Assembly (NCBI RefSeq): GCF_038789205.1
Contig: NZ_CP128355.1
Span: forward strand, 1,488,001-1,552,000
Source of the DNA: Staphylococcus hsinchuensis
GTDB taxonomy: Bacteria; Bacillota; Bacilli; Staphylococcales; Staphylococcaceae
DNA: 64,000 nucleotides
Direction: 5' to 3'
Shown here one piece after another: positions 1 to 64,000 of this stretch. Positions within the stretch are counted from its first letter, which is position 1. Every line of letters starts with the position of its first letter. The notes beneath the pieces are model-generated. The model did not search any database, had not been told where the DNA came from, and saw only the letters and a list, made by a program, of their open reading frames with translations. The position numbers and the translations under genes are program-made.

Positions 1-1782
1 CATGCCGATGGTTTTATCAATATAGGTGCACAAGCGGTAGAAGCGGATAAAGCATATCAAAACGTTGTTCAAAACTTACTAGGTAATACGATAATTGTTG
101 ATACTTTAAAAAATGCAAACGAACTAGCAAGAATGATACGCTACCGTACGCGAATCGTAACATTAGAAGGTGACATCGTGAACCCAGGTGGTTCTATGAC
201 TGGTGGTGGCTCGCGTAAATCTAAAAGCATTTTAGCTCAAAAAGATGAATTATCAAAGATGCGTGAACAATTTGCGACTTATCAAAAACAAACACGTAAC
301 TTAGAACAGCAATGTCAATCTGTTAAAGAACAAGCAGAGCATTTAAGTGAACGCTATTTTGAGACGAGCCAATCCTTAAATACATTAAAACAAAGTGTGC
401 GCAATGAAGAATTTGAAATTGAGCGATTGAAAAAAAGTGAGATGGAACTTAAAGAGACACATGAAGAATTTGAATTTGAACTTAATGACGGTTACCAAAG
501 TGAAACAAGTAAACAGACTTTAGCAGAAAAACAACAAAGATTAACTGAAATTAAAGACGCTTTAAAACAATATGAAGAAGAGATCAATCGTTATACACAA
601 CTATCTAAAGAAGGTAAAGCAAATACAACACAGCAACAACAACAATTACATCAACAACAATCGGATTTAGCGGTGATTAAAGAACGATTAAGTTCACAAA
701 AGCAATCCGAAAAAAGATTAACAAAACAACTCAATGAGATTGAGTCACAACAACAGAGATTAAAAGAACAAATAGAATTATTTAATTCAGAAGAAATGAC
801 AGGCGAAACCGCATTTAATACAATTCAAAATAATATCAACAAGAGTAAATCTGAAAAAGAAAAATTATCTCATTCACTCCAAGAAATTAAATCGCGTAGA
901 ATAGAATTGAATGATACAATTGAAACATCAGAGCAAAGTCTCCAAGAAGCAAACCAAGATATACTATCAATAGAAAATCATTACCAAGACATTAAATCAG
1001 AGCAATCTCGTTTGGATGTATTAATCAATCATGCGATAGATCATTTAAGTGAGGATTATCACTTAACTTTTGAACGTGCACGTGAGCAATATGAGTTAGA
1101 TCAGCCAATTGAAGATTTGCGTAAGAAAGTCAAGCTCACTAAAATGTCAATTGAAGAACTCGGTCCAGTGAATTTAAATGCGATTGAACAGTTTGAAGAA
1201 ATTAATGAACGCTATACATTTTTAGACGAGCAACGTACTGATTTAAGAGAAGCCAAAGCGACATTAGAACAAATCATAGATGAAATGGATCAGGAAGTAA
1301 AAGATCGTTTCAAAGAGACGTTCCATGCTGTAAAAGGCCATTTTTCTCAAGTTTTCAAATCTCTTTTTGGTGGTGGACAAGCTGAATTACGTTTGACGGA
1401 TGATAATTACTTAACTGCAGGCGTGGATATTATTGTTCAACCCCCAGGGAAAAAGTTACAACATTTATCATTATTAAGTGGAGGAGAACGTGCGCTTAGT
1501 GCTATTGCATTGTTGTTTGCAATGTTAAAAGTACGTTCAGCACCATTTGTGATTTTAGATGAAGTGGAAGCGGCTTTAGACGAAGCGAATGTGATTAGAT
1601 ATGCACAATATTTAAGGCAACTTTCAGATCAAACACAATTCATTGTGATTACGCATCGAAAAGGCACAATGGAATTTTCAGACAGATTGTATGGTGTGAC
1701 TATGCAAGAATCAGGTGTTTCAAAATTAGTCAGTGTTAATCTAAATACGATAGATAAAGTGATGGAGGAGGATCAAGCATGA
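1..1782 (+). CDS. smc: Chromosome segregation ATPase SMC, C-terminal half (start lies before the window)
   Basis: The frame is open from the first base, so the start codon lies upstream and about 593 codons of the C-terminal half are present. SMC dimers with ScpA and ScpB organise and separate the nucleoid. The fragment starts in the hinge (glycine-rich NPGGSMTGGG near fragment residue 61-70) and continues through a long Glu/Gln/Lys-rich coiled coil. It ends in the C-terminal ABC-type head, with the signature LSGGERALS near residue 492 and Walker B FVILDEVEAALDE near residue 520. The stop overlaps the ftsY start (ATGA), which suggests translational coupling. Family assignment is secure; only the N-terminal head and first coil are missing. 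Confidence 0.97.
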   Translation, partial: HADGFINIGAQAVEADKAYQNVVQNLLGNTIIVDTLKNANELARMIRYRTRIVTLEGDIVNPGGSMTGGGSRKSKSILAQKDELSKMREQFATYQKQTRNLEQQCQSVKEQAEHLSERYFETSQSLNTLKQSVRNEEFEIERLKKSEMELKETHEEFEFELNDGYQSETSKQTLAEKQQRLTEIKDALKQYEEEINRYTQLSKEGKANTTQQQQQLHQQQSDLAVIKERLSSQKQSEKRLTKQLNEIESQQQRLKEQIELFNSEEMTGETAFNTIQNNINKSKSEKEKLSHSLQEIKSRRIELNDTIETSEQSLQEANQDILSIENHYQDIKSEQSRLDVLINHAIDHLSEDYHLTFERAREQYELDQPIEDLRKKVKLTKMSIEELGPVNLNAIEQFEEINERYTFLDEQRTDLREAKATLEQIIDEMDQEVKDRFKETFHAVKGHFSQVFKSLFGGGQAELRLTDDNYLTAGVDIIVQPPGKKLQHLSLLSGGERALSAIALLFAMLKVRSAPFVILDEVEAALDEANVIRYAQYLRQLSDQTQFIVITHRKGTMEFSDRLYGVTMQESGVSKLVSVNLNTIDKVMEEDQA

Positions 1783-3011
1783 GCTTTTTTAAAAGATTAA
1801 AAGATAAATTTTCTGGTACACCAGAAGACGTGCAAGATGAGTTAGAACCGTTAGATTCAGATGAGGAACAACCTCTAGAAGATGACCAAGAAGAACAACC
1901 GAAAAAGAAAGCTCCTAGAAAATTAAGTGAAGCTGATTTTGATGAAGATGGCTTAATTTCGATTGAAGATTTTGAAGAAATTGAAGCGCAACAAATTGGT
2001 GCTAAATTTAAAGCTGGTTTAGAGAAATCGAGAGAAAATTTCCAAGAACAATTAAATAACTTAATCGCACGTTACCGTAAAGTTGACGAAGACTTTTTCG
2101 AAGCGCTAGAAGAAATGTTAATCACTGCGGATGTTGGTTTTGATACAGTGATGCAACTCGTGGAAGAGTTACGTTTTGAAGCGCAAAAACGTAATATTAC
2201 TGAAACAGAAGATTTACGTGAAGTTATCGTTGAAAAAATCGTTGATATTTACCATCAAGATGAAGAAAATTCAGAAGCAATGGATTTAGAAGATGGTAGA
2301 TTAAATGTGATTTTAATGGTAGGCGTAAACGGTGTAGGTAAGACAACGACAATTGGTAAGTTAGCGCACCGTTACCAATCAGAAGGTAAAAAAGTTATGC
2401 TTGCTGCCGGTGATACTTTCCGTGCAGGTGCAATTGAACAGTTAAATATTTGGGGAGACCGTGTCGGTGTCGAAGTAACGAGTCAAAGTGAAGGTTCAGA
2501 TCCTGCTGCTGTCATTTATGATGCGATTAACGCTGCGAAGAGTAAGGGTGCAGATATATTAATTTGCGATACTGCAGGTCGTTTACAAAATAAAGCTAAC
2601 TTGATGAATGAGTTAGAGAAAGTAAAACGTGTCATTGGTCGTGCAGTACCAGACGCACCACATGAAGTATTATTATGTTTAGATGCAACAACGGGTCAAA
2701 ATGCCTTATCACAAGCAAAATCATTTAAAGAAGTTACTAATGTAACAGGTATCGTATTAACTAAATTAGATGGTACAGCTAAAGGTGGTATTGTATTAGC
2801 AATTCGAAATGAATTACACATACCAGTTAAATACGTAGGTTTAGGTGAAAAACTAGACGACTTACAACCGTTTAACCCAGAAAGTTATGTCTATGGATTA
2901 TTCGCTGATATGATAGAACAAAATGTAGATGAATCTGAAATTGACCATAATGAGGAACAATCAGAGTCAACTGATAATGAGATAGAAGGTCAATACCATG
3001 AGCCAAAATGA
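1779..3011 (+). CDS. ftsY: Signal recognition particle receptor FtsY
   Basis: FtsY is the membrane-associated GTPase that receives the Ffh-4.5S RNA-ribosome complex and passes nascent chains to SecYEG. The 410-residue protein has a strongly acidic N-terminal A domain (about residues 1-85), an N four-helix bundle, and a G domain with [10 protein letters not shown] near 184, DTAGR near 264 and TKLDG near 328. An acidic C-terminal tail follows. The start overlaps the smc stop by four bases and is preceded by GGAGGAGG. The last codons overlap ylxM, so smc-ftsY-ylxM-ffh look like one transcription unit. Confidence 0.97.
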
Positions 3012-3330
3012 TTTAATTAAAACGATTCGCATGAATTACCTGTTTGATTTTTATCAATCACTTCTCACAAAGAAACAACGCAATTACTTAGAATTATTCT
3101 ACCTTCAAGATTATTCACTGAGTGAAATTGCTGACACGTTTGATGTGAGTCGACAAGCAGTGTATGATAACATAAGAAGAACTGGCGATTTAGTAGAAGA
3201 TTACGAAGCCAAATTGGGATTGTATAAAAGCTTTGAACAACGAAAATTGATATATGATGAAATGAAAAAATATACAAATGATCCACATAAAATGAATGCA
3301 TACATTCAACAACTTGAGGATTTAGAATAA
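2998..3330 (+). CDS. ylxM: YlxM/p13-family putative helix-turn-helix protein
   Basis: This 110-residue protein belongs to the UPF0122 (YlxM) family. A sigma-factor-like HTH can be seen at about residues 20-70 ([20 protein letters not shown], then [14 protein letters not shown]). YlxM is regularly encoded between ftsY and ffh, and in streptococci it has been linked to SRP function, so a role as an SRP accessory factor is more likely than transcriptional control of other genes. The ATG lies inside the end of ftsY (14 bp overlap), indicating coupled translation. The family is clear; the exact role in staphylococci is inference. Confidence 0.9.
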
Positions 3331-3353
3331 ATTAGTTAAAGGAGGGAATTAAT

Positions 3354-4721
3354 ATGGCTTTTGAAGGATTATCCGATCGTTTACAAGGAACGATGGAAAA
3401 AATTCGAGGCAAAGGTAAAGTAACTGAAGCTGATATTAAAACAATGATGCGTGAAGTAAGATTAGCGTTATTAGAAGCCGATGTTAACTTTAAAGTCGTT
3501 AAAGAATTTGTAAAGACTGTATCAGATAGAGCCTTGGGTTCAGATGTAATGAAATCTCTTACACCTGGTCAACAAGTCATCAAGATCGTACAAGACGAAC
3601 TAACACAACTGATGGGTGGGGAGAACTCTACCATAAAGATGGCTAACAAGCCGCCAACTGTTGTAATGATGGTTGGTTTACAAGGTGCAGGTAAAACGAC
3701 AACTGCTGGTAAACTAGCACTATTAATGCGTAAAAAATATAATAAAAAGCCATTACTCGTTGCAGCAGATATTTATCGACCAGCTGCAATTGACCAATTG
3801 GAAACTGTCGGTAAACAAATCGACATTCCAGTATATACAGAAGGTGACCAAGTTAAACCACAACAAATCGTGGACAATGCGATTAAACATGCAAAAGAAG
3901 AACATTTAGATTTCGTAATTATTGATACTGCTGGGCGTTTACATGTAGATGAAGCATTGATGCAAGAATTAAGTGACGTTAAAGAAATTACGAAACCTGA
4001 TGAAATTATGTTAGTCGTTGATGCCATGACAGGTCAAGATGCTGTTAATGTAGCACAATCATTCGATGATCAACTCACAATTTCTGGTGTAACATTAACA
4101 AAACTTGATGGTGATACACGTGGTGGTGCAGCACTTTCAATCCGTTCTGTAACGCAGAAACCTATCAAATTTGTCGGTGTGAGTGAAAAATTAGATGGTT
4201 TAGAACTATTCCATCCAGAACGAATGGCATCACGTATACTCGGAATGGGAGACGTTCTTAGTCTCATTGAAAAGGCACAACAAGATGTAGATCAAGAAAA
4301 AGCGAAAAATCTTGAGAAAAAAATGAGAACTTCATCATTTACCCTAGATGATTTCCTTGAACAATTAGACCAAGTGAAGAACTTAGGACCATTAGATGAC
4401 ATTATGAAAATGATTCCTGGTATGAATAAGATGAAAGGTCTAGACAATCTTAAAATGGACGACAAACAGATAGACCATATTAAAGCAATTATTCAATCAA
4501 TGACTGCGACTGAGCGTAGCAATCCAGAAACACTTAATGTCTCTCGTAAGAAACGTATTGCCAAAGGTTCTGGCCGTTCATTACAAGAAGTGAATCGTCT
4601 TATGAAACAATTCAATGAAATGAAGAAAATGATGAAACAATTCACTGGTGGCGGCAAAGGTAAAAAAGGTAAACGTAAACAAATGGAAAACATGCTTAAT
4701 GGTATGAATTTACCATTCTAA
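3354..4721 (+). CDS. ffh: Signal recognition particle protein Ffh (SRP54)
   Basis: Ffh is the GTPase that binds 4.5S RNA and signal peptides emerging from the ribosome. The 455-residue protein has an N domain, a G domain (GLQGAGKTTT near residue 108, DTAGRLH near 192, TKLDGD near 249) and a methionine-rich M domain after about residue 300 (IPGMNKMKG and repeated KKMMKQF-type segments). The C-terminus is Lys/Gly-rich. GGAGGG lies 8 bases before the ATG. The gene ends this SRP unit and is followed by a bidirectional terminator shared with the convergent minus-strand operon. Confidence 0.98.
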   Translation: MAFEGLSDRLQGTMEKIRGKGKVTEADIKTMMREVRLALLEADVNFKVVKEFVKTVSDRALGSDVMKSLTPGQQVIKIVQDELTQLMGGENSTIKMANKPPTVVMMVGLQGAGKTTTAGKLALLMRKKYNKKPLLVAADIYRPAAIDQLETVGKQIDIPVYTEGDQVKPQQIVDNAIKHAKEEHLDFVIIDTAGRLHVDEALMQELSDVKEITKPDEIMLVVDAMTGQDAVNVAQSFDDQLTISGVTLTKLDGDTRGGAALSIRSVTQKPIKFVGVSEKLDGLELFHPERMASRILGMGDVLSLIEKAQQDVDQEKAKNLEKKMRTSSFTLDDFLEQLDQVKNLGPLDDIMKMIPGMNKMKGLDNLKMDDKQIDHIKAIIQSMTATERSNPETLNVSRKKRIAKGSGRSLQEVNRLMKQFNEMKKMMKQFTGGGKGKKGKRKQMENMLNGMNLPF

Positions 4722-4734
4722 GCAATAAAGATAT

Positions 4735-4780
4735 AAAAAAGCACGGTAGTAATCGCAATGCGCGAGCTACCGTGTTTTTA
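4735..4780. terminator. Bidirectional rho-independent terminator between ffh and the LLM gene
   Basis: CACGGTAG (4742-4749) pairs with CTACCGTG (4767-4774) around a loop of about 17 bases. The hairpin is flanked by six A on the left and a T-rich run on the right, so it can end ffh transcription rightward and the oxidoreductase operon leftward. Confidence 0.85.
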
Positions 4781-4835
4781 TTTTGCATCTATTTTTAAAA
4801 AAAGTGGGATAAGTTAAGATTTACGGAATCGTAAA

Positions 4836-6140
4836 TTAAATGCCTAAATTTTCTCTAAACGTAGAACCTTCATAAGCTGTTCTAAATAAGCCCCTTCTTT
4901 GCAATTCAGGTATGATATAGTCTACGAAATCTTCTAAACTATTAGGGAGAACTGGTGGCATTAAATTGAAGCCATCAGCCACACCAAGTTCAATCCATTC
5001 TTGCATCGTATCTACAATTTCTTTAGGAGTACCGATAAGTGTTAAATGACCGCCACCTGCACTAAGGTAACCGAGTAATTCACGTAATGTTGGTTCGGTA
5101 TCACGAATAATTTCTAAAACTGTCTCATAACGCCCAACTGGACCCGTGAATTCTTCTACAGGCGGTAAGGGTGGTACAGGTTCATCCAAGTTCCAGTCGC
5201 TACAATCTTGTTGTATAAAGAAACTGAGTTGATTTAAAGCTGCCTCAATTGGTAGCGATTGATCTAATCGTTCCTTTTTAGCATAGGCCTCTTCCGTCGT
5301 TTCGCCTACATATGTGACTAAACCGGGGAAGATTTTAATATGTCTTTGTTCTACATCGCTATTTTCTATTTGGGTATCTAGTTTTTTACGAAAGGCTTTT
5401 GCTTGCTTTAAGTTCCATGATACAGAATAAACTGCGTCTGCATATTTAGTGGCTAAAGCTACACCTTGCTTTGATGCACCTGCTTGCATCGCAACTGGTT
5501 TTTGTTGAGGGCTTTTTGGAACAGTCAGAGGACCATTAACGTTAAAATACTTACCTTGATGATTAAACGCATTAATCTCGTCTGAGTTGATGATACGTTG
5601 ATTTTGTCTATCATGTATAAAGTCTTTTTCATCCCATGAAACGAGTAACTTATTCATTAATTCTGCAAATTCATCTGCTTTTTCATAACGTGAAGCACGT
5701 TCAGGAAGTTCAGGTAAATTATGATTCCATGCTTCTAAGTCTGTCATGGAAGTCACAAGATTCCATCCGATACGCCCACCAGTAATATGATCTAAACTCA
5801 ATATTTGGCGTGCTGCGGTAAATGGATTTGAGAAAGTGCTCGAAATGGTTGCAACTAGTCCCACATGATTTGTTACTTGAGATAAGACAGATAAACTGAC
5901 AATAGGATCAAACCAAAACGCAGGCATATCGCTATCTGAATTTGCAGGGAAAGCTTGATTATCTGCAAAAAATACCGCATCAAATAGACCGCGTTCTGCG
6001 ATTTGTGCTAATTCTTGATAGTAAGTCATATCTCCTACACGTTCGATACTAGAATCGGGCATTAACCATGCTGCTTGATGATGTCCACATGCAATGATTA
6101 ATATCCCTATATTGATTTCCTTTGTTTCTTCATTATTCAT
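4836..6140 (-). CDS. LLM-class flavin-dependent monooxygenase, NtaA/SnaA/DszA family
   Basis: This 434-residue protein is a bacterial-luciferase-like FMN-dependent monooxygenase of the nitrilotriacetate / pristinamycin / dibenzothiophene-sulfone group. Relatives use reduced FMN and oxygen to oxidise N- or S-containing compounds. Family features seen are an N-terminal strand of type INIGILI, the FFADNQ segment, SLDHITGGRIGWNLVTS near residue 135, MQAGASKQG near 222 and the typical C-terminal YEGSTFRENLGI. The start is set at 6140 because GAGGTG lies 7 bases before this ATG; the in-frame ATG at 6155 would overlap that site. It lies 27 bp behind the SDR gene in a TPP-riboswitch-led operon, so a thiamine-related substrate is plausible but is inference. 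The flavin reductase is not encoded nearby. Confidence 0.9.
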   Translation of the reverse strand: MNNEETKEINIGILIIACGHHQAAWLMPDSSIERVGDMTYYQELAQIAERGLFDAVFFADNQAFPANSDSDMPAFWFDPIVSLSVLSQVTNHVGLVATISSTFSNPFTAARQILSLDHITGGRIGWNLVTSMTDLEAWNHNLPELPERASRYEKADEFAELMNKLLVSWDEKDFIHDRQNQRIINSDEINAFNHQGKYFNVNGPLTVPKSPQQKPVAMQAGASKQGVALATKYADAVYSVSWNLKQAKAFRKKLDTQIENSDVEQRHIKIFPGLVTYVGETTEEAYAKKERLDQSLPIEAALNQLSFFIQQDCSDWNLDEPVPPLPPVEEFTGPVGRYETVLEIIRDTEPTLRELLGYLSAGGGHLTLIGTPKEIVDTMQEWIELGVADGFNLMPPVLPNSLEDFVDYIIPELQRRGLFRTAYEGSTFRENLGI

Positions 6141-6167
6141 AAACTCACACCTCATACATAAGAAAAA

Positions 6168-6920
6168 TTAATTCATCGTTAAACCGCCATCAATTGTAAA
6201 GTTTTGACCTGTTATACCTGTAGCTTGATCAGAAATTAAATAAGCTACCATATTTGCTACATCTTGTGGTGTTGTAACCTTTCTTAAAGGCGTAGTTTGG
6301 CCAATCATATCGAATACCTCTGGCGTCGTCGCTGCACTTGCGTCTGTTGTCTTTAGTAACCCACCAGAAACTACATTAGCTCGTATGCCTTGTTGACCTA
6401 ATTCAGCGGCTACATTACGAGTTAAACCAATGAGACCTGCTTTAGCTGTTGTATATTCATGATAGGGAACAACAGGATTTTGATATAAGTTAGTACCGAT
6501 AGAAACAATTGCACCATCTTGTCTATCTATAAATTGAGGTAATACACTCTGTATCACATTAAAAGCTGATTTCAACGTACCATCAAGTTGTTGTTGGTAA
6601 TCTTCCCAAGATAAATCTTTAAATGCCTTTTGTTGTGTCGGGTCAAATTTGAAACCAACGAGTGCATTATTCACGATAGCATCAATTTGACCGAAATGTT
6701 GTGACGCTTTCTGAACTAATGCTTCTACTTCATCTCTTTTTGTTACATCGGCTTGAATAGCAATCGCTTGATCTGTACCGATTTCTTCCACGAGCTGTTG
6801 AGCCTTTGATTCACTTTGAAAATAATTAATTACAACGTTGTGTCCTTGCTCAGCCAATGTTTTAACAGTAGTTGCACCTAATCCACGGCTACTACCTGTA
6901 ACTAATACTGTTTTACGCAT
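6168..6920 (-). CDS. Short-chain dehydrogenase/reductase (SDR), FabG-like
   Basis: This 250-residue classical SDR is probably an NADP(H)-dependent carbonyl reductase or alcohol dehydrogenase. It shows TGSSRGLG near residue 8, NNA near 87, a catalytic YTTAK near 155-159 and the C-terminal ITGQNFTIDGG. FabG-like proteins are often misnamed; the riboswitch context argues against a fatty-acid role. The start at 6920 is preferred because AGGAGA then lies at proper spacing, whereas the ATG at 6926 abuts the Shine-Dalgarno site. It is the first gene of the two-gene operon, directly behind the riboswitch terminator. The substrate is unknown. It may act on the product or precursor of the downstream monooxygenase. 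Confidence 0.88.
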   Translation of the reverse strand: MRKTVLVTGSSRGLGATTVKTLAEQGHNVVINYFQSESKAQQLVEEIGTDQAIAIQADVTKRDEVEALVQKASQHFGQIDAIVNNALVGFKFDPTQQKAFKDLSWEDYQQQLDGTLKSAFNVIQSVLPQFIDRQDGAIVSIGTNLYQNPVVPYHEYTTAKAGLIGLTRNVAAELGQQGIRANVVSGGLLKTTDASAATTPEVFDMIGQTTPLRKVTTPQDVANMVAYLISDQATGITGQNFTIDGGLTMN

Positions 6921-6950
6921 ATACATCTCTCCTAAAATATTTAATCAATA

Positions 6951-6984
6951 AAAAACACAACTTTCATAAAAAGAAAGTTGTGTA
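6951..6984 (-). terminator. Riboswitch-controlled intrinsic terminator upstream of the SDR gene
   Basis: Read on the minus strand, an 11-bp perfect stem ACACAACTTTC / GAAAGTTGTGT with a 7-base loop is followed by TTTTTA. It lies between the TPP aptamer and the SDR start. That is the normal place for a transcription-attenuation platform. Confidence 0.88.
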
Positions 6985-7042
6985 TGAGAAATTCATGTTT
7001 ATATCAATAGAATTTAATTCTAAATCAACGATAACATCATCC

Positions 7043-7125
7043 ACACTTTCCTACGCTAGTTCAAACTAGATCAGGTTCGAAGGGTTTGAGCTAAAGCTTA
7101 TCTCAGTTAAAAACACCCCTAGTGT
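7043..7125 (-). promoter_or_regulatory. TPP riboswitch (THI element)
   Basis: The minus strand carries the hallmark TPP aptamer elements: ACACTAGGGGTG at the 5' side, the CTGAGA box, AACCCTTCGAACCTGATCTAG and the closing GCGTAGGAAAGTGT. P1 is ACACT/AGTGT. The aptamer is complete and about 83 nt long. With the terminator at 6951-6984 it should switch the SDR-LLM operon off when thiamine pyrophosphate is abundant. Identification is by consensus and is confident; the OFF direction follows from the pairing of the P1 3' strand with the terminator. Confidence 0.94.
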
Positions 7126-7146
7126 CTATTTATTTAATTTAACTTC

Positions 7147-7175
7147 AATGTAAAGTTAATCGACTGTTGTGTCAA
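7147..7175 (-). promoter_or_regulatory. Sigma-A promoter for the riboswitch operon
   Basis: On the minus strand, TTGACA (7170-7175) and TACATT (7147-7152) are separated by 17 bases. This is a near-consensus promoter placed about 20 bases before the aptamer. Confidence 0.8.
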
Positions 7176-7203
7176 GCTTTGTGAAATAGAATGTATGTCC
7201 TTT

Positions 7204-7265
7204 TGTCATATATATTTGACATCAACATCAGTATATACTATCGTTAATGTACAATATATATGACA
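7204..7265. promoter_or_regulatory. Promoter of the XRE gene flanked by a perfect 12-bp inverted repeat
   Basis: TGTCATATATAT at 7204-7215 and its exact reverse complement at 7254-7265 bracket a plus-strand promoter: TTGACA 7216-7221, a 17-base spacer and a weaker -10 TATCGT at 7239-7244. The arrangement looks like a paired operator for the regulator encoded just downstream. The inverted repeat is seen directly; the operator role is inference. Confidence 0.6.
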
Positions 7266-7283
7266 TTTTTGAGGTGTGATTGC

Positions 7284-7472
7284 TTGAATAAACTTAATGA
7301 ATATAGGAAAAAGAATCAATTATCTCAATTAGAATTAGCTCGAAAGGTAAATGTTTCAAGACAGACAATTAATTTAATTGAAAATAATAAGTACAATCCC
7401 TCATTAAATTTATGTATTAACATTTGTCTAGCATTAGGCGCAACATTAGACGATATTTTTTGGGAGGAGTAA
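7284..7472 (+). CDS. Small XRE-family transcriptional regulator
   Basis: The product has 62 residues and is almost entirely a Cro/C1-type HTH: NKLNEYRKKNQLSQLELARK, then VNVSRQTINLIENNKYNPSL and a C-terminal LDDIFW typical of short YozG/YgzD-like regulators. The TTG at 7284 is chosen because GAGGTG lies at 7271-7276; the in-frame ATG at 7260 has no ribosome site and lies inside an inverted repeat. The gene is followed within a few bases by a membrane protein gene. Small XRE-membrane protein pairs like this are common in Firmicutes; the targets are unknown. Autoregulation through the flanking repeats is inferred. Confidence 0.85.
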   Translation: MNKLNEYRKKNQLSQLELARKVNVSRQTINLIENNKYNPSLNLCINICLALGATLDDIFWEE

Positions 7473-7477
7473 TTAAA

Positions 7478-7981
7478 ATGAATGAAAACAATCAGAAGCA
7501 TATGAAACGTTTTCTCGGTTTCATTAATGATAAGGACGAGAGAGAATTACAAATCATTTATTCAAAGATAGTAAGCGTCTTTTTTATTTCATTTTATCTC
7601 ACAATTTTATTCGCATTTATAAGTATTTGTTTTGATGCTTACTTCAAGCAAATTTCTTTAGGTAGCATTTTACTCATGGTCTTAGGGTTTGTAGAAGCAT
7701 TGACAGTTATGATTTCCTTGAGAAAGGAAGATGTAAGAGATGAATTAGTTACTTCTCAGCACGAATATCGACAATTATTGAAAAAGATACGATTTCAATG
7801 TTTTATTTCCGGTATATTCATTGTATTTACGTATTTAATATTTAGCATAGTATTCAATCTATGCATAACTAAACAGCTGCAAATTGAAGGTTATACTCTC
7901 TTTTCTTCATTTATAGCTGGTTTTGTCTTTAGTTTTCTATCTTACTTTGTAGCGAAAAGTAAAATTAAAATTGAAGACTAG
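7478..7981 (+). CDS. Predicted four-helix membrane protein, possibly DUF3278-like
   Basis: This 167-residue protein is of unknown function. The N-terminus is hydrophilic (DKDERELQIIYSKI), followed by two hydrophobic helices (about residues 29-50 and 60-79), a charged cytoplasmic-type stretch of about 25 residues and two more helices (about 109-129 and 140-160), ending KSKIKIED. The start at 7478 has GGAGGAG 8 bases upstream. It begins 5 bp after the XRE gene, so the two are an operon. The layout resembles DUF3278-type proteins that pair with XRE regulators, but I cannot confirm the family. It may be the effector of the XRE-controlled unit. Confidence 0.75.
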   Translation: MNENNQKHMKRFLGFINDKDERELQIIYSKIVSVFFISFYLTILFAFISICFDAYFKQISLGSILLMVLGFVEALTVMISLRKEDVRDELVTSQHEYRQLLKKIRFQCFISGIFIVFTYLIFSIVFNLCITKQLQIEGYTLFSSFIAGFVFSFLSYFVAKSKIKIED

Positions 7982-8163
7982 TGTCATGGGTAAATAGTTA
8001 ATACCTTTCGATCCATTATTCCATAGCACTAACTGCCTGACATGATACAAAACAATATTTTTTGAAATGGTAAAGAATAAACTCTTTACAAGTAGATATT
8101 TAACTGTTATCATTACTTCTTGTAGAAAATAAAAAGTAAAACATATTAAAGGAGAGAATATAA

Positions 8164-8430
8164 ATGGCAGTTAAATTACGTTTAAAACGTTTAGGTTCTA
8201 AAAGAAATCCATTCTACCGTATTGTAGCAGCTGATGCTCGTGCGCCACGTGATGGTCGTAGCATTGAACAAATTGGTACTTACAACCCAAATAATGTTCA
8301 AGCTCCAGAAGTTAAAATCGACGAAGAGCTAGCATTAAAATGGTTAAAAGAAGGTGCAAGACCAACTGACACTGTTCACAATATCTTATCTAAACAAGGT
8401 ATTATGAAAAAATTCGACGAACTAAAATAG
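8164..8430 (+). CDS. rpsP: 30S ribosomal protein S16
   Basis: This 88-residue protein is a complete S16, binding 16S rRNA in the 30S body. The N-terminus [20 protein letters not shown] and the segment [13 protein letters not shown] are characteristic. AAAGGAGAG precedes the ATG. In most relatives it follows ffh directly; here an accessory block lies between. A strong terminator follows, separating it from rimM-trmD-rplS. Confidence 0.98.
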
Positions 8431-8452
8431 TTTGATATGTATAGCAAGTTTA

Positions 8453-8486
8453 AAGGCTGAGACATTTTTTGTCTCAGCCTTCTTTA
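8453..8486 (+). terminator. Terminator after rpsP
   Basis: AAGGCTGAGAC (8453-8463) pairs perfectly with GTCTCAGCCTT (8471-8481), followed by CTTTACTT. The CTGAGAC core recurs in other terminators of this window. Confidence 0.85.
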
Positions 8487-8593
8487 CTTAGTAAGTTAAA
8501 TTTTAGAAATTGCTATGGTTGATCTAACTATAGCTTATGATTTAGGTAATACTTTGAGTAATGATACGTGTTATAATATAGTGAGTTTGGAAC

Positions 8594-8626
8594 ATGGCCA
8601 GCAATGGGTATCCGTGTGAATTTTAA
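8594..8626 (+). other. Possible 10-codon leader ORF before rimM
   Basis: An ATG at 8594 opens MASNGYPCEF followed by TAA, 18 bases before the rimM ATG. It lies behind a good -10 box (TATAAT at 8572-8577). A ribosome site is weak (TTGGAA), so translation is uncertain. It could equally be a structured untranslated leader. Confidence 0.25.
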
Positions 8627-8644
8627 AAAGCGGAGGGACAGAAT

Positions 8645-9151
8645 ATGAAAGTTGAAGTAGGTAAATTCGTTAATACACATGGTGTAAAAGGTGAAATTAA
8701 AATAAAATCAAATTCAGATTTTACAGATACACGTTTTCAACCAGGAGAAATTGTGACAATCGAACGTGAAGATCAACAACCTATCGAATTCACAATCGCT
8801 TCACACCGAGTACATAAAGGATTTCATTTAGTTACATTTGAAGGTGTAAACAATATTAATGATATCGAATATTTAAAGGGCGAAACTTTATTACAAGAAC
8901 GCGATCACGAAGAAATCGAATTAGGGGAACATGAATACTTCTATTCTGATATTATTGGTTGTACTGTGTTTGACGATGAGGGCACGCCAATTGGACGTGT
9001 GATTAATATTATGGAAACGGGTGCAAATGACGTCTGGATTGTCAAAGGTGAGAAAGAATATTTAATCCCATATATTGCAGATGTGGTGAAAGATGTAGAC
9101 GTAGAAGGTAGAAGTATTACAATTACACCAATGGAAGGGTTATTAGACTAA
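8645..9151 (+). CDS. rimM: Ribosome maturation factor RimM
   Basis: RimM (168 residues) helps mature the 3' domain of 16S rRNA around S19. It shows [16 protein letters not shown] at the N-terminus (RimM beta-barrel) and a C-terminal PRC-barrel with the motif [27 protein letters not shown] lies upstream of the ATG. The stop overlaps the trmD ATG by one base (TAATG), giving tight coupling. Confidence 0.97.
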
Positions 9152-9888
9152 TGAAAATAGATTTTTTAACATTATTTCCAGAAATGTTTGATGGCGTTTT
9201 AAATCATTCAATTTTAAAAAGAGCGCAAGATAAATCATTATTACAAGTTCATACGCATAATTTTCGTGACTATGCTAATAATAAACACAATCAGGTAGAC
9301 GATTATCCATTTGGTGGGGGTCAAGGTATGGTATTGAAGCCTGAACCAATGTTTAATGCTTTAGAGCACATTGAACAAACAGCTGAATCACGTGTTATAT
9401 TAATGTGCCCTCAAGGCCGCCCATTCAGTCAAGAAATTGCTCAAGAATTGAGTGAATCAGATCATCTTGTGTTCATTTGTGGTCATTATGAAGGTTATGA
9501 CGAACGTATACGTGAACATTTAGTAACCGATGAAATCTCTATGGGTGATTATGTATTAACAGGTGGAGAATTACCGGCAATGGTAATGACAGATGCTATC
9601 GTAAGATTATTACCAGGTGTGCTAGGTAATCAACAGTCACATGAAGATGATTCTTTTCAAGACGGCTTATTAGAATTTCCTCAATACACACGTCCTCGAA
9701 ATTATAATGATATGGAAGTGCCTGAAGTGTTATTATCAGGAAATCATGCCCATATAGATGCTTGGAGACACGAACAAAAGTTAATCAGAACATGGGAGAA
9801 ACGTCCTGATTTATTAGAGCATTATGATCTTTCAGATAATGATAAAAAGATACTGGAAAATCACAAAAAGCAATTGAAAAATAAATAG
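9151..9888 (+). CDS. trmD: tRNA (guanine-37-N1)-methyltransferase TrmD
   Basis: TrmD (245 residues) methylates G37 next to the anticodon from S-adenosylmethionine and prevents +1 frameshifting. It is a SPOUT knotted enzyme: [17 protein letters not shown] near residue 50-66, then the knot segment [12 protein letters not shown] and [17 protein letters not shown] near residue 130-145. The ATG overlaps the rimM stop. Its own stop lies inside the predicted rplS leader structure. Confidence 0.98.
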
Positions 9889-9990
9889 CAGTGTGCTAAT
9901 ATATTTTAAGTGTGCGAAGCACGAAAAATCACTATGGTCCGCTGCTATATTTTGTCGAGGCAAGAACATAGGCTGAAGGAGAGAATAAAT
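9885..9990 (+). promoter_or_regulatory. Putative L19 leader (autoregulatory element before rplS)
   Basis: The trmD-rplS spacer folds: ATAGCAG (9885-9891, overlapping the trmD stop) pairs with CTGCTAT (9942-9948) and encloses a small hairpin GTGC-GAA-GCAC at about 9912-9922. The position matches the L19 leader known in low-GC Gram-positives. The pairing is seen; assignment to that leader family is inference. Confidence 0.55.
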
Positions 9991-9991
9991 T

Positions 9992-10342
9992 ATGAGTAAT
10001 CACAAATTAATCGAAGCAGTTACACAATCACAATTACGCACAGATATCCCTTCATTCCGTCCAGGTGACTCTTTAAGAGTACACGTACGTATTATTGAAG
10101 GTAACCGTGAGCGTATCCAAGTATTCGAAGGTGTAGTTATCAAACGTCGCGGTGGAGGTATTTCAGAAACTTTCACAGTACGTAAGATTTCTTCAGGTGT
10201 AGGTGTTGAACGTACATTCCCATTACACACACCTAAAATCGAAAAAATCGAAGTTAGACGTCGTGGTAAAGTACGTCGTGCTAAATTATACTACTTACGT
10301 GAATTACGTGGTAAAGCTGCTCGAATCAAAGAAATTCGTTAA
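9992..10342 (+). CDS. rplS: 50S ribosomal protein L19
   Basis: A complete 116-residue L19, located at the 30S-50S interface. It shows [40 protein letters not shown] and the C-terminal [27 protein letters not shown] precedes the ATG. It closes the rimM-trmD-rplS operon and is followed by a strong terminator. Confidence 0.98.
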
Positions 10343-10391
10343 TCAGCAAATAAGGTTTAAACAAAGTACAGTTTTAAGCAATTTACGATAT

Positions 10392-10432
10392 AAAAAAGGT
10401 CTGAGACATTTTCAGTGTCTCAGACCTTTTTT
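10392..10432 (+). terminator. Terminator after rplS
   Basis: GGTCTGAGACA (10398-10408) and TGTCTCAGACC (10416-10426) form an 11-bp stem with A6 before and T6 after, so it can work in both directions. Confidence 0.9.
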
Positions 10433-10553
10433 GTATAATAATAAATTTCATTTTATGATGTACATTTTATTGTGAAGGATGACTTGATGAAATCGAGACG
10501 AAAACGATAATAGTCAGTTTAAATATAGATGTATGAACAAATTTTGAAATTGT

Positions 10554-10738
10554 TAATAAAAAAGTGGGAGTAGGACAGAAATCGAATTTTTATTAAAGAT
10601 TTCGCAGTCCCATCCCGGCAAGGATGACTAGGATTGAAAAAAGCTTATTATAAGCGCATTTTCAATTCAGACATCTACTGCCAAGTTGATAAAGAGTCTG
10701 AGAAACCTATGTTTATCTCAGACTCGTCCTTTTTTTAT
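10554..10738 (+). repeat. Dispersed intergenic repeat, copy A
   Basis: This segment matches, at roughly 80% by eye, the reverse complement of 63057-63230. Shared blocks are GGACAGAAATC, AGATTTCG, GGATTGAAAAAAGCTT, CATTTTCA, TTCAGACAT and a terminal CTGAGA hairpin. It folds into a first hairpin (GGACAGAAATC with GATTTCGCAGTCC) and a terminal one. It fills most of the 428-bp gene-free stretch between rplS and the convergent yfhO gene; the remaining bases show nothing further. Confidence 0.75.
10694..10738. terminator. Terminator-like hairpin at the end of repeat copy A
   Basis: GAGTCTGAGA (10694-10703) pairs with TCTCAGACTC (10716-10725) and is followed on the plus strand by GTCC and seven T. 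It lies between convergent genes and may also end the yfhO transcript. Confidence 0.7.
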
Positions 10739-10770
10739 TATACGGAACAATTAAATGGATTGTTACGTAA

Positions 10771-13398
10771 TTATTTTTTAACTTTTAACTTGTGTCTCAA
10801 CCACCATGTGAAACCAATACTGAGTATGATTCCAATACTACTTAGGAGAATTAATAAAAGTGTGTGTGGTGGTGTATAACTGAGTTTAATCGTTTGTTGT
10901 CCTTTTTCTACTGGGATCACGGTCATTATACCGTTACCTTGTTGTACTGGAACTTGCTTACCATTTGCTTGTGCATGCATACCTTCTCTATAGGCCATTG
11001 GCAACACGATATAACCATGATCATTTTTATCTTTGTGAATTGTATAACCTGAACGTGTTTGCTTAACATCTACTTTATCTAGCCTATGTGTAGCTTGTTT
11101 TAATGTATGATAATTTTCACCATAAATGCCTTTAATGTTAAAGCGGTATTGTCCTTTAGATAATTTAATATCTAAATTTTGATTCGCTTTAACGCGCATA
11201 GTTACAGGCGATACAAAACGTCTATATTTATAAGAAAGTTCATTACGGTGTTGGTTATATTCATTTACAGCTACATCATGTTGTTTGTCAGGAGAGAGTA
11301 ACTCTACATCCATCTCAACATACATATCTTTATATTTATTAGCAATTGAAGATGGAAGGTGATAAGAAACGCCGCCTTTATCTTGTTCGATGATTAAATG
11401 ACCTTTATCATCTCGATGTGCATTGTGTAATTCAGATTTAGTTTTATTTAATAAATTTTGATTTAATTTTAAATGGCTGTTTGCTTTATGTTTATTATCG
11501 TTAAACACGACACCCTTCAACATAGCTTGTTCACGGTCCAGCGGTGATTTCAGTTCATCTTTATCGTAAACTTTATGTGCGATATGTGCACTTGGATAGT
11601 CAATTTGGTTTGTTGAATGAATAAATGATTCTTTATCTGAGTGTTTTACAATATCGTGTTGTTTGAACCCATAAGACATGTTTAAATCATTCGGTCTTCT
11701 AAAGCGGTCTTTGACGTCCCATAAAGCCATCTCGTTAGCTCTATTTGACATTAATCGATAGGTACTATTTTTATCCACCGGCATATTAATTTGAAGTTGT
11801 TTATCATAGTATTTCAAAATATCTCCATCAAATATACTTGAATATAGTGCAATCCCATCAAAATGATAAATCATTGGTGAGTTCAATCCATATGCCGACA
11901 TGTAATCTATACGTGATAAAGGATCGTCACTGTGTTTTTCATTGACTTGTTTAATGCTTTGATTGAGTGCTTTACTTTTATAACTTGAATCATTCATATT
12001 ATTTAAAGTTGATTCATATCTTACTACATTATTATGGTGATCATTACTTAAAATGACGATTTGTTGAATTAGTAATAGGGCGACTAATGTTATTAAAGTC
12101 CAAGGTTTCGTCATTAGTTTACGTTTGAACAGTATCAAACCGATAAACAACATGAGAACTAAGCAAACGTACATCCATGTCATAACTTCATTTTTAACGA
12201 CTAATGACATGACAAACATGATGAGTAGTGTTGGTGTACAGGCATAGACATAATCTTTAAATGTCAGTTCCGATAAATGTTGAATAAATAATGCAATCAG
12301 ACCAGCCGTCGTTAATGCTAAGATATAAACCCAACGTCGTTCTGGTGTTGAAAAACCGTTAAACATACTATCGAAGTAGGGCGTTAATGAACCAATTAAC
12401 ATAATCCATGTTGCAACAGCGAATAAACGATAATAGTAATGACGGTATAGCTTAAACGATAATAGTGCTACGACGGCAATAATTGAAACGGTTATGTAAA
12501 AACCATTACTGAAGAAATGTTTCTGTCTAGCAAAGTTTGTAAACATTTCAATTTTAAAATGGGGATTACTGACACGATCATTATTTAAAAATGAAGAAAC
12601 ACCAGTATAGAATCCCCAAATACCTATTAATGTACTTATGAACACCGCTATTGGTATAACCCATAATTTTTGTTTGCGTGTAATGCTATCTTGAGGGTGA
12701 GGATAAACACATCTATATATGTAATATGCTAAAACAACTATAGCCTCGTAGTAACTGAAATAGAAATTTGAAAATAGTGTTAAAGCAATAGCGAAAATAA
12801 ATAATCCTGCTTTTCTTTCTTTAAATAAGCGTTCCAATCCCCATAAAGATAAAGGTAAGAAAATAAATAAATCGCCGTAATAAGACCAAGTAAAATTAAA
12901 ATGTATCATTGTCGTTGAAGCGCCAAATAGCATAGCGCTTATAAAAGTGGTAACAAATTTAAATCTCAAATATCTAAAATAATAGAACGCTATAACAAAC
13001 CCTGCGACACCTTTAAAAAATGAAACAATGAGTTGATTTGTCGCCCAGAAATGTAATGAATGCGGATTAGCATGAAATACTGTTTCACTAATCCACACAA
13101 AAATAAAATTAATGTAAGTAAATGGTGATGTGGCATAATAATATGATAAATCTTTTATGTAATCGCCGCCTAAACCAAATGAATGATCATAAAAACTCTT
13201 GAATTGGGAAATATGCTCATATAAATACATTTGGAAAGGCATCATTTGTCGATAGCCATCACCAGATCCACTAAAGACAATGCCTTGAGTAATGTAACGA
13301 TAAATATAAGGGGCGTAAGCCATAAAGCTTACGGCGACCCCTAATGCTAATATGGTTAGCAATCTTGTAAATTTATTAGACCAGATCTTATTTAACAT
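10771..13398 (-). CDS. YfhO-family multi-pass membrane protein (downstream paralog)
   Basis: This 875-residue protein of the YfhO family has GT-C-like topology. It has an N-terminal helix, an extracellular loop with the family motif GDGYRQMMPFQMYLYEH, then a dozen or so hydrophobic helices to about residue 450. A large extracytoplasmic beta-rich domain follows, and a last helix (LLLILLSSIGIILSIGFTWW) before a basic C-terminus. YfhO proteins in Bacillus and Listeria are linked to sugar decoration of lipoteichoic acid; a similar cell-envelope glycosylation role is inferred here. The start at 13398 is preferred because GAGGT lies 6 bases ahead. It is 61 bp behind a second YfhO gene and shares its layout, so the pair arose by duplication. 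Confidence 0.85.
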   Translation of the reverse strand: MLNKIWSNKFTRLLTILALGVAVSFMAYAPYIYRYITQGIVFSGSGDGYRQMMPFQMYLYEHISQFKSFYDHSFGLGGDYIKDLSYYYATSPFTYINFIFVWISETVFHANPHSLHFWATNQLIVSFFKGVAGFVIAFYYFRYLRFKFVTTFISAMLFGASTTMIHFNFTWSYYGDLFIFLPLSLWGLERLFKERKAGLFIFAIALTLFSNFYFSYYEAIVVLAYYIYRCVYPHPQDSITRKQKLWVIPIAVFISTLIGIWGFYTGVSSFLNNDRVSNPHFKIEMFTNFARQKHFFSNGFYITVSIIAVVALLSFKLYRHYYYRLFAVATWIMLIGSLTPYFDSMFNGFSTPERRWVYILALTTAGLIALFIQHLSELTFKDYVYACTPTLLIMFVMSLVVKNEVMTWMYVCLVLMLFIGLILFKRKLMTKPWTLITLVALLLIQQIVILSNDHHNNVVRYESTLNNMNDSSYKSKALNQSIKQVNEKHSDDPLSRIDYMSAYGLNSPMIYHFDGIALYSSIFDGDILKYYDKQLQINMPVDKNSTYRLMSNRANEMALWDVKDRFRRPNDLNMSYGFKQHDIVKHSDKESFIHSTNQIDYPSAHIAHKVYDKDELKSPLDREQAMLKGVVFNDNKHKANSHLKLNQNLLNKTKSELHNAHRDDKGHLIIEQDKGGVSYHLPSSIANKYKDMYVEMDVELLSPDKQHDVAVNEYNQHRNELSYKYRRFVSPVTMRVKANQNLDIKLSKGQYRFNIKGIYGENYHTLKQATHRLDKVDVKQTRSGYTIHKDKNDHGYIVLPMAYREGMHAQANGKQVPVQQGNGIMTVIPVEKGQQTIKLSYTPPHTLLLILLSSIGIILSIGFTWWLRHKLKVKK

Positions 13399-13459
13399 GG
13401 TCATACCTCATAACTGCAATTCTCCTTTTATTAATTTAAATTTAGCTAACATATGAATG

Positions 13460-16030
13460 TTAGTCCTTTCGACGACGTACCCAAATTACACTAACAACGA
13501 TCCCGATTATAGAAACAATTAACATTGTATACCAAAGTTTAGGGCGATATTTAATGATTATTTCTTTGTCCTTTGATGAAACTGGCACGCCCGTCATCAT
13601 ATAATTGACTTTTTTAGGTGAGACTTTTCTTCCATCAACGTAAGCGACCATCCCTTCACGATAAGGAATATTAACTACTGCTGTACCCTTGTTATGTTCT
13701 TTTAAATTGACTTTAACGCCATTTTTAATATCGTGATAGTGATGACCTTGCGTTCGCTTTTGTTTCGCTTGTTTTAATTTTTTATAATTTTCACCATCAA
13801 GGCGTAGAAACTTCACATCAAATGTGCCTTTAGGACTCAGTTCAATATATATATTACCATTTTTATCTGGTTTGGTTCTATAAAGTTGTGTATCAACCCC
13901 TGTGCGATAAGTAGAATTGTTGAAAAGTCTACTATTGAGATAACCATTAACATTGACAGTATAATTACTATCTGGTTGACCGCGGTTTATTTTCATAGTC
14001 ACATAGTAATCTTCATAACGTTTACGTACATCTTTAGGGATATGGATTTTGAAACGGTCTTCAGCTTTACTCAGTTGATATTTATCATGGCTAATTTTTT
14101 TCATATCTTCGTACGTTGTTTTGGACTCTCTAAAAAGGTTAGGTGATTGATCATCGTATTTTTTACCTTGATTTTCCATAATAACGCCATCCATCATAGC
14201 ATGCTCTCTATCTATGGCAGAATGTATGCTTTGCGCATTATATACGTTATTCGTTACAGAAACGGCAGGTAAGTTCAATGTGTTTTCAAACACTCTATAC
14301 TGACCTGATGATTTTATCTGTTTAAAATGTTCAGGAACGTTATGTTGATATTCTTTCAACATTAAATAACGTACAGAGAACAAACTTGCTATATTTTGAC
14401 GTCCATTAGTAGTTTGGTACCTGCTGAGTGATTCGTTCTTTAAGTTGATCTTCATAGCATCGTAGTAAAAATCAAGTATATTATGATCGAAAATACTTGA
14501 ATATAGACTTAAACCTTTAAAGTTTTGATACATTGGGGTATTATCTTGTTCGTTTACACGCCAATCTATGCGTTCATCCTCATTTTTATCGTGTTTCATT
14601 TCTGACACGAGTTGTCGTTGTAATGGCGTACTATACTTACTCGCATTCGTATAAAATTTGCTCGCACGTTCTACGTGATCTTGGAAGAAAATTTGATTTC
14701 GTGTAAATACGATTGAAACAAAAACAGTAAGTATCATAATTGCAATTGCATAAAAATAACTTAGTTTTTTACGTTCATTTTTATGGTTAACAAGTAAAAC
14801 TAATAAACCGACCAATGTCACAACGGGTGCAAACCATAGCCATGCCACATAATTATCGAAACGCCACGCACTTATGAAGATAATAGCTAAACCAAGAATA
14901 GACGTTACCACATAATTTACTATTGAAACTGAACGAAAATGTTTAACGTATAAGCCGATAAGCATGGCTGAATTAAATGCTAACAAGTAATGCCAACGCT
15001 TTTGAGGCGCTGATAAACCATTAAATAACTGATCAACAAATGGTACAAAACTCGCGATGATTGAAATAATAGTAAGTACCGCAAATAATCTAAAATAGTA
15101 ATGTTTATACAATTTGAAAGCCAACAATGCTTGTACAGTGACGAATAATATGACGATTAAATAATTATCATAAAAAATATCTGTATTTTGATTAAATTTT
15201 TCAAACATATCCACATGTCCGCGAAATGGTACGCGTCGGTTATTTAAAAAGCTTTGAATTCCATGTGAAAAGGTGAATAAACTACAGATTAACGCTAATA
15301 TTGCTGCAATTGTTATTGTTTTCAGTGCTTTAAGCCTAGGTAGTATATCATCTTTATGTTTAAAGACGAGTCTTACAATAAGATAGATGAGACCTGTAAG
15401 TAATTGATAATATGCAAAGTAAAAATTGTTTACCAATGAAAGTGCACTGATAACTATAAACCAACCAATTTTCCCGTTTTTTAAATAACGTTCAATTGAC
15501 CATAGTAATAATGGTAATAAGATAAATATGTCACTGAAAAATGGCCAATAGACTGTAAATCGGAAATATAAAGGTGAAACAACAAAAATAAATGCTGTGA
15601 AAAGTGATATTTTTTTATTATGTGTAATGTAATTTACATATAGATACGTTGCATACATTGCAATTGCTGATTTGATGACTGAAACTATAAGCGCATTCGT
15701 CATCCAGAACATCATAGAAGATGTATCTAACGGAATAAAAATCTTTAAAAATGCAATGATGATGACATTGATAATAAATAATATGTTAGTGGTGAAATAA
15801 TAGCTTAAGTCAGTAAAGAAATCGCCACCTAAGCCAAAATCAGTAGAGTAAAACCAATTGCCATGCGACCATTGGTTATATAAATATTTTTGAATCGGAA
15901 CCATTTGTTCCATGCCATCATTGGGTCCTGTGAAAAGAACGCCATCATGGAAAAAACGATAAATGATATATCCGTGACCAATGATAGCTAAAAATAAGAA
16001 TAAAAATATATATAACTTGTTACGATTCAT
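13460..16030 (-). CDS. YfhO-family multi-pass membrane protein (upstream paralog)
   Basis: This 856-residue protein is homologous to the neighbouring YfhO protein: GPNDGMEQMVPIQKYLYNQW at about residue 35-54, FGLGGDFFTDLSYYFTTN, many hydrophobic helices, an RRxHYLLAFN-like segment near 345 and a C-terminal extracytoplasmic domain. That domain carries the shared INREHAMMDGV-type motif (here SAIDREHAMMDGVI) and PYREGM, and a final helix precedes a basic tail (RRRKD). AGGAG lies upstream of the ATG. It probably starts a two-gene minus-strand operon. Both proteins are full length. The substrate is unknown; a lipid-linked sugar donor would fit the family. Confidence 0.85.
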   Translation of the reverse strand: MNRNKLYIFLFLFLAIIGHGYIIYRFFHDGVLFTGPNDGMEQMVPIQKYLYNQWSHGNWFYSTDFGLGGDFFTDLSYYFTTNILFIINVIIIAFLKIFIPLDTSSMMFWMTNALIVSVIKSAIAMYATYLYVNYITHNKKISLFTAFIFVVSPLYFRFTVYWPFFSDIFILLPLLLWSIERYLKNGKIGWFIVISALSLVNNFYFAYYQLLTGLIYLIVRLVFKHKDDILPRLKALKTITIAAILALICSLFTFSHGIQSFLNNRRVPFRGHVDMFEKFNQNTDIFYDNYLIVILFVTVQALLAFKLYKHYYFRLFAVLTIISIIASFVPFVDQLFNGLSAPQKRWHYLLAFNSAMLIGLYVKHFRSVSIVNYVVTSILGLAIIFISAWRFDNYVAWLWFAPVVTLVGLLVLLVNHKNERKKLSYFYAIAIMILTVFVSIVFTRNQIFFQDHVERASKFYTNASKYSTPLQRQLVSEMKHDKNEDERIDWRVNEQDNTPMYQNFKGLSLYSSIFDHNILDFYYDAMKINLKNESLSRYQTTNGRQNIASLFSVRYLMLKEYQHNVPEHFKQIKSSGQYRVFENTLNLPAVSVTNNVYNAQSIHSAIDREHAMMDGVIMENQGKKYDDQSPNLFRESKTTYEDMKKISHDKYQLSKAEDRFKIHIPKDVRKRYEDYYVTMKINRGQPDSNYTVNVNGYLNSRLFNNSTYRTGVDTQLYRTKPDKNGNIYIELSPKGTFDVKFLRLDGENYKKLKQAKQKRTQGHHYHDIKNGVKVNLKEHNKGTAVVNIPYREGMVAYVDGRKVSPKKVNYMMTGVPVSSKDKEIIIKYRPKLWYTMLIVSIIGIVVSVIWVRRRKD

Positions 16031-16301
16031 ATGCGATCTCCTAAAAAGTTTAGATATATAATCATTTTAACTATGTTTCTTTAATTAAGTTAAAATAAAA
16101 TATTAAAATCTACTTAAAAATATGTATTCCTCATTTAAAATAATCGTTTTTAATAGTAACAATGCAAAGAAAATGGTATTTTTGAAAATCACCATGAGTA
16201 AAAGTCTAACCTTAAAAAAGGAATAGAGTTATGAAAAGTGAGGTTATTTGTAAGAAATTCATTTATAATAATAAGTAATAAACAAACTTTCTCTACAAAA
16301 T

Positions 16302-16330
16302 TTATACACGTTCGCATCACATGTTATGAT
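16302..16330 (+). promoter_or_regulatory. Candidate promoter for rbgA-rnhB
   Basis: TTATAC (16302-16307), a 17-base spacer and TATGAT (16325-16330) lie about 60 bp before rbgA. It is the best promoter seen in the 360-bp divergent gap between yfhO and rbgA. The rest of that gap (16031-16300) is AT-rich and shows no gene or clear hairpin. Confidence 0.5.
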
Positions 16331-16390
16331 GCAATGGTGAAAAAAGTGATTTTGTAAATGTGTTTAATTGAATATAGAAAGGTGATAAAA

Positions 16391-17251
16391 ATGGTAATTC
16401 AATGGTATCCAGGCCATATGGCAAAGGCCAAAAGAGAAGTTGCCGAACAATTAAAAAAGGTCGATGTTGTATTTGAACTTGTCGATGCACGTATTCCATA
16501 TAGCTCTCGAAATCCTGTAATAGATGAAGTAATCCAACAAAAGCCTCGTGTCGTAATTTTAAATAAAAAAGATATGTCTAATTTAAAAGAACTGGAAAAG
16601 TGGGAAACTTATTTTAAAGCACAAGGTTACTTTCCAGTCGCAATAGACGCGAAACACGGTAAAGGACTAAAACAAGTAGAGCAAGCCGCAACTAAAGCAA
16701 CAGAAGAAAAATTTGCGAAAGAAAAAGCGAAAGGTTTAAAACCGAGAGCGATTAGAGCGATGATTGTCGGTATACCAAATGTAGGTAAATCAACACTCAT
16801 AAACAAATTATCCAAGCAATCAATCGCAAAAACTGGTAATACGCCAGGCGTGACGAAACAACAACAATGGATTAAAGTAGGCAAATCATTACAACTATTA
16901 GATACACCTGGTATATTGTGGCCTAAGTTCGAAGATCAAACAATTGGTAAGAAATTGAGTATAACAGGTGCGATTAAGGATAGTATCGTGCATTTAGATG
17001 AAGTCGCGATATACGGTTTAGACTTTTTAAAAGCGCATGATATTGAAGGGCTGAAACAACACTTTGATGTTGATTTATCTGACGAAGATGAAAATTTAGA
17101 TTGGTTTGAAGCTATTGGACGAAGAAGAGGTATGCTACAAAAAGGAAACGAAGTAGATTATGAAGCGGTGATAGACGCAATTATTTATGATGTACGCAAT
17201 GCAAAAGTTGGTACGTATACCTTTGATTTATATGATGAAATGGACGTGTAA
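16391..17251 (+). CDS. rbgA: Ribosome biogenesis GTPase RbgA (YlqF)
   Basis: RbgA (286 residues) is a circularly permuted GTPase needed for late assembly of the 50S subunit (uL16 incorporation). The N-terminus [17 protein letters not shown] is the family hallmark. G4 NKKDM near residue 58 precedes G1 [14 protein letters not shown] near 128 and G3 DTPGIL near 173, which shows the permuted order. AGAAAGGTG precedes the ATG at 16391; the longer frame upstream has no ribosome site. It is closely coupled to rnhB. Confidence 0.97.
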
Positions 17252-17253
17252 CT

Positions 17254-18036
17254 TTGAATGACAAGATGACGATTAAGGAAATTAAAGGTTTATTACAATC
17301 TGTATATACAATAAATGAAATTCAACAGTTATCAATATATAACGACCAACGAAAAAGTGTACAACAAGCAATTAAATCAAGAGTTAAGCAACTAGAACAA
17401 CAGCAACGATTACTTGAAGAATATGAAACAATGTCGCAATTTGAGAATAATATTTTAAAAAATGGTGAAAATGCATTGATTTGTGGTATAGATGAAGTGG
17501 GTAGAGGCCCGCTTGCAGGTCCGGTTGTTGCCTGTGCAGTCATATTGAATGAGGATCATGCATATACTGGTTTAAATGATTCGAAAAAACTTTCTCACGT
17601 AAAGCGCCAACACTTAGAGCGTCAACTTACGGAGACATTGCGTGATTATGCTTACGGCTATGCATCAGTAGAAGAGATTGATTCAATGAACATATATGAA
17701 GCTACAAAAGTAGCAATGAAACGTGCTATTGATAGTTTAAAAATACAACCAACGCATCTACTTATTGACGCAATGGAATTAGATGTTGAAATTGAACAGC
17801 AATCACTTATAAAAGGTGATTCAAGAAGTGTTTCAATTGCGGCTGCGAGTGTATTAGCTAAAGAACATCGTGATCGTTATATGCGTGATTTAGGCGAGCG
17901 ATATCCCGAATATGGTTTCGAACGAAATGCGGGGTATGGCACGAAACAACACCTCGAAGCAATTAGACAACAAGGTGTTCTTGCACATCATCGAAAGTCA
18001 TTTGAACCAATTCGATCTCTTTATAAGAATATTTGA
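17254..18036 (+). CDS. rnhB: Ribonuclease HII
   Basis: RNase HII (260 residues) cleaves RNA in RNA-DNA hybrids, including single ribonucleotides in DNA. The catalytic core starts with [20 protein letters not shown] near residue 75, followed by [14 protein letters not shown] and the [13 protein letters not shown] end. An N-terminal extension of about 70 residues is usual in Bacillus-type RNase HII. The TTG at 17254 is 2 bases after the rbgA stop; an ATG at 17266 is an alternative and neither has a strong ribosome site, so translation is probably coupled. Confidence 0.95.
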
Positions 18037-18070
18037 TTAATAAATATTTTAAAATAACATAGTAAATCAG

Positions 18071-18099
18071 TTTACAATAGCGCTTTCATTACTTATAAT
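18071..18099 (+). promoter_or_regulatory. Sigma-A promoter for sucCD
   Basis: TTTACA (18071-18076) and TATAAT (18094-18099) with a 17-base spacer lie 38 bp before the sucC ATG. Confidence 0.75.
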
Positions 18100-18137
18100 T
18101 AAATATGAACTTAACCTAAGAAACAGGAGGATGGAGA

Positions 18138-19304
18138 ATGAATATCCACGAGTATCAAGGTAAAGCAATTTTTCGTTCTATGGGCGTTGCTGTCCCAGAA
18201 GGACGCGTAGCATTTACTGCTGAAGAGGCAGTTGAAAAGGCAAAAGAATTAAACTCAGAGGTTTACGTAGTTAAAGCTCAAATTCATGCCGGTGGTAGAG
18301 GTAAAGCTGGCGGTGTTAAAATCGCTAAATCTCTTTCTGAAGTTGAGACTTATGCAAAAGAATTATTAGGTCACACTTTAGTTACGCATCAAACTGGTCC
18401 AGAAGGTAAAGAAGTTAAACGTCTTTATATCGAAGAAGGTTGCGACATTCAAAAAGAATACTATGTCGGTTTCGTAATCGACCGTGCAACTGACAGAGTC
18501 ACTTTAATGGCATCTGAAGAAGGCGGTACAGAAATCGAAGAAGTAGCAGCACAATCTCCAGAAAAAATCTTTAAAGAAGTAATCGACCCAGTTGTTGGTC
18601 TTTCACCATACCAAGCACGTCGTATTGCTTTCAACATTAATATCCCTAAAGAATCAGTTGGTAAAGCAGCTAAATTCTTAATGGGTCTTTATAATGTATT
18701 TATGGAAAAAGATTGTTCAATCGTTGAAATTAACCCACTTGTTACAACAGGTGAAGGTGAAGTTTTAGCGCTTGACTCTAAGATCAACTTCGACGACAAC
18801 GCTTTATTCAGACATAAAGATATCGTTGAATTACGTGACTTAGACGAAGAAGATCCGAAAGAAATCGAAGCATCTAAATATGATTTATCTTACATTGCAT
18901 TAGACGGAAATATCGGTTGTATGGTTAACGGTGCAGGTCTTGCAATGGCAACAATGGATACAATCAACCACTTCGGTGGAAACCCAGCTAACTTCCTAGA
19001 CGTTGGTGGCGGTGCTACAAAAGAAAAGGTTACAGAAGCTTTCAAAATCATCTTAGGTGATGAAAACGTTAAAGGTATTTTCGTAAATATCTTTGGTGGA
19101 ATCATGCGTTGTGATGTCATCGCAGAAGGTATTGTAGCGGCAGTCAAAGAAGTAGAATTAGATTTACCTTTAGTTGTTCGCCTTGAAGGTACAAACGTAG
19201 AAATCGGTAAACAAATCTTACAAGACTCTGGTTTAGCAATCGAATCAGCTTCAACTATGGCTGAAGGCGCTCAAAAAATTGTTAAACTAGTAAACGAAGC
19301 GTAA
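18138..19304 (+). CDS. sucC: Succinyl-CoA synthetase, beta subunit (ADP-forming)
   Basis: This 388-residue subunit of the TCA-cycle enzyme makes ATP from succinyl-CoA. It starts [17 protein letters not shown] and has an ATP-grasp domain ([17 protein letters not shown] near residue 45-61) and the C-terminal CoA-ligase-like domain ([29 protein letters not shown]). AGGAGG lies ahead of the ATG. It forms an operon with sucD, 21 bp downstream. Confidence 0.98.
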
Positions 19305-19325
19305 GGAAAGGATGGGAGCACAATA

Positions 19326-20231
19326 ATGAGTGTATTTGTTGATAAAAATACAAAAGTAATCGTACAAGGTATTACAGGGTCTACTGCCCTTTTCCATACA
19401 AAACAAATGTTAGAATATGGTACACAAATCGTAGCAGGTGTTACACCAGGTAAAGGTGGACAAGTTGTTGAAGGTGTGCCAGTATACAATACAGTTCAAG
19501 AAGCTAAAGAAGAAACTGGTGCTAATGTATCTGTAATTTATGTACCAGCGCCATTTGCTGCTGATGCAATTTTAGAATGTACAGACGCTGAATTAGATTT
19601 AGCAATCTGTATTACAGAGCATATTCCAGTAATTGACATGATTAAAGTTAAACGTTTCATGGAAGGTAAGAAAACTCGCCTAGTTGGTCCTAACTGCCCA
19701 GGTGTTATTACTTCTGATGAAACTAAGATTGGTATCATGCCTGGTTATATCCACAAAAAAGGTCACGTAGGTGTTGTATCTCGTTCAGGTACTTTAACTT
19801 ACGAAGCAGTTCATCAATTATCTGAAGAAGGTATTGGTCAATCTACTGCTGTTGGTATCGGTGGCGACCCAGTTAACGGTACTAACTTTATCGATGTATT
19901 GAAAGCATTCAATGAAGATGACGATACTAAAGCAGTTGTTATGATCGGTGAAATCGGTGGTACTGCCGAAGAAGAAGCTGCTCAATGGATTAAAGAAAAT
20001 ATGAACAAACCAGTAGTTGGATTTATCGGTGGACAAACAGCTCCTCCAGGTAAACGTATGGGACACGCTGGTGCGATTATTTCAGGCGGTAAAGGTACTG
20101 CATCTGAAAAAATCAAAACTTTAAACGATTGTGGTGTTGAAACAGCTGATACACCATCAGAAATCGGTACTACATTAATCGATGCTGCTAAAAAAGCTGG
20201 CATCTACGACGAATTATTAACTGTAAAATAA
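19326..20231 (+). CDS. sucD: Succinyl-CoA synthetase, alpha subunit
   Basis: This 301-residue alpha subunit binds CoA and carries the phosphorylated histidine. It shows an N-terminal CoA-binding Rossmann fold ([18 protein letters not shown]), VGPNCPGVI near residue 120, GRSGTL-like SRSGTLTYE, and the catalytic His in [11 protein letters not shown] near residue 242. GGAAAGGATGGGAG precedes the ATG. A terminator follows. Confidence 0.98.
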
Positions 20232-20252
20232 TTGGTTAGATTGATATAAATG

Positions 20253-20290
20253 AAAAAGCACAAGCCCTTATTTAGGGTTTGTGCTTTTTG
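20253..20290 (+). terminator. Terminator after sucD
   Basis: AAAAAGCACAAGCCC and GGGTTTGTGCTTTTT form a long stem around TTATTTA, with a T-run at the end. Confidence 0.9.
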
Positions 20291-20442
20291 TCATTGTTTC
20301 ATTTTGTTTTTGTAAGTAACTTATTTTTTGATTTTAATTTTACTCTTTAAAAATCCATTAAATTAATAGAATTTTTGACACCATTATGTAAAGGAACAAT
20401 GTCCTTATTCACTGTATAATACGTGTGAAAGGGCGTATTTAT

Positions 20443-21324
20443 ATGAAAACAAAATGTTTACTAAGATTAAGGTTCGCTGGATTAACTACGACACGTATTT
20501 ATCAACTCCTATCTGAATATCCCAATTTTCTAGAAATGAGTGAAAAACGTTGTCAGTACTTATTAAGTTTGTTTCTCAATCGAATTAAATCAAAGTATAA
20601 GGAAGCAATACATAATCAATTTATACAATGTACAAATGAAGACATCGAGCAATCATTAAAAAAATGGAGAATCCATTATACTTCAATTTATCAATCTACA
20701 TATCCTACTTTATTGCGAGAAATTTATCATCCACCTTTAATTTTATTCTACAAAGGTAATCCTCAATTATTTAATGAAAAGAGAACGTTAGCAATCATCG
20801 GCTCAAGACAGGCAACTAATTATACTCAACGTGCACTCAATAAGCTATTTCCTTCATTTAATATGCATCATTTCACAATTATATCTGGTTTAGCAAAAGG
20901 CGCTGATCAAATGGCGCATCAATGTGCTCTCGATTTTAGCATGAAGACGATTGCTGTGTTAGGCTTTGGTCATTTGAACCATTACCCAAAGGAAACACGA
21001 CATTTGAGAACCCACTTAGAAAAAGATGGCTTAGTTATTAGTGAATATACACCATATGAAAAGCCATTAAAACATCACTTTCCAGAACGTAACCGTCTCA
21101 TCAGTGGTTTATCAAGAGGCGTATTAATCACAGAATCAACTGAAAAAAGTGGGACATGTATCACAACTCAATTTGCATTAGATCAAAATAGAGATGTGTA
21201 TGTGTTGCCAGGGTCTCTGTTCAATCCATTAACTAAAGGAAATTTACTTTGCGCACAACAAGGTGCTAAAATCATCGTTAAAGAAAATGATATTCTAGAA
21301 GATTTTTTACTTAGATTTCACTGA
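20443..21324 (+). CDS. dprA: DNA-processing protein DprA (Smf)
   Basis: DprA loads RecA onto incoming single-stranded DNA during transformation. The 293-residue protein has the Rossmann-type DprA core: LAIIGSRQATNYTQ near residue 118, SGLAKGADQMAHQCAL near 149, GFGHLNHYPKETRHL near 178 and FPERNRLISGLS near 212. No C-terminal winged helix follows, as in other staphylococcal DprA. The ATG at 20443 is preferred over the in-frame GTG at 20425: a TATAAT at 20415-20420 would start transcription after that GTG, and AGGG lies 9 bases before the ATG. It is less conserved than its neighbours, as expected for this gene. Confidence 0.93.
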   Translation: MKTKCLLRLRFAGLTTTRIYQLLSEYPNFLEMSEKRCQYLLSLFLNRIKSKYKEAIHNQFIQCTNEDIEQSLKKWRIHYTSIYQSTYPTLLREIYHPPLILFYKGNPQLFNEKRTLAIIGSRQATNYTQRALNKLFPSFNMHHFTIISGLAKGADQMAHQCALDFSMKTIAVLGFGHLNHYPKETRHLRTHLEKDGLVISEYTPYEKPLKHHFPERNRLISGLSRGVLITESTEKSGTCITTQFALDQNRDVYVLPGSLFNPLTKGNLLCAQQGAKIIVKENDILEDFLLRFH

Positions 21325-21396
21325 TATTTTTTATAAATATCTCAAAAAAATTATGAAAATTTTTTAAAATTTCTACTGCCATCGTATTAGTTTTGA

Positions 21397-21446
21397 TATA
21401 ATAAACGTTAAAAATATTGACAAAATCAAAATACAACGTTTATCAT
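21397..21446 (+). promoter_or_regulatory. topA promoter region with a perfect 9-bp inverted repeat
   Basis: TTGACA (21417-21422), an 18-base spacer and TATCAT (21441-21446) form a promoter; a second TATAAT lies at 21397-21402. ATAAACGTT (21401-21409) is the exact reverse complement of AACGTTTAT (21435-21443), flanking the -35 box. Repression or supercoiling-sensitive folding is possible; both are inference. Confidence 0.55.
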
Positions 21447-21483
21447 TTATCTTTGTAATTAGAAATGCAAGGGGGTAACTACT

Positions 21484-23550
21484 TTGGCAGAAAATTTAGT
21501 CATAGTTGAATCGCCTGCAAAAGCTAAAACCATTGAAAAATATTTAGGTAAAAAATATAAAGTCATCGCATCGATGGGGCACGTCCGAGATTTGCCTCGT
21601 AGTCAAATGGGTGTTGATGTTGAAAATGATTATGAACCAAAATATATTACAATACGTGGGAAGGGCCCAGTTGTTAAAGAATTAAAAAGACATGCTAAAA
21701 AAGCGAAAAAAGTCTATTTAGCGAGTGACCCCGACCGTGAAGGTGAAGCAATTGCTTGGCATTTGGCGAATATTTTAAACATTGAGGATTCAAAAGAAAA
21801 CAGAGTAGTATTTAATGAAATAACAAAAGACGCAGTTAAAGATAGTTTTAAACATCCAAGAGGCATTGAGATGGAGCTTGTAGATGCACAACAAGCACGT
21901 CGTATGCTAGATCGACTTGTAGGATACAATATTTCACCGGTTTTATGGAAAAAAGTTAAAAAAGGTTTATCTGCCGGACGTGTACAATCAGTGGCACTAC
22001 GATTAGTGATTGATCGTGAAAATGAAATTCGAAACTTCAATCCGGAAGAATATTGGAAAATTGAAGGTGAATTTAGATATAAACGTTCTAAATTCAATGC
22101 TAAATTTTTACATTTAAAAGATAAACCGTTTAAATTACCAAATAAAGATGAAGTAGATAAAATTACGACTCAATTAGATGGGGACCAATTTGAAGTAACG
22201 AAAGTCACTAAAAAAGAAAAGACGCGTCAACCATCTAATCCATTTACTACTTCTACATTACAACAAGAAGCAGCAAGAAAATTGAATTTTAAAGCACGTA
22301 AAACAATGATGTTAGCCCAGCAACTATATGAAGGTATCGATTTGAAACGTAAAGGTACAGTTGGTTTAATTACGTATATGCGTACAGACTCTACACGTAT
22401 TTCAGATCAAGCAAAAGCAGAAGCTAAGTCCTTCATCGAGGAAACTTATGGAAAATCTTATGTCTCCCGTAGAAAGGCTAAAGGACAAGGTGATCAAGAT
22501 GCGCACGAGGCGATTAGACCGACAAGTTCAAATCGTACGCCAAGCGAAATGAAACAGTTTTTAACTCGAGATCAATATAGATTATACAAGTTAATTTGGG
22601 AACGTTTCGTTGCTAGTCAAATGGCACCAGCTATACTAGATACTGTAGCGTTAGATTTAACTCAAAACGACATTAAATTTAGAGCTAATGGTCAAACGAT
22701 TAAATTTAAAGGTTTCATGACGCTTTATGTAGAATCAAAAGATGATAATGATAATGGTAAAGAAAATAAACTACCTAATATCGAAGAAGGCGAAATGGTT
22801 ACAGCAACTAAGATTGAACCTTCACAACACTTTACGCAGCCACCTCCTCGCTATACAGAGGCACGTTTAGTCAAAACATTAGAAGAGTTAAAGATCGGAC
22901 GACCATCAACATATGCACCAACAATTGATACAATTCAGAAACGTAATTACGTTAAAAATGAAAGTAAACGTTTCGTACCAACAGAATTAGGTGAAATCGT
23001 AAATGAACAAGTGAAAGATTATTTCCCTGAAATTATCGATGTAGATTTCACTGTCAATATGGAAACGCTTTTAGATAAAATTGCTGTTGGTGATATTGGT
23101 TGGAAGAAAGTTATCTCTGATTTTTATAGTAGTTTTAAACTAGACGTTGAACGTGCGGAAGAAGAGATGGAAAAAATTGAAATAAAAGATGAACCTGCAG
23201 GCGAAGATTGTGAAGTTTGTGGTTCCCCTATGGTAATTAAAATGGGGCGTTATGGTAAATTTATGGCATGCTCAAATTTCCCTGATTGTAGAAATACTAA
23301 AGCGATTGTAAAAGAAATTGGAGTAAAATGCCCAACATGTCACAAAGGTGAAGTCGTAGAACGAAAATCTAAGAAAAACAGAGTATTTTATGGTTGTTCT
23401 AGATATCCAGAATGTGACTTCGTTACATGGGATAAACCAGTAGGAAGATCTTGTCCTAAGTGTGAACATTACTTAGTTGAGAAAAAACAAAGACGAAAGA
23501 GCCAAGTGGTTTGTTCAAACTGCGATTACAAGGAAGAAGAACAAAAATAA
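21484..23550 (+). CDS. topA: DNA topoisomerase I
   Basis: TopA (688 residues) relaxes negative supercoils. It has the Toprim domain ([20 protein letters not shown] at the N-terminus, [13 protein letters not shown] near 80), the catalytic tyrosine in [14 protein letters not shown] near residue 299, and three C-terminal four-cysteine zinc ribbons starting near [16 protein letters not shown] and CPKCEHYL. The start is TTG with AAGGGGGT upstream. An IR-containing promoter precedes it and a large hairpin follows, so it may be transcribed alone. Confidence 0.98.
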
Positions 23551-23604
23551 TTTTATATCATTTAAGCTGTTATGTATGACAAGCTTTTAAATAAACAATA
23601 TGAT

Positions 23605-23676
23605 AAGCAACTTCAGGCCGAAGATTATAAAGTAGGAGTGGATTTTACTTATAAACGTGTCTGAGTTGCTTTTTTA
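23605..23676 (+). terminator. Large two-layer hairpin terminator after topA
   Basis: AAGCAACTtCAG (23605-23616) pairs with CTGAGTTGCTT (23661-23671), followed by TTTTTAA. A weaker inner pairing (TATAAAGTA with TACTTATA) sits in the loop. Similar architecture recurs elsewhere in the window. Confidence 0.7.
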
Positions 23677-23695
23677 ATGAAATGGAGGAAAATTT

Positions 23696-25003
23696 ATGGT
23701 AGAAACTGTTAACGTCGTTGGTGCTGGTTTAGCTGGTTCAGAAGCAGCTTATCAGTTAGCGCAACGAGGAATAAAGGTAAATTTAATAGAAATGCGACCG
23801 GTGAAACAAACACCAGCGCATCACACAGATAAATTTGCTGAACTTGTTTGTTCAAATTCATTAAGAGGTAATGCTCTAACGAATGCAGTAGGTGTTTTAA
23901 AAGAAGAAATGAGAAGATTAGATTCGCTTGTTATAAGTGCAGCGGATAAAGCGCGTGTACCTGCTGGTGGCGCATTAGCGGTAGACCGTCATGATTTCGC
24001 AGGATATATTACGGAAACTTTAAAGAATCATCCAAACGTTACAGTATTGAATGAAGAAGTTAATCATATACCAGAAGGTTATACAATTATTGCAACTGGT
24101 CCGTTAACTACTGAAAACTTAGCACAAGAAATTGTAGACATTACCGGTAAAGATCAATTGTATTTCTATGATGCGGCTGCACCAATTGTTGAGAAAGATA
24201 GCATTGATATGAATAAAGTCTATTTAAAATCACGTTACGATAAAGGCGAAGCAGCATATTTAAATTGCCCAATGACAGAAGAAGAGTTCAATCGATTTTA
24301 TGATGCGGTACTAGAAGCAGAAGTTGCACCCGTTAATGAGTTTGAAAAAGAGAAATATTTCGAAGGTTGTATGCCATTTGAAGTTATGGCAGAGCGTGGT
24401 CGTAAAACATTACTCTTTGGACCTATGAAACCGGTAGGATTAGAAGACCCTAAAACAGGTGAAAGACCTTATGCAGTTGTTCAATTAAGACAAGATGACG
24501 CAGCTGGAACGTTATACAATATCGTAGGTTTCCAAACGCACCTTAAATGGGGCGCACAAAAAGAAGTTATTCATCTCATTCCAGGATTAGAAAATGTTGA
24601 TATTGTAAGATATGGCGTGATGCATCGTAATACATTTATCAATTCACCTGATGTGTTAAACGAGAAATACGAATTAATGGGTCACGAGCATTTATACTTT
24701 GCAGGTCAAATGACTGGCGTAGAAGGTTATGTTGAAAGTGCAGCAAGTGGTTTAATCGCTAGTATCAACTTAGCACACAAACTACAAGAAAAAGGTGAAG
24801 TTATATTCCCTAGAGAAACAATGCTCGGAAGTATGGCTCACTATATTGCAAATGCCAAAAATGATAAGAACTTTCAACCAATGAACGCAAACTTTGGTTT
24901 ACTACCTGCATTTGAAAAACGAATTAAAGATAAAAAAGAACGCTATGAAAAATTAGCTCATCGTGCTTTAGATTATTTAGATAATTTCAAGAAAACACTT
25001 TAA
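23696..25003 (+). CDS. trmFO: Methylenetetrahydrofolate-tRNA-(uracil-5-)-methyltransferase TrmFO
   Basis: TrmFO (435 residues; formerly Gid) is the folate- and FAD-dependent enzyme that makes m5U54 in the tRNA T-loop of most Firmicutes. The N-terminus [21 protein letters not shown] is a dinucleotide-binding fold. Other family segments are [21 protein letters not shown] with the conserved cysteine near residue 51 and [17 protein letters not shown] near the C-terminus. GGAGG precedes the ATG. It lies between topA and xerC as in most staphylococci. Confidence 0.97.
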
Positions 25004-25120
25004 TATAACGTTTGCGACAGATTGATTATAATATTTTGAAAATATGATACAACTTTATAGTTATTTTTCGCAGTTCCCTCTATCAATATGCTACAATTCA
25101 TATTGTATGGAGGGATTTTT

Positions 25121-26011
25121 TTGGAAGAAATCCAACAATCATATTTATATATGTTAAAAACAGAGAAACAATTTTCTCAACACACATTAAAGTCATATCA
25201 TGACGACTTACATCAGTTTAATACTTTTTTAGAACAAGAACTTTTAAATTTGAATACATTTCAATACAAAGATGCTAGAAACTATTTGAGTTTTTTATAT
25301 TCAAAAGGCTTGAAAAGAACTACTGTTTCTCGTAAAATTTCTACGCTAAGAAGTTTTTATGAATATTGGATGACGCAAGATGACACGATCGTTAATCCGT
25401 TCGTACAACTTGTACATCCAAAGAAAGAACAGTATTTACCGCACTTCTTTTACGAAGCCGAAATGCAAGCTTTGTTTGAAACCGTTGAAAAAGACGCAAA
25501 AAAAGGTTTACGCGATAGAGTGATTTTAGAATTACTTTATGCTACTGGTATCAGGGTTTCAGAATTAGTGAATATACAAATTACTGACTTGGATATGAAT
25601 TTACCAGGCGTTAAAGTGTTAGGTAAGGGCGGTAAAGAACGTTTTATTCCTTTTGGGGAGTTTTGTAAACAAAGTATTGAACGTTATCAATCGATGTTCT
25701 CACCACTCAATTACCAAGATCACAATTATTTACTTGTGAATATGAATGGTGCCCCTATTACTGAACGCGGGGTACGTTACGTGCTTAATGATATCGTTAA
25801 GCGAACATCAGGCGTAACGGATATTCATCCACATAAGTTGCGCCACACTTTCGCAACACACATGTTGAACGAAGGTGCAGACTTAAGAACTGTCCAGTCA
25901 CTGTTAGGACATGTTAATTTATCAACTACAGGACGATACACACATGTAACAAATGAACAATTACGTAAAACCTATTTAAACGCACATCCACGTGCTAAAA
26001 AGGAGAATTAA
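25121..26011 (+). CDS. xerC: Tyrosine recombinase XerC
   Basis: XerC with XerD resolves chromosome dimers at dif. The 296-residue protein has an N-terminal SAM-like core-binding domain and a catalytic domain: Arg in [10 protein letters not shown] near residue 148, [10 protein letters not shown] near 238-247, His in [16 protein letters not shown] and the nucleophilic Tyr in the same segment near residue 273. The TTG at 25121 follows GGAGGG; the longer upstream frame has no ribosome site. It starts the xerC-hslV-hslU-codY run. Confidence 0.96.
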
Positions 26012-26014
26012 ATT

Positions 26015-26557
26015 ATGAGTACTTCAATTCATGCAACTACTATTTACGCAGTGCAACATAATGGCCACTCAGCGATGGCTGGCGACGGGCAAGTCACATT
26101 AGGCGAACAAGTTATAATGAAACAGACAGCTAGAAAAGTTAGACGTTTATATAATGATAAAGTTCTGGCTGGATTTGCTGGTAGTGTTGCAGATGCATTC
26201 ACGTTATTTGAAAAGTTCGAAACGAAATTACAACAATTTAGCGGGAATCTAGAAAGAGCAGCTGTTGAATTAGCTAAAGAATGGCGTGGTGACAAACAAT
26301 TACGCCAATTAGAAGCGATGCTTATCGTCATGGATAAAGATGCTATTCTTGTAGTAAGCGGAACAGGTGAAGTGATTGCTCCTGATGATGATATTATTGC
26401 AATAGGATCAGGCGGTAATTATGCATTAAGTGCAGGACGTGCATTGAAACGACATGCTACGAACTTAAGCGCTAAAGAAATGGCTTATGAAAGTCTAAAG
26501 GTAGCTTCTGATATTTGTGTGTTTACAAATGATCAGATTGTTGTAGAAGAGTTATAA
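26015..26557 (+). CDS. hslV: ATP-dependent protease proteolytic subunit HslV (ClpQ)
   Basis: HslV (180 residues) forms the double-hexamer peptidase of HslUV. The sequence shows [12 protein letters not shown] at the N-terminus, so the catalytic Thr (TTIYAV) lies after about seven residues that must be removed. [24 protein letters not shown] and [14 protein letters not shown] are typical. Its ATG is 3 bases after the xerC stop. The ATPase partner hslU follows. Confidence 0.97.
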
Positions 26558-26658
26558 CGAAAGTCATTCGCTATTTAGGGAAAATAATACAATTATTTTA
26601 AAGTTATAGATTTATTTAAATAAGAAGTAAGTATTAAAAATCGGAGGTCGGTTTTATA

Positions 26659-28065
26659 ATGGAGACGAAAGGTATAAGTTTAACCCCAAAAGATATTGTT
26701 TCCGAATTAAATCAATATATTGTGGGTCAAGATGACGCGAAACGTAAAGTCGCAATTGCGTTACGTAATAGATATCGTAGAAGCCAATTATCTGAAGAAG
26801 AAAAACAAGAAATTGCACCAAAAAATATATTAATGATGGGACCAACTGGTGTAGGTAAAACAGAAATAGCAAGACGTATGGCGAAAATCGTAGGTGCTCC
26901 TTTTATAAAAGTTGAAGCAACGAAATTTACCGAAGTGGGATATGTTGGTCGTGACGTTGAAAGTATGGTGAGAGATCTCGTTGATGTTGCTGTACGCTTA
27001 GTCAAAGATCAAAAGAAAGCAGTCGTACAAGATGAAGCTGAAGTTAAGGCCAATGATAAGTTAGTAAAATTATTAGTTCCAAGCATGAAGAAGAAAGCGA
27101 GTCAAAATAGTAGTAATCCACTTGAATCACTGTTCGGTGGCGCAATGCCAAACTTTGGTCAAAACAATGATGAGGAAGAAGAACCTCCAACAGAAGAAAT
27201 TAAAACAAAACGTTCAGAAATTAAAAAACAACTTGAACAAGGCGAGCTAGAAAATGAAAAAGTGAAAATAAAAGTTGAACAAGACCCAGGTGCTATGGGG
27301 ATGTTAGGAACAAATCAAAATCAACAAATGCAAGATATGATGAATCAACTTTTACCAAAGAAAAAGGTAGAAAAAGAAATCCCAGTTAAGTCAGCGCGTA
27401 AGATTTTAACTGATCAATATGCTGATGAATTAATTGATCATGAATCAGCAAATCAAGAAGCGTTAGAGCTTGCAGAACAAATGGGCATCATCTTCATTGA
27501 TGAAATTGACAAAGTTGCAACGAACAACCAAAATTCAGGACAAGATGTTTCTAGGCAAGGCGTTCAAAGAGACATTTTACCTATACTTGAAGGTAGCATG
27601 ATCCAAACTAAATATGGTACTGTAAATACGGAACATATGCTATTTATCGGAGCAGGGGCTTTCCATGTTGCGAAACCAAGTGATTTGATACCTGAATTAC
27701 AAGGTCGTTTCCCAATTCGTGTAGAATTAAAAAGTCTATCAGTAGATGACTTTGTAAGAATATTAACTGAACCTAAATTATCATTAATTAAACAATATGA
27801 AGCACTGCTACACACAGAACAAGTAACTGTTAACTTTTCTGATGAAGCGATTAAACGTTTAGCAGAAATAGCTTTCCAAGTTAACCAAGATACTGATAAT
27901 ATTGGTGCACGTAGATTGCATACAATATTAGAAAAAATGTTAGAAGACTTGTCATTTGAAGCACCAAGCATGCCAGACGTAGCTGTTGACATTACGCCAC
28001 AATACGTTGATGACAAATTAAAATCAATTTCAACCAACAAAGATTTAAGTGCATTTATCTTATAA
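26659..28065 (+). CDS. hslU: ATP-dependent protease ATPase subunit HslU (ClpY)
   Basis: HslU (468 residues) is the AAA+ unfoldase that feeds substrates to HslV. It shows [20 protein letters not shown] at the N-terminus, Walker [16 protein letters not shown] near residue 59, a variable I-domain of about residues 110-240 rich in Glu/Lys/Gln, Walker [12 protein letters not shown] near 276 and the sensor-2/C-terminal helix ending LSAFIL, whose tail inserts into HslV. ATCGGAGGTCGG lies upstream of the ATG. Confidence 0.97.
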
Positions 28066-28089
28066 AATTTATCACAAAGGAGAAGTAAT

Positions 28090-28863
28090 ATGAGTTTACT
28101 ATCAAAAACGAGAGAACTAAATACACTTTTACAAAAGCACAAAGGAATTGCGGTTGACTTTAAAGATGTTGCCCAAACAATCAGTAGTGTTACTGTAACT
28201 AACGTATTCATCGTATCAAGAAAAGGTAAAATACTTGGGTCAAGTTTAAATGAACTTTTAAAGCATGAACGTATCATCCAAATGCTAGAAAATCGTCATA
28301 TTCCAGGGGAATATACAGACCAATTAATGGATGTTAAAGAAACACAATCAAATATCGATATCGATAACGTGTTAACTGTTTTTCCACCTGAAAATAGAGA
28401 CTTTTTCATTGATAGTAGAACTACAATTTTCCCAATCTTAGGTGGTGGAGAACGTTTAGGTACTTTAGTACTTGGAAGAGTGCAAGATGATTTCTCTGAA
28501 AACGACTTAGTACTCGGTGAATATGCGTCAACAGTTATCGGTATGGAAATCTTACGTGAAAAACATAATGAAGTAGAAAAAGAAGCACGTGACAAAGCAG
28601 CAATCAACATGGCTATCAATTCATTATCATATTCAGAAAGTGAAGCAATTGAACATATTTTCGAAGAATTAGGTGGTAATGAAGGCTTGCTTATCGCTTC
28701 AAAAGTAGCTGACAGAGTAGGCATCACACGTTCAGTAATCGTAAATGCGTTAAGAAAGCTTGAAAGTGCTGGTGTCATTGAATCACGTTCATTAGGTATG
28801 AAAGGTACATTCATTAAAGTTAAAAAAGATAAGTTTTTAGATGAGTTAGAACGAAATAAATAA
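28090..28863 (+). CDS. codY: GTP- and branched-chain amino acid-sensing transcriptional repressor CodY
   Basis: CodY (257 residues) represses amino-acid, transport and virulence genes when isoleucine, leucine, valine and GTP are abundant. It has an N-terminal GAF domain (about residues 1-155) with the ligand-loop region around [20 protein letters not shown], a long linker helix, and a C-terminal winged HTH ([20 protein letters not shown] near 203-222, ending [11 protein letters not shown]). AAGGAGAAG lies upstream. It ends the xerC-hslVU-codY unit; a strong terminator follows. Confidence 0.98.
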
Positions 28864-28957
28864 TTTTTAATCGTAAATTAAGTTGATGAATTAATATATA
28901 AATGCTGACAATTACTTTTATCTAATTGAGCTTAGGAGTTAAAGTTCTCTTATGAGT

Positions 28958-29003
28958 GGAAAAGACAATTTCTATTGAAAACATATAGGGATTGTTTTTT
29001 CCA
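28958..29003 (+). terminator. Terminator after codY
   Basis: An 18-base arm starting GGAAAAGACAATT (28958) pairs with a 3' arm ending ATTGTTTTTTCC (29002) around TGAAAAC, with the T-run inside the 3' arm. Together with the rpsB promoter and leader it accounts for most of the 442-bp codY-rpsB gap; 29010-29150 is AT-rich with nothing recognisable. Confidence 0.75.
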
Positions 29004-29155
29004 TTATTTTTGTGAATTTATAGGCTAATTTTTTCTCAGATAAAGTCCTAGAAAATTGAGAGGGTATGTTATTTATAAATAATTTATGTAATAGTTGAAA
29101 TTCAAATAATTTTCCGGGGGTTTCAAAAATATTTATAAATGTGAAAATGAAATGC

Positions 29156-29184
29156 TTGCGGAAAACACATAAATGTGGTATATT
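29156..29184 (+). promoter_or_regulatory. Promoter and structured leader of rpsB
   Basis: TTGCGG (29156-29161) and TATATT (29179-29184) have a 17-base spacer. The roughly 115-base leader that follows has small hairpins (GGCTATAAAGCC; GGTACAAATGTATC) before the ribosome site, which would fit autoregulation by S2. That regulation is inference. Confidence 0.65.
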
Positions 29185-29305
29185 AGTTCACGGCTATAAA
29201 GCCAATACACACACAAAGAGTGTAAGTATAAAGGGTGCGGTACAAATGTATCGTGTTTATATGAGCTTTTTGTGGAGGTAATTAACCAATAGGAGGAATT
29301 TAATC

Positions 29306-30094
29306 ATGGCAGTAATTTCAATGAAACAATTGCTAGAAGCAGGTGTTCACTTCGGTCACCAAACACGCCGTTGGAACCCAAAAATGAAAAGATACATTTT
29401 CACTGAGAGAAATGGTATCTATATTATCGACTTACAAAAAACAGTTAAGAAAGTAGAAGAAGCTTACAATTTCGTTAAGCAATTATCAGAAGATGGCGGT
29501 AAAGTATTATTCGTAGGTACTAAGAAACAAGCTCAAGAGTCAGTTAAAGCAGAAGCTGAACGTTCAGGTCAATTCTACGTTAACCAAAGATGGTTAGGCG
29601 GAATTTTAACTAACTACAAGACGATTTCAAAACGTATCAAACGCATCTCTGAAATTGAAAAAATGGAAGAAGATGGCTTATTCGAAGTATTACCTAAAAA
29701 AGAAGTTGTAGAACTTAAAAAAGAATACGATCGCTTAATCAAATTCTTAGGCGGAATTCGTGATATGAAATCAATGCCTGAAGCATTATTTGTTGTTGAC
29801 CCTCGTAAAGAGCGCAACGCAATTGCAGAGGCACGTAAATTAAACATCCCTATCGTAGGTATCGTGGATACAAACTGTGATCCTGATGAAATAGATTATG
29901 TTATCCCTGCAAACGATGATGCTATCCGTGCCGTTAAATTATTAACTGGTAAGATGGCAGACGCAATCTTAGAAGGTCAACAAGGTGTATCAAATGAAGA
30001 AGTAGCTGCAGAACAGAACATCGATATGAAAGATTCAGAAGAAGCTACTGATAAAGAAACAACTGAAGAAAACACTTCTGTTGAATCAAACTAA
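29306..30094 (+). CDS. rpsB: 30S ribosomal protein S2
   Basis: S2 (262 residues) is a late-assembling protein of the 30S subunit that helps anchor S1. It shows [20 protein letters not shown] at the N-terminus, [32 protein letters not shown] and [21 protein letters not shown]. The last 30 residues are acidic and low in complexity, as in other staphylococci. AGGAGG precedes the ATG. A terminator separates it from tsf, with partial read-through likely. Confidence 0.98.
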
Positions 30095-30109
30095 GAATAA
30101 TGTAAAATG

Positions 30110-30143
30110 GGTGATAAGATAAAAAGGCTTATCACCTTTTTTT
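30110..30143 (+). terminator. Terminator between rpsB and tsf
   Basis: GGTGATAAG (30110-30118) pairs with CTTATCACC (30128-30136), followed by seven T. Confidence 0.88.
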
Positions 30144-30186
30144 AAAATAAATACATTGAAAATTATTAACATTGGAGGAATATGTA

Positions 30187-31065
30187 ATGGCAATTTCAGC
30201 TAAACTTGTAAAAGAATTACGTGAAAAAACTGGCGCAGGTATGATGGACTGTAAAAAAGCGCTAACAGAAACTGATGGTGATATCGATAAAGCGGTAGAT
30301 TTCCTACGCGAAAAAGGTATTGCTAAAGCTGCTAAAAAGTCAGACCGTATCGCTGCTGAAGGTTTAGTACATGTTGAACAAAAAGGTAACGAGGCAGCAA
30401 TCGTAGAAATCAATTCTGAAACAGATTTCGTAGCACGAAACGAAGGTTTCCAAGAGTTAGTTAAAGAAATTGCTATTCAAGTTCTAGAAACTAAAGCAGA
30501 AACTGTAGAAGCTTTATTAGAAACTAAATTACCAAATGGTAAATCAGTTGACGAACGCATGAAAGAAGCGATTTCAACAATCGGTGAAAAACTTAGCATC
30601 CGTCGTTTCGCAGTAAGAACTAAATCAGACAATGATGCATTCGGTTCTTACCTACACATGGGTGGACGTATCGGTGTATTATCAGTAGTAGAAGGTACTG
30701 ATGATTCAGATGCCGCTAAAGATGTTGCAATGCACATCGCTGCAATCAACCCTAAATATGTATCATCTGAGCAAGTTAGCGAAGATGAAATCGCACATGA
30801 AAAAGACGTATTAAAACAACAAGCATTAAACGAAGGTAAACCTGAAAACATCGTAGAAAAAATGGTTGAAGGTCGTTTACGTAAATATTTACAAGAAATT
30901 TGTGCAGTTGACCAAAACTTTGTAAAAGATCCTGACCAAACAGTAGAAGGTTTCTTAAAATCTAAAGGTGGTAAACTTGTTGACTTCGTACGTTACGAAG
31001 TAGGCGAAGGTATGGAAAAACGCGAAGAAAACTTTGCTGATGAAGTTAAAGGACAAATGAAATAA
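30187..31065 (+). CDS. tsf: Elongation factor Ts
   Basis: EF-Ts (292 residues) exchanges GDP for GTP on EF-Tu. The N-terminal UBA-like domain starts [20 protein letters not shown], and the core includes [14 protein letters not shown] near residue 76-89 (the EF-Tu-binding TDFV motif) and [12 protein letters not shown]. The ATG at 30187 has GGAGG 8 bases upstream; the in-frame ATG at 30172 lies before it. Confidence 0.98.
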
Positions 31066-31085
31066 TTAATTATAATTAGAACAAG

Positions 31086-31160
31086 AAAGAAGACACCTTC
31101 TGTAATCCATATGAGAGGAACGCTTTTGTATCGGAATCACTATTGTGTCTTCTTTACTTG
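31086..31160 (+). terminator. Large hairpin between tsf and pyrH
   Basis: AAAGAAGACAC (31086-31096) is the exact complement of GTGTCTTCTTT (31145-31155). The 48-base loop can pair weakly inside. The T-run after the stem is short, so partial termination or transcript-end protection is possible. Confidence 0.55.
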
Positions 31161-31198
31161 TATCATTTACATATTTTTACAATAGAGAGGATAAGACA

Positions 31199-31921
31199 AT
31201 GGCTCAAACTTCTAATTACAAACGTGTTGTTTTAAAATTAAGTGGCGAAGCACTAGCAGGAAATGACGGTTTTGGTATTAATCCAATCATCATCAAAAGT
31301 ATTGCTGAACAGTTAACAGAAGTATCAAAAATGGATTGCGAAATTGCAGTTATCGTTGGTGGCGGAAATATTTGGAGAGGTAAGACAGGAAGCGATTTAG
31401 GAATGGATCGTGGTACTGCGGATTACATGGGCATGTTAGCCACTGTAATGAATGCATTAGCATTACAAGATAGCTTAGAACAGCTAGAATGTGATACAAG
31501 AGTGTTAACATCAATCGAAATGAAACAAGTAGCTGAACCTTATATCAGACGCCGTGCAATTAGACATTTAGAAAAAGGTCGCGTAGTTATCTTCGCGGCA
31601 GGTATTGGAAATCCATATTTCTCAACAGATACGACAGCAGCATTACGTGCAGCAGAAGTTGAAGCTGATGTAATCTTGATGGGTAAAAATAATGTTGATG
31701 GTGTATATTCAGCAGACCCTAAAGTAGATAAAGATGCAGTTAAATATGATCATTTAACACATATCCAAATGTTACAAGAAGGATTACAAGTTATGGATTC
31801 TACTGCATCATCATTCTGTATGGATAACAATATTCCATTGAATGTATTCTCTATTACTGAAGAAGGTAACATCAAACGTGCAGTGACGGGTGAAAAAATA
31901 GGAACATTAATTACAAAATAA
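31199..31921 (+). CDS. pyrH: Uridylate kinase (UMP kinase)
   Basis: PyrH (240 residues) phosphorylates UMP to UDP and belongs to the amino-acid-kinase family. It has [12 protein letters not shown] near residue 10, [11 protein letters not shown] near 46, [17 protein letters not shown] and [19 protein letters not shown] [15 protein letters not shown] near 160. The ATG at 31199 follows GAGAGG; the upstream frame has no ribosome site. It is followed 10 bp later by frr. Confidence 0.97.
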
Positions 31922-31937
31922 TCAGAGGTGTATGACA

Positions 31938-32492
31938 ATGAGTGACATTATGAATGATACTAAATCAAAAATGCAAAAATCTGTTGATAATTTATCAAGA
32001 GAATTAGCAAACATTAATGCAGGAAGAGCGAACTCTAATTTATTAAATGGTGTAAATGTTGATTATTACGGTGCTTCAACACCAGTTCAACAATTAGCAA
32101 GCATTAACGTACCAGAAGCACGTTTACTTGTCGTTTCACCATATGACAAATCTTCCGTTGAAACAATTGAAAAAGCAATTAATGCAGCAAACTTAGGTGT
32201 TAATCCTACAAGTGATGGCGAAGTAATTCGTATTAGTGTTCCGGCATTAACAGAAGAACGCCGTAAAGAGTTAGTTAAAGAAGTTAAAAAAACTGGTGAA
32301 AATGCGAAAGTAGCAGTAAGAAATGTACGTCGTGATGCTAACGATACACTTAAGAAACAAGAAAAAGACGGAGACATCACTGAAGATGATTTAAAATCAC
32401 AAACTGATGATGTTCAAAAACTAACTGATGATTCAATTAAAGAAATTGATCAATTACTAGAAGAAAAAGAGCAAGATATTATGTCAGTTTAA
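31938..32492 (+). CDS. frr: Ribosome recycling factor
   Basis: RRF (184 residues) with EF-G splits post-termination ribosomes. It shows the helical N-terminus [58 protein letters not shown] and the C-terminal helix ending DIMSV. AGAGGTG lies 7 bases before the ATG at 31938 and only 1 base before the in-frame ATG at 31932, so the former is chosen. Confidence 0.97.
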
Positions 32493-32579
32493 AGTGGTCA
32501 ACGGATTTACTTACGTTTAATATGGCGAATATTTATTCAGCTTTATGTAAGAATAAAAGTATTTCCAAATTTTTGTCTG

Positions 32580-32615
32580 AACTGTATCAAATCATACTTT
32601 GGTACAGTTTTTTAT
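32580..32615 (+). terminator. Terminator after frr
   Basis: AACTGTATCAAA (32580-32591) pairs with TTTGGTACAGTT (32598-32609), followed by a T-run. Confidence 0.85.
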
Positions 32616-32715
32616 TTGTTTATTCAACCACGATTTCTATTATGATAAAATGATAGTTAAATGTATTATATACTTTTTATAATAAACAGTTAGGACCACA
32701 TTCGGAGGAAATACC

Positions 32716-33480
32716 ATGTTTAAAAAGTCAAGAAAGCAAAAAAGAAATGAATCAGATCACTCCAATATTGAACTAGATTTAGATAATATACCTCAACATG
32801 TCGCAATTATCATGGATGGTAATGGCCGTTGGGCAAAACAAAGAAAGCTACCACGTATTAAAGGGCATTATCAAGGTATGCAAACGGTGAAAAAAGTTAC
32901 ACGTGAAGCTAGTGATTTAGGTATTAAATATTTAACACTTTACGCATTTTCAACGGAAAATTGGACGCGACCTAAGAGTGAAGTTAATTACATAATGAAT
33001 TTACCGGTCGATTTTTTAAAAACATTTTTACCAGAATTAATTGAAAATAATGTAAAAGTAGAAACAATTGGATTTCTTGAAGACTTACCTAATTCAACTT
33101 TAAATGCGATTAATAAAGCGAAAGTAGAAACGCAACATAATACGGGACTCAAATTAATCTTTGCACTCAATTATGGCGGACGTGCAGAAATTGTACATAG
33201 TGTAAAATCAATTTACGAAAAACTCGCTGCCAATCAAATGTCTAGTGATGATATAACAGAAGATATGATCAACGAACATTTAATGACGCATAATTATCCA
33301 GATCCTGACCTTTTAATAAGAAGTTCAGGAGAACAACGTATAAGTAACTTCTTAATTTGGCAAGCATCTTATAGCGAATTTATTTTTAATGAAAAATTAT
33401 GGCCAGATTTTGATAAACATGATTTAATTGATTGTATTAAAATCTATCAATCACGCCAAAGAAGATTTGGTGGATTATAA
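32716..33480 (+). CDS. uppS: Undecaprenyl diphosphate synthase (isoprenyl transferase UppS)
   Basis: UppS (254 residues) extends farnesyl diphosphate with eight isopentenyl units to give the C55 carrier for peptidoglycan and teichoic acid synthesis. It shows [20 protein letters not shown] near residue 29-48 with the catalytic Asp, [13 protein letters not shown] near 82, and the C-terminal [24 protein letters not shown] precedes the ATG. cdsA follows, 16 bp after the stop. Confidence 0.97.
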
Positions 33481-33496
33481 TAGTGAGGAGAAAAGT

Positions 33497-34279
33497 ATGA
33501 AAGTTAGAACTTTAACGGCAATTATTGCACTTATCGTCTTTCTTCCTTTCTTATTGAAGGGAGGCATCAGTTTAATTTTATTCTCATATTTACTCGCTTT
33601 TATTGGGTTAAAAGAGCTTTTAAATATGAATATGATTAAATTTTTATCTATTCCAGGTATTATAAGTGCACTTGGTGTGTTGATTATTATGTTACCTCAA
33701 CATGCAGGCGAATGGGTAAGTGACTTACAATTAAAGGGACTTATAGGAATGAGTTTTGTATTGTTAAGTTATACAGTGCTATCGAAAAATAGATTTAGCT
33801 TTATGGATGCGGCTTTCTGTTTAATGTCAATTGCCTATGTAGGTATAGGGTTCATGTATTTTTATGAAACACGTGAAGAAGGTTTACAATACATATTGTT
33901 TGCGTTCCTAGTAGTGTGGTTAACGGATACAGGTGCTTATATCTTTGGTAGATTGATGGGGAAACATAATTTGTGGCCTGTGATTAGTCCAAATAAAACG
34001 ATTGAAGGTTTTATTGGTGGGCTAATTTGTAGTATTACCGTACCATTGGTAATGATTATTTTTGTAGATTTTAATATTCCTCTTTGGTTGTTAATTATTT
34101 TTACAATTATTTTAAGTATGTTTGGTCAATTGGGTGATCTCGTTGAATCTGGTTTCAAGCGTCATTTTGGAGTTAAAGACTCAGGACGTTTATTGCCAGG
34201 TCATGGTGGGATATTAGATAGATTTGATAGTTTTATGTTCGTTTTACCACTATTAAATATTCTATTGATACAAATGTAA
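33497..34279 (+). CDS. cdsA: Phosphatidate cytidylyltransferase CdsA
   Basis: CdsA (260 residues) makes CDP-diacylglycerol from phosphatidate and CTP at the membrane. It has about eight hydrophobic helices and the family signature near the C-terminus: [20 protein letters not shown], then [23 protein letters not shown] is also typical. The ATG at 33497 follows GAGGAG; the longer upstream frame overlaps uppS without a ribosome site. The product feeds PgsA, encoded near the end of the window. Confidence 0.96.
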
Positions 34280-34311
34280 TATAAACAATACAATGAGATA
34301 TGATTTTATAT

Positions 34312-34384
34312 AGGAGTTAATGGGATAATTTCACTGTTAAATATTAATTGAATTTGTCTCTTAACTCCTTTTGTTAAATGAAAT
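34312..34384 (+). terminator. Large hairpin between cdsA and rseP
   Basis: AGGAGTTAA (34312-34320) pairs exactly with TTAACTCCT (34371-34379) over a 50-base AT-rich loop, followed by TTTGTT. Confidence 0.55.
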
Positions 34385-34533
34385 AGAGTTTTCAGATAGC
34401 TTTTAGTAGTAAATTGAAATGAATTCATGTATATATGAACTACAGATATTTACATAAAATATGGTATGTTTATTGGTGAATATATCAATTTAACGAATTG
34501 CCAAGTTTAATATAAAATATGAGGTGTATTTAA

Positions 34534-35820
34534 TTGAGTTTTCTTGTAACAATTGTTGCTTTTATTATTGTTTTTGGTTTGCTTGTATCAGTGCATGAAT
34601 ATGGGCATATGTTTTTCGCTAAACGCGCAGGGATTATGTGTCCAGAGTTTGCGATTGGTATGGGACCTAAAATATTTAGCTTTAGAAAGAATGAAACATT
34701 ATATACAATTCGCTTATTACCAGTAGGTGGTTACGTACGTATGGCTGGTGATGGTTTAGAAGAACCACTCGTCAAACCAGGTATGCACGTAAAAATCAAA
34801 GTTAATGATAAAGATGAAATTACTCATATTATTTTAGACGATCAACACAAATTCCAACAAATTGAAGCAATCGAAGTGAAATCATGTGATTTTAAAGATG
34901 ATTTATTTGTGGAAGGTGTCACGTCATATGACCAAGAAAGACATCATTATTCAATTGCTAAGAAAGCGTATTATGTAGAAAATGGTAGTTTGATTCAAAT
35001 TGCCCCAAGAGATCGTCAATTCACTCACAAAAAGCCTTTCCAGAAATTTTTAACACTATTTGCCGGTCCGTTATTTAACTTTTTACTAGCGCTCGTTTTA
35101 TTTATTGGTTTAGCTTATTTCCAAGGTACTCCTACGAATGGCGTGGATAAAGTAGGTAAAGACTCTCCAGCCGAACATGCAGGATTAAAATCAGGAGATA
35201 AGATTGTTAAAATAGATAACAAAAAGACAAATGATCAAGACGCTATTAGTAACGCACTTAAGAAAAGCAAAGGTGATAAAGTAAAACTTACGGTTGATAG
35301 AGACGGTAAGCAAAAAACATTTAACGTAAAACCTAAGAAAGAAGAAGTGAAATTATCAAAAACACAAAAAGAAACAAAATATTTATTAGGTTATCAACCT
35401 TCAACTGAACATACATTATTTAAACCAATCGTTGATGGATTTAATAGAACGATTTTCGCAGTAAAAATCGTATTAACGGCTATTGTAGGTATGATTGCTA
35501 GTATCTTTACGGGACACTTCTCACTGAATATGTTGAATGGCCCAGTAGGTATTTATCATAATGTAGACACTGTCGTTAAAACAGGTATTATTAATTTAAT
35601 TTCTTGGACAGCATTATTAAGTGTTAACTTAGGTTTAATGAACTTATTACCAATTCCAGCATTAGATGGTGGACGTATTTTATTCGTATTTTATGAAGCT
35701 ATATTTAGAAAGCCATTAAACAAAAAGGCGGAGACAGCCATTATTGCTGTAGGCGCAATATTCGTTTTAATTTTAATGGTGCTCGTAACATGGAATGATA
35801 TCCAACGCTATTTCTTATAA
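34534..35820 (+). CDS. rseP: Site-2 intramembrane zinc metalloprotease RseP (RasP)
   Basis: This 428-residue membrane protease cuts transmembrane segments in regulated proteolysis and clears signal-peptide remnants. The zinc motif HEYGH lies in the first helix near residue 22-26. A PDZ domain spans about residues 190-280 ([20 protein letters not shown]), and the second active-site motif [13 protein letters not shown] is near 372-384. Four membrane helices are predicted. The start is TTG with GAGGTG upstream. Confidence 0.96.
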
Positions 35821-35838
35821 GAAAGGGGATTTATAAGC

Positions 35839-37518
35839 ATGAAACAATCCAAAGTGTTTATACCAACTATGAAAGAAGAACCAGCTGGTGCAGAAGCGCG
35901 AAGTCACAGTTTATTATTAAAAGGCGGACTTATTAAACAAAGCACGAGTGGTATTTACAGTTATTTACCTCTCGCTACAAAGGTGTTAAACAATATTGAA
36001 GCAATTATTAGAGAAGAAATGGAAAATATTGATGCGGTAGAAATATTAATGCCGGCATTACAACAATCTGAACTTTGGGAAGAATCAGGGCGTTGGAATG
36101 CATATGGTCCTGAACTTATGCGTTTAAAAGATCGCAATGGTCGTGAATTTGCTTTAGGTCCAACACATGAAGAAGTCGTGACGTCACTCGTACGTGATGA
36201 ACTTAAATCGTATAAACAACTGCCATTAACTTTATTCCAAATCCAGTCTAAATATAGAGATGAAAAACGTCCGCGCTTCGGTTTACTCCGTGGTAGAGAA
36301 TTCATTATGAAAGATGCTTATTCGTTCCATGCTGACGAAACGTCATTGGATGAAGCTTATCAACAAATGTATGATGCGTATAAACGTATATTTAGTAGAG
36401 TTGGATTAAATGCACGACCTGTAGTAGCTGATTCAGGTGCAATTGGAGGTAGTCATACACATGAATTTATGGCATTAAGTGAAATCGGTGAAGACACCAT
36501 CGTTTACAGTCAGCAAAGTGATTACGCTGCGAATATCGAAAAAGCGGAAGTTGTTTATAGTCCAAATGAAAAACACGATGAAATCCAATCGTTAACTAAA
36601 GTAGCAACACCAGACGTGAAGACAGCACAAGCACTAGCAGACTTTTTAGAAAAACCATTAGACGAAACGACAAAATCAATGGTGTTTAAAGTCGAGGGAG
36701 AATTTATTATGGTCCTAATTCGTGGTCACCATGAAATAAATGATGTGAAACTTAAGAGTTATTTCGAAACTGATAATATCGAATTTGCTACTGAAGATGA
36801 AATAGTGAACTTATTAGGTGCGAAACCTGGATCACTAGGTCCAGTCTTTGACAAAGATATTAAAGTATACGCTGATAACTATATACAAGACTTAAATAAT
36901 ATCGTTGTAGGTGCTAATGAAGATGGATATCACTTATTGAATGCGAATGTTGGAAGAGACTTTGAGGTAGAAGCCTTTGGAGACTTCAGATTTATTTTAG
37001 AAGGTGAACCTCTCGCAGATGGTTCAGGTGAAGCGCATTTTGCAGAAGGTATTGAAGTAGGCCAAGTCTTTAAATTAGGTAAAAAATATTCTGAGTCAAT
37101 GAATGCTACGATTTTAGATAATCAAGGAAGAGCTCAATCACTATTAATGGGTTGTTATGGTATTGGGGTTTCAAGAACATTAAGTGCCATTGTTGAACAA
37201 AACAGTGACGAAAATGGTATCATTTGGCCAAAATCAGTGACACCATATGATGTGCACTTAATCACTATTAACCCTAAAAAAGATGATCAACGTGAATTAG
37301 CAGACCAACTCTATGCACAGATTAAAGAAAGTTATCAAGTACTTTATGATGATAGAAAAGAACGTGCAGGTGTGAAATTCAATGACGCAGACTTAATTGG
37401 ATTACCAATCCGTATCGTTGTTGGAAAAAATGCTTCAGAAGGTATCGTGGAAGTGAAACGACGTGATACAGGTGATAGCGAAGATGTTCATGTGGATCAA
37501 TTAGTAAATTATATCTAA
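35839..37518 (+). CDS. proS: Prolyl-tRNA synthetase
   Basis: ProS (559 residues) is the bacterial class II form with an editing insertion. It shows [20 protein letters not shown] at the N-terminus, motif 2 region [20 protein letters not shown] near residue 138-157, an inserted editing domain of about residues 225-405 ([17 protein letters not shown]), motif 3 [13 protein letters not shown] near 435 and a C-terminal anticodon domain. GAAAGGGG lies ahead of the ATG. No T-box leader was seen upstream. Confidence 0.97.
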
Positions 37519-37577
37519 AATTTATATACTCAAATTTAATATTCAAATTCATTTTGTGATCTAGATTGAACAGGTTT

Positions 37578-37660
37578 AAGAGGTTGGGACAAAGTTCTGC
37601 AAATTGATTCAAACACCGTATAGTTTGAATACAATGCTATCGTCCTAACCTCTTACTATT
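37578..37660 (+). terminator. Two-layer hairpin terminator after proS
   Basis: An outer 13-bp stem AAGAGGTTGGGAC (37578-37590) / GTCCTAACCTCTT (37642-37654) encloses a perfect inner stem ATTCAAAC (37607-37614) / GTTTGAAT (37623-37630). It is followed by ACTATTTT. The rest of the proS-polC gap is AT-rich with no further structure recognised. Confidence 0.7.
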
Positions 37661-37808
37661 TTGAAAAGTGGACGAAATTAGAACTTAAGTTTAACTATTA
37701 GATATTTAGAAATAAACATAATATTATAGAACTTGTATAAATACATAGCCGAGACCCATACAAATATTGAAAAAGTGTAGTGTTATTGAAAGTTAGGTGG
37801 TTCATGTC

Positions 37809-40800
37809 ATGACAATGACAAATCAGGAAAAATTTAAAGTACTTGTAGATCAAATTAAAATGGAAAATCAGTTAGATGCCTCATTTATCGAACAGAGCGA
37901 ATTAACACGTGTAGATGTGTCGACATCTAAACGCACATGGCTGTTTCAATTTGTGTTTCCATATTTTTTATCAGTAGAAGATTATTTACTGTTTACCCAT
38001 GCAGTTAAAGAAGAGTTCAGTCCAATTGCGGAAGTTGATTATAATATTTCTGTACGTGATACGACACCTCAAGATGAGCTAGCGATAAAATATTTCAGTC
38101 ATTGTATCGACCAAACACAACTGTCACCAAAAGTGAAAGGGCAGTTAAAACAAAAGAAATTAATCATGTCTGGAAATGTTTTAAAGGTTGTTTGTCAAAA
38201 TGATATCGAACGTCAACATTTTGATAAAGCATGTAATGGTCATTTAACAGATGCTTATAAGAAGTGTGGTTTTGACATTAACCAAGTTATTTTTGAAACA
38301 GATGATACAGAAAATGACGAAAATTTAGCATCACTAGAAGCACATATTCAAGAAGAAGATCAAAAAAGTGCCCGCGAAGCAACTGAGAAATTAGAAAAAA
38401 TGAAAGCTGAAAAAGCCAAACAACAAGATAATAACGAAAGTTCAGTATCAAAATGTCAGATTGGAAAACCAATTCAAATTGAAAATGTACGTCCGATTGA
38501 GTCTATCTTAGAAGAAGAATTTAAAGTAGCAGTTGAAGGTGTTATTTTTGATATTAATCTTAAAGAACTAAAAAGTGGACGTCATATTGTAGAACTTAAA
38601 GTTACTGATTATACGGACTCACTCGTATTAAAAATGTTCACACGTAAAAATAAAGATGACTTAGATCATTTCAAAGCACTGAGTGTAGGAAAATGGGTAC
38701 GTGCACAAGGACGTATTGAAGAAGATACATTCGTGCGTGATCTCGTGATGATGATGTCTGATATTGAGGAAATAAAGAAAAATCCTAAACAAGATAAGGC
38801 TGAAGAAAAGCGCGTAGAATTTCACTTGCATTCTTCAATGAGTCAAATGGATGGTATACCGAATATCAGTTCATACGTTGAGCAAGCAGCTAAATGGGGC
38901 CACCAGGCAATAGCTGTGACGGATCATAATGTTGTTCAAGCATTTCCAGATGCCCATGCAGCAGCTGAAAAAAATGATATAAAAATGATTTACGGTATGG
39001 AAGGTATGCTCGTTGACGACGGCGTGCCAATTGCCTATAAGCCCAAAGACCGTAACCTGAAATCAGCAACATATGTTGTTTTTGACGTCGAGACAACGGG
39101 TTTATCCAACCAATACGACAAAATTATCGAACTCGCAGCCGTTAAAGTTGAAGATGGTGAGATAGTAGATAAATTCGAACGCTTTAGTAATCCACACGAA
39201 CGTCTATCTGAAACGATTAAAAACTTAACGCATATTACAGACGATATGCTAGTCGATGCACCAGAAATTGACGAAGTGTTAACAGAATTTAAGGAATGGG
39301 TTGGCGATGCCATTTTCGTAGCTCATAATGCTTCTTTCGATATGGGCTTTATAGATACAGGATATGAAAGTGTTGGCCTTGGTGAATCGACAAATGGAGT
39401 TATCGATACGTTAGAGCTATCACGTACGATAAACACTGAGTTTGGTAAACATGGATTAAATTTCTTAGCTAAGAAATACGGTGTAGAACTTACGCAACAC
39501 CACCGTGCGATTTATGATACGGAAGCGACAGCATACATTTTTATCAAAATGCTTAAACAGTTAGAAGAGCTTGAAGTATACAATCACCAAGACATTAATC
39601 AGTCACTTTCGAATGAAGATGCTTATAAGCGTGCTCGTCCTACCCATGTCAATCTCATTGTCCAAAACCAACAAGGTTTGAAGAACTTATTTAAAATCGT
39701 CAGCGATTCATTAGTTAAATATTATTATAGAACGCCTAGAATACCGCGTTCATTAATGAATGAATATCGTGAAGGTATCCTTGTAGGTTCAGCATGTGAT
39801 GAAGGTGAAGTGTTTACTGCAGTGATGCAAAAAGATCAATCTCAAGTTGAACGCATTGCTAAATACTATGATTTTATAGAAATACAACCACCTGCACTTT
39901 ATCAAGATTTAATTGACCGCGAACTCGTACGTGATACTGATACATTACATGAAATCTATGATCGATTAATCGAAGCGGGTAGCGTCAATGATATCCCAGT
40001 TATTGCTACAGGGAATGCGCATTTTTTACATGAACATGATGCTATTGCACGTAAGATTTTAATTGCATCTCAACCAGGTAATCCATTGAACCGTACAACT
40101 TTACCTGACGCACATTTTAGAACAACAGATGAAATGTTAGATGAATTCCATTTCTTAGGTGAAGAAAAAGCAAATGAAGTCGTTGTGAAAAATACGAATG
40201 CTTTAGCAGATCGTATAGAACGTGTCGTTCCGATTAAAGATGAACTTTACACCCCTAGAATGGATGGCGCAAACGAGGAAATTCGTGAATTGAGTTATTC
40301 TAATGCGAAAGCACTATATGGTGAAGACTTACCACAAATCGTTATCGATCGATTAGAGAAAGAATTAGAAAGTATTATCGGAAATGGATTTTCAGTTATT
40401 TACTTAATTTCACAACGCCTGGTTAAAAAATCATTAGATGATGGTTATTTAGTTGGTTCTCGTGGTTCGGTTGGTTCGAGTTTCGTAGCGACGATGACTG
40501 AAATTACAGAAGTCAATCCTTTACCACCACATTATATATGTCCTCACTGTAAAACGAGTGAATTTTTTGACGATGGTTCTGTCGGGTCAGGTTTTGATTT
40601 ACCTGATAAAAAATGTGAAACATGTGGTACTGAATTAATTAAAGAAGGGCAAGATATTCCTTTCGAAACGTTCTTAGGATTCAAAGGAGATAAAGTACCT
40701 GATATCGACTTAAACTTTAGTGGTGAATACCAACCACATGCTCATAATTATACGAAAGAATTATTCGGTGAAGATAAAGTGTTTAGAGCTGGTACGATAG

Positions 40801-42125
40801 GTACAGTAGCTGAAAAGACGGCATTTGGTTTCGTAAAAGGCTATCTCAACGATCAAGGCATTCATAAACGTGGAGCTGAAGTTGATCGATTAGTTAAAGG
40901 TTGTACAGGCGTCAAAAGAACTACTGGGCAACACCCTGGTGGTATTATCGTTGTACCTGATTATATGGATATTTATGATTTCACACCAGTACAATATCCT
41001 GCTGATGATCAATCTTCAGCATGGAAAACGACACACTTCGATTTCCATTCTATTCATGACAACGTATTGAAACTAGATATACTCGGACACGATGACCCTA
41101 CTATGATTCGTATGTTGCAAGATTTATCTGGTATAGATCCAAAGACAATACCGGTAGATGATAAAGAAACAATGGGCATCTTCAGTTCTCCAGAGTCTTT
41201 AGGTGTTACAGAAGATGAAATACTTTGTAAGACTGGAACTTTTGGTGTACCTGAGTTCGGTACAGGTTTCGTGCGTCAAATGTTAGAAGATACGAAACCA
41301 ACTTCTTTCTCTGAATTGGTACGTATATCAGGGTTATCACATGGTACAGACGTATGGTTAGGTAACGCCCAAGACCTTATTCGCTCAGGCACTTGTGACT
41401 TATCGAGCGTTATATGTTGTCGTGACGATATTATGGTATATCTTATGTATAATGGAATTGAACCACCGTTAGCCTTTAAAACAATGGAATTCGTACGTAA
41501 AGGTAGAGGTTTAACTGATGAAATGGTTGAAGCCATGGTAGGGAATGATGTTCCTGATTGGTATCTCGATTCATGTAGAAAGATTAAATACATGTTCCCT
41601 AAAGCCCACGCGGCTGCATATGTATTGATGGCTGTACGTATTGCATATTTCAAAGTGCATTATCCACTTTATTATTATGCTAGTTATTTTACAGTGCGTG
41701 CTTCTGACTTTGATCTTATTTCAATGATAAAGGATAAAGAAAGTATCCGTAACACTGTGAAAGAGATGTATGGTCGTTATATGGATTTATCTAAAAAGGA
41801 AAAAGACACGTTAACCGTACTTGAATTAGTGAATGAAATGGCACAACGTGGATTTCGTATTCAACCTATCAGTTTAGAAAAGAGTAAAGCGTATGACTTT
41901 ATCATAGAAGGCGATACGTTAATTCCGCCATTTATTGCAGTTCCTGGTCTCGGTGAAAATGTTGCACAAAGAATTGTAGATGCGAGAGACGAAGGACCAT
42001 TCTTATCAAAAGAGGAATTAAATAAAAAAGCAGGTCTGTCACAAAAAGTTATTGATTATTTAGATGAACTAGGTTCATTACCAGATTTACCTGAGAAAGC
42101 ACAACTTTCTATTTTTGATATGTAG
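37809..42125 (+). CDS. polC: DNA polymerase III alpha subunit, PolC type
   Basis: PolC (1438 residues) is the main replicative polymerase of low-GC Gram-positives. Domains in order are the N-terminal region, an OB fold around 235-325, and PHP starting HLHSSMSQMDG near 338. The 3'-5' exonuclease follows, inserted in PHP (VFDVETTGLSNQYDK near 424). Next are a zinc site (CPHC and CETC near 911-938), the palm with PDIDLNFSGEYQ near 964, fingers (GCTGVKRTTGQHPGGI) and a C-terminal tail. The ATG at 37809 has AGGTGG at correct spacing. Two positions look unusual: SSVICCRDD (Cys 1203) and MEFVRKGRG (Phe 1228), where I remember Gly and Ser in relatives. Confidence 0.98.
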   Translation: MTMTNQEKFKVLVDQIKMENQLDASFIEQSELTRVDVSTSKRTWLFQFVFPYFLSVEDYLLFTHAVKEEFSPIAEVDYNISVRDTTPQDELAIKYFSHCIDQTQLSPKVKGQLKQKKLIMSGNVLKVVCQNDIERQHFDKACNGHLTDAYKKCGFDINQVIFETDDTENDENLASLEAHIQEEDQKSAREATEKLEKMKAEKAKQQDNNESSVSKCQIGKPIQIENVRPIESILEEEFKVAVEGVIFDINLKELKSGRHIVELKVTDYTDSLVLKMFTRKNKDDLDHFKALSVGKWVRAQGRIEEDTFVRDLVMMMSDIEEIKKNPKQDKAEEKRVEFHLHSSMSQMDGIPNISSYVEQAAKWGHQAIAVTDHNVVQAFPDAHAAAEKNDIKMIYGMEGMLVDDGVPIAYKPKDRNLKSATYVVFDVETTGLSNQYDKIIELAAVKVEDGEIVDKFERFSNPHERLSETIKNLTHITDDMLVDAPEIDEVLTEFKEWVGDAIFVAHNASFDMGFIDTGYESVGLGESTNGVIDTLELSRTINTEFGKHGLNFLAKKYGVELTQHHRAIYDTEATAYIFIKMLKQLEELEVYNHQDINQSLSNEDAYKRARPTHVNLIVQNQQGLKNLFKIVSDSLVKYYYRTPRIPRSLMNEYREGILVGSACDEGEVFTAVMQKDQSQVERIAKYYDFIEIQPPALYQDLIDRELVRDTDTLHEIYDRLIEAGSVNDIPVIATGNAHFLHEHDAIARKILIASQPGNPLNRTTLPDAHFRTTDEMLDEFHFLGEEKANEVVVKNTNALADRIERVVPIKDELYTPRMDGANEEIRELSYSNAKALYGEDLPQIVIDRLEKELESIIGNGFSVIYLISQRLVKKSLDDGYLVGSRGSVGSSFVATMTEITEVNPLPPHYICPHCKTSEFFDDGSVGSGFDLPDKKCETCGTELIKEGQDIPFETFLGFKGDKVPDIDLNFSGEYQPHAHNYTKELFGEDKVFRAGTIGTVAEKTAFGFVKGYLNDQGIHKRGAEVDRLVKGCTGVKRTTGQHPGGIIVVPDYMDIYDFTPVQYPADDQSSAWKTTHFDFHSIHDNVLKLDILGHDDPTMIRMLQDLSGIDPKTIPVDDKETMGIFSSPESLGVTEDEILCKTGTFGVPEFGTGFVRQMLEDTKPTSFSELVRISGLSHGTDVWLGNAQDLIRSGTCDLSSVICCRDDIMVYLMYNGIEPPLAFKTMEFVRKGRGLTDEMVEAMVGNDVPDWYLDSCRKIKYMFPKAHAAAYVLMAVRIAYFKVHYPLYYYASYFTVRASDFDLISMIKDKESIRNTVKEMYGRYMDLSKKEKDTLTVLELVNEMAQRGFRIQPISLEKSKAYDFIIEGDTLIPPFIAVPGLGENVAQRIVDARDEGPFLSKEELNKKAGLSQKVIDYLDELGSLPDLPEKAQLSIFDM

Positions 42126-42163
42126 ATAAAAAGCACATGTTTTATCATAGATCGTGTGCGCAT

Positions 42164-42192
42164 TTGTACAGCGCAATAACATGTGATATAAT
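42164..42192 (+). promoter_or_regulatory. Promoter of the rimP-nusA-infB operon
   Basis: TTGTAC (42164-42169) and a perfect TATAAT (42187-42192) have a 17-base spacer. The transcript would start near 42200, about 75 bases before rimP. Confidence 0.78.
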
Positions 42193-42222
42193 AAACGTGC
42201 TTAAAAAATTAGACTCAGGCAG

Positions 42223-42252
42223 AAAGAGTGGGGTATTTTCCCGCTCTTTTCT
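42223..42252 (+). terminator. Terminator-like hairpin in the rimP leader (possible attenuator)
   Basis: AAAGAGTGGG (42223-42232) pairs with CCCGCTCTTT (42240-42249), followed by TCT. It lies between the promoter and rimP, where it would reduce entry into the nusA operon unless read through. Autoregulation by NusA is a possible reason, but is inference. Confidence 0.55.
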
Positions 42253-42275
42253 ATTTGCCATAAAAGGAGGTCAGC

Positions 42276-42743
42276 ATGAATAAATTAACTGAGCAAATTG
42301 AAGCAATGATTGAACCAGTGTTGGATGAATTGAATTTCGAATTGGTTGATGTTGAATTTACAAAAGAAGGAAAAGATCGTTTTTTACGTGTAGCAATTGA
42401 TAAAGAAGGCGGCGTAGATTTAAATGATTGTACTTTAGCATCTGAAAAAATTAGTGAAGTCATGGATGCTGAAGATCCAATTCAAGAGATGTACTATCTT
42501 GATATAGCATCTCCAGGTGCGGAGAGACCTATTAAAAAGGAAAAAGATTTTCAAAATGCAGTCAATAACCCTGTATATGTTTCATTATATGCTCCAATTG
42601 AAGGTGCAAAAGAGTGGCTAGGTATTCTGCAATCAGTTGAAGACGATTCAATTGTGATGGAAGTTAAAGAGAAATCTAAAAAGAAAAAAGTTACAATTCC
42701 AAGAAATAAAATCGCTAAAGCACGTCATGCTGTTATGATTTAA
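42276..42743 (+). CDS. rimP: Ribosome maturation factor RimP
   Basis: RimP (155 residues; YlxS) assists early 30S assembly around S12 and S5. It has the family sequence LNFELVDVEFTKEGKDRFLR, IDKEGGVDLNDCTLASEKIS and YLDIASPGAERPI near residue 72-84, with a C-terminal SH3-like domain. AAAGGAGG precedes the ATG. It is first in the conserved rimP-nusA-rnpM-ylxQ-infB operon. Confidence 0.96.
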   Translation: MNKLTEQIEAMIEPVLDELNFELVDVEFTKEGKDRFLRVAIDKEGGVDLNDCTLASEKISEVMDAEDPIQEMYYLDIASPGAERPIKKEKDFQNAVNNPVYVSLYAPIEGAKEWLGILQSVEDDSIVMEVKEKSKKKKVTIPRNKIAKARHAVMI

Positions 42744-42763
42744 CGTGATTAGGAGGATTAATT

Positions 42764-43993
42764 GTGTCAAGTAATGAATTATTGTTAGCTACTGAATATT
42801 TAGAAAAAGAGAAGAAAATTCCAAGAGAAGTGTTAATCGATGCTATTGAAGCAGCGTTAATTACTGCCTATAAGAAAAATTATGATAGTGCGCGAAACGT
42901 ACGTGTTGAGTTAAACATGGATGAAGGTACGTTCAAAGTTGTCGCACGAAAAGAAGTCGTTGAAGAAGTATTCGACAATCGTGATGAGGTTGACTTAAGT
43001 ACTGCTTTAGTGCGTAACCCTGCTTATGAAGTAGGAGATATTTATGAAGAAGACGTTACACCAAGTGATTTTGGTCGTGTCGGTGCTCAAGCAGCGAAAC
43101 AAGCTGTTATGCAACGTTTACGTGATGCTGAACGCGAAATTCTTTATGATGAATTTATCGATAAAGAAGAAGACATCATGACTGGATTAATTGATAGAGT
43201 TGACCACCGCTATGTTTACGTAAATTTAGGCCGTACAGAAGCGGTATTATCAGAAGCGGAAAGAAGTCCAAATGAAAAATACATTCCGAATGAAAGAATC
43301 AAAGTTTATGTAAATAAAGTAGAACAAACAACAAAAGGACCTCAAATCTATGTGTCTCGAAGTCATCCTGGTTTGTTAAAGCGTTTATTTGAACAAGAAG
43401 TACCAGAAATATTTGATGGTACTGTTATCGTGAAATCTGTAGCTCGTGAAGCTGGAGACCGTTCTAAGATAAGTGTTCATGCAGATAACCCAGACATCGA
43501 TGCAGTAGGTGCTTGTGTAGGTTCAAAAGGTGCACGCGTTGAAGCGGTTGTTGAAGAACTTGGTGGCGAAAAAATTGATATTGTTCAATGGAATGATGAT
43601 CCTAAGATTTTCGTTAAAAATGCATTAAGCCCATCTCAAGTATTACAAGTCATTGTTGATGAAGAAAATCAATCAACAATCGTTGTTGTCCCTGATTATC
43701 AATTATCATTAGCAATTGGTAAACGTGGTCAAAATGCACGACTAGCTGCAAAATTAACAGGTTGGAAGATTGATATCAAATCAGAATCAGATGCACGTGA
43801 AGAAGGGATTTATCCTAACGATGAGTTAGAAATGGAAGACAGCGAAAGCGAAGCATTTGCATCATCTCATGATATTCACTCAGAATCAGATGAGTCAGAA
43901 TTAACAGAAGAGCAAGCGAATGACGACACTGAAACAACTGAAGAGCACGAAACAGCTGAAGCTACTGATCAAGATGAAAACGCTGAGAAATAA
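42764..43993 (+). CDS. nusA: Transcription termination/antitermination factor NusA
   Basis: NusA (409 residues) binds RNA polymerase and modulates pausing, intrinsic termination and antitermination. It has an N-terminal polymerase-binding domain, an S1 domain (about residues 135-200, TGLIDRVDHRYVYVNLGRTE), then KH1 and KH2 (SVHADNPDIDAVGACVGSKG; LSLAIGKRGQNARLAAKLTG near 320). It ends in a low-complexity acidic tail of about 60 residues. The GTG start follows AGGAGG. Confidence 0.97.
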   Translation: MSSNELLLATEYLEKEKKIPREVLIDAIEAALITAYKKNYDSARNVRVELNMDEGTFKVVARKEVVEEVFDNRDEVDLSTALVRNPAYEVGDIYEEDVTPSDFGRVGAQAAKQAVMQRLRDAEREILYDEFIDKEEDIMTGLIDRVDHRYVYVNLGRTEAVLSEAERSPNEKYIPNERIKVYVNKVEQTTKGPQIYVSRSHPGLLKRLFEQEVPEIFDGTVIVKSVAREAGDRSKISVHADNPDIDAVGACVGSKGARVEAVVEELGGEKIDIVQWNDDPKIFVKNALSPSQVLQVIVDEENQSTIVVVPDYQLSLAIGKRGQNARLAAKLTGWKIDIKSESDAREEGIYPNDELEMEDSESEAFASSHDIHSESDESELTEEQANDDTETTEEHETAEATDQDENAEK

Positions 43994-44010
43994 TTTGGAG
44001 TGATTGCTTT

Positions 44011-44295
44011 ATGAAAAAGAAAAAAATTCCAATGCGTAAATGTATACTTTCTAACGAAATGCATCCTAAAAAAGATTTAATACGCGTAGTCATCAACAAA
44101 GAAGGCGAGATCTTTGCAGATGCTACTGGTAAAAAACAAGGTCGCGGTGCATATGTTTCTAAAAATGTTAAATTAGTAGAAGAAGCACAACAAAAACAAG
44201 TGTTAGAAAAATATTTTAAAGCGAGTCAAGAGACGCTAGAACCCGTTTACAAAGAAATTATACGTCTCATATATCGTGAAGAGATTCCTAAATGA
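44011..44295 (+). CDS. rnpM: RNase P modulator RnpM (YlxR)
   Basis: This 94-residue protein is of the YlxR/DUF448 family, an RNA-binding protein recently reported to modulate RNase P. It shows MRKCILSNEMHPKKDLIRVV and the family motif GRGAYVSKN near residue 46-54. GGAGTG precedes the ATG. The stop overlaps the ylxQ start by four bases (ATGA). Confidence 0.93.
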   Translation: MKKKKIPMRKCILSNEMHPKKDLIRVVINKEGEIFADATGKKQGRGAYVSKNVKLVEEAQQKQVLEKYFKASQETLEPVYKEIIRLIYREEIPK

Positions 44296-44609
44296 ACAAA
44301 TTTCAAATCGTAAATTTTTTAGGTTTAGCAATGCGTGCAAGAAAAGTGAAGACAGGTCAATCCGTCATATTAAATGACTTAAAGAAGAATAAATTAAAAC
44401 TTGTCATTATTGCTACAGATGCTTCTGTCAATTCAACTAAAACCATTACAGATAAATGTGAAAGTTATGGCGTACCTTTGCGTGTTTTTGGAACGAGAAT
44501 AGAATTAGGCCAAGCTTTAGGCAAGGAAGAACGTGTGAATATAGGAATCACTGATGATGGTTTTTCAAAGAAACTGATATCAATGATAGATGAATATCGT
44601 AAGGAGTGA
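44292..44609 (+). CDS. ylxQ: L7Ae-family RNA-binding protein YlxQ
   Basis: This 105-residue protein resembles L7Ae/L30e kink-turn-binding proteins: [37 protein letters not shown] and [20 protein letters not shown]. Bacterial relatives (YbxF, YlxQ) bind kink-turn RNA. It overlaps the rnpM stop and lies 4 bases before infB. Confidence 0.93.
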
Positions 44610-44613
44610 CTAT

Positions 44614-46713
44614 ATGAGTAAAAAAAGAATTTACGAATATGCAAAAGAATTAAATTTAAAGAGTAAAGAAATTATTGACGAACTTAAAAAAATGGACGTT
44701 GAAGTTTCTAACCATATGCAAGCTTTAGAAGATGATCAAATTAAAGCATTAGACAAAAAATATAAATCAAATGAACAAAAATCATCTGAACAACCATCTA
44801 AACAAAACAACCAAAATAAACAACAAGCAAATTCAAATAAACCTAAACAAAAAGGTAATCAAAATAAAAAGAATAATAAACAAAATAATAAGAACAACAA
44901 AAAGAATAATAAAAACAACAAAGGTAATAAACCACAAGAGTCAGAAGAACCAAAAGAAATGCCATCTAAAATTACGTACCAAGAAGGCATCACAGTAGGT
45001 GAACTTTCTGAAAAATTAAATGTTGATTCATCTGAAATCATTAAAAAATTATTTATGCTAGGCATAATGGCTAATATTAACCAATCTCTTGATGAAGAAT
45101 CATTAGAACTCATCGTTGATGACTATGGCGTTGAAATGGAAAAAGAAGTTGTTGTCGATGAACAAGATTTATCAGTTTATTTCGATGACGAGGACGATGA
45201 AGAAAACACAGTAGAACGTCCAGCAGTAGTTACTATCATGGGACACGTTGACCATGGTAAAACAACTTTACTTGATTCAATCCGCCATACAAAAGTAACA
45301 GCCGGTGAAGCAGGTGGTATCACACAACATATCGGTGCTTACCAAATTGAAAATGACGGCAAAAAAATCACATTCCTTGATACACCAGGTCACGCAGCAT
45401 TTACAACAATGCGTGCCAGAGGTGCCCAAGTCACAGATATTACAATCTTAGTTGTTGCGGCCGATGACGGTGTTATGCCTCAAACAATTGAAGCGATTAA
45501 CCATGCTAAAGAAGCAGATGTGCCTACAATCGTAGCAGTAAACAAAATCGATAAACCAACATCAAACCCTGACAGAGTGATGCAAGAACTTACTGAACAC
45601 GGTTTAATCCCAGAAGATTGGGGCGGCGACACAATCTTTGTTCCGCTTTCTGCATTAAGTGGTGAAGGTATCGACGATTTACTTGAAATGATTGTATTAA
45701 CTTCTGAAATTTCAGAGTTAAAAGCTAATCCAAGTAAACATGCTGTTGGTACAGTGATAGAAGCAGAATTAGATAAATCACGTGGACCAGCTGCGTCATT
45801 ACTCGTTCAAAACGGTACATTAAATGTTGGTGACTCACTAGTAGTCGGTAATACTTATGGCCGTATTCGTGCAATGGTTAATGATTTAGGTCAGCGTATT
45901 AAATCAGCAGGCCCATCAACACCGGTTGAAATTACTGGTATCAATGATGTACCACAAGCTGGTGACCGTTTCGTAGTATTTAAAGATGAAAAACAAGCAC
46001 GTCGTATCGGTGAAGCACGTCGTGAAACAAACGTTTTACAACAAAGACAAGAGAGTAAAAATGTTTCTCTAGATAACTTATTCGAGCAAATGAAACAAGG
46101 TGAAATGAAAGACCTTAATGTTATCATTAAAGGTGACGTGCAAGGTTCAGTAGAAGCTTTAGCCGCTTCATTAATGAAGATTGATGTTGAAGGTGTAAAC
46201 GTACGTATCATTCATACTGCTGTCGGTGCAGTTAACGAATCAGACGTTACATTAGCAAATGCTTCTAATGGTATTATCATTGGATTTAATGTGCGTCCAG
46301 ATGCAGGTGCTAAACGCGCTGCAGAACAAGAAGGTGTAGATATGCGCTTACACCGTGTTATCTATAACGTAATCGAAGAAATTGAAACGGCAATGAAAGG
46401 TATGCTTGATCCAGAATATGAAGAACAAGTCATTGGACAAGCTGAAGTACGTCAAACATTTAAAGTTTCTAAAGTCGGTACAATCGCTGGTAGTTACGTG
46501 ACTGATGGTAAGATTACAAGAAATGCTGGTGTTCGAGTAATCCGCGATGGCATTGTACAATTCGAAGGCGAACTTGATACATTAAAACGTTACAAAGATG
46601 ATGCTAAAGAAGTTGCTCAAGGTTATGAATGTGGTATTACAATTGAAAAATACAATGACCTTAAAGAAGGCGACATTATTGAAGCATTTGAAATGGTTGA
46701 AATTAAAAGATAA
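44614..46713 (+). CDS. infB: Translation initiation factor IF-2
   Basis: IF-2 (699 residues) brings fMet-tRNA to the 30S subunit and promotes subunit joining. After a short helical N domain comes a low-complexity Asn/Lys/Gln stretch of about residues 50-112, then a second IF2N domain, the G domain ([15 protein letters not shown] near 210, DTPGHAAF near 256, NKIDKP near 310), and domains II-IV. AAGGAG lies 7 bases before the ATG at 44614. The longer frame from 44590 overlaps ylxQ without a ribosome site. A strong terminator follows, so rbfA has its own promoter here. Confidence 0.97.
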
Positions 46714-46740
46714 GATAGTAGCTTATCAATTATAGTCATT

Positions 46741-46795
46741 GAAAACCATGATTTTCACAATCTAGCTGAAAATCATGGTTTTCGTTTTTCAAAAA
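46741..46795 (+). terminator. Terminator after infB
   Basis: GAAAACCATGATTTTCA (46741-46757) pairs perfectly with TGAAAATCATGGTTTTC (46767-46783), followed by GTTTTTC. In the rest of the 408-bp infB-rbfA gap a second small inverted repeat AACACTTA / TAAGTGTT (about 46931-46965) and the rbfA promoter are seen; no gene is supported. Confidence 0.9.
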
Positions 46796-47030
46796 TGAAA
46801 TTAATGCTACGTTCAATCAAATATTGTTACAAAAAATGTATGAATCAATACAATTAAGAACTATAATACGACAGTTAGGAATTGGACGGTATATTTTATT
46901 TGTATTTATTTCATTTTCGAATTGTATCAAAACACTTAAGAAATAAAATAATGCCTAAGTGTTGAAATTGAAAATATTTTGTATTAATGTTTCAAACAAC
47001 GCATATAGCATGTATATAAAACTATTATCG

Positions 47031-47060
47031 TTGACGTCTTTAAATACAATGTCTTATAAT
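47031..47060 (+). promoter_or_regulatory. Promoter of rbfA
   Basis: TTGACG (47031-47036) and TATAAT (47055-47060) have an 18-base spacer. The promoter lies about 60 bp before the rbfA ATG and gives rbfA a start independent of infB. Confidence 0.75.
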
Positions 47061-47121
47061 TCGTATGGTGTGTATAAGAAGAAATTTGAAAGAGATACGA
47101 AAAAGGAAGAGGTGAATAACA

Positions 47122-47469
47122 ATGAATATGAGAGCAGAACGTGTTGGAGAACAAATGAAACAAGAAATCATGGATATTGCAAATAACAAAGTTAAAGATC
47201 CACGTATTGGATTTCTCACAATTACTGATGTTAAAGTAACGAATGATTTGTCTATGGCAACTGTATATTTAACAGTCCTTGGAGACGAGAAACAAGTTGA
47301 TGATACGTTTAAAGGATTAGAAAAAGCAACTGGTTATATAAAATCAGAATTAGGTTCACGTATGAGATTACGTGTAGTACCGGAATTATACTTTGAATAT
47401 GATGAGTCCATCGATTACGGTAATAAAATTGAAAAACTTATCCAAGATTTACACAAAAAAGATCAATAA
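47122..47469 (+). CDS. rbfA: Ribosome-binding factor A
   Basis: RbfA (115 residues) is a KH-fold 30S maturation and cold-adaptation factor. It shows [38 protein letters not shown] near residue 28-47 and [28 protein letters not shown] precedes the ATG. It is followed by a terminator. Confidence 0.97.
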
Positions 47470-47475
47470 TTTATT

Positions 47476-47520
47476 AAAAGCTGGAACATAAACGATGAGA
47501 TTTTATGTTTCGGCTTTTTC
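47476..47520 (+). terminator. Terminator after rbfA
   Basis: AAAAGCTGGAACATAAA (47476-47492) pairs with TTTATGTTTCGGCTTTT, with the T-run completing it. Confidence 0.88.
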
Positions 47521-47592
47521 GTTATGTCATATCATTCGTCATCATGATAAGATATTAATTAAATAACAAAAATGATAGGTGGCATCATAGCA

Positions 47593-48510
47593 ATGTACAA
47601 TGGCATTTTACCAGTATATAAAGACAGAGGCTTTACAAGTCATGATATTGTGTTTAAATTACGCAAGATTTTAAAATTAAAAAAGATAGGCCACACAGGT
47701 ACTTTAGATCCCGAAGTGGCAGGCGTCCTACCGATATGTATAGGGAAAGCAACCAAGGTCAGTGACTACATTATGGAGATGGGTAAAACCTATCGTGCCA
47801 CAGTGACGTTAGGGTTAAGTACGACGACAGAAGATCAAACAGGTGAAGTGTTGGAACGTCAATCTGTTACCTCTAACCATTTAACCGCCTCCCATGTAGA
47901 TCAAATACTTAAGCAATTCAAAGGGACGATTAAGCAAATTCCTCCGTATTATTCTGCAGTAAAAGTAAACGGCAAAAAACTATACGAATACGCTCGTAAT
48001 AATGAGACAGTAGAGCGTCCAGAACGAGAAGTGGACATTTATCAAATTGAACGTACTTCTGATCTTCGTTTCGAAGATAACTTATGTCATTTCGACATCA
48101 TTGTAGAATGTGGAAAGGGTACATATATTAGAACTTTAGCAACAGATATTGGTCGAGCACTAACATTACCTGCACATATGTCTCAGCTCACACGAACTTC
48201 AAGTGGGGGATTTCAAATCGATGAAAGTTTAACATTGGAAGATGTAGGTCGATTACATGAGCAAGGTTCATTACATCAGAAGCTTTTTCCTATAGAATAT
48301 GGTTTGAAAGGGTTAACGCATATTTTCGTTGATAATGAAACAATGAAATTTAAAATCCAACATGGTCAGAAATTTAATAAAACCGATTTTGATATCAATA
48401 TTACTACTGATGTAGTCATGGTGGATCAACAAACTAAACAAGTATACGCGATATATGAACCCCATCCTGAAAAAAACAATGAAATCAAACCGAAAAAGGT
48501 ATTTAATTAA
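47593..48510 (+). CDS. truB: tRNA pseudouridine(55) synthase TruB
   Basis: TruB (305 residues) makes pseudouridine 55 in the T-loop. It shows [17 protein letters not shown] at the N-terminus, [20 protein letters not shown] with catalytic Asp near residue 39, [21 protein letters not shown] near 120 and [12 protein letters not shown] near 180. The ATG at 47593 has AGGTGG 11 bases upstream; the in-frame ATG at 47572 precedes it. It is followed 13 bp later by ribF. Confidence 0.97.
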
Positions 48511-48523
48511 AGGAGAATGTAGC

Positions 48524-49495
48524 ATGAAAGTGATTGAAATCACACATCCAATACAGGAAGATCAATATATTAAAGAAGATGTGGCGATGGCGTTTGGCTT
48601 TTTTGATGGCATGCATCGAGGCCACGCCAAAGTTTTTGAAACTTTAAACCAAAGAGCAGAAGAAACTGGTTTAAAGAAAGCTGTCATGACTTTTGATCCT
48701 CACCCTTCTGTAGTGTTGAACCCTGAGCGTAAACGTACTGATTATTTAACGCCGATACAAGATAAAGTAGAAATTATGGAGTCGTATGGTATAGATTATT
48801 GTTTAATTATTAATTTTTCTTCCAAATTTGCATCAGTCAGTGTGGAAGATTTTATTGAAAATTATATCATCAACAACCATGTTAAAGAATGTGTTGCTGG
48901 CTTTGATTTTACCTTTGGAAAGTATGGAAAAGGCAATATGATGATTCTCGATCAAGTTGAACACTTTAATACTACGACTGTTTATAAACAAGAAAGAGAA
49001 TCTGAAAAAATTTCAACTACGGATATACGTAAGGCGCTTAAGGAAGGGGAATTACAAGACGCGAATGACTCTCTAGGCTATAGATATCGAATTAAAGGTA
49101 CAGTAGTTCAAGGAGAAAAACGCGGTCGTACTATTGGATTTCCTACTGCTAACGTAGAACCAAGTGATGATTACGTGTTACCGAAAAAGGGCGTATACGC
49201 TGTAACGATGGAAATTGGTCCCGAATCTAAATTGTATCGTGGCGTAGCAAATGTAGGGGTTAAGCCAACATTCCATGATCCAGCCAAAGCACAAATCGTT
49301 ATCGAGGTTAACCTGTTTGATTTCGATGAAAACATTTACGGTGAACGAGTTATTGTTTACTGGCACCATTTTTTAAGACCAGAAATAAAATTTGATGGTA
49401 TTGATCCACTTGTTGAACAAATGAATAAAGATAAAGAGCGTGCAAAGTATTTATTAGCGGTTGATTTTGGTGATGATTTATCATATAATATTTAA
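48524..49495 (+). CDS. ribF: Bifunctional riboflavin kinase / FAD synthetase RibF
   Basis: RibF (323 residues) converts riboflavin to FMN and FAD. The N-terminal nucleotidyltransferase has FGFFDGMHRGHAKV near residue 22-35 and the ISTTDIRKAL segment near 165. The C-terminal flavokinase has GRTIGFPTANVEP near 200 and GVYAVTMEIG. AGGAG precedes the ATG at 48524. FMN from this enzyme would be the cofactor of the LLM monooxygenase encoded earlier in the window. Confidence 0.97.
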   Translation: MKVIEITHPIQEDQYIKEDVAMAFGFFDGMHRGHAKVFETLNQRAEETGLKKAVMTFDPHPSVVLNPERKRTDYLTPIQDKVEIMESYGIDYCLIINFSSKFASVSVEDFIENYIINNHVKECVAGFDFTFGKYGKGNMMILDQVEHFNTTTVYKQERESEKISTTDIRKALKEGELQDANDSLGYRYRIKGTVVQGEKRGRTIGFPTANVEPSDDYVLPKKGVYAVTMEIGPESKLYRGVANVGVKPTFHDPAKAQIVIEVNLFDFDENIYGERVIVYWHHFLRPEIKFDGIDPLVEQMNKDKERAKYLLAVDFGDDLSYNI

Positions 49496-49520
49496 GTCAG
49501 TATTTAAATGACATATAGGA

Positions 49521-49567
49521 CCTTTATCTTGGCATTTCGAGACTCCGACGTTTTGCCCAGATTGAGG
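49521..49567 (+). promoter_or_regulatory. Structured leader of rpsO, putative S15 autoregulatory site
   Basis: CCTTTATCTTGGCA (49521-49534) pairs imperfectly with TGCCCAGATTGAGG (49554-49567), with a small inner TCG/CGA pairing. It ends 16 bases before the AAGGAGG of rpsO. Position and stem fit S15 feedback control, which is inference. Confidence 0.5.
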
Positions 49568-49599
49568 CACGTAAAAACTAATTAAGGAGGAAATTGATT

Positions 49600-49869
49600 A
49601 TGGCAATTTCACAAGAACGTAAAAATGAATTAATCAAAGAATACCGTACACACGAAGCAGACACTGGGTCTCCAGAGGTTCAAGTAGCTGTTTTAACTGC
49701 GGAAATCAGTGCATTAAACGATCATTTACGTATTCACAAAAAAGACCATCATTCACGTCGTGGATTATTAAAAATGGTAGGTCGTCGTAGACATTTACTT
49801 AACTACCTACGTAAGAAAGACATTCAACGTTACCGTGAATTAATTAAATCATTAGGCATCCGTCGTTAA
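49600..49869 (+). CDS. rpsO: 30S ribosomal protein S15
   Basis: S15 (89 residues) binds the central domain of 16S rRNA. It shows [36 protein letters not shown] and the highly conserved [27 protein letters not shown] lies 9 bases before the ATG at 49600. It is followed by a hairpin and 349 bp before pnp. Confidence 0.98.
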
Positions 49870-49890
49870 TTCTACACGGATATTTAATTA

Positions 49891-49930
49891 AGCCTGAGGC
49901 ATCAACGTGTGTCTCAGGCTAATTCTATAT
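49891..49930 (+). terminator. Terminator-like hairpin after rpsO
   Basis: AGCCTGAGGCA (49891-49901) pairs with TGTGTCTCAGGCT (49908-49920); no strong T-run follows, so termination may be partial. The rest of the 349-bp rpsO-pnp gap is AT-rich and holds one small hairpin, AAATGTAG / CTACATTT (50062-50084). Confidence 0.6.
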
Positions 49931-50218
49931 TATGAGCCTTTTGAAAATATTAAATTGAAACTACGATAAAAAGTTGTTAGTTATAATATACATAATGAAC
50001 TGAAAAATGTATTGAAGAGTTAGTTGTATCAATATTCAAAATACGTTTAAATTTGAATTCGAAATGTAGAGAAAACCTACATTTATTCACGAGTTATACA
50101 GTTATGCACTCTACATTTTAATATAATCAAATTGTGACCAAAAATAATAAGTTCCATTATAAAAATAAAGTAATAAATGATATGATAGATGTATTAGATA
50201 TATGAGAGGAGATTCGCA

Positions 50219-52318
50219 ATGTCTCAAGAGAAAAAAGTATTCAAAACCGAATGGGCGAATAGATCATTAACAATCGAAACTGGTCAATTAGCTAAACAAG
50301 CAAATGGTGCAGTTCTCGTTCGATATGGTGATACAGTCGTATTATCTACGGCAGTTGCTTCTAAGGAACCACGTGAAGGTGATTTCTTCCCATTAATGGT
50401 AAACTACGAAGAAAAAATGTACGCTGCAGGTAAAATACCAGGTGGTTTTAAAAAGCGTGAGGGACGCCCAAGTGATGAAGCGACCTTAACTGCTCGTCTC
50501 ATTGACAGACCGATAAGACCGTTATTCCCAAATGGCTATCGTTATGATGTTCAAATAATGAATACTGTATTAAGTGCAGATCCAGATTGTTCACCAGAAA
50601 TGGCAGCAATGATTGGCTCATCTATGGCATTAAGTGTTTCAGACATTCCATTCCAAGGCCCAATCGCTGGTGTAAATGTTGGATATATTGATGGTGAATA
50701 TATCATTAATCCAACTGTTGAACAAAAAGAAGTTTCATTACTAGATTTAGAAGTTGCGGGTCATAAAGATGCTGTCAACATGGTAGAGGCTGGCGCAAGT
50801 GAAATTACAGAAGAAGAAATGTTAGATGCAATCTTCTTTGGACATAGTGAAATTCAACGCTTAGTGGCATTCCAAGAAGAAATCATTGATAATCTTCAAC
50901 CAGAGAAGAAAGAATTCATTCCAGAAGAACAAGATGAAACGTTGTTTGAAAAAGTACAATCACTTACTGAATCTTATGGATTAAAAGAAGCGGTGCTTAC
51001 ATTTGATAAACAACAACGCGATGACAATATCGATAACCTTAAAGATAAAGTCGTTGCCGAATTCGTAGATGAAGAAGACGAAGAGAATGAATCTTTAATC
51101 GAAGAAGTGCATAGCATATTAAATGACCTTGTTAAAGAAGAAGTAAGAAGATTAATTGCTGAAGAAAAAATCAGACCAGATGGACGTAAAACAGATGAAA
51201 TTAGACCACTAGATACTGAAGTAGGCTTATTACCAAGAGCGCACGGTTCAGGATTGTTTACAAGAGGACAAACTCAAGCGTTATCTGTTGTAACTTTAGG
51301 TTCAATGAGTGAATATCAAATCTTAGATGGACTTGGTGAAGAAGAACAAAAACGTTTCATGCACCATTACAACTTCCCAAATTACTCAGTTGGTGAAACA
51401 GGTCCTGTTCGTTCACCAGGTCGTAGAGAAATTGGACACGGTGCATTAGGTGAACGTGCACTACGACATATTATACCTGATGTTACTGAATTCCCTTATA
51501 CTGTGAGAGTTGTAAGTGAAGTATTAGAATCAAACGGTTCCTCATCACAAGCATCAATTTGTGGATCTACTTTAGCATTAATGGACGCTGGTGTTCCTAT
51601 TAAAGCACCTGTAGCTGGTATTGCGATGGGTCTCGTGACACGTGATGATAGTTATACAATATTAACAGATATTCAAGGTATGGAAGATGCTTTAGGAGAT
51701 ATGGACTTTAAAGTTGCAGGTACTTCTAAAGGTATCACAGCGATTCAAATGGATATTAAAATTGATGGCTTAACGAAAGAGATTATTCAAGAAGCCTTAG
51801 ATCAAGCACGTGAAGGCCGTATGACGATTTTAAATCATATGATGCAAACGATAGATACACCACGTACTGAACTAAGTATGTATGCACCTAAAGTAGAAAA
51901 GATGACAATTAAACCGGATAAAATTCGTGACGTTATTGGACCTGGTGGTAAGAAAATTAATGAAATCATCGATGAAACTGGCGTTAAATTAGACATTGAA
52001 CAAGATGGTACGATTATTATCGGTGCTGTAGATAAAGAAGCAATAGAAGCTGCGCGTAAGATTATCGAAGATATCACGCGTGAAGCGGAAGTAGGTCAAG
52101 TGTACGATGGGAAAGTCAAACGTATCGAAAAATATGGTGCTTTTGTCGAATTATTCCCAGGTAAAGATGCTTTAGTACACATTTCACAAATTGCTAAAGA
52201 GCGCATTGATAAAGTAGAAGATGTATTAAAAGTAGGCGACACATTTAAAGTGAAAGTGACTGAAATCGATAAACAAGGTCGCGTGAACGCATCTCATAAA
52301 GTGCTTTTAAATGATTAA
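50219..52318 (+). CDS. pnp: Polyribonucleotide nucleotidyltransferase (PNPase)
   Basis: PNPase (699 residues) is a phosphorolytic 3'-5' exoribonuclease. It has two RNase PH domains ([20 protein letters not shown] near residue 31; [18 protein letters not shown] near 356), an alpha-helical linker, a KH domain ([20 protein letters not shown] near 565) and a C-terminal S1 domain ([20 protein letters not shown] near 629). GAGAGGAG precedes the ATG. It is followed by a terminator and then rnjB, another mRNA-decay enzyme. Confidence 0.98.
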
Positions 52319-52353
52319 TGTCTTTATATAAGTAAATTTAATAATTATTTTTA

Positions 52354-52400
52354 AGCTATTCGCAGTGTTTAAATACTAAACATTGCGAATAGCTCATTTT
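52354..52400 (+). terminator. Terminator after pnp
   Basis: An 18-bp stem, AGCTATTCGCAGTGTTTA with TAAACATTGCGAATAGCT (one G-T pair), closes over AATAC and is followed by CATTTTAT. Confidence 0.85.
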
Positions 52401-52569
52401 ATTAATGCGGTATAAAAAAAGCCCTGGCAATCTTTTGAAAAATAAGGGCCATATTAATAATTTTACGAAGTTGATAGCTATTACTTTAATAGTGTACATA
52501 AGGCATATTTTAACTTATAATGAAATATGAGTTTATTACGGACGGGGATTTTACATAGGAGGTAACATT

Positions 52570-54243
52570 TTGAGTTTAATAAAGAAAAAGATTAAAAATA
52601 TTCGCATCATCCCTCTAGGCGGAGTAGGAGAAATTGCGAAGAATATGTATATCGTTGAAGTAGACGATGAAATGTTTATGTTAGATGCAGGTTTGATGTT
52701 TCCCGAAGACGAAATGCTAGGTGTAGACATCGTAATACCTGACATTCAGTATGTCATCGATAATAAAGAAAAATTAAAAGGAATTTTCCTAACACATGGG
52801 CACGAACATGCAATTGGTGCGGTTTCTTACGTGTTAGAACAGGTAGATGCACCTGTATATGGTTCAAAGCTAACGATTGGCTTAATCAAAGAGAATATGA
52901 AGGCACGTAATATCAACAAAAAGATTAGATATTATACAGTTAATAATGAGTCAATTATGCGTTTTAAAGGTGTAAATGTGACATTCTTTAATACGACACA
53001 TAGTATCCCTGACAGTTTAGGTGTTTGTATTCATACTTCATATGGTGCCATTGTTTATACTGGTGAATTCAAATTTGATCAAAGTTTACATGGGCATTAT
53101 GCACCGGATTTGAAGAAAATGACTGAAATTGGTGAAGATGGTGTATTTGCATTAATCAGTGATTCTACAGAGGCAGAGAAACCTGGCTATAACACACCTG
53201 AAAATGTTATCGAGTCACATATGCATGATGCATTTACAAAAGTTAAGGGAAGATTAATAGTATCTTGCTACGCATCAAACTTTATACGCATCCAACAAGT
53301 GTTAAATTTAGCGAGCAAATTGAATAGAAAGGTATCATTCCTTGGTCGTTCATTAGAAAGTTCGTTTAACATTGCTCGTAAAATGGGATACTTTGATATA
53401 CCTAAAGATTTATTAATTCCAATTAATGAGGTTGAAAATTATCCTAAAAATGAAGTGATTATCATTGCAACGGGTATGCAAGGTGAACCGGTTGAAGCAT
53501 TAAATCAAATGGCTCAACAAAAACATAAAATTATGAACATTGAACCAGGAGATTCAGTATTTTTAGCGATTACAGCTTCAGCAAATATGGAAGTAATCGT
53601 TGGTAATACACTAAATGAATTAGTGCGTGCTGGCGCTGAAATCATTCCAAATAATAAGAAAATCCACGCATCTAGTCATGGATGCATGGAAGAATTAAAA
53701 ATGATGATTAATATGATGAAACCTGAATATTTCATTCCAGTTAATGGTGAGTTCAAGATGCAAATCGCTCATGCGAAACTCGCAAATGAAGCTGGCGTTT
53801 CACCTGAGAAAATATTCTTAGTTGAAAAAGGCGATGTAGTTAATTATAACGGCGAGGAAATGATTTTAAACGAAAAGGTTAATTCAGGTAACGTACTCAT
53901 TGATGGTATCGGCGTTGGAGACGTAGGCAACATCGTATTAAGAGACCGTCATTTATTAGCAGAAGATGGTATATTTATCGCTGTTGTAACGTTAGATCCG
54001 AAAAACAGACGCATTTGTGCAGGCCCTGAAATTCAATCAAGAGGTTTCGTATATGTTCGTGAAAGCGAAGAGTTGTTAAACGAAGCTGAAGAAAAAGTAC
54101 GAGAAATTGTTGAAGAAGGACTGCAAGAGAAAAGAATTGAATGGTCAGAAATAAAACAAAATATGCGTGATCAAATTAGTAAATTACTATTTGAAAACAC
54201 AAAACGTCGACCAATGATTATTCCAGTTATTTCTGAAATTTAA
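52570..54243 (+). CDS. rnjB: Ribonuclease J2
   Basis: RNase J2 (557 residues) is the beta-CASP metallo-lactamase partner of RNase J1 in 5'-3' decay and rRNA processing. It shows [21 protein letters not shown] [20 protein letters not shown] near the N-terminus and the motif [11 protein letters not shown] near residue 75-85. The usual HGHEDH of active enzymes is HGHEHA here, so one metal ligand is lost, as in other staphylococcal J2 proteins. This fits a weak or structural role. [17 protein letters not shown] and [14 protein letters not shown] are beta-CASP segments. The TTG start follows AGGAGG. Confidence 0.96.
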
Positions 54244-54261
54244 ATCAATAATTAATAAACA

Positions 54262-54366
54262 AAGAGGTTAAGGCAAACGCTTAGGTAAATATATGATAGT
54301 AGATGATGAACCTGCATTAATCTACTAAACTTATATTTAAAAGCGCCCATTGTCTTTACCTCTTTT
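54262..54366 (+). terminator. Two-layer hairpin terminator after rnjB
   Basis: An outer stem of AAGAGGT plus neighbouring pairs (54262-54281 with 54343-54365) encloses a perfect inner stem TAGTAGAT / ATCTACTA around 54298-54328. The 3' arm ends CTCTTTT. The remaining 220 bases to ftsK are AT-rich with no other clear structure. Confidence 0.65.
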
Positions 54367-54584
54367 ATGATATTATGATAAGCATATAGCACTTACATAG
54401 AAACTTAAATTTTAAACATTTTAACTTGTTCAATATGATATGATAATTGTTATAAAGTCGTTGCAATAAAATGGTGAACGATACATATAACGAAGACAAT
54501 AGAATAAAAAATTGAAACGTACTATTTTTTAGTTAAACATACTTACAATACAAAGAAATTATATTTGAAAAGAAGGTGCAAGAT

Positions 54585-57011
54585 GTGGCCCAAACTAAAA
54601 AAAGAACGAACACCAAAAGAAAAACACCAACTAGAAAGAAAAAGACGACAAATCGAAAGAAAAACCAAAAAGATAGCCCAATTAGATATATAGTCGCAAT
54701 TATTATATTTATATTAATTGTGTTAGGTGCTTTTCAACTAGGCATTGTAGGTACAATGGTAGATAGTTTCTTCAACTATTTATTTGGGATTAGTCGTTAC
54801 TTAACATACGTACTCATCTTAATCAGTACAGTATTCTTAACTTATTTTAAAGCTTTACCAAAAACGCGACGAACGGTCGGAGCATTTATTTTACAAGTAG
54901 TACTTCTACTTGTTTCCCATATCGTTTTTTACTTTACACATAGAGCGAAAGCCGAAAGAGAACCGGTGCTATCTCATGTATATCACTCATACAAAGATAC
55001 TTACTTCCCAAATTTCGGTGGTGGTTTACTCGGGCATTATCTTTTAAGTTTAAGTATTCCGCTTATTTCAATCGCAGGCGTTATTTTCATGACACTTTTA
55101 TTGTTTATTTCAAGCATTATTTTACTCATGAAACAAAAACACCGTGATGTATCTAAAATCTTTTTTGAAAATATGAAAACGAAAGGGCAAGATGCATCTG
55201 AAAGTCTACAAGAAAAACGTAAACATAATAAAGTGAAAAGAGATGCCAAAGCCCGGGTGAGAGCAGAGAAAAAGGCTGAAAGAGAGCAACAAGCTAAACA
55301 ACAACAAGAAGAACAAGACAATGTAAAAGATGTTTCAGATTTTCCTGAAATAACAGATAAAGAACAACAATCTAATATACCGATTTATGGTCACGGTGAT
55401 AGTGAAGATTCAAATGTAACGCAAGCTTCATCAACTGCGAAACGTACACGTAAGAAACGCAATTTTGGTGAAGAAAACGTGGGAAATACTAATAGTCATG
55501 CACAATCTTACAACGCTGAGCCTGATAAAAATGAGGAACATAATGAATCGGATACTTCGAATAGTTCTATTCAAGGTGCAGGAGAGGTAGGTAATGCATC
55601 GTATACGATTCCACCATTAGATTTACTTGACCAACCTACAAAACAACAATCGACCTCTAAAACAGAAGTTCAGAAAAAAGGCCAACTGTTAGAGACAACA
55701 TTGAAGAACTTTGGTGTAGATGCACGTGTAACTCAAATTAAAATTGGTCCAGCTGTGACGCAGTATGAAGTTCAACCTGCACAAGGTGTGAAAGTAAGTA
55801 AAATAGTTAACTTGCACAGCGATATTGCGTTAGCTTTAGCAGCTAAAGATATAAGAATTGAAGCACCGATTCCTGGTCGTTCGGCTGTAGGTATCGAAGT
55901 ACCTAATGACAAAATATCACTTGTTTCACTTAAAGAAGTATTAGATGAAAAGTTCCCAGCTAAGAATAAACTCGAAGTTGGGTTAGGTAGAGATATTTCG
56001 GGAAATCCAGTCACAGTACAATTAAATAACATGCCGCATTTACTTGTCGCTGGTTCAACAGGGAGTGGTAAATCTGTTTGTATCAATGGTATTATTACCA
56101 GTATCTTATTAAATGCGAAGCCACATGAAGTCAAACTCATGTTAATTGACCCTAAAATGGTTGAGTTAAACGTATATAATGGTATTCCCCATCTGTTGAT
56201 ACCCGTGGTGACAAACCCACATAAGGCATCACAAGCACTAGAAAAAATAGTGGCAGAAATGGAACGTCGTTATGATTTATTCCACCATGCGTCTACTAAG
56301 AATATTGAAGGGTATAATGAGATCATTAGACGTCAAAATGAAGAACTTGATGAAAAACAGCCAGAATTACCTTATATTGTAGTTATCGTCGATGAGTTGG
56401 CAGATTTAATGATGGTAGCTGGAAAAGAAGTTGAAAATTCTATTCAACGACTCACTCAACTTGCGCGTGCTGCAGGTATTCATTTAATTATTGCCACACA
56501 ACGTCCATCTGTAGACGTGATAACTGGATTGATTAAAAATAATATCCCAACCAGAATTGCCTTTGCAGTTAGTTCTCAAACTGACTCAAGAACAATCATA
56601 GATAGTGCGGGTGCTGATAAATTACTCGGTAAAGGTGATATGTTATACGTTGCGAATGGTGGTTCAACGAGAACACGTGTCCAAGGTGCATTCTTAAGTG
56701 AAAAAGAAGTACAGAATGTAGTGGATTTCGTGGTTGAACAACAAAAAGCCAATTACGTTAAGGAAATGGAACCTGACGCACCAGTAGAAAAATCTGAAAT
56801 GAAAAGTGAAGATAGCTTATACGATGAAGCATATTTATTCGTTATTGAGAAACAAAAAGCGAGTACTTCATTACTACAACGTCAGTTTAGGATCGGATAT
56901 AACCGAGCTTCTAGACTCATGGATGATTTAGAGCGTAATCAAGTTATTGGCCCACAAAAAGGTAGTAAACCAAGACAAATTTTAGTCGATTTAAATAACG
57001 AGGAGGTGTAA
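54585..57011 (+). CDS. ftsK: DNA translocase FtsK/SpoIIIE
   Basis: This 808-residue ATP-driven pump clears chromosomal DNA from the division septum. It has a very basic N-terminus, four hydrophobic helices (about residues 35-190) and a low-complexity linker rich in Lys, Gln and Glu. The motor follows, with Walker [15 protein letters not shown] near 489 and Walker [15 protein letters not shown] near 597-610. A C-terminal gamma winged helix ([20 protein letters not shown]) reads orienting sequences. The GTG at 54585 is 6 bases after AGAAGGTG, so it is preferred over the GTG at 54576 that lies within that site. Staphylococci carry a second FtsK-like protein (SpoIIIE versus FtsK); naming between them is uncertain. 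Confidence 0.93.
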
Positions 57012-57013
57012 TT

Positions 57014-57727
57014 GTGGAGCTTACATCTGTTTATAAAGTTAAAGAATGGATTTTACAACAAATCAATCAAGGCGAGCTTCAAGACGGTGCGCAACTACCG
57101 AGCCACCTCGCAATTGCACGTGAACTTAAAGTTAAAACAGACGATGTGTTTGATGCAATTGATGAGCTAATTACTGAGCAGGTATTATCAAATCATTTAG
57201 AAGAGGGTGCGAGCGTTAAATCACAGCACCCATTCTTCTATCCCTTAGGGGAACTTGTCAGTATCAGTGATATGATTGAACAACATGGTTATCGTGCAGG
57301 TACAGAGTTCATTAGTTTTGACGAAAAGCCAGCCACTTCACTGGATGCAAAAAAATTAAATGTACCTGATAAAACTTATGTGACGATTATAGAACGCATT
57401 CGAACTGCAAACCGAATGCCATTAGTTTACTGTTTAGATAAAGTGCCAACTGATTTTATAACATGTATGCAATATCAGAATAGTGACGAATCTTTAATAG
57501 AAGCGATTGAACAACATACAGAGAAACGTGTTAAATTTGCTGAGACTGAATTGGAAGCAATCAGTTATGAGCCGCATATTTCTGATTTATTAGACGCTTC
57601 ACCTCATGAAGGTTTAATGCTTTTAAAAATCATACACTATGATGAATTGAATCAACCTATATTTTATTCATTTAATTATTTTAAAAGTAGTTTAGTGAAA
57701 TTTAAAACGGTAAGAAAGAAATTATAA
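57014..57727 (+). CDS. ymfC: GntR-family transcriptional regulator with UTRA domain (YmfC-like)
   Basis: This 237-residue regulator has an N-terminal GntR winged HTH (about residues 5-70: DGAQLPSHLAIARELKVKTD) and a C-terminal UTRA effector domain (from about residue 90; RIRTANRMPLVYCLDKVPTD; HYDELNQPIFYSFNYFKSS). It starts with GTG behind AGGAGG, 2 bases after the ftsK stop. It occupies the place of B. subtilis ymfC between spoIIIE and the ymf genes. The ligand is unknown; UTRA domains usually bind small sugars or acids. Control of the downstream ymf genes is possible but not shown. Confidence 0.88.
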   Translation: MELTSVYKVKEWILQQINQGELQDGAQLPSHLAIARELKVKTDDVFDAIDELITEQVLSNHLEEGASVKSQHPFFYPLGELVSISDMIEQHGYRAGTEFISFDEKPATSLDAKKLNVPDKTYVTIIERIRTANRMPLVYCLDKVPTDFITCMQYQNSDESLIEAIEQHTEKRVKFAETELEAISYEPHISDLLDASPHEGLMLLKIIHYDELNQPIFYSFNYFKSSLVKFKTVRKKL

Positions 57728-57758
57728 ATAACCATATAGTCAAGGGAGGCAAGTTCAT

Positions 57759-59030
57759 TTGAATATTGAACCACAGAATAATATACATATAAAAGTTATG
57801 CCTACATCTAAATTTAAAACTACAACCATAGCGTTAAAATTCATGGCACCTATGGACAGTGAAACAATGACGGCAAGGTCGATATTAAGCAAAGTTTTAA
57901 TACGTGCTACGAAACAATGGCCTTCCGATAAAGTATTTAGTAAGGAGCTATCTCAATTATATGGTGCTTACGTAAATAGCTATGTTTCCAAATTTAAAGA
58001 TAAACATGTCATTACGTTTACATTAGAATTAGTAAACGAAAAATACTTAACAGATAAAACGCCTTTATTCGAAAAAGGTTTAAATCTTTTGAAAGAAATG
58101 ATTTGGAACCCGTTAGTTAATGACGAAGCCTTCGATGAAACGTTCGTTACTCAAGAAAAAGCATTACTAACAAAAAAGTTACAATCTATTGTAGACAATA
58201 AATCACAAATTTCGTTCTTAAATTTACTACAATACATGTTTGGTGAACAACCGTATAGACATTTATCTTCAGGACAAGTGGATTACATACCTCACGTTAC
58301 GGCTGAGAATTTATATCATACATATCAATCTATGTTGCAAGATGATTTTTGTGCGGTTTATGTAGTAGGGAATGTGGATGAACAAACTGTGAAATCACAG
58401 GTTAATACATATTTTAATCTTAATTCTAAATCATATGCATTATCACTTGAAGCACCACAATTGCAAGAACATCAAAGACCTCAGGAAATAGAAGAATATG
58501 ACGAAGTAGACCAAGCTAAAATTAACTTTGGTTATAAATTACCGGCAACTTTCGGGGATACTCAATATTTTGCAATTGCTGTGTTAAATATGATTTTTGG
58601 TGGAGACCCTTCTTCAATTCTATTTAACGAAGTTAGAGAGAAACAAAGTTTAGCATATTCAATTCACTCTCAAATTGATGCTAAAAATGGTTACATGTTT
58701 GTATTAAGTGGCGTTTCCGTAGATAAAGTGCAAACTGCAAAGGAAACGGTTATTAAAGAATTTGAGAAATTACAACAAGGCCAATTCTCTGAAGATAAAT
58801 TAGAATTAGCTAAAAAAGTTATTATTTCTCAACGCCAAGAATCCCAAGACCGTCCAAAAAGTATGATCGAAATTTTAAATAATAATATTTTACTCGATGA
58901 ACCACTTACGGAATCGATGATTATTAAAGAAATTCAACAAGTGACTAAAGAAGACGTGACGGAAGTGGCCAAACAAACGATATTGGATACAGTATATGTC
59001 TTGACGCAAGGAGGGGAACAAAGTGAATAA
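57759..59030 (+). CDS. ymfF: M16-family peptidase-like protein YmfF
   Basis: This 423-residue protein has the insulinase/processing-peptidase fold. The HxxEH zinc motif of active M16 enzymes was not found, so it is likely the non-catalytic partner of the next protein. Family segments are RSILSKVLIRATKQWPSDKV, MFGEQPYRHLSSGQVDYIP and FGGDPSSILFNEVREKQSLA near residue 284-303. GGGAGG precedes the TTG start. Its end overlaps ymfH by 8 bases, indicating coupled translation. The substrate is unknown. Confidence 0.9.
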   Translation: MNIEPQNNIHIKVMPTSKFKTTTIALKFMAPMDSETMTARSILSKVLIRATKQWPSDKVFSKELSQLYGAYVNSYVSKFKDKHVITFTLELVNEKYLTDKTPLFEKGLNLLKEMIWNPLVNDEAFDETFVTQEKALLTKKLQSIVDNKSQISFLNLLQYMFGEQPYRHLSSGQVDYIPHVTAENLYHTYQSMLQDDFCAVYVVGNVDEQTVKSQVNTYFNLNSKSYALSLEAPQLQEHQRPQEIEEYDEVDQAKINFGYKLPATFGDTQYFAIAVLNMIFGGDPSSILFNEVREKQSLAYSIHSQIDAKNGYMFVLSGVSVDKVQTAKETVIKEFEKLQQGQFSEDKLELAKKVIISQRQESQDRPKSMIEILNNNILLDEPLTESMIIKEIQQVTKEDVTEVAKQTILDTVYVLTQGGEQSE

Positions 59031-60309
59031 AACCTACTACCAACAAATAGATGAACACGTATATGATGACCAATTAAATAACGGTTTGAAAGTATTTATC
59101 ATCCCTAAACCTGGTTTCCAAAAAACATTCGTAACGTATACAACGCAGTTTGGTTCGCTTGATAGTCGTTTTAAGCCACACGGTAGTGATGAGTATGTGA
59201 ACGTACCAGATGGTGTAGCTCATTTTTTAGAACATAAATTATTTGAAAATGAAGACGAAGATTTATTTACAGCATTTGCTGAAGATAACGCACAAGTGAA
59301 TGCGTTTACGAGTTTTGATCGCACAAGCTATTTATTCAGTGCAACGGATCATGTAGAACGTAATATCATACGTTTATTAAAGATGGTGGAAACGCCTTAC
59401 TTTACTAAGGAAACCGTTGATAAAGAAAAAGGTATCATCGCTGAAGAAATAAAAATGTATCAAGAACAACCGGGTTATAAATTAATGTTTAATACGTTAC
59501 GTTCAATGTATGAGACACACCCAATACGTGTAGATATAGCTGGAAGCGAAGAAAGTATATATAATATTACGAAAGATGATTTATATTTATGTTATGAAAC
59601 ATTTTATCATCCTTCTAATATGGTGTTATTTGTCGTAGGCGATGTTGATCCAGAGCATATTTATAATGTTATTGCAGATCATGAAAATAATAGAAATAAA
59701 ACGAATCAACCAAAGATTGTGCGTGACCCTTTAAATGAAAAACGAGAGGTTAATCAGTCTTTTGTTAGTGAAAAGATGAAGATACAATCACCACGTCTTA
59801 TGTTAGGATTTAAAAACCAAGTTATGGATGATATCCATGCTGAACAATTTGTAAAACGTGATTTAGAGATGACTTTATTTTTTGAACTTGTGTTTGGCGA
59901 AGAAACTGAATTTTACCAAACCCTATTAAATCAGCAACTCATAGATGAAACGTTTGGTTATCAATTTATGCTTGAACCATCGTATAGTTTTTCATTAATT
60001 ACGAGTGCCACTGAAGAGCCTGACAAATTAAAGACGCTGTTATTAGATGAATTAAAGCAGTATCAAGGCAAGTTAAATGATCAAGAAGCATTTGAATTAT
60101 TGAAAAAACAATTTATAGGAGAATTTATTTCAGGACTGAACTCGCCTGAATATATCGCCAATCAATATACTAAGCTTTACTTTGAAGGGGTCAGTTTCTT
60201 CGATTTATTAGAAATTGTAGAAAGTATTACGTTGGAAAGTGTCAATGAAACAGCTAAGTTATGCTTAGATATAGATCAAATGGTAGATAGTCGTCTGGAG
60301 ATGAAATAA
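59023..60309 (+). CDS. ymfH: M16-family zinc metallopeptidase YmfH
   Basis: This 428-residue protein carries the inverted zinc motif HFLEH near residue 67-71, with a downstream Glu-rich segment (KGIIAEEIKMYQEQPG near 139) giving the third ligand region. It would pair with YmfF as active and inactive halves, as in other bacterial M16 pairs. In other bacteria M16 proteins in this locus have been linked to peptide processing; the substrate here is unknown. AGGAGGGG lies before its GTG start. It is followed 3 bases later by ymfI. Confidence 0.92.
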   Translation: MNKTYYQQIDEHVYDDQLNNGLKVFIIPKPGFQKTFVTYTTQFGSLDSRFKPHGSDEYVNVPDGVAHFLEHKLFENEDEDLFTAFAEDNAQVNAFTSFDRTSYLFSATDHVERNIIRLLKMVETPYFTKETVDKEKGIIAEEIKMYQEQPGYKLMFNTLRSMYETHPIRVDIAGSEESIYNITKDDLYLCYETFYHPSNMVLFVVGDVDPEHIYNVIADHENNRNKTNQPKIVRDPLNEKREVNQSFVSEKMKIQSPRLMLGFKNQVMDDIHAEQFVKRDLEMTLFFELVFGEETEFYQTLLNQQLIDETFGYQFMLEPSYSFSLITSATEEPDKLKTLLLDELKQYQGKLNDQEAFELLKKQFIGEFISGLNSPEYIANQYTKLYFEGVSFFDLLEIVESITLESVNETAKLCLDIDQMVDSRLEMK

Positions 60310-60312
60310 ACT

Positions 60313-61017
60313 ATGAAAGCGTTAGTTCTCGGTGGCTCAGGTACAATCGGCTCAGCAATTGTAGAACGGTTATTAGAAGATGGTTATGAAGTTATTGTTC
60401 ACTACCATACTGCTGATATTGAATATTTAAAGGAAACTTATAAAAAACAACCGGTTCAGTTCGTACAGAGTGATTTACATAAGTCAATCGATTTAGCACA
60501 TGATTTTGGTTTTATAAAACAGTTGGATTGTTTAATCTATTCACCTGGAACGGCTTTATACGGGATGATACAAGATATGACTGATGACGAGATTGACCAA
60601 AGTTATCATATTCATGTTCGGCAGTTAATTAGAATATGTAGGTATTTTGTAGATATACTGCGACAAAGTGACACTGGAAGGTTGATAGTTATCAGTTCAA
60701 TTTGGGGTGAAACAGGCGCGAGTTTTGAATCTGTATACTCAGCTATGAAAGCTGCTCAAATAGGCTTTGTAAAAGCATTAAGCCAGGAGTTAGCGATGAC
60801 ACGAGTTACAGTAAATGCAATTGCCCCAGGGTTCGTGGATGGTGCAATGTCGCAAGCTTGGTCAGAAGACGAACTTGCACAAATGATACAAGAATTACCG
60901 CAACAACGTTTGATTCAACCAGAAGAAGTCGCACATTGTTGTAGTTATTTGTGTAATCCTATGTCACAAAGCATAACGGGCACTGTTCAAAAGGTAAATG
61001 GCGCTTGGTATTTATAA
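60313..61017 (+). CDS. ymfI: SDR-family reductase YmfI (EF-P modification reductase)
   Basis: This 234-residue short-chain reductase has LVLGGSGTIGSAIVERL at the N-terminus, the catalytic YSAMK near residue 143-147, and C-terminal ITGTVQKVNGAW. In B. subtilis YmfI reduces 5-aminopentanone attached to elongation factor P, and the position after ymfH matches that gene. The same function is inferred from position and length. Unlike the SDR at 6168, it sits in a conserved locus. Confidence 0.88.
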   Translation: MKALVLGGSGTIGSAIVERLLEDGYEVIVHYHTADIEYLKETYKKQPVQFVQSDLHKSIDLAHDFGFIKQLDCLIYSPGTALYGMIQDMTDDEIDQSYHIHVRQLIRICRYFVDILRQSDTGRLIVISSIWGETGASFESVYSAMKAAQIGFVKALSQELAMTRVTVNAIAPGFVDGAMSQAWSEDELAQMIQELPQQRLIQPEEVAHCCSYLCNPMSQSITGTVQKVNGAWYL

Positions 61018-61171
61018 ACGATAGACGCTGATTTAATTTATATTGAATGGTTAGTTTGGTTGTTTTTTAAATGATTTTTACACTAAATTTTTAAAAATGC
61101 TAGACGTATTATTTTTACAAGTCTATTATAATAGTATATAACCATTGGATAAACGAAGGGGTGTAAGCTGT

Positions 61172-62014
61172 ATGGCAGTTGCAACAAAAAAAGAATGGTA
61201 TCTTGAATATGAAATTTCTATCAACCGTGCTGGTCTTTTAGGGGATGTATCTAGTTTACTTGGTATGATGGGAATTAGCATTGTTACGATAAATGGTATA
61301 GATGAAGGCCGTAGAGGTTTATTAATCAAATCAGATAATTTAGAAAAGGTTAAAAGATTTGAAAAAATCGTACAAGAAATTGAAGATATTTCTATCACGA
61401 AGTTGCGTCAGCCTGAATTGAGAGATCGCTTGGCAGTACGTCATGGGCGATATATTGAACAAGATGCTGATGATAAAAAGACATTCCGTTTTGAACGTGA
61501 TGATTTAGGTTTACTTGTTGATTTTATGGCTGAAATCTTTAAAGAACAAGGACATAAGTTAATAGGTATTCGAGGTATGCCACGTGTTGGTAAGACTGAG
61601 TCTATAGTTGCAGGCAGCGTCTGTGCGCATAAAAGATGGCTATTTATCAGTTCTACTTTAATTAAGCAAACTGTGAGAAGTTCATTAATCAAAGGGGAAT
61701 ATGATTCAGATCATGTTTACATTATCGATGGCGCTGTGACAGCAAGAGAATCAAGCCAAAAACACCAAGAACTCGTTAAAGAAGTTATGAGTTTACCTGC
61801 TGTTAAGGTAGTAGAACACCCTGATTTATTCGTAGAGACGAGTGATTATGAAATGAACGACTTTGACTATATTATTGAATTAAGAGAAAATGAAAACCAA
61901 GAAATTCAATACGAAGCGATGAAGCAACAAACAGTCAAGAGTAAAAATAACTTGGACTTTAGTGGTGACGGCTTTGGCGATGGTTTCGGTGACGGTTTTG
62001 GTTTATTAGAATAG
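61172..62014 (+). CDS. ymfK: DUF3388 protein YmfK
   Basis: This 280-residue protein of unknown function is conserved at this place in Firmicutes. The N-terminal 75 residues look like an ACT-type sensory fold (KKEWYLEYEISINRAGLLGD, GMMGISIVTINGIDEGRRGL). A middle domain has a P-loop-like GMPRVGKTES near residue 143, and YIIELREN follows near 248. The C-terminus ends in three GDGF repeats followed by GLLE. The ATG at 61172 has GAAGGGGTG upstream. The combination hints at a nucleotide-dependent sensor, but no function should be assumed. Confidence 0.85.
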   Translation: MAVATKKEWYLEYEISINRAGLLGDVSSLLGMMGISIVTINGIDEGRRGLLIKSDNLEKVKRFEKIVQEIEDISITKLRQPELRDRLAVRHGRYIEQDADDKKTFRFERDDLGLLVDFMAEIFKEQGHKLIGIRGMPRVGKTESIVAGSVCAHKRWLFISSTLIKQTVRSSLIKGEYDSDHVYIIDGAVTARESSQKHQELVKEVMSLPAVKVVEHPDLFVETSDYEMNDFDYIIELRENENQEIQYEAMKQQTVKSKNNLDFSGDGFGDGFGDGFGLLE

Positions 62015-62047
62015 TATATTTGATAAGTGTTGAGGAGGATTTACATC

Positions 62048-62440
62048 TTGAAGTCGATTGGTCAAACATTAAAGAGTAATAGAGAAAGCTTAGGCATGAC
62101 GTTATATGAATTAGAATCACGTACGCAGATTAAACGCAGTACTTTAACTTTAATTGAACAAAATCAATTTTCTTCTTTAACAAACGAAAATTATGCTGAA
62201 GGCTTTATTAAAAAATATGCTAATGCGGTTAATGTTGACGCGAATCAATTAATTGATTCGCATAGAGACGAAATTCCCGATAGTAATCATAAATTAGATC
62301 GAACACTATCAGCTTTTTCTAAAGATGAGAAACCTACATATCGCTCTAAAGACAATGAACCATGGCAGTTAGCAATTACGATGAGCTTTGTTGTCATTAT
62401 CACGGTTATCTTGTGGATTATAGCAGTATTGCTGTTTTAA
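62048..62440 (+). CDS. ymfM: RodZ-like HTH membrane protein YmfM
   Basis: This 130-residue protein has an N-terminal XRE-like HTH (SIGQTLKSNRESLGMTLYEL, RTQIKRSTLTLIEQNQF, ending YAEGFIKKYANAVNVD), a polar linker and one C-terminal membrane helix (LAITMSFVVIITVILWIIAV) with almost nothing outside. It is the short staphylococcal form of RodZ/YmfM, which links to cell-shape and cytoskeletal functions in rods; the role in cocci is unclear. The TTG at 62048 follows GAGGAGG by 9 bases. Confidence 0.88.
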   Translation: MKSIGQTLKSNRESLGMTLYELESRTQIKRSTLTLIEQNQFSSLTNENYAEGFIKKYANAVNVDANQLIDSHRDEIPDSNHKLDRTLSAFSKDEKPTYRSKDNEPWQLAITMSFVVIITVILWIIAVLLF

Positions 62441-62465
62441 GTTATTATAGAAATGAGGATTTAGT

Positions 62466-63050
62466 ATGAATATACCGAATTGGATAACACTGTTTAGGGT
62501 TATCTTGATTCCGTTTTTTATTTTATTTGCGTTATGTAATTTTGGATTTGGTACAGTATCGATTTTAGGTGGATACGAAATTAGAATTGAATTATTAATC
62601 AGTGGTATTATTTTTGTAGTTGCATCACTAAGTGACTATGTCGATGGTTATTTAGCTAGAAAATGGCAACTTGTAACAAATATGGGGAAATTTTTAGATC
62701 CTCTAGCGGATAAATTATTAGTTTCAAGTGCACTGATTGTACTTATTGAAATTGGTTTATCTAATTCAGTTGTTGCGATTATTATTATCGCACGTGAATT
62801 TGCAGTAACAGGTTTACGTCTATTACAAATTGAACAAGGCTTTGTGAGTGCTGCAGGTCAATTAGGTAAAGTGAAGACAGCTGTTACAATGGTTGCAATT
62901 ATATGGATTTTATTCGGAGATCCGTTTGCACATTGGATTGGCTTCCCTATAGGACAAGTTTTACTTTATATCGGTGTATTCTTCACCATTTTATCTGGTA
63001 TTGAGTATTTCTATAAAGGTCGCGATGTATTTAAAGCGAAACATCAATAA
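62466..63050 (+). CDS. pgsA: Phosphatidylglycerophosphate synthase PgsA
   Basis: PgsA (194 residues) joins CDP-diacylglycerol and glycerol-3-phosphate, the committed step to phosphatidylglycerol. It has about five membrane helices and the CDP-alcohol phosphotransferase motif [20 protein letters not shown] plus LAD near residue 60-82, with all Asp residues present. GAGGA lies before the ATG. CdsA in this window makes its substrate. Changes in pgsA are known to alter daptomycin susceptibility in staphylococci; nothing unusual is seen here. Confidence 0.97.
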
Positions 63051-63056
63051 TTCATT

Positions 63057-63230
63057 AAAAAGTCTGAGACAGTAAAAGATGTCTCAGACTTTTGTTAACT
63101 AGGCAATAAATGTCTGAACTGAAAATGTGCATATACCAAGCTTTTTTCAATCCTAGTCATCATTGCCGAGGTGGGGCTACGAAATCTCTATTAAAAATTG
63201 ATTTCTGTCCCATCCTTTTTTTATATAAAA
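63057..63230 (-). repeat. Dispersed intergenic repeat, copy B
   Basis: Read on the minus strand this is the partner of the repeat at 10554-10738, with shared blocks GGACAGAAATC, GATTTCGTAG, GATGACTAGGATTGAAAAAA, GCTT, CATTTTCA and TTCAGACAT. It sits between pgsA and cinA in the orientation opposite to the genes. It takes up most of this 299-bp gap; the remainder leads to the cinA ribosome site. Confidence 0.75.
63059..63096. terminator. Terminator after pgsA, inside repeat copy B
   Basis: AGTCTGAGAC (63061-63070) and GTCTCAGACT (63081-63090) pair perfectly; A5 stands before and TTTTG-like T-runs after, so it can work in both directions. Confidence 0.82.
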
Positions 63231-63349
63231 TTTCAAAAACTAATAGAGTTAAAACGAAATTTTAGTTTTTATACGCTTCTCGCTTTATAATAAGGAATGT
63301 AGAAATTTTATAGTTATAAATTTATATAAGAAGCGTAAGGAGGCATAAA

Positions 63350-64000
63350 GTGAAAATATCTATTATTGCTGTTGGTTCAGAATTACTGCTAGGACAAATT
63401 GTAAATACAAATGGTCAATATCTATCTAAATTATTAAACGGCATAGGGCATAGTGTTGTTGAACACGTTGTAGTAGGTGATAATCCGCAAAGATTAGAAC
63501 GTGTCTTTAACAATGCACTGAATAATCATGATGCTGTAATATTTACAGGAGGATTAGGACCAACGAAAGATGATTTAACGAAACATACAATTGCCAAATG
63601 TTTAGATCGTGAACTTGTTACCGATCAAACGGCACTTGAAAGTATCGAACAATATTTTAACGATCAAAAAGTTGAGATGACTGCGAATAATCGTCAACAA
63701 GCACTTGTCATAGAAGGTTCACACGTATTAACGAATAAAGTTGGTATGGCACCAGGTATGCTTGTAGATCATCATGATAAAAAGATTGCCTTACTTCCTG
63801 GACCGCCTAGAGAAATGCAACCGATGGCAAAGGAAGAACTGTTACCACATCTCATGGATGACGAACGTATAATACATTCAGAATTATTACGATTTGCTGG
63901 TATTGGAGAATCTAAGTTGGAGACTGAGCTGCTTGATCTTATCGATGAACAGACGAATCCGACGCTTGCTCCTTTAGCGGGTGCTCACGAAGTTAATTTA
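63350..64000 (+). CDS. cinA: CinA, N-terminal part (runs off the window end)
   Basis: The first 217 codons are present. The GTG start follows GTAAGGAGG by 6 bases. The sequence begins MKISIIAVGSELLLGQIVNT and has FTGGLGPTKDDLTK near residue 68-81 and LPGPPREMQPM near 146, typical of the molybdopterin-binding-like (COG1058) domain of CinA. The C-terminal nicotinamide-nucleotide amidase domain, if present, lies beyond the window. CinA is associated with competence loci and usually precedes recA. Confidence 0.95.
   Translation, partial: MKISIIAVGSELLLGQIVNTNGQYLSKLLNGIGHSVVEHVVVGDNPQRLERVFNNALNNHDAVIFTGGLGPTKDDLTKHTIAKCLDRELVTDQTALESIEQYFNDQKVEMTANNRQQALVIEGSHVLTNKVGMAPGMLVDHHDKKIALLPGPPREMQPMAKEELLPHLMDDERIIHSELLRFAGIGESKLETELLDLIDEQTNPTLAPLAGAHEVNL

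Follow-up and report, generated by a model that had tools for sequence, protein, structure and literature searches.

TenA and YlmB (thiXYZ) recover a half of thiamine under TPP control and are hydrolytic aminases or amidases, and ThiM/ThiW salvage ready hydroxyethylthiazole. Flavin-dependent chemistry is found in the NtaA/DmoA family, including CmoJ/YtnJ, the NTA and EDTA monooxygenases, BdsA, DmoA, and the riboflavin lyase RcaE. Its members use FMNH2 and O2 to cleave C-N or C-S bonds, which frees an aldehyde or keto acid; N-dealkylation is established among them, and CmoJ/YtnJ is a sulfur-salvage enzyme of B. subtilis. Relatives of LuxE and LuxC convert an acid to an aldehyde. A thiamin regulon survey from 2002 reportedly included a THI-regulated oxidoreductase, "oarX", that resembled oxoacyl-ACP reductases; it may be the SDR described here, and we know of no LLM partner or function given for it in that survey. 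For riboflavin, the available text of PMC12746152 describes a pathway that begins with oxidative removal of the ribose.

The window, i.e., the whole stretch of 64,000 nucleotides of Staphylococcus hsinchuensis DNA that was analyzed, contained a two-gene operon on the minus strand behind a TPP riboswitch. The aptamer (RF00059, 7031..7130) matched the Rfam model over its full length at 75.5 bits (gathering score 54.3, E 4.5e-13), in agreement with the complete aptamer claimed by the initial annotation. The terminator claimed downstream of it was also recovered by folding and pattern scan, as an 11-bp stem with a 7-nt loop followed by a T run (6983..6955). Leader folding predicted an anti-terminator (6970..7053, minus strand) in which GGAAAGUGUG (about 7052-7042), the 3' strand of aptamer helix P1, is base-paired to the 5' terminator arm. 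This pairing appeared in the optimal structure predicted for the leader's first 160 nt, and the aptamer was absent from the optimum when the whole leader was folded as a single sequence. The expression platform is predicted to be coupled to P1 through the terminator and the competing anti-terminator. A promoter-like element (TTGACA-17-TACATT, 7147..7175, minus strand) had 10/12 matches in a pattern scan; such patterns were no commoner across the stretch (12) than in shuffles (mean 10.4), and the promoter alone is therefore weak evidence.

Two genes followed the switch, as first described: an SDR oxidoreductase of 252 aa (6168..6926) and, after a gap of 27 bases, an LLM-class FMN-dependent monooxygenase of 434 aa (4836..6140, or 4836..6155 with an upstream ATG as the start), both above the cut-offs of their family models. 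No further minus-strand gene was found between the LLM and ffh, which lies on the opposite strand and ends at 4721, and the operon lacked a flavin reductase gene. The SDR belonged to the NF006393/PRK08642 type (395.3 bits against the equivalog model, cut-off 292) and retained the active-site Asn, Tyr, and Lys, while the position of the catalytic Ser aligned as Thr. Its label "3-oxoacyl-ACP reductase" is an annotation name only. A homologue search returned only close relatives among the 120 matches listed. In a tree calculated without row G036, for which the frame was not found, the SDRs of this pair and those of LuxE-LuxC operons were sister clades (100/99 versus five other SDRs), and both carried an insert after NNA and a VPYHxYxxAK stretch. 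Identity with FabG was rejected, as the genome's own FabG, located beside acpP/rnc/smc, fell outside the two clades (100/99).

The LLM belonged to the TIGR03860 NtaA/DmoA family (480.4 bits, cut-off 279.7) and was assigned the TIM-barrel LLM fold by fold search. The closest folds to its predicted structure (pLDDT 82.7) were CmoJ, BdsA, NTA monooxygenase, RcaE, and EmoA, with CmoJ/YtnJ (6ask) as the best match. The likeness to RutA, which the initial annotation had cited in proposing oxidative unmasking of a thiamine precursor, did not hold, because the RutA model gave only 52.1 bits (cut-off 498.3); ring opening of the RutA kind was rejected on this basis.

The TPP riboswitch was conserved at orthologous loci. 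A TPP aptamer preceded the SDR in 57/58 Staphylococcaceae SDR loci according to our own model R1, which was made from six leaders of the SDR-LLM module itself and is therefore biased toward finding its relatives; Rfam's model, applied independently, agreed with R1 at the loci tested, among the matches listed. Outside the family, all 14 class-level genomes with the LLM held SDR-LLM behind TPP, directly in 11 genomes and as part of tenI-thiO-thiS-thiG-thiF-SDR-LLM operons headed by TPP in three. In 60 distinct orthologous leaders, 95.1% of the cells in the aptamer helices were paired and 10 pairs had two-sided changes, values that 0/500 shuffles reached for either the paired fraction or the two-sided changes; further standard pair types were not above shuffles (20 versus 23.1). 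A terminator-like hairpin was present 3' of the aptamer in 62/68 orthologous leaders, one of which (L102, -4.9 kcal/mol) is doubtful, and no recognizable terminator was detected in the other six. The anti-terminator pairing exceeded at least 95/100 shuffles in 47/62 terminator-bearing leaders and was not significant in 15/62. The link of the pair to thiamine is more than a single-genome accident. However, the two genes are not strictly inseparable, given that one locus contained TPP-LLM with no SDR alongside (L013) and that the SDR occurred without an intact LLM in 5/58 family genomes, among the matches listed; one SDR was retained without TPP or LLM (L103/G065). In an E. coli reporter, according to the available text of PMC12632268, the TPP leaders of M. 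sciuri tenA and thiE responded weakly or not at all, and a S. aureus TPP leader gave no signal; none of the leaders in that text is the pair's own.

The pair was also linked to thiamine genes. A single operon in L141 had the order TPP-SDR-LLM-thiM-thiD-thiE-thiW; thiM and a thiW remnant lay between TPP and SDR in L146, and L145 had a thiM remnant. A stop interrupted the LLM in the thi operon of G379, leaving 2/3 thi-operon pairs intact. Among the matches listed for 108 Staphylococcaceae, 52/53 intact pairs co-occurred with thiG (p 1.8e-5). These are raw genome counts that ignore kinship and include near copies (G000 and G058 of the same species; G099 and G100, nearly identical) and broken genes (thiG of G079, thiC of G038 and G047, and a partial thiC in G005). 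The window genome also contained TPP-controlled tenA-thiD-thiM-thiE, thiC, a ykoEDC-type transporter, and tenI-thiO-thiS-thiG-thiF. The earlier question of whether the pair accompanies or replaces thi genes is thus answered in favor of company: replacement was rejected, since the window genome retained thiC, thiG, thiM, thiE, thiD, and tenA. Control by TPP and shared operons with thi genes, which mark a thiamine-salvage gene, were both found, and the TPP motif at orthologous loci together with the shared thi operons supports the thiamine-related role proposed in the initial annotation.

The sister-clade SDR occurred in LuxE-LuxC-(importer)-SDR operons, which were mostly TPP-controlled (7/11 class matches with LuxC at E<=1e-60; 4/4 in Staphylococcaceae). 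Neighboring genes encoded an NMT1/THI5-type binding protein and an ABC importer, an NCS2 nucleobase-type permease in L215, and elsewhere a ykoE-like subunit; these importers could equally indicate a pyrimidine. The module stood beside thiM in L213 and after tenI-thiO-thiS-thiG-thiF in L211, and no TPP above threshold was found in the LuxE-LuxC-SDR-thiM stretch of G266. Its proteins fell well short of the model thresholds for true LuxE (100.1 against 550) and LuxC (123.6 against 750), so that a long-chain fatty acid is an unlikely candidate for the acid. This context implies acid-to-aldehyde-to-alcohol chemistry, and the module, with its own importer, offers a second and independent handle on the same chemistry.

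These results suggest that the pair probably performs an undescribed step in the recovery of a vitamin B1 building block; no description was found in literature searches. Our tentative reading, with a probability of roughly 0.45, is a TPP-repressed two-enzyme module for thiamine salvage. As read from the sequence, ample TPP would close P1 and allow the terminator to form, turning the genes off, whereas scarce TPP would leave the anti-terminator in place and allow the SDR and LLM to be made. Such an OFF response fits supply or salvage, and thiamine catabolism was rejected because its genes would then be expressed when TPP is low. The LLM would attack a thiamine-derived or thiazole-bearing compound that is unusable as such and free a heterocyclic aldehyde, which the SDR would reduce to an alcohol building block. 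This alcohol would most likely be hydroxyethylthiazole, the substrate of ThiM, and less likely hydroxymethylpyrimidine, the substrate of ThiD; thiamine phosphate would then be rebuilt by ThiE and the kinases of the same genome. In other species, LuxE-LuxC-SDR would start from a carboxylic acid taken up by the cell and feed into the same SDR step. The sequences establish the regulatory architecture, the operon membership, the co-inheritance, and the common SDR clade, whereas the aldehyde, the alcohol, and the compound attacked by the LLM are inferred. If hydroxyethylthiazole were the product, the pair should matter most to genomes without thiG, but an intact pair was present in only 1/19 of the thiG-less Staphylococcaceae genomes.

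It is possible, though rather unlikely, that the pyrimidine half is recovered instead. The LLM would then cleave the aminomethyl bridge of thiamine-derived pyrimidines to give 4-amino-2-methylpyrimidine-5-carbaldehyde, which the SDR would convert to HMP, and LuxE-LuxC-SDR would likewise start from the pyrimidine carboxylate. The importers and permease beside LuxE-LuxC and the N-dealkylation known from the LLM's relatives are consistent with this route, and the thiG link would fit if the pyrimidine alone were recovered and the thiazole made anew. On the other hand, the operon partners (thiM/thiW genes or remnants and tenI-thiO-thiS-thiG-thiF) favor the thiazole, and the pair was not associated with thiC within thiG genomes (30/52 versus 18/37, p 0.52). 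The very broad single-copy retention of the pair with thiG is also atypical of defense, which makes it improbable that the two enzymes destroy a thiamine antagonist or damaged thiamine occupying the transporter, kinase, or riboswitch and return the usable half, even though OFF regulation and a salvage operon are compatible with such detoxification and the related BdsA and HcbA1 act on foreign heterocycles. Even less credible is a pair of housekeeping or sulfur-metabolism enzymes that captured a TPP riboswitch, with thiamine as a signal only: CmoJ/YtnJ is the closest structure to the LLM, and a SAM riboswitch lies about 250 bp past the LLM in G355 (L107:1137-1249; LLM end 1501), but the pair occurs in two different thi operons, with thiM/thiW remnants and a link to thiG.

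A further alternative, which we consider improbable, is that the pair provides ThiG with 1-deoxyxylulose (phosphate), or a comparable five-carbon compound, in staphylococci without DXP synthase. With dxs called by PF13292 at E<1e-100, the gene was undetected in the window genome, where thiG is present, and in 62/108 family genomes; thiG without detectable dxs in 52/108 Staphylococcaceae is a puzzle over their source of DXP. ThiG requires DXP, and ThiO, ThiS, and ThiF are present, so that DXP is the gap; there is a small chance that mevalonate-type staphylococci with these proteins make thiazole de novo with the pair as a Dxs-independent precursor source. Among pair-bearing genomes with known thiG status, 46/53 had thiG and no detectable dxs. 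An intact pair was found in 46/52 thiG genomes without dxs versus 6/37 with dxs (p 3.6e-12), and within dxs-less genomes it tracked thiG (46/52 versus 1/10, p 2.2e-6). However, on a ThiG tree covering 59/89 thiG genomes, dxs changed only twice, leaving one or two independent pairs and no significance, and dxs was present in 14/14 non-family pair genomes. The pattern expected of a DXP synthase replacement, with the pair present where thiG occurs without dxs and missing where dxs occurs, across independent lineages, was not found, despite the strong raw association. Four genomes with thiG and no dxs also lacked the pair (G032, G056, G104, and G079, the last with a split thiG), and the thiM-thiD-thiE-thiW operon and the LuxE-LuxC parallel suit salvage better. 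A xylulokinase-like gene before the tenI operon of the window genome (L009:472-1959, FGGY kinase) was considered as a DXP route and dropped, because G056 and G104 (L182 and L180) have other genes at that spot. A literature search on DXP in staphylococci found nothing relevant.

If the two-enzyme salvage module preferred here is correct, a widely retained, TPP-controlled pair named as a fatty-acid reductase and a luciferase-like monooxygenase would fill a gap in vitamin B1 metabolism. Testable substrates include thiazole acetaldehyde or acetate, pyrimidine carbaldehyde or carboxylate, and substituted thiamines. The pair resembles TenA/YlmB in its TPP control, and tenA stands under its own TPP aptamer here; in contrast to these hydrolytic enzymes, a flavin monooxygenase and an SDR would make salvage dependent on oxygen and flavin, judging from their families. 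ThiM/ThiW, which in L141 are encoded in the same operon as the pair, take hydroxyethylthiazole as it is, whereas the pair would make this compound or an equivalent. The LuxE-LuxC fatty-acid reductase likewise obtains an aldehyde from an acid; in the related module, the LuxE and LuxC relatives are accompanied by an SDR of the sister clade and, in many cases, by a TPP aptamer. The LLM meets the NtaA/DmoA family model and has a fold close to CmoJ (TM 0.83) and RcaE (TM 0.80-0.83), with 27-37% identity to solved members of the group in the fold search; unlike these relatives, it is under TPP control with a fixed SDR partner.

The initial annotation placed a TPP aptamer, a terminator and a promoter ahead of an SDR and an LLM-class flavin monooxygenase gene, and all of these were located, on the minus strand. 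In the window, a promoter-like hexamer pair (7175..7147), the aptamer (7130..7031, 75.5 bits) and an intrinsic terminator (6983..6955) lie upstream of the SDR gene (6926..6168; NF006393, 395.3 bits against a cut-off of 292), which is followed by the LLM gene (6140..4836). The likeness of the LLM to RutA did not hold: the RutA model was remote, and the protein instead passed the cut-off of TIGR03860, the NtaA/DmoA family (480.4 vs. 279.7). Staphylococcus sp. Marseille-Q5304 carries an LLM 100% identical to that of the window. Other RNA elements of the window include an ordinary ribosomal protein L19 leader before rplS (9931-9972, +) and a match to rliD, an Rfam Listeria sRNA (50153-50399, -; 57.9 vs. 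50 bits), which overlaps the beginning of pnp (ORF 50219-52318, +) on the opposite strand.

The arrangement is conserved. The SDR (E ≤ 1e-60) was present in 58 of 108 Staphylococcaceae genomes, 53 of which contained an adjoining full-length close LLM (63-100% identity), and with our own TPP model an aptamer was detected ahead of 57 of these 58 SDR genes, confirming the motif at orthologous loci. The one genome without it, G065, has lost its LLM as well. Among 398 genomes sampled across the class, the LLM (E ≤ 1e-130) occurred in 29 (15 within the family and 14 outside), and the SDR adjoined it in all 28 loci fetched besides the window's own (L107-L134). The pair was directly downstream of the aptamer in 11 of the 14 non-family genomes; in the other three, all of one genus, TPP heads tenI-thiO-thiS-thiG-thiF-SDR-LLM, with a stop within the LLM in one (G379). 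Locus L141 harbored a TPP-SDR-LLM-thiM-thiD-thiE-thiW operon in which every thi gene exceeded its family cut-off. Between TPP and SDR, L146 contained a thiM stub fused to a thiW piece that fell below the Pfam cut-off (26.2 vs. 30.3), and L145 a shorter thiM stub. Among eight LLM-homologue loci from a separate search, the aptamer was found at 6/6 with LLM identity of at least 63% (three of these six lie on the contigs of G058, G018, and G016) and 0/2 with 34-39%. A SAM riboswitch (L107:1137-1249, -) is located shortly downstream of the pair in G355.

When the first 160 nt of the leader were folded, the 5' arm of the terminator paired with the 3' strand of P1, and folding of a longer leader yielded the terminator; the leader would therefore act as a transcriptional OFF switch, in which TPP would close P1 and free the terminator. 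A terminator-like hairpin was observed 3' of the aptamer in 62 of 68 orthologous leaders; in 47 of these 62, pairing of the aptamer tail with the terminator 5' arm surpassed at least 95 of 100 shuffles. The aptamer helices showed covariation. For other staphylococcal TPP leaders, one study describes weak or no response in an E. coli assay (PMC12632268).

The window genome contained five TPP aptamers, one for each of these units: tenA-thiD-thiM-thiE, thiC, a ykoEDC-type transporter, tenI-thiO-thiS-thiG-thiF (thiS assigned by similarity), and SDR-LLM. Because the other four consist of known thiamine genes, the pair supplements a set that is otherwise complete, dxs excepted, and the possibility that it might replace thi genes was not borne out in this genome. 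A C-terminal remnant of another LLM monooxygenase (L009:6088-6450, -; TIGR03858, 49 bits) adjoins thiF. With common descent not removed, thiG occurred in 52 of 53 intact-pair genomes and the intact pair in 1 of 19 thiG-less genomes (p 1.8e-5), thiG was missing in 2/5 SDR genomes without an intact LLM vs. 1/53 with one (p 0.018), and thiC had no effect on pair presence within thiG genomes (p 0.52). In G032 and G056, orphan TPP aptamers that no gene immediately follows (L177:6485-6585, +; L178:6233-6334, -) were found between the genes bordering the pair in eight other species, indicating loss of the pair with retention of its switch. G056 also contained an aptamer before a ThiY-type binding-protein-like gene, named by eye (L179:5463-6374, -).

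No dxs was found in the window genome (best PF13292 match 1.9e-4); the gene was missing in 62 of 108 Staphylococcaceae genomes, and 52 (the window genome and 51 others) contained thiG with no dxs found. A role of the pair as the source of DXP, which ThiG needs for thiazole, would fit its distribution among thiG genomes (46/52 without dxs vs. 6/37 with dxs, p 3.6e-12). However, on a ThiG tree covering 59 of the 89 thiG genomes, dxs underwent just two changes, against ten for the pair, and dxs was present in all 14 pair genomes outside the family; this is the boldest reading rather than the best. The predicted LLM model (pLDDT 82.7) best matched CmoJ/YtnJ (TM 0.83, 37% identity), followed by BdsA, NTA monooxygenase, LadA, DmoA, RcaE, EmoA, and HcbA1, several of which cleave C-N or C-S bonds to release an aldehyde or keto acid. 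By analogy, the simplest joint model is that the LLM would release an aldehyde from a thiamine-type compound and the SDR would reduce it to an alcohol, after which kinases and ThiE would act. Thiazole is favored as the building block because of thiM, thiW, the thiO-thiS-thiG-thiF operons, and the link to thiG, whereas pyrimidine, to which the importer types in LuxE-LuxC operons point, is less favored.

No description of the pair or of TPP-controlled LuxE-LuxC genes was found in the titles and abstract openings of the papers that the literature searches listed (20 of 318 matches in one of them). A 2002 thiamin regulon survey reportedly included a THI-regulated oxoacyl-ACP-reductase-like gene, oarX; the SDR was thus possibly noticed earlier under that name. 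The LuxE-LuxC-SDR operons controlled by TPP are apparently undescribed. Four of the 108 family genomes contained LuxC, each of them with TPP-LuxE-LuxC-SDR (L176:3538-6837, L217:6120-9424, L218:5571-8870, and L191) beside a divergently oriented second TPP aptamer and ykoE-like gene; three also kept the SDR-LLM pair, and G032, which lost it, has the LuxE-LuxC operon. In the class sample, LuxC was detected in 22 genomes at E ≤ 1e-15; a threshold of E ≤ 1e-60 left 11, with an NF006393-type SDR in the operon in 9/11 and a TPP aptamer in 7/11. TPP-controlled LuxE-LuxC operons with such an SDR also occur in other Bacilli (L209, L210, L211, L212, L214, and L215). Several of the operons include an ABC importer, one layout being LuxE-LuxC-ABC importer-SDR; L211 reads tenI-thiO-thiS-thiG-thiF-LuxE-LuxC-ABC importer-SDR, and L213, where no TPP aptamer was found, LuxE-LuxC-ABC importer-SDR-thiM. 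In an SDR tree (n = 31) with FabG and four other SDRs as outgroup, several of whose branches were long (program warning), 16 pair SDRs and 10 LuxE-LuxC SDRs formed sister clades (100/99), and an insert following the NNA motif is common to both. Unlike true LuxE and LuxC, the relatives in this module score far below the lux model cut-offs. LuxE-LuxC chemistry converts an acid to an aldehyde, and by this analogy aldehyde reduction would be the natural task of the SDR.
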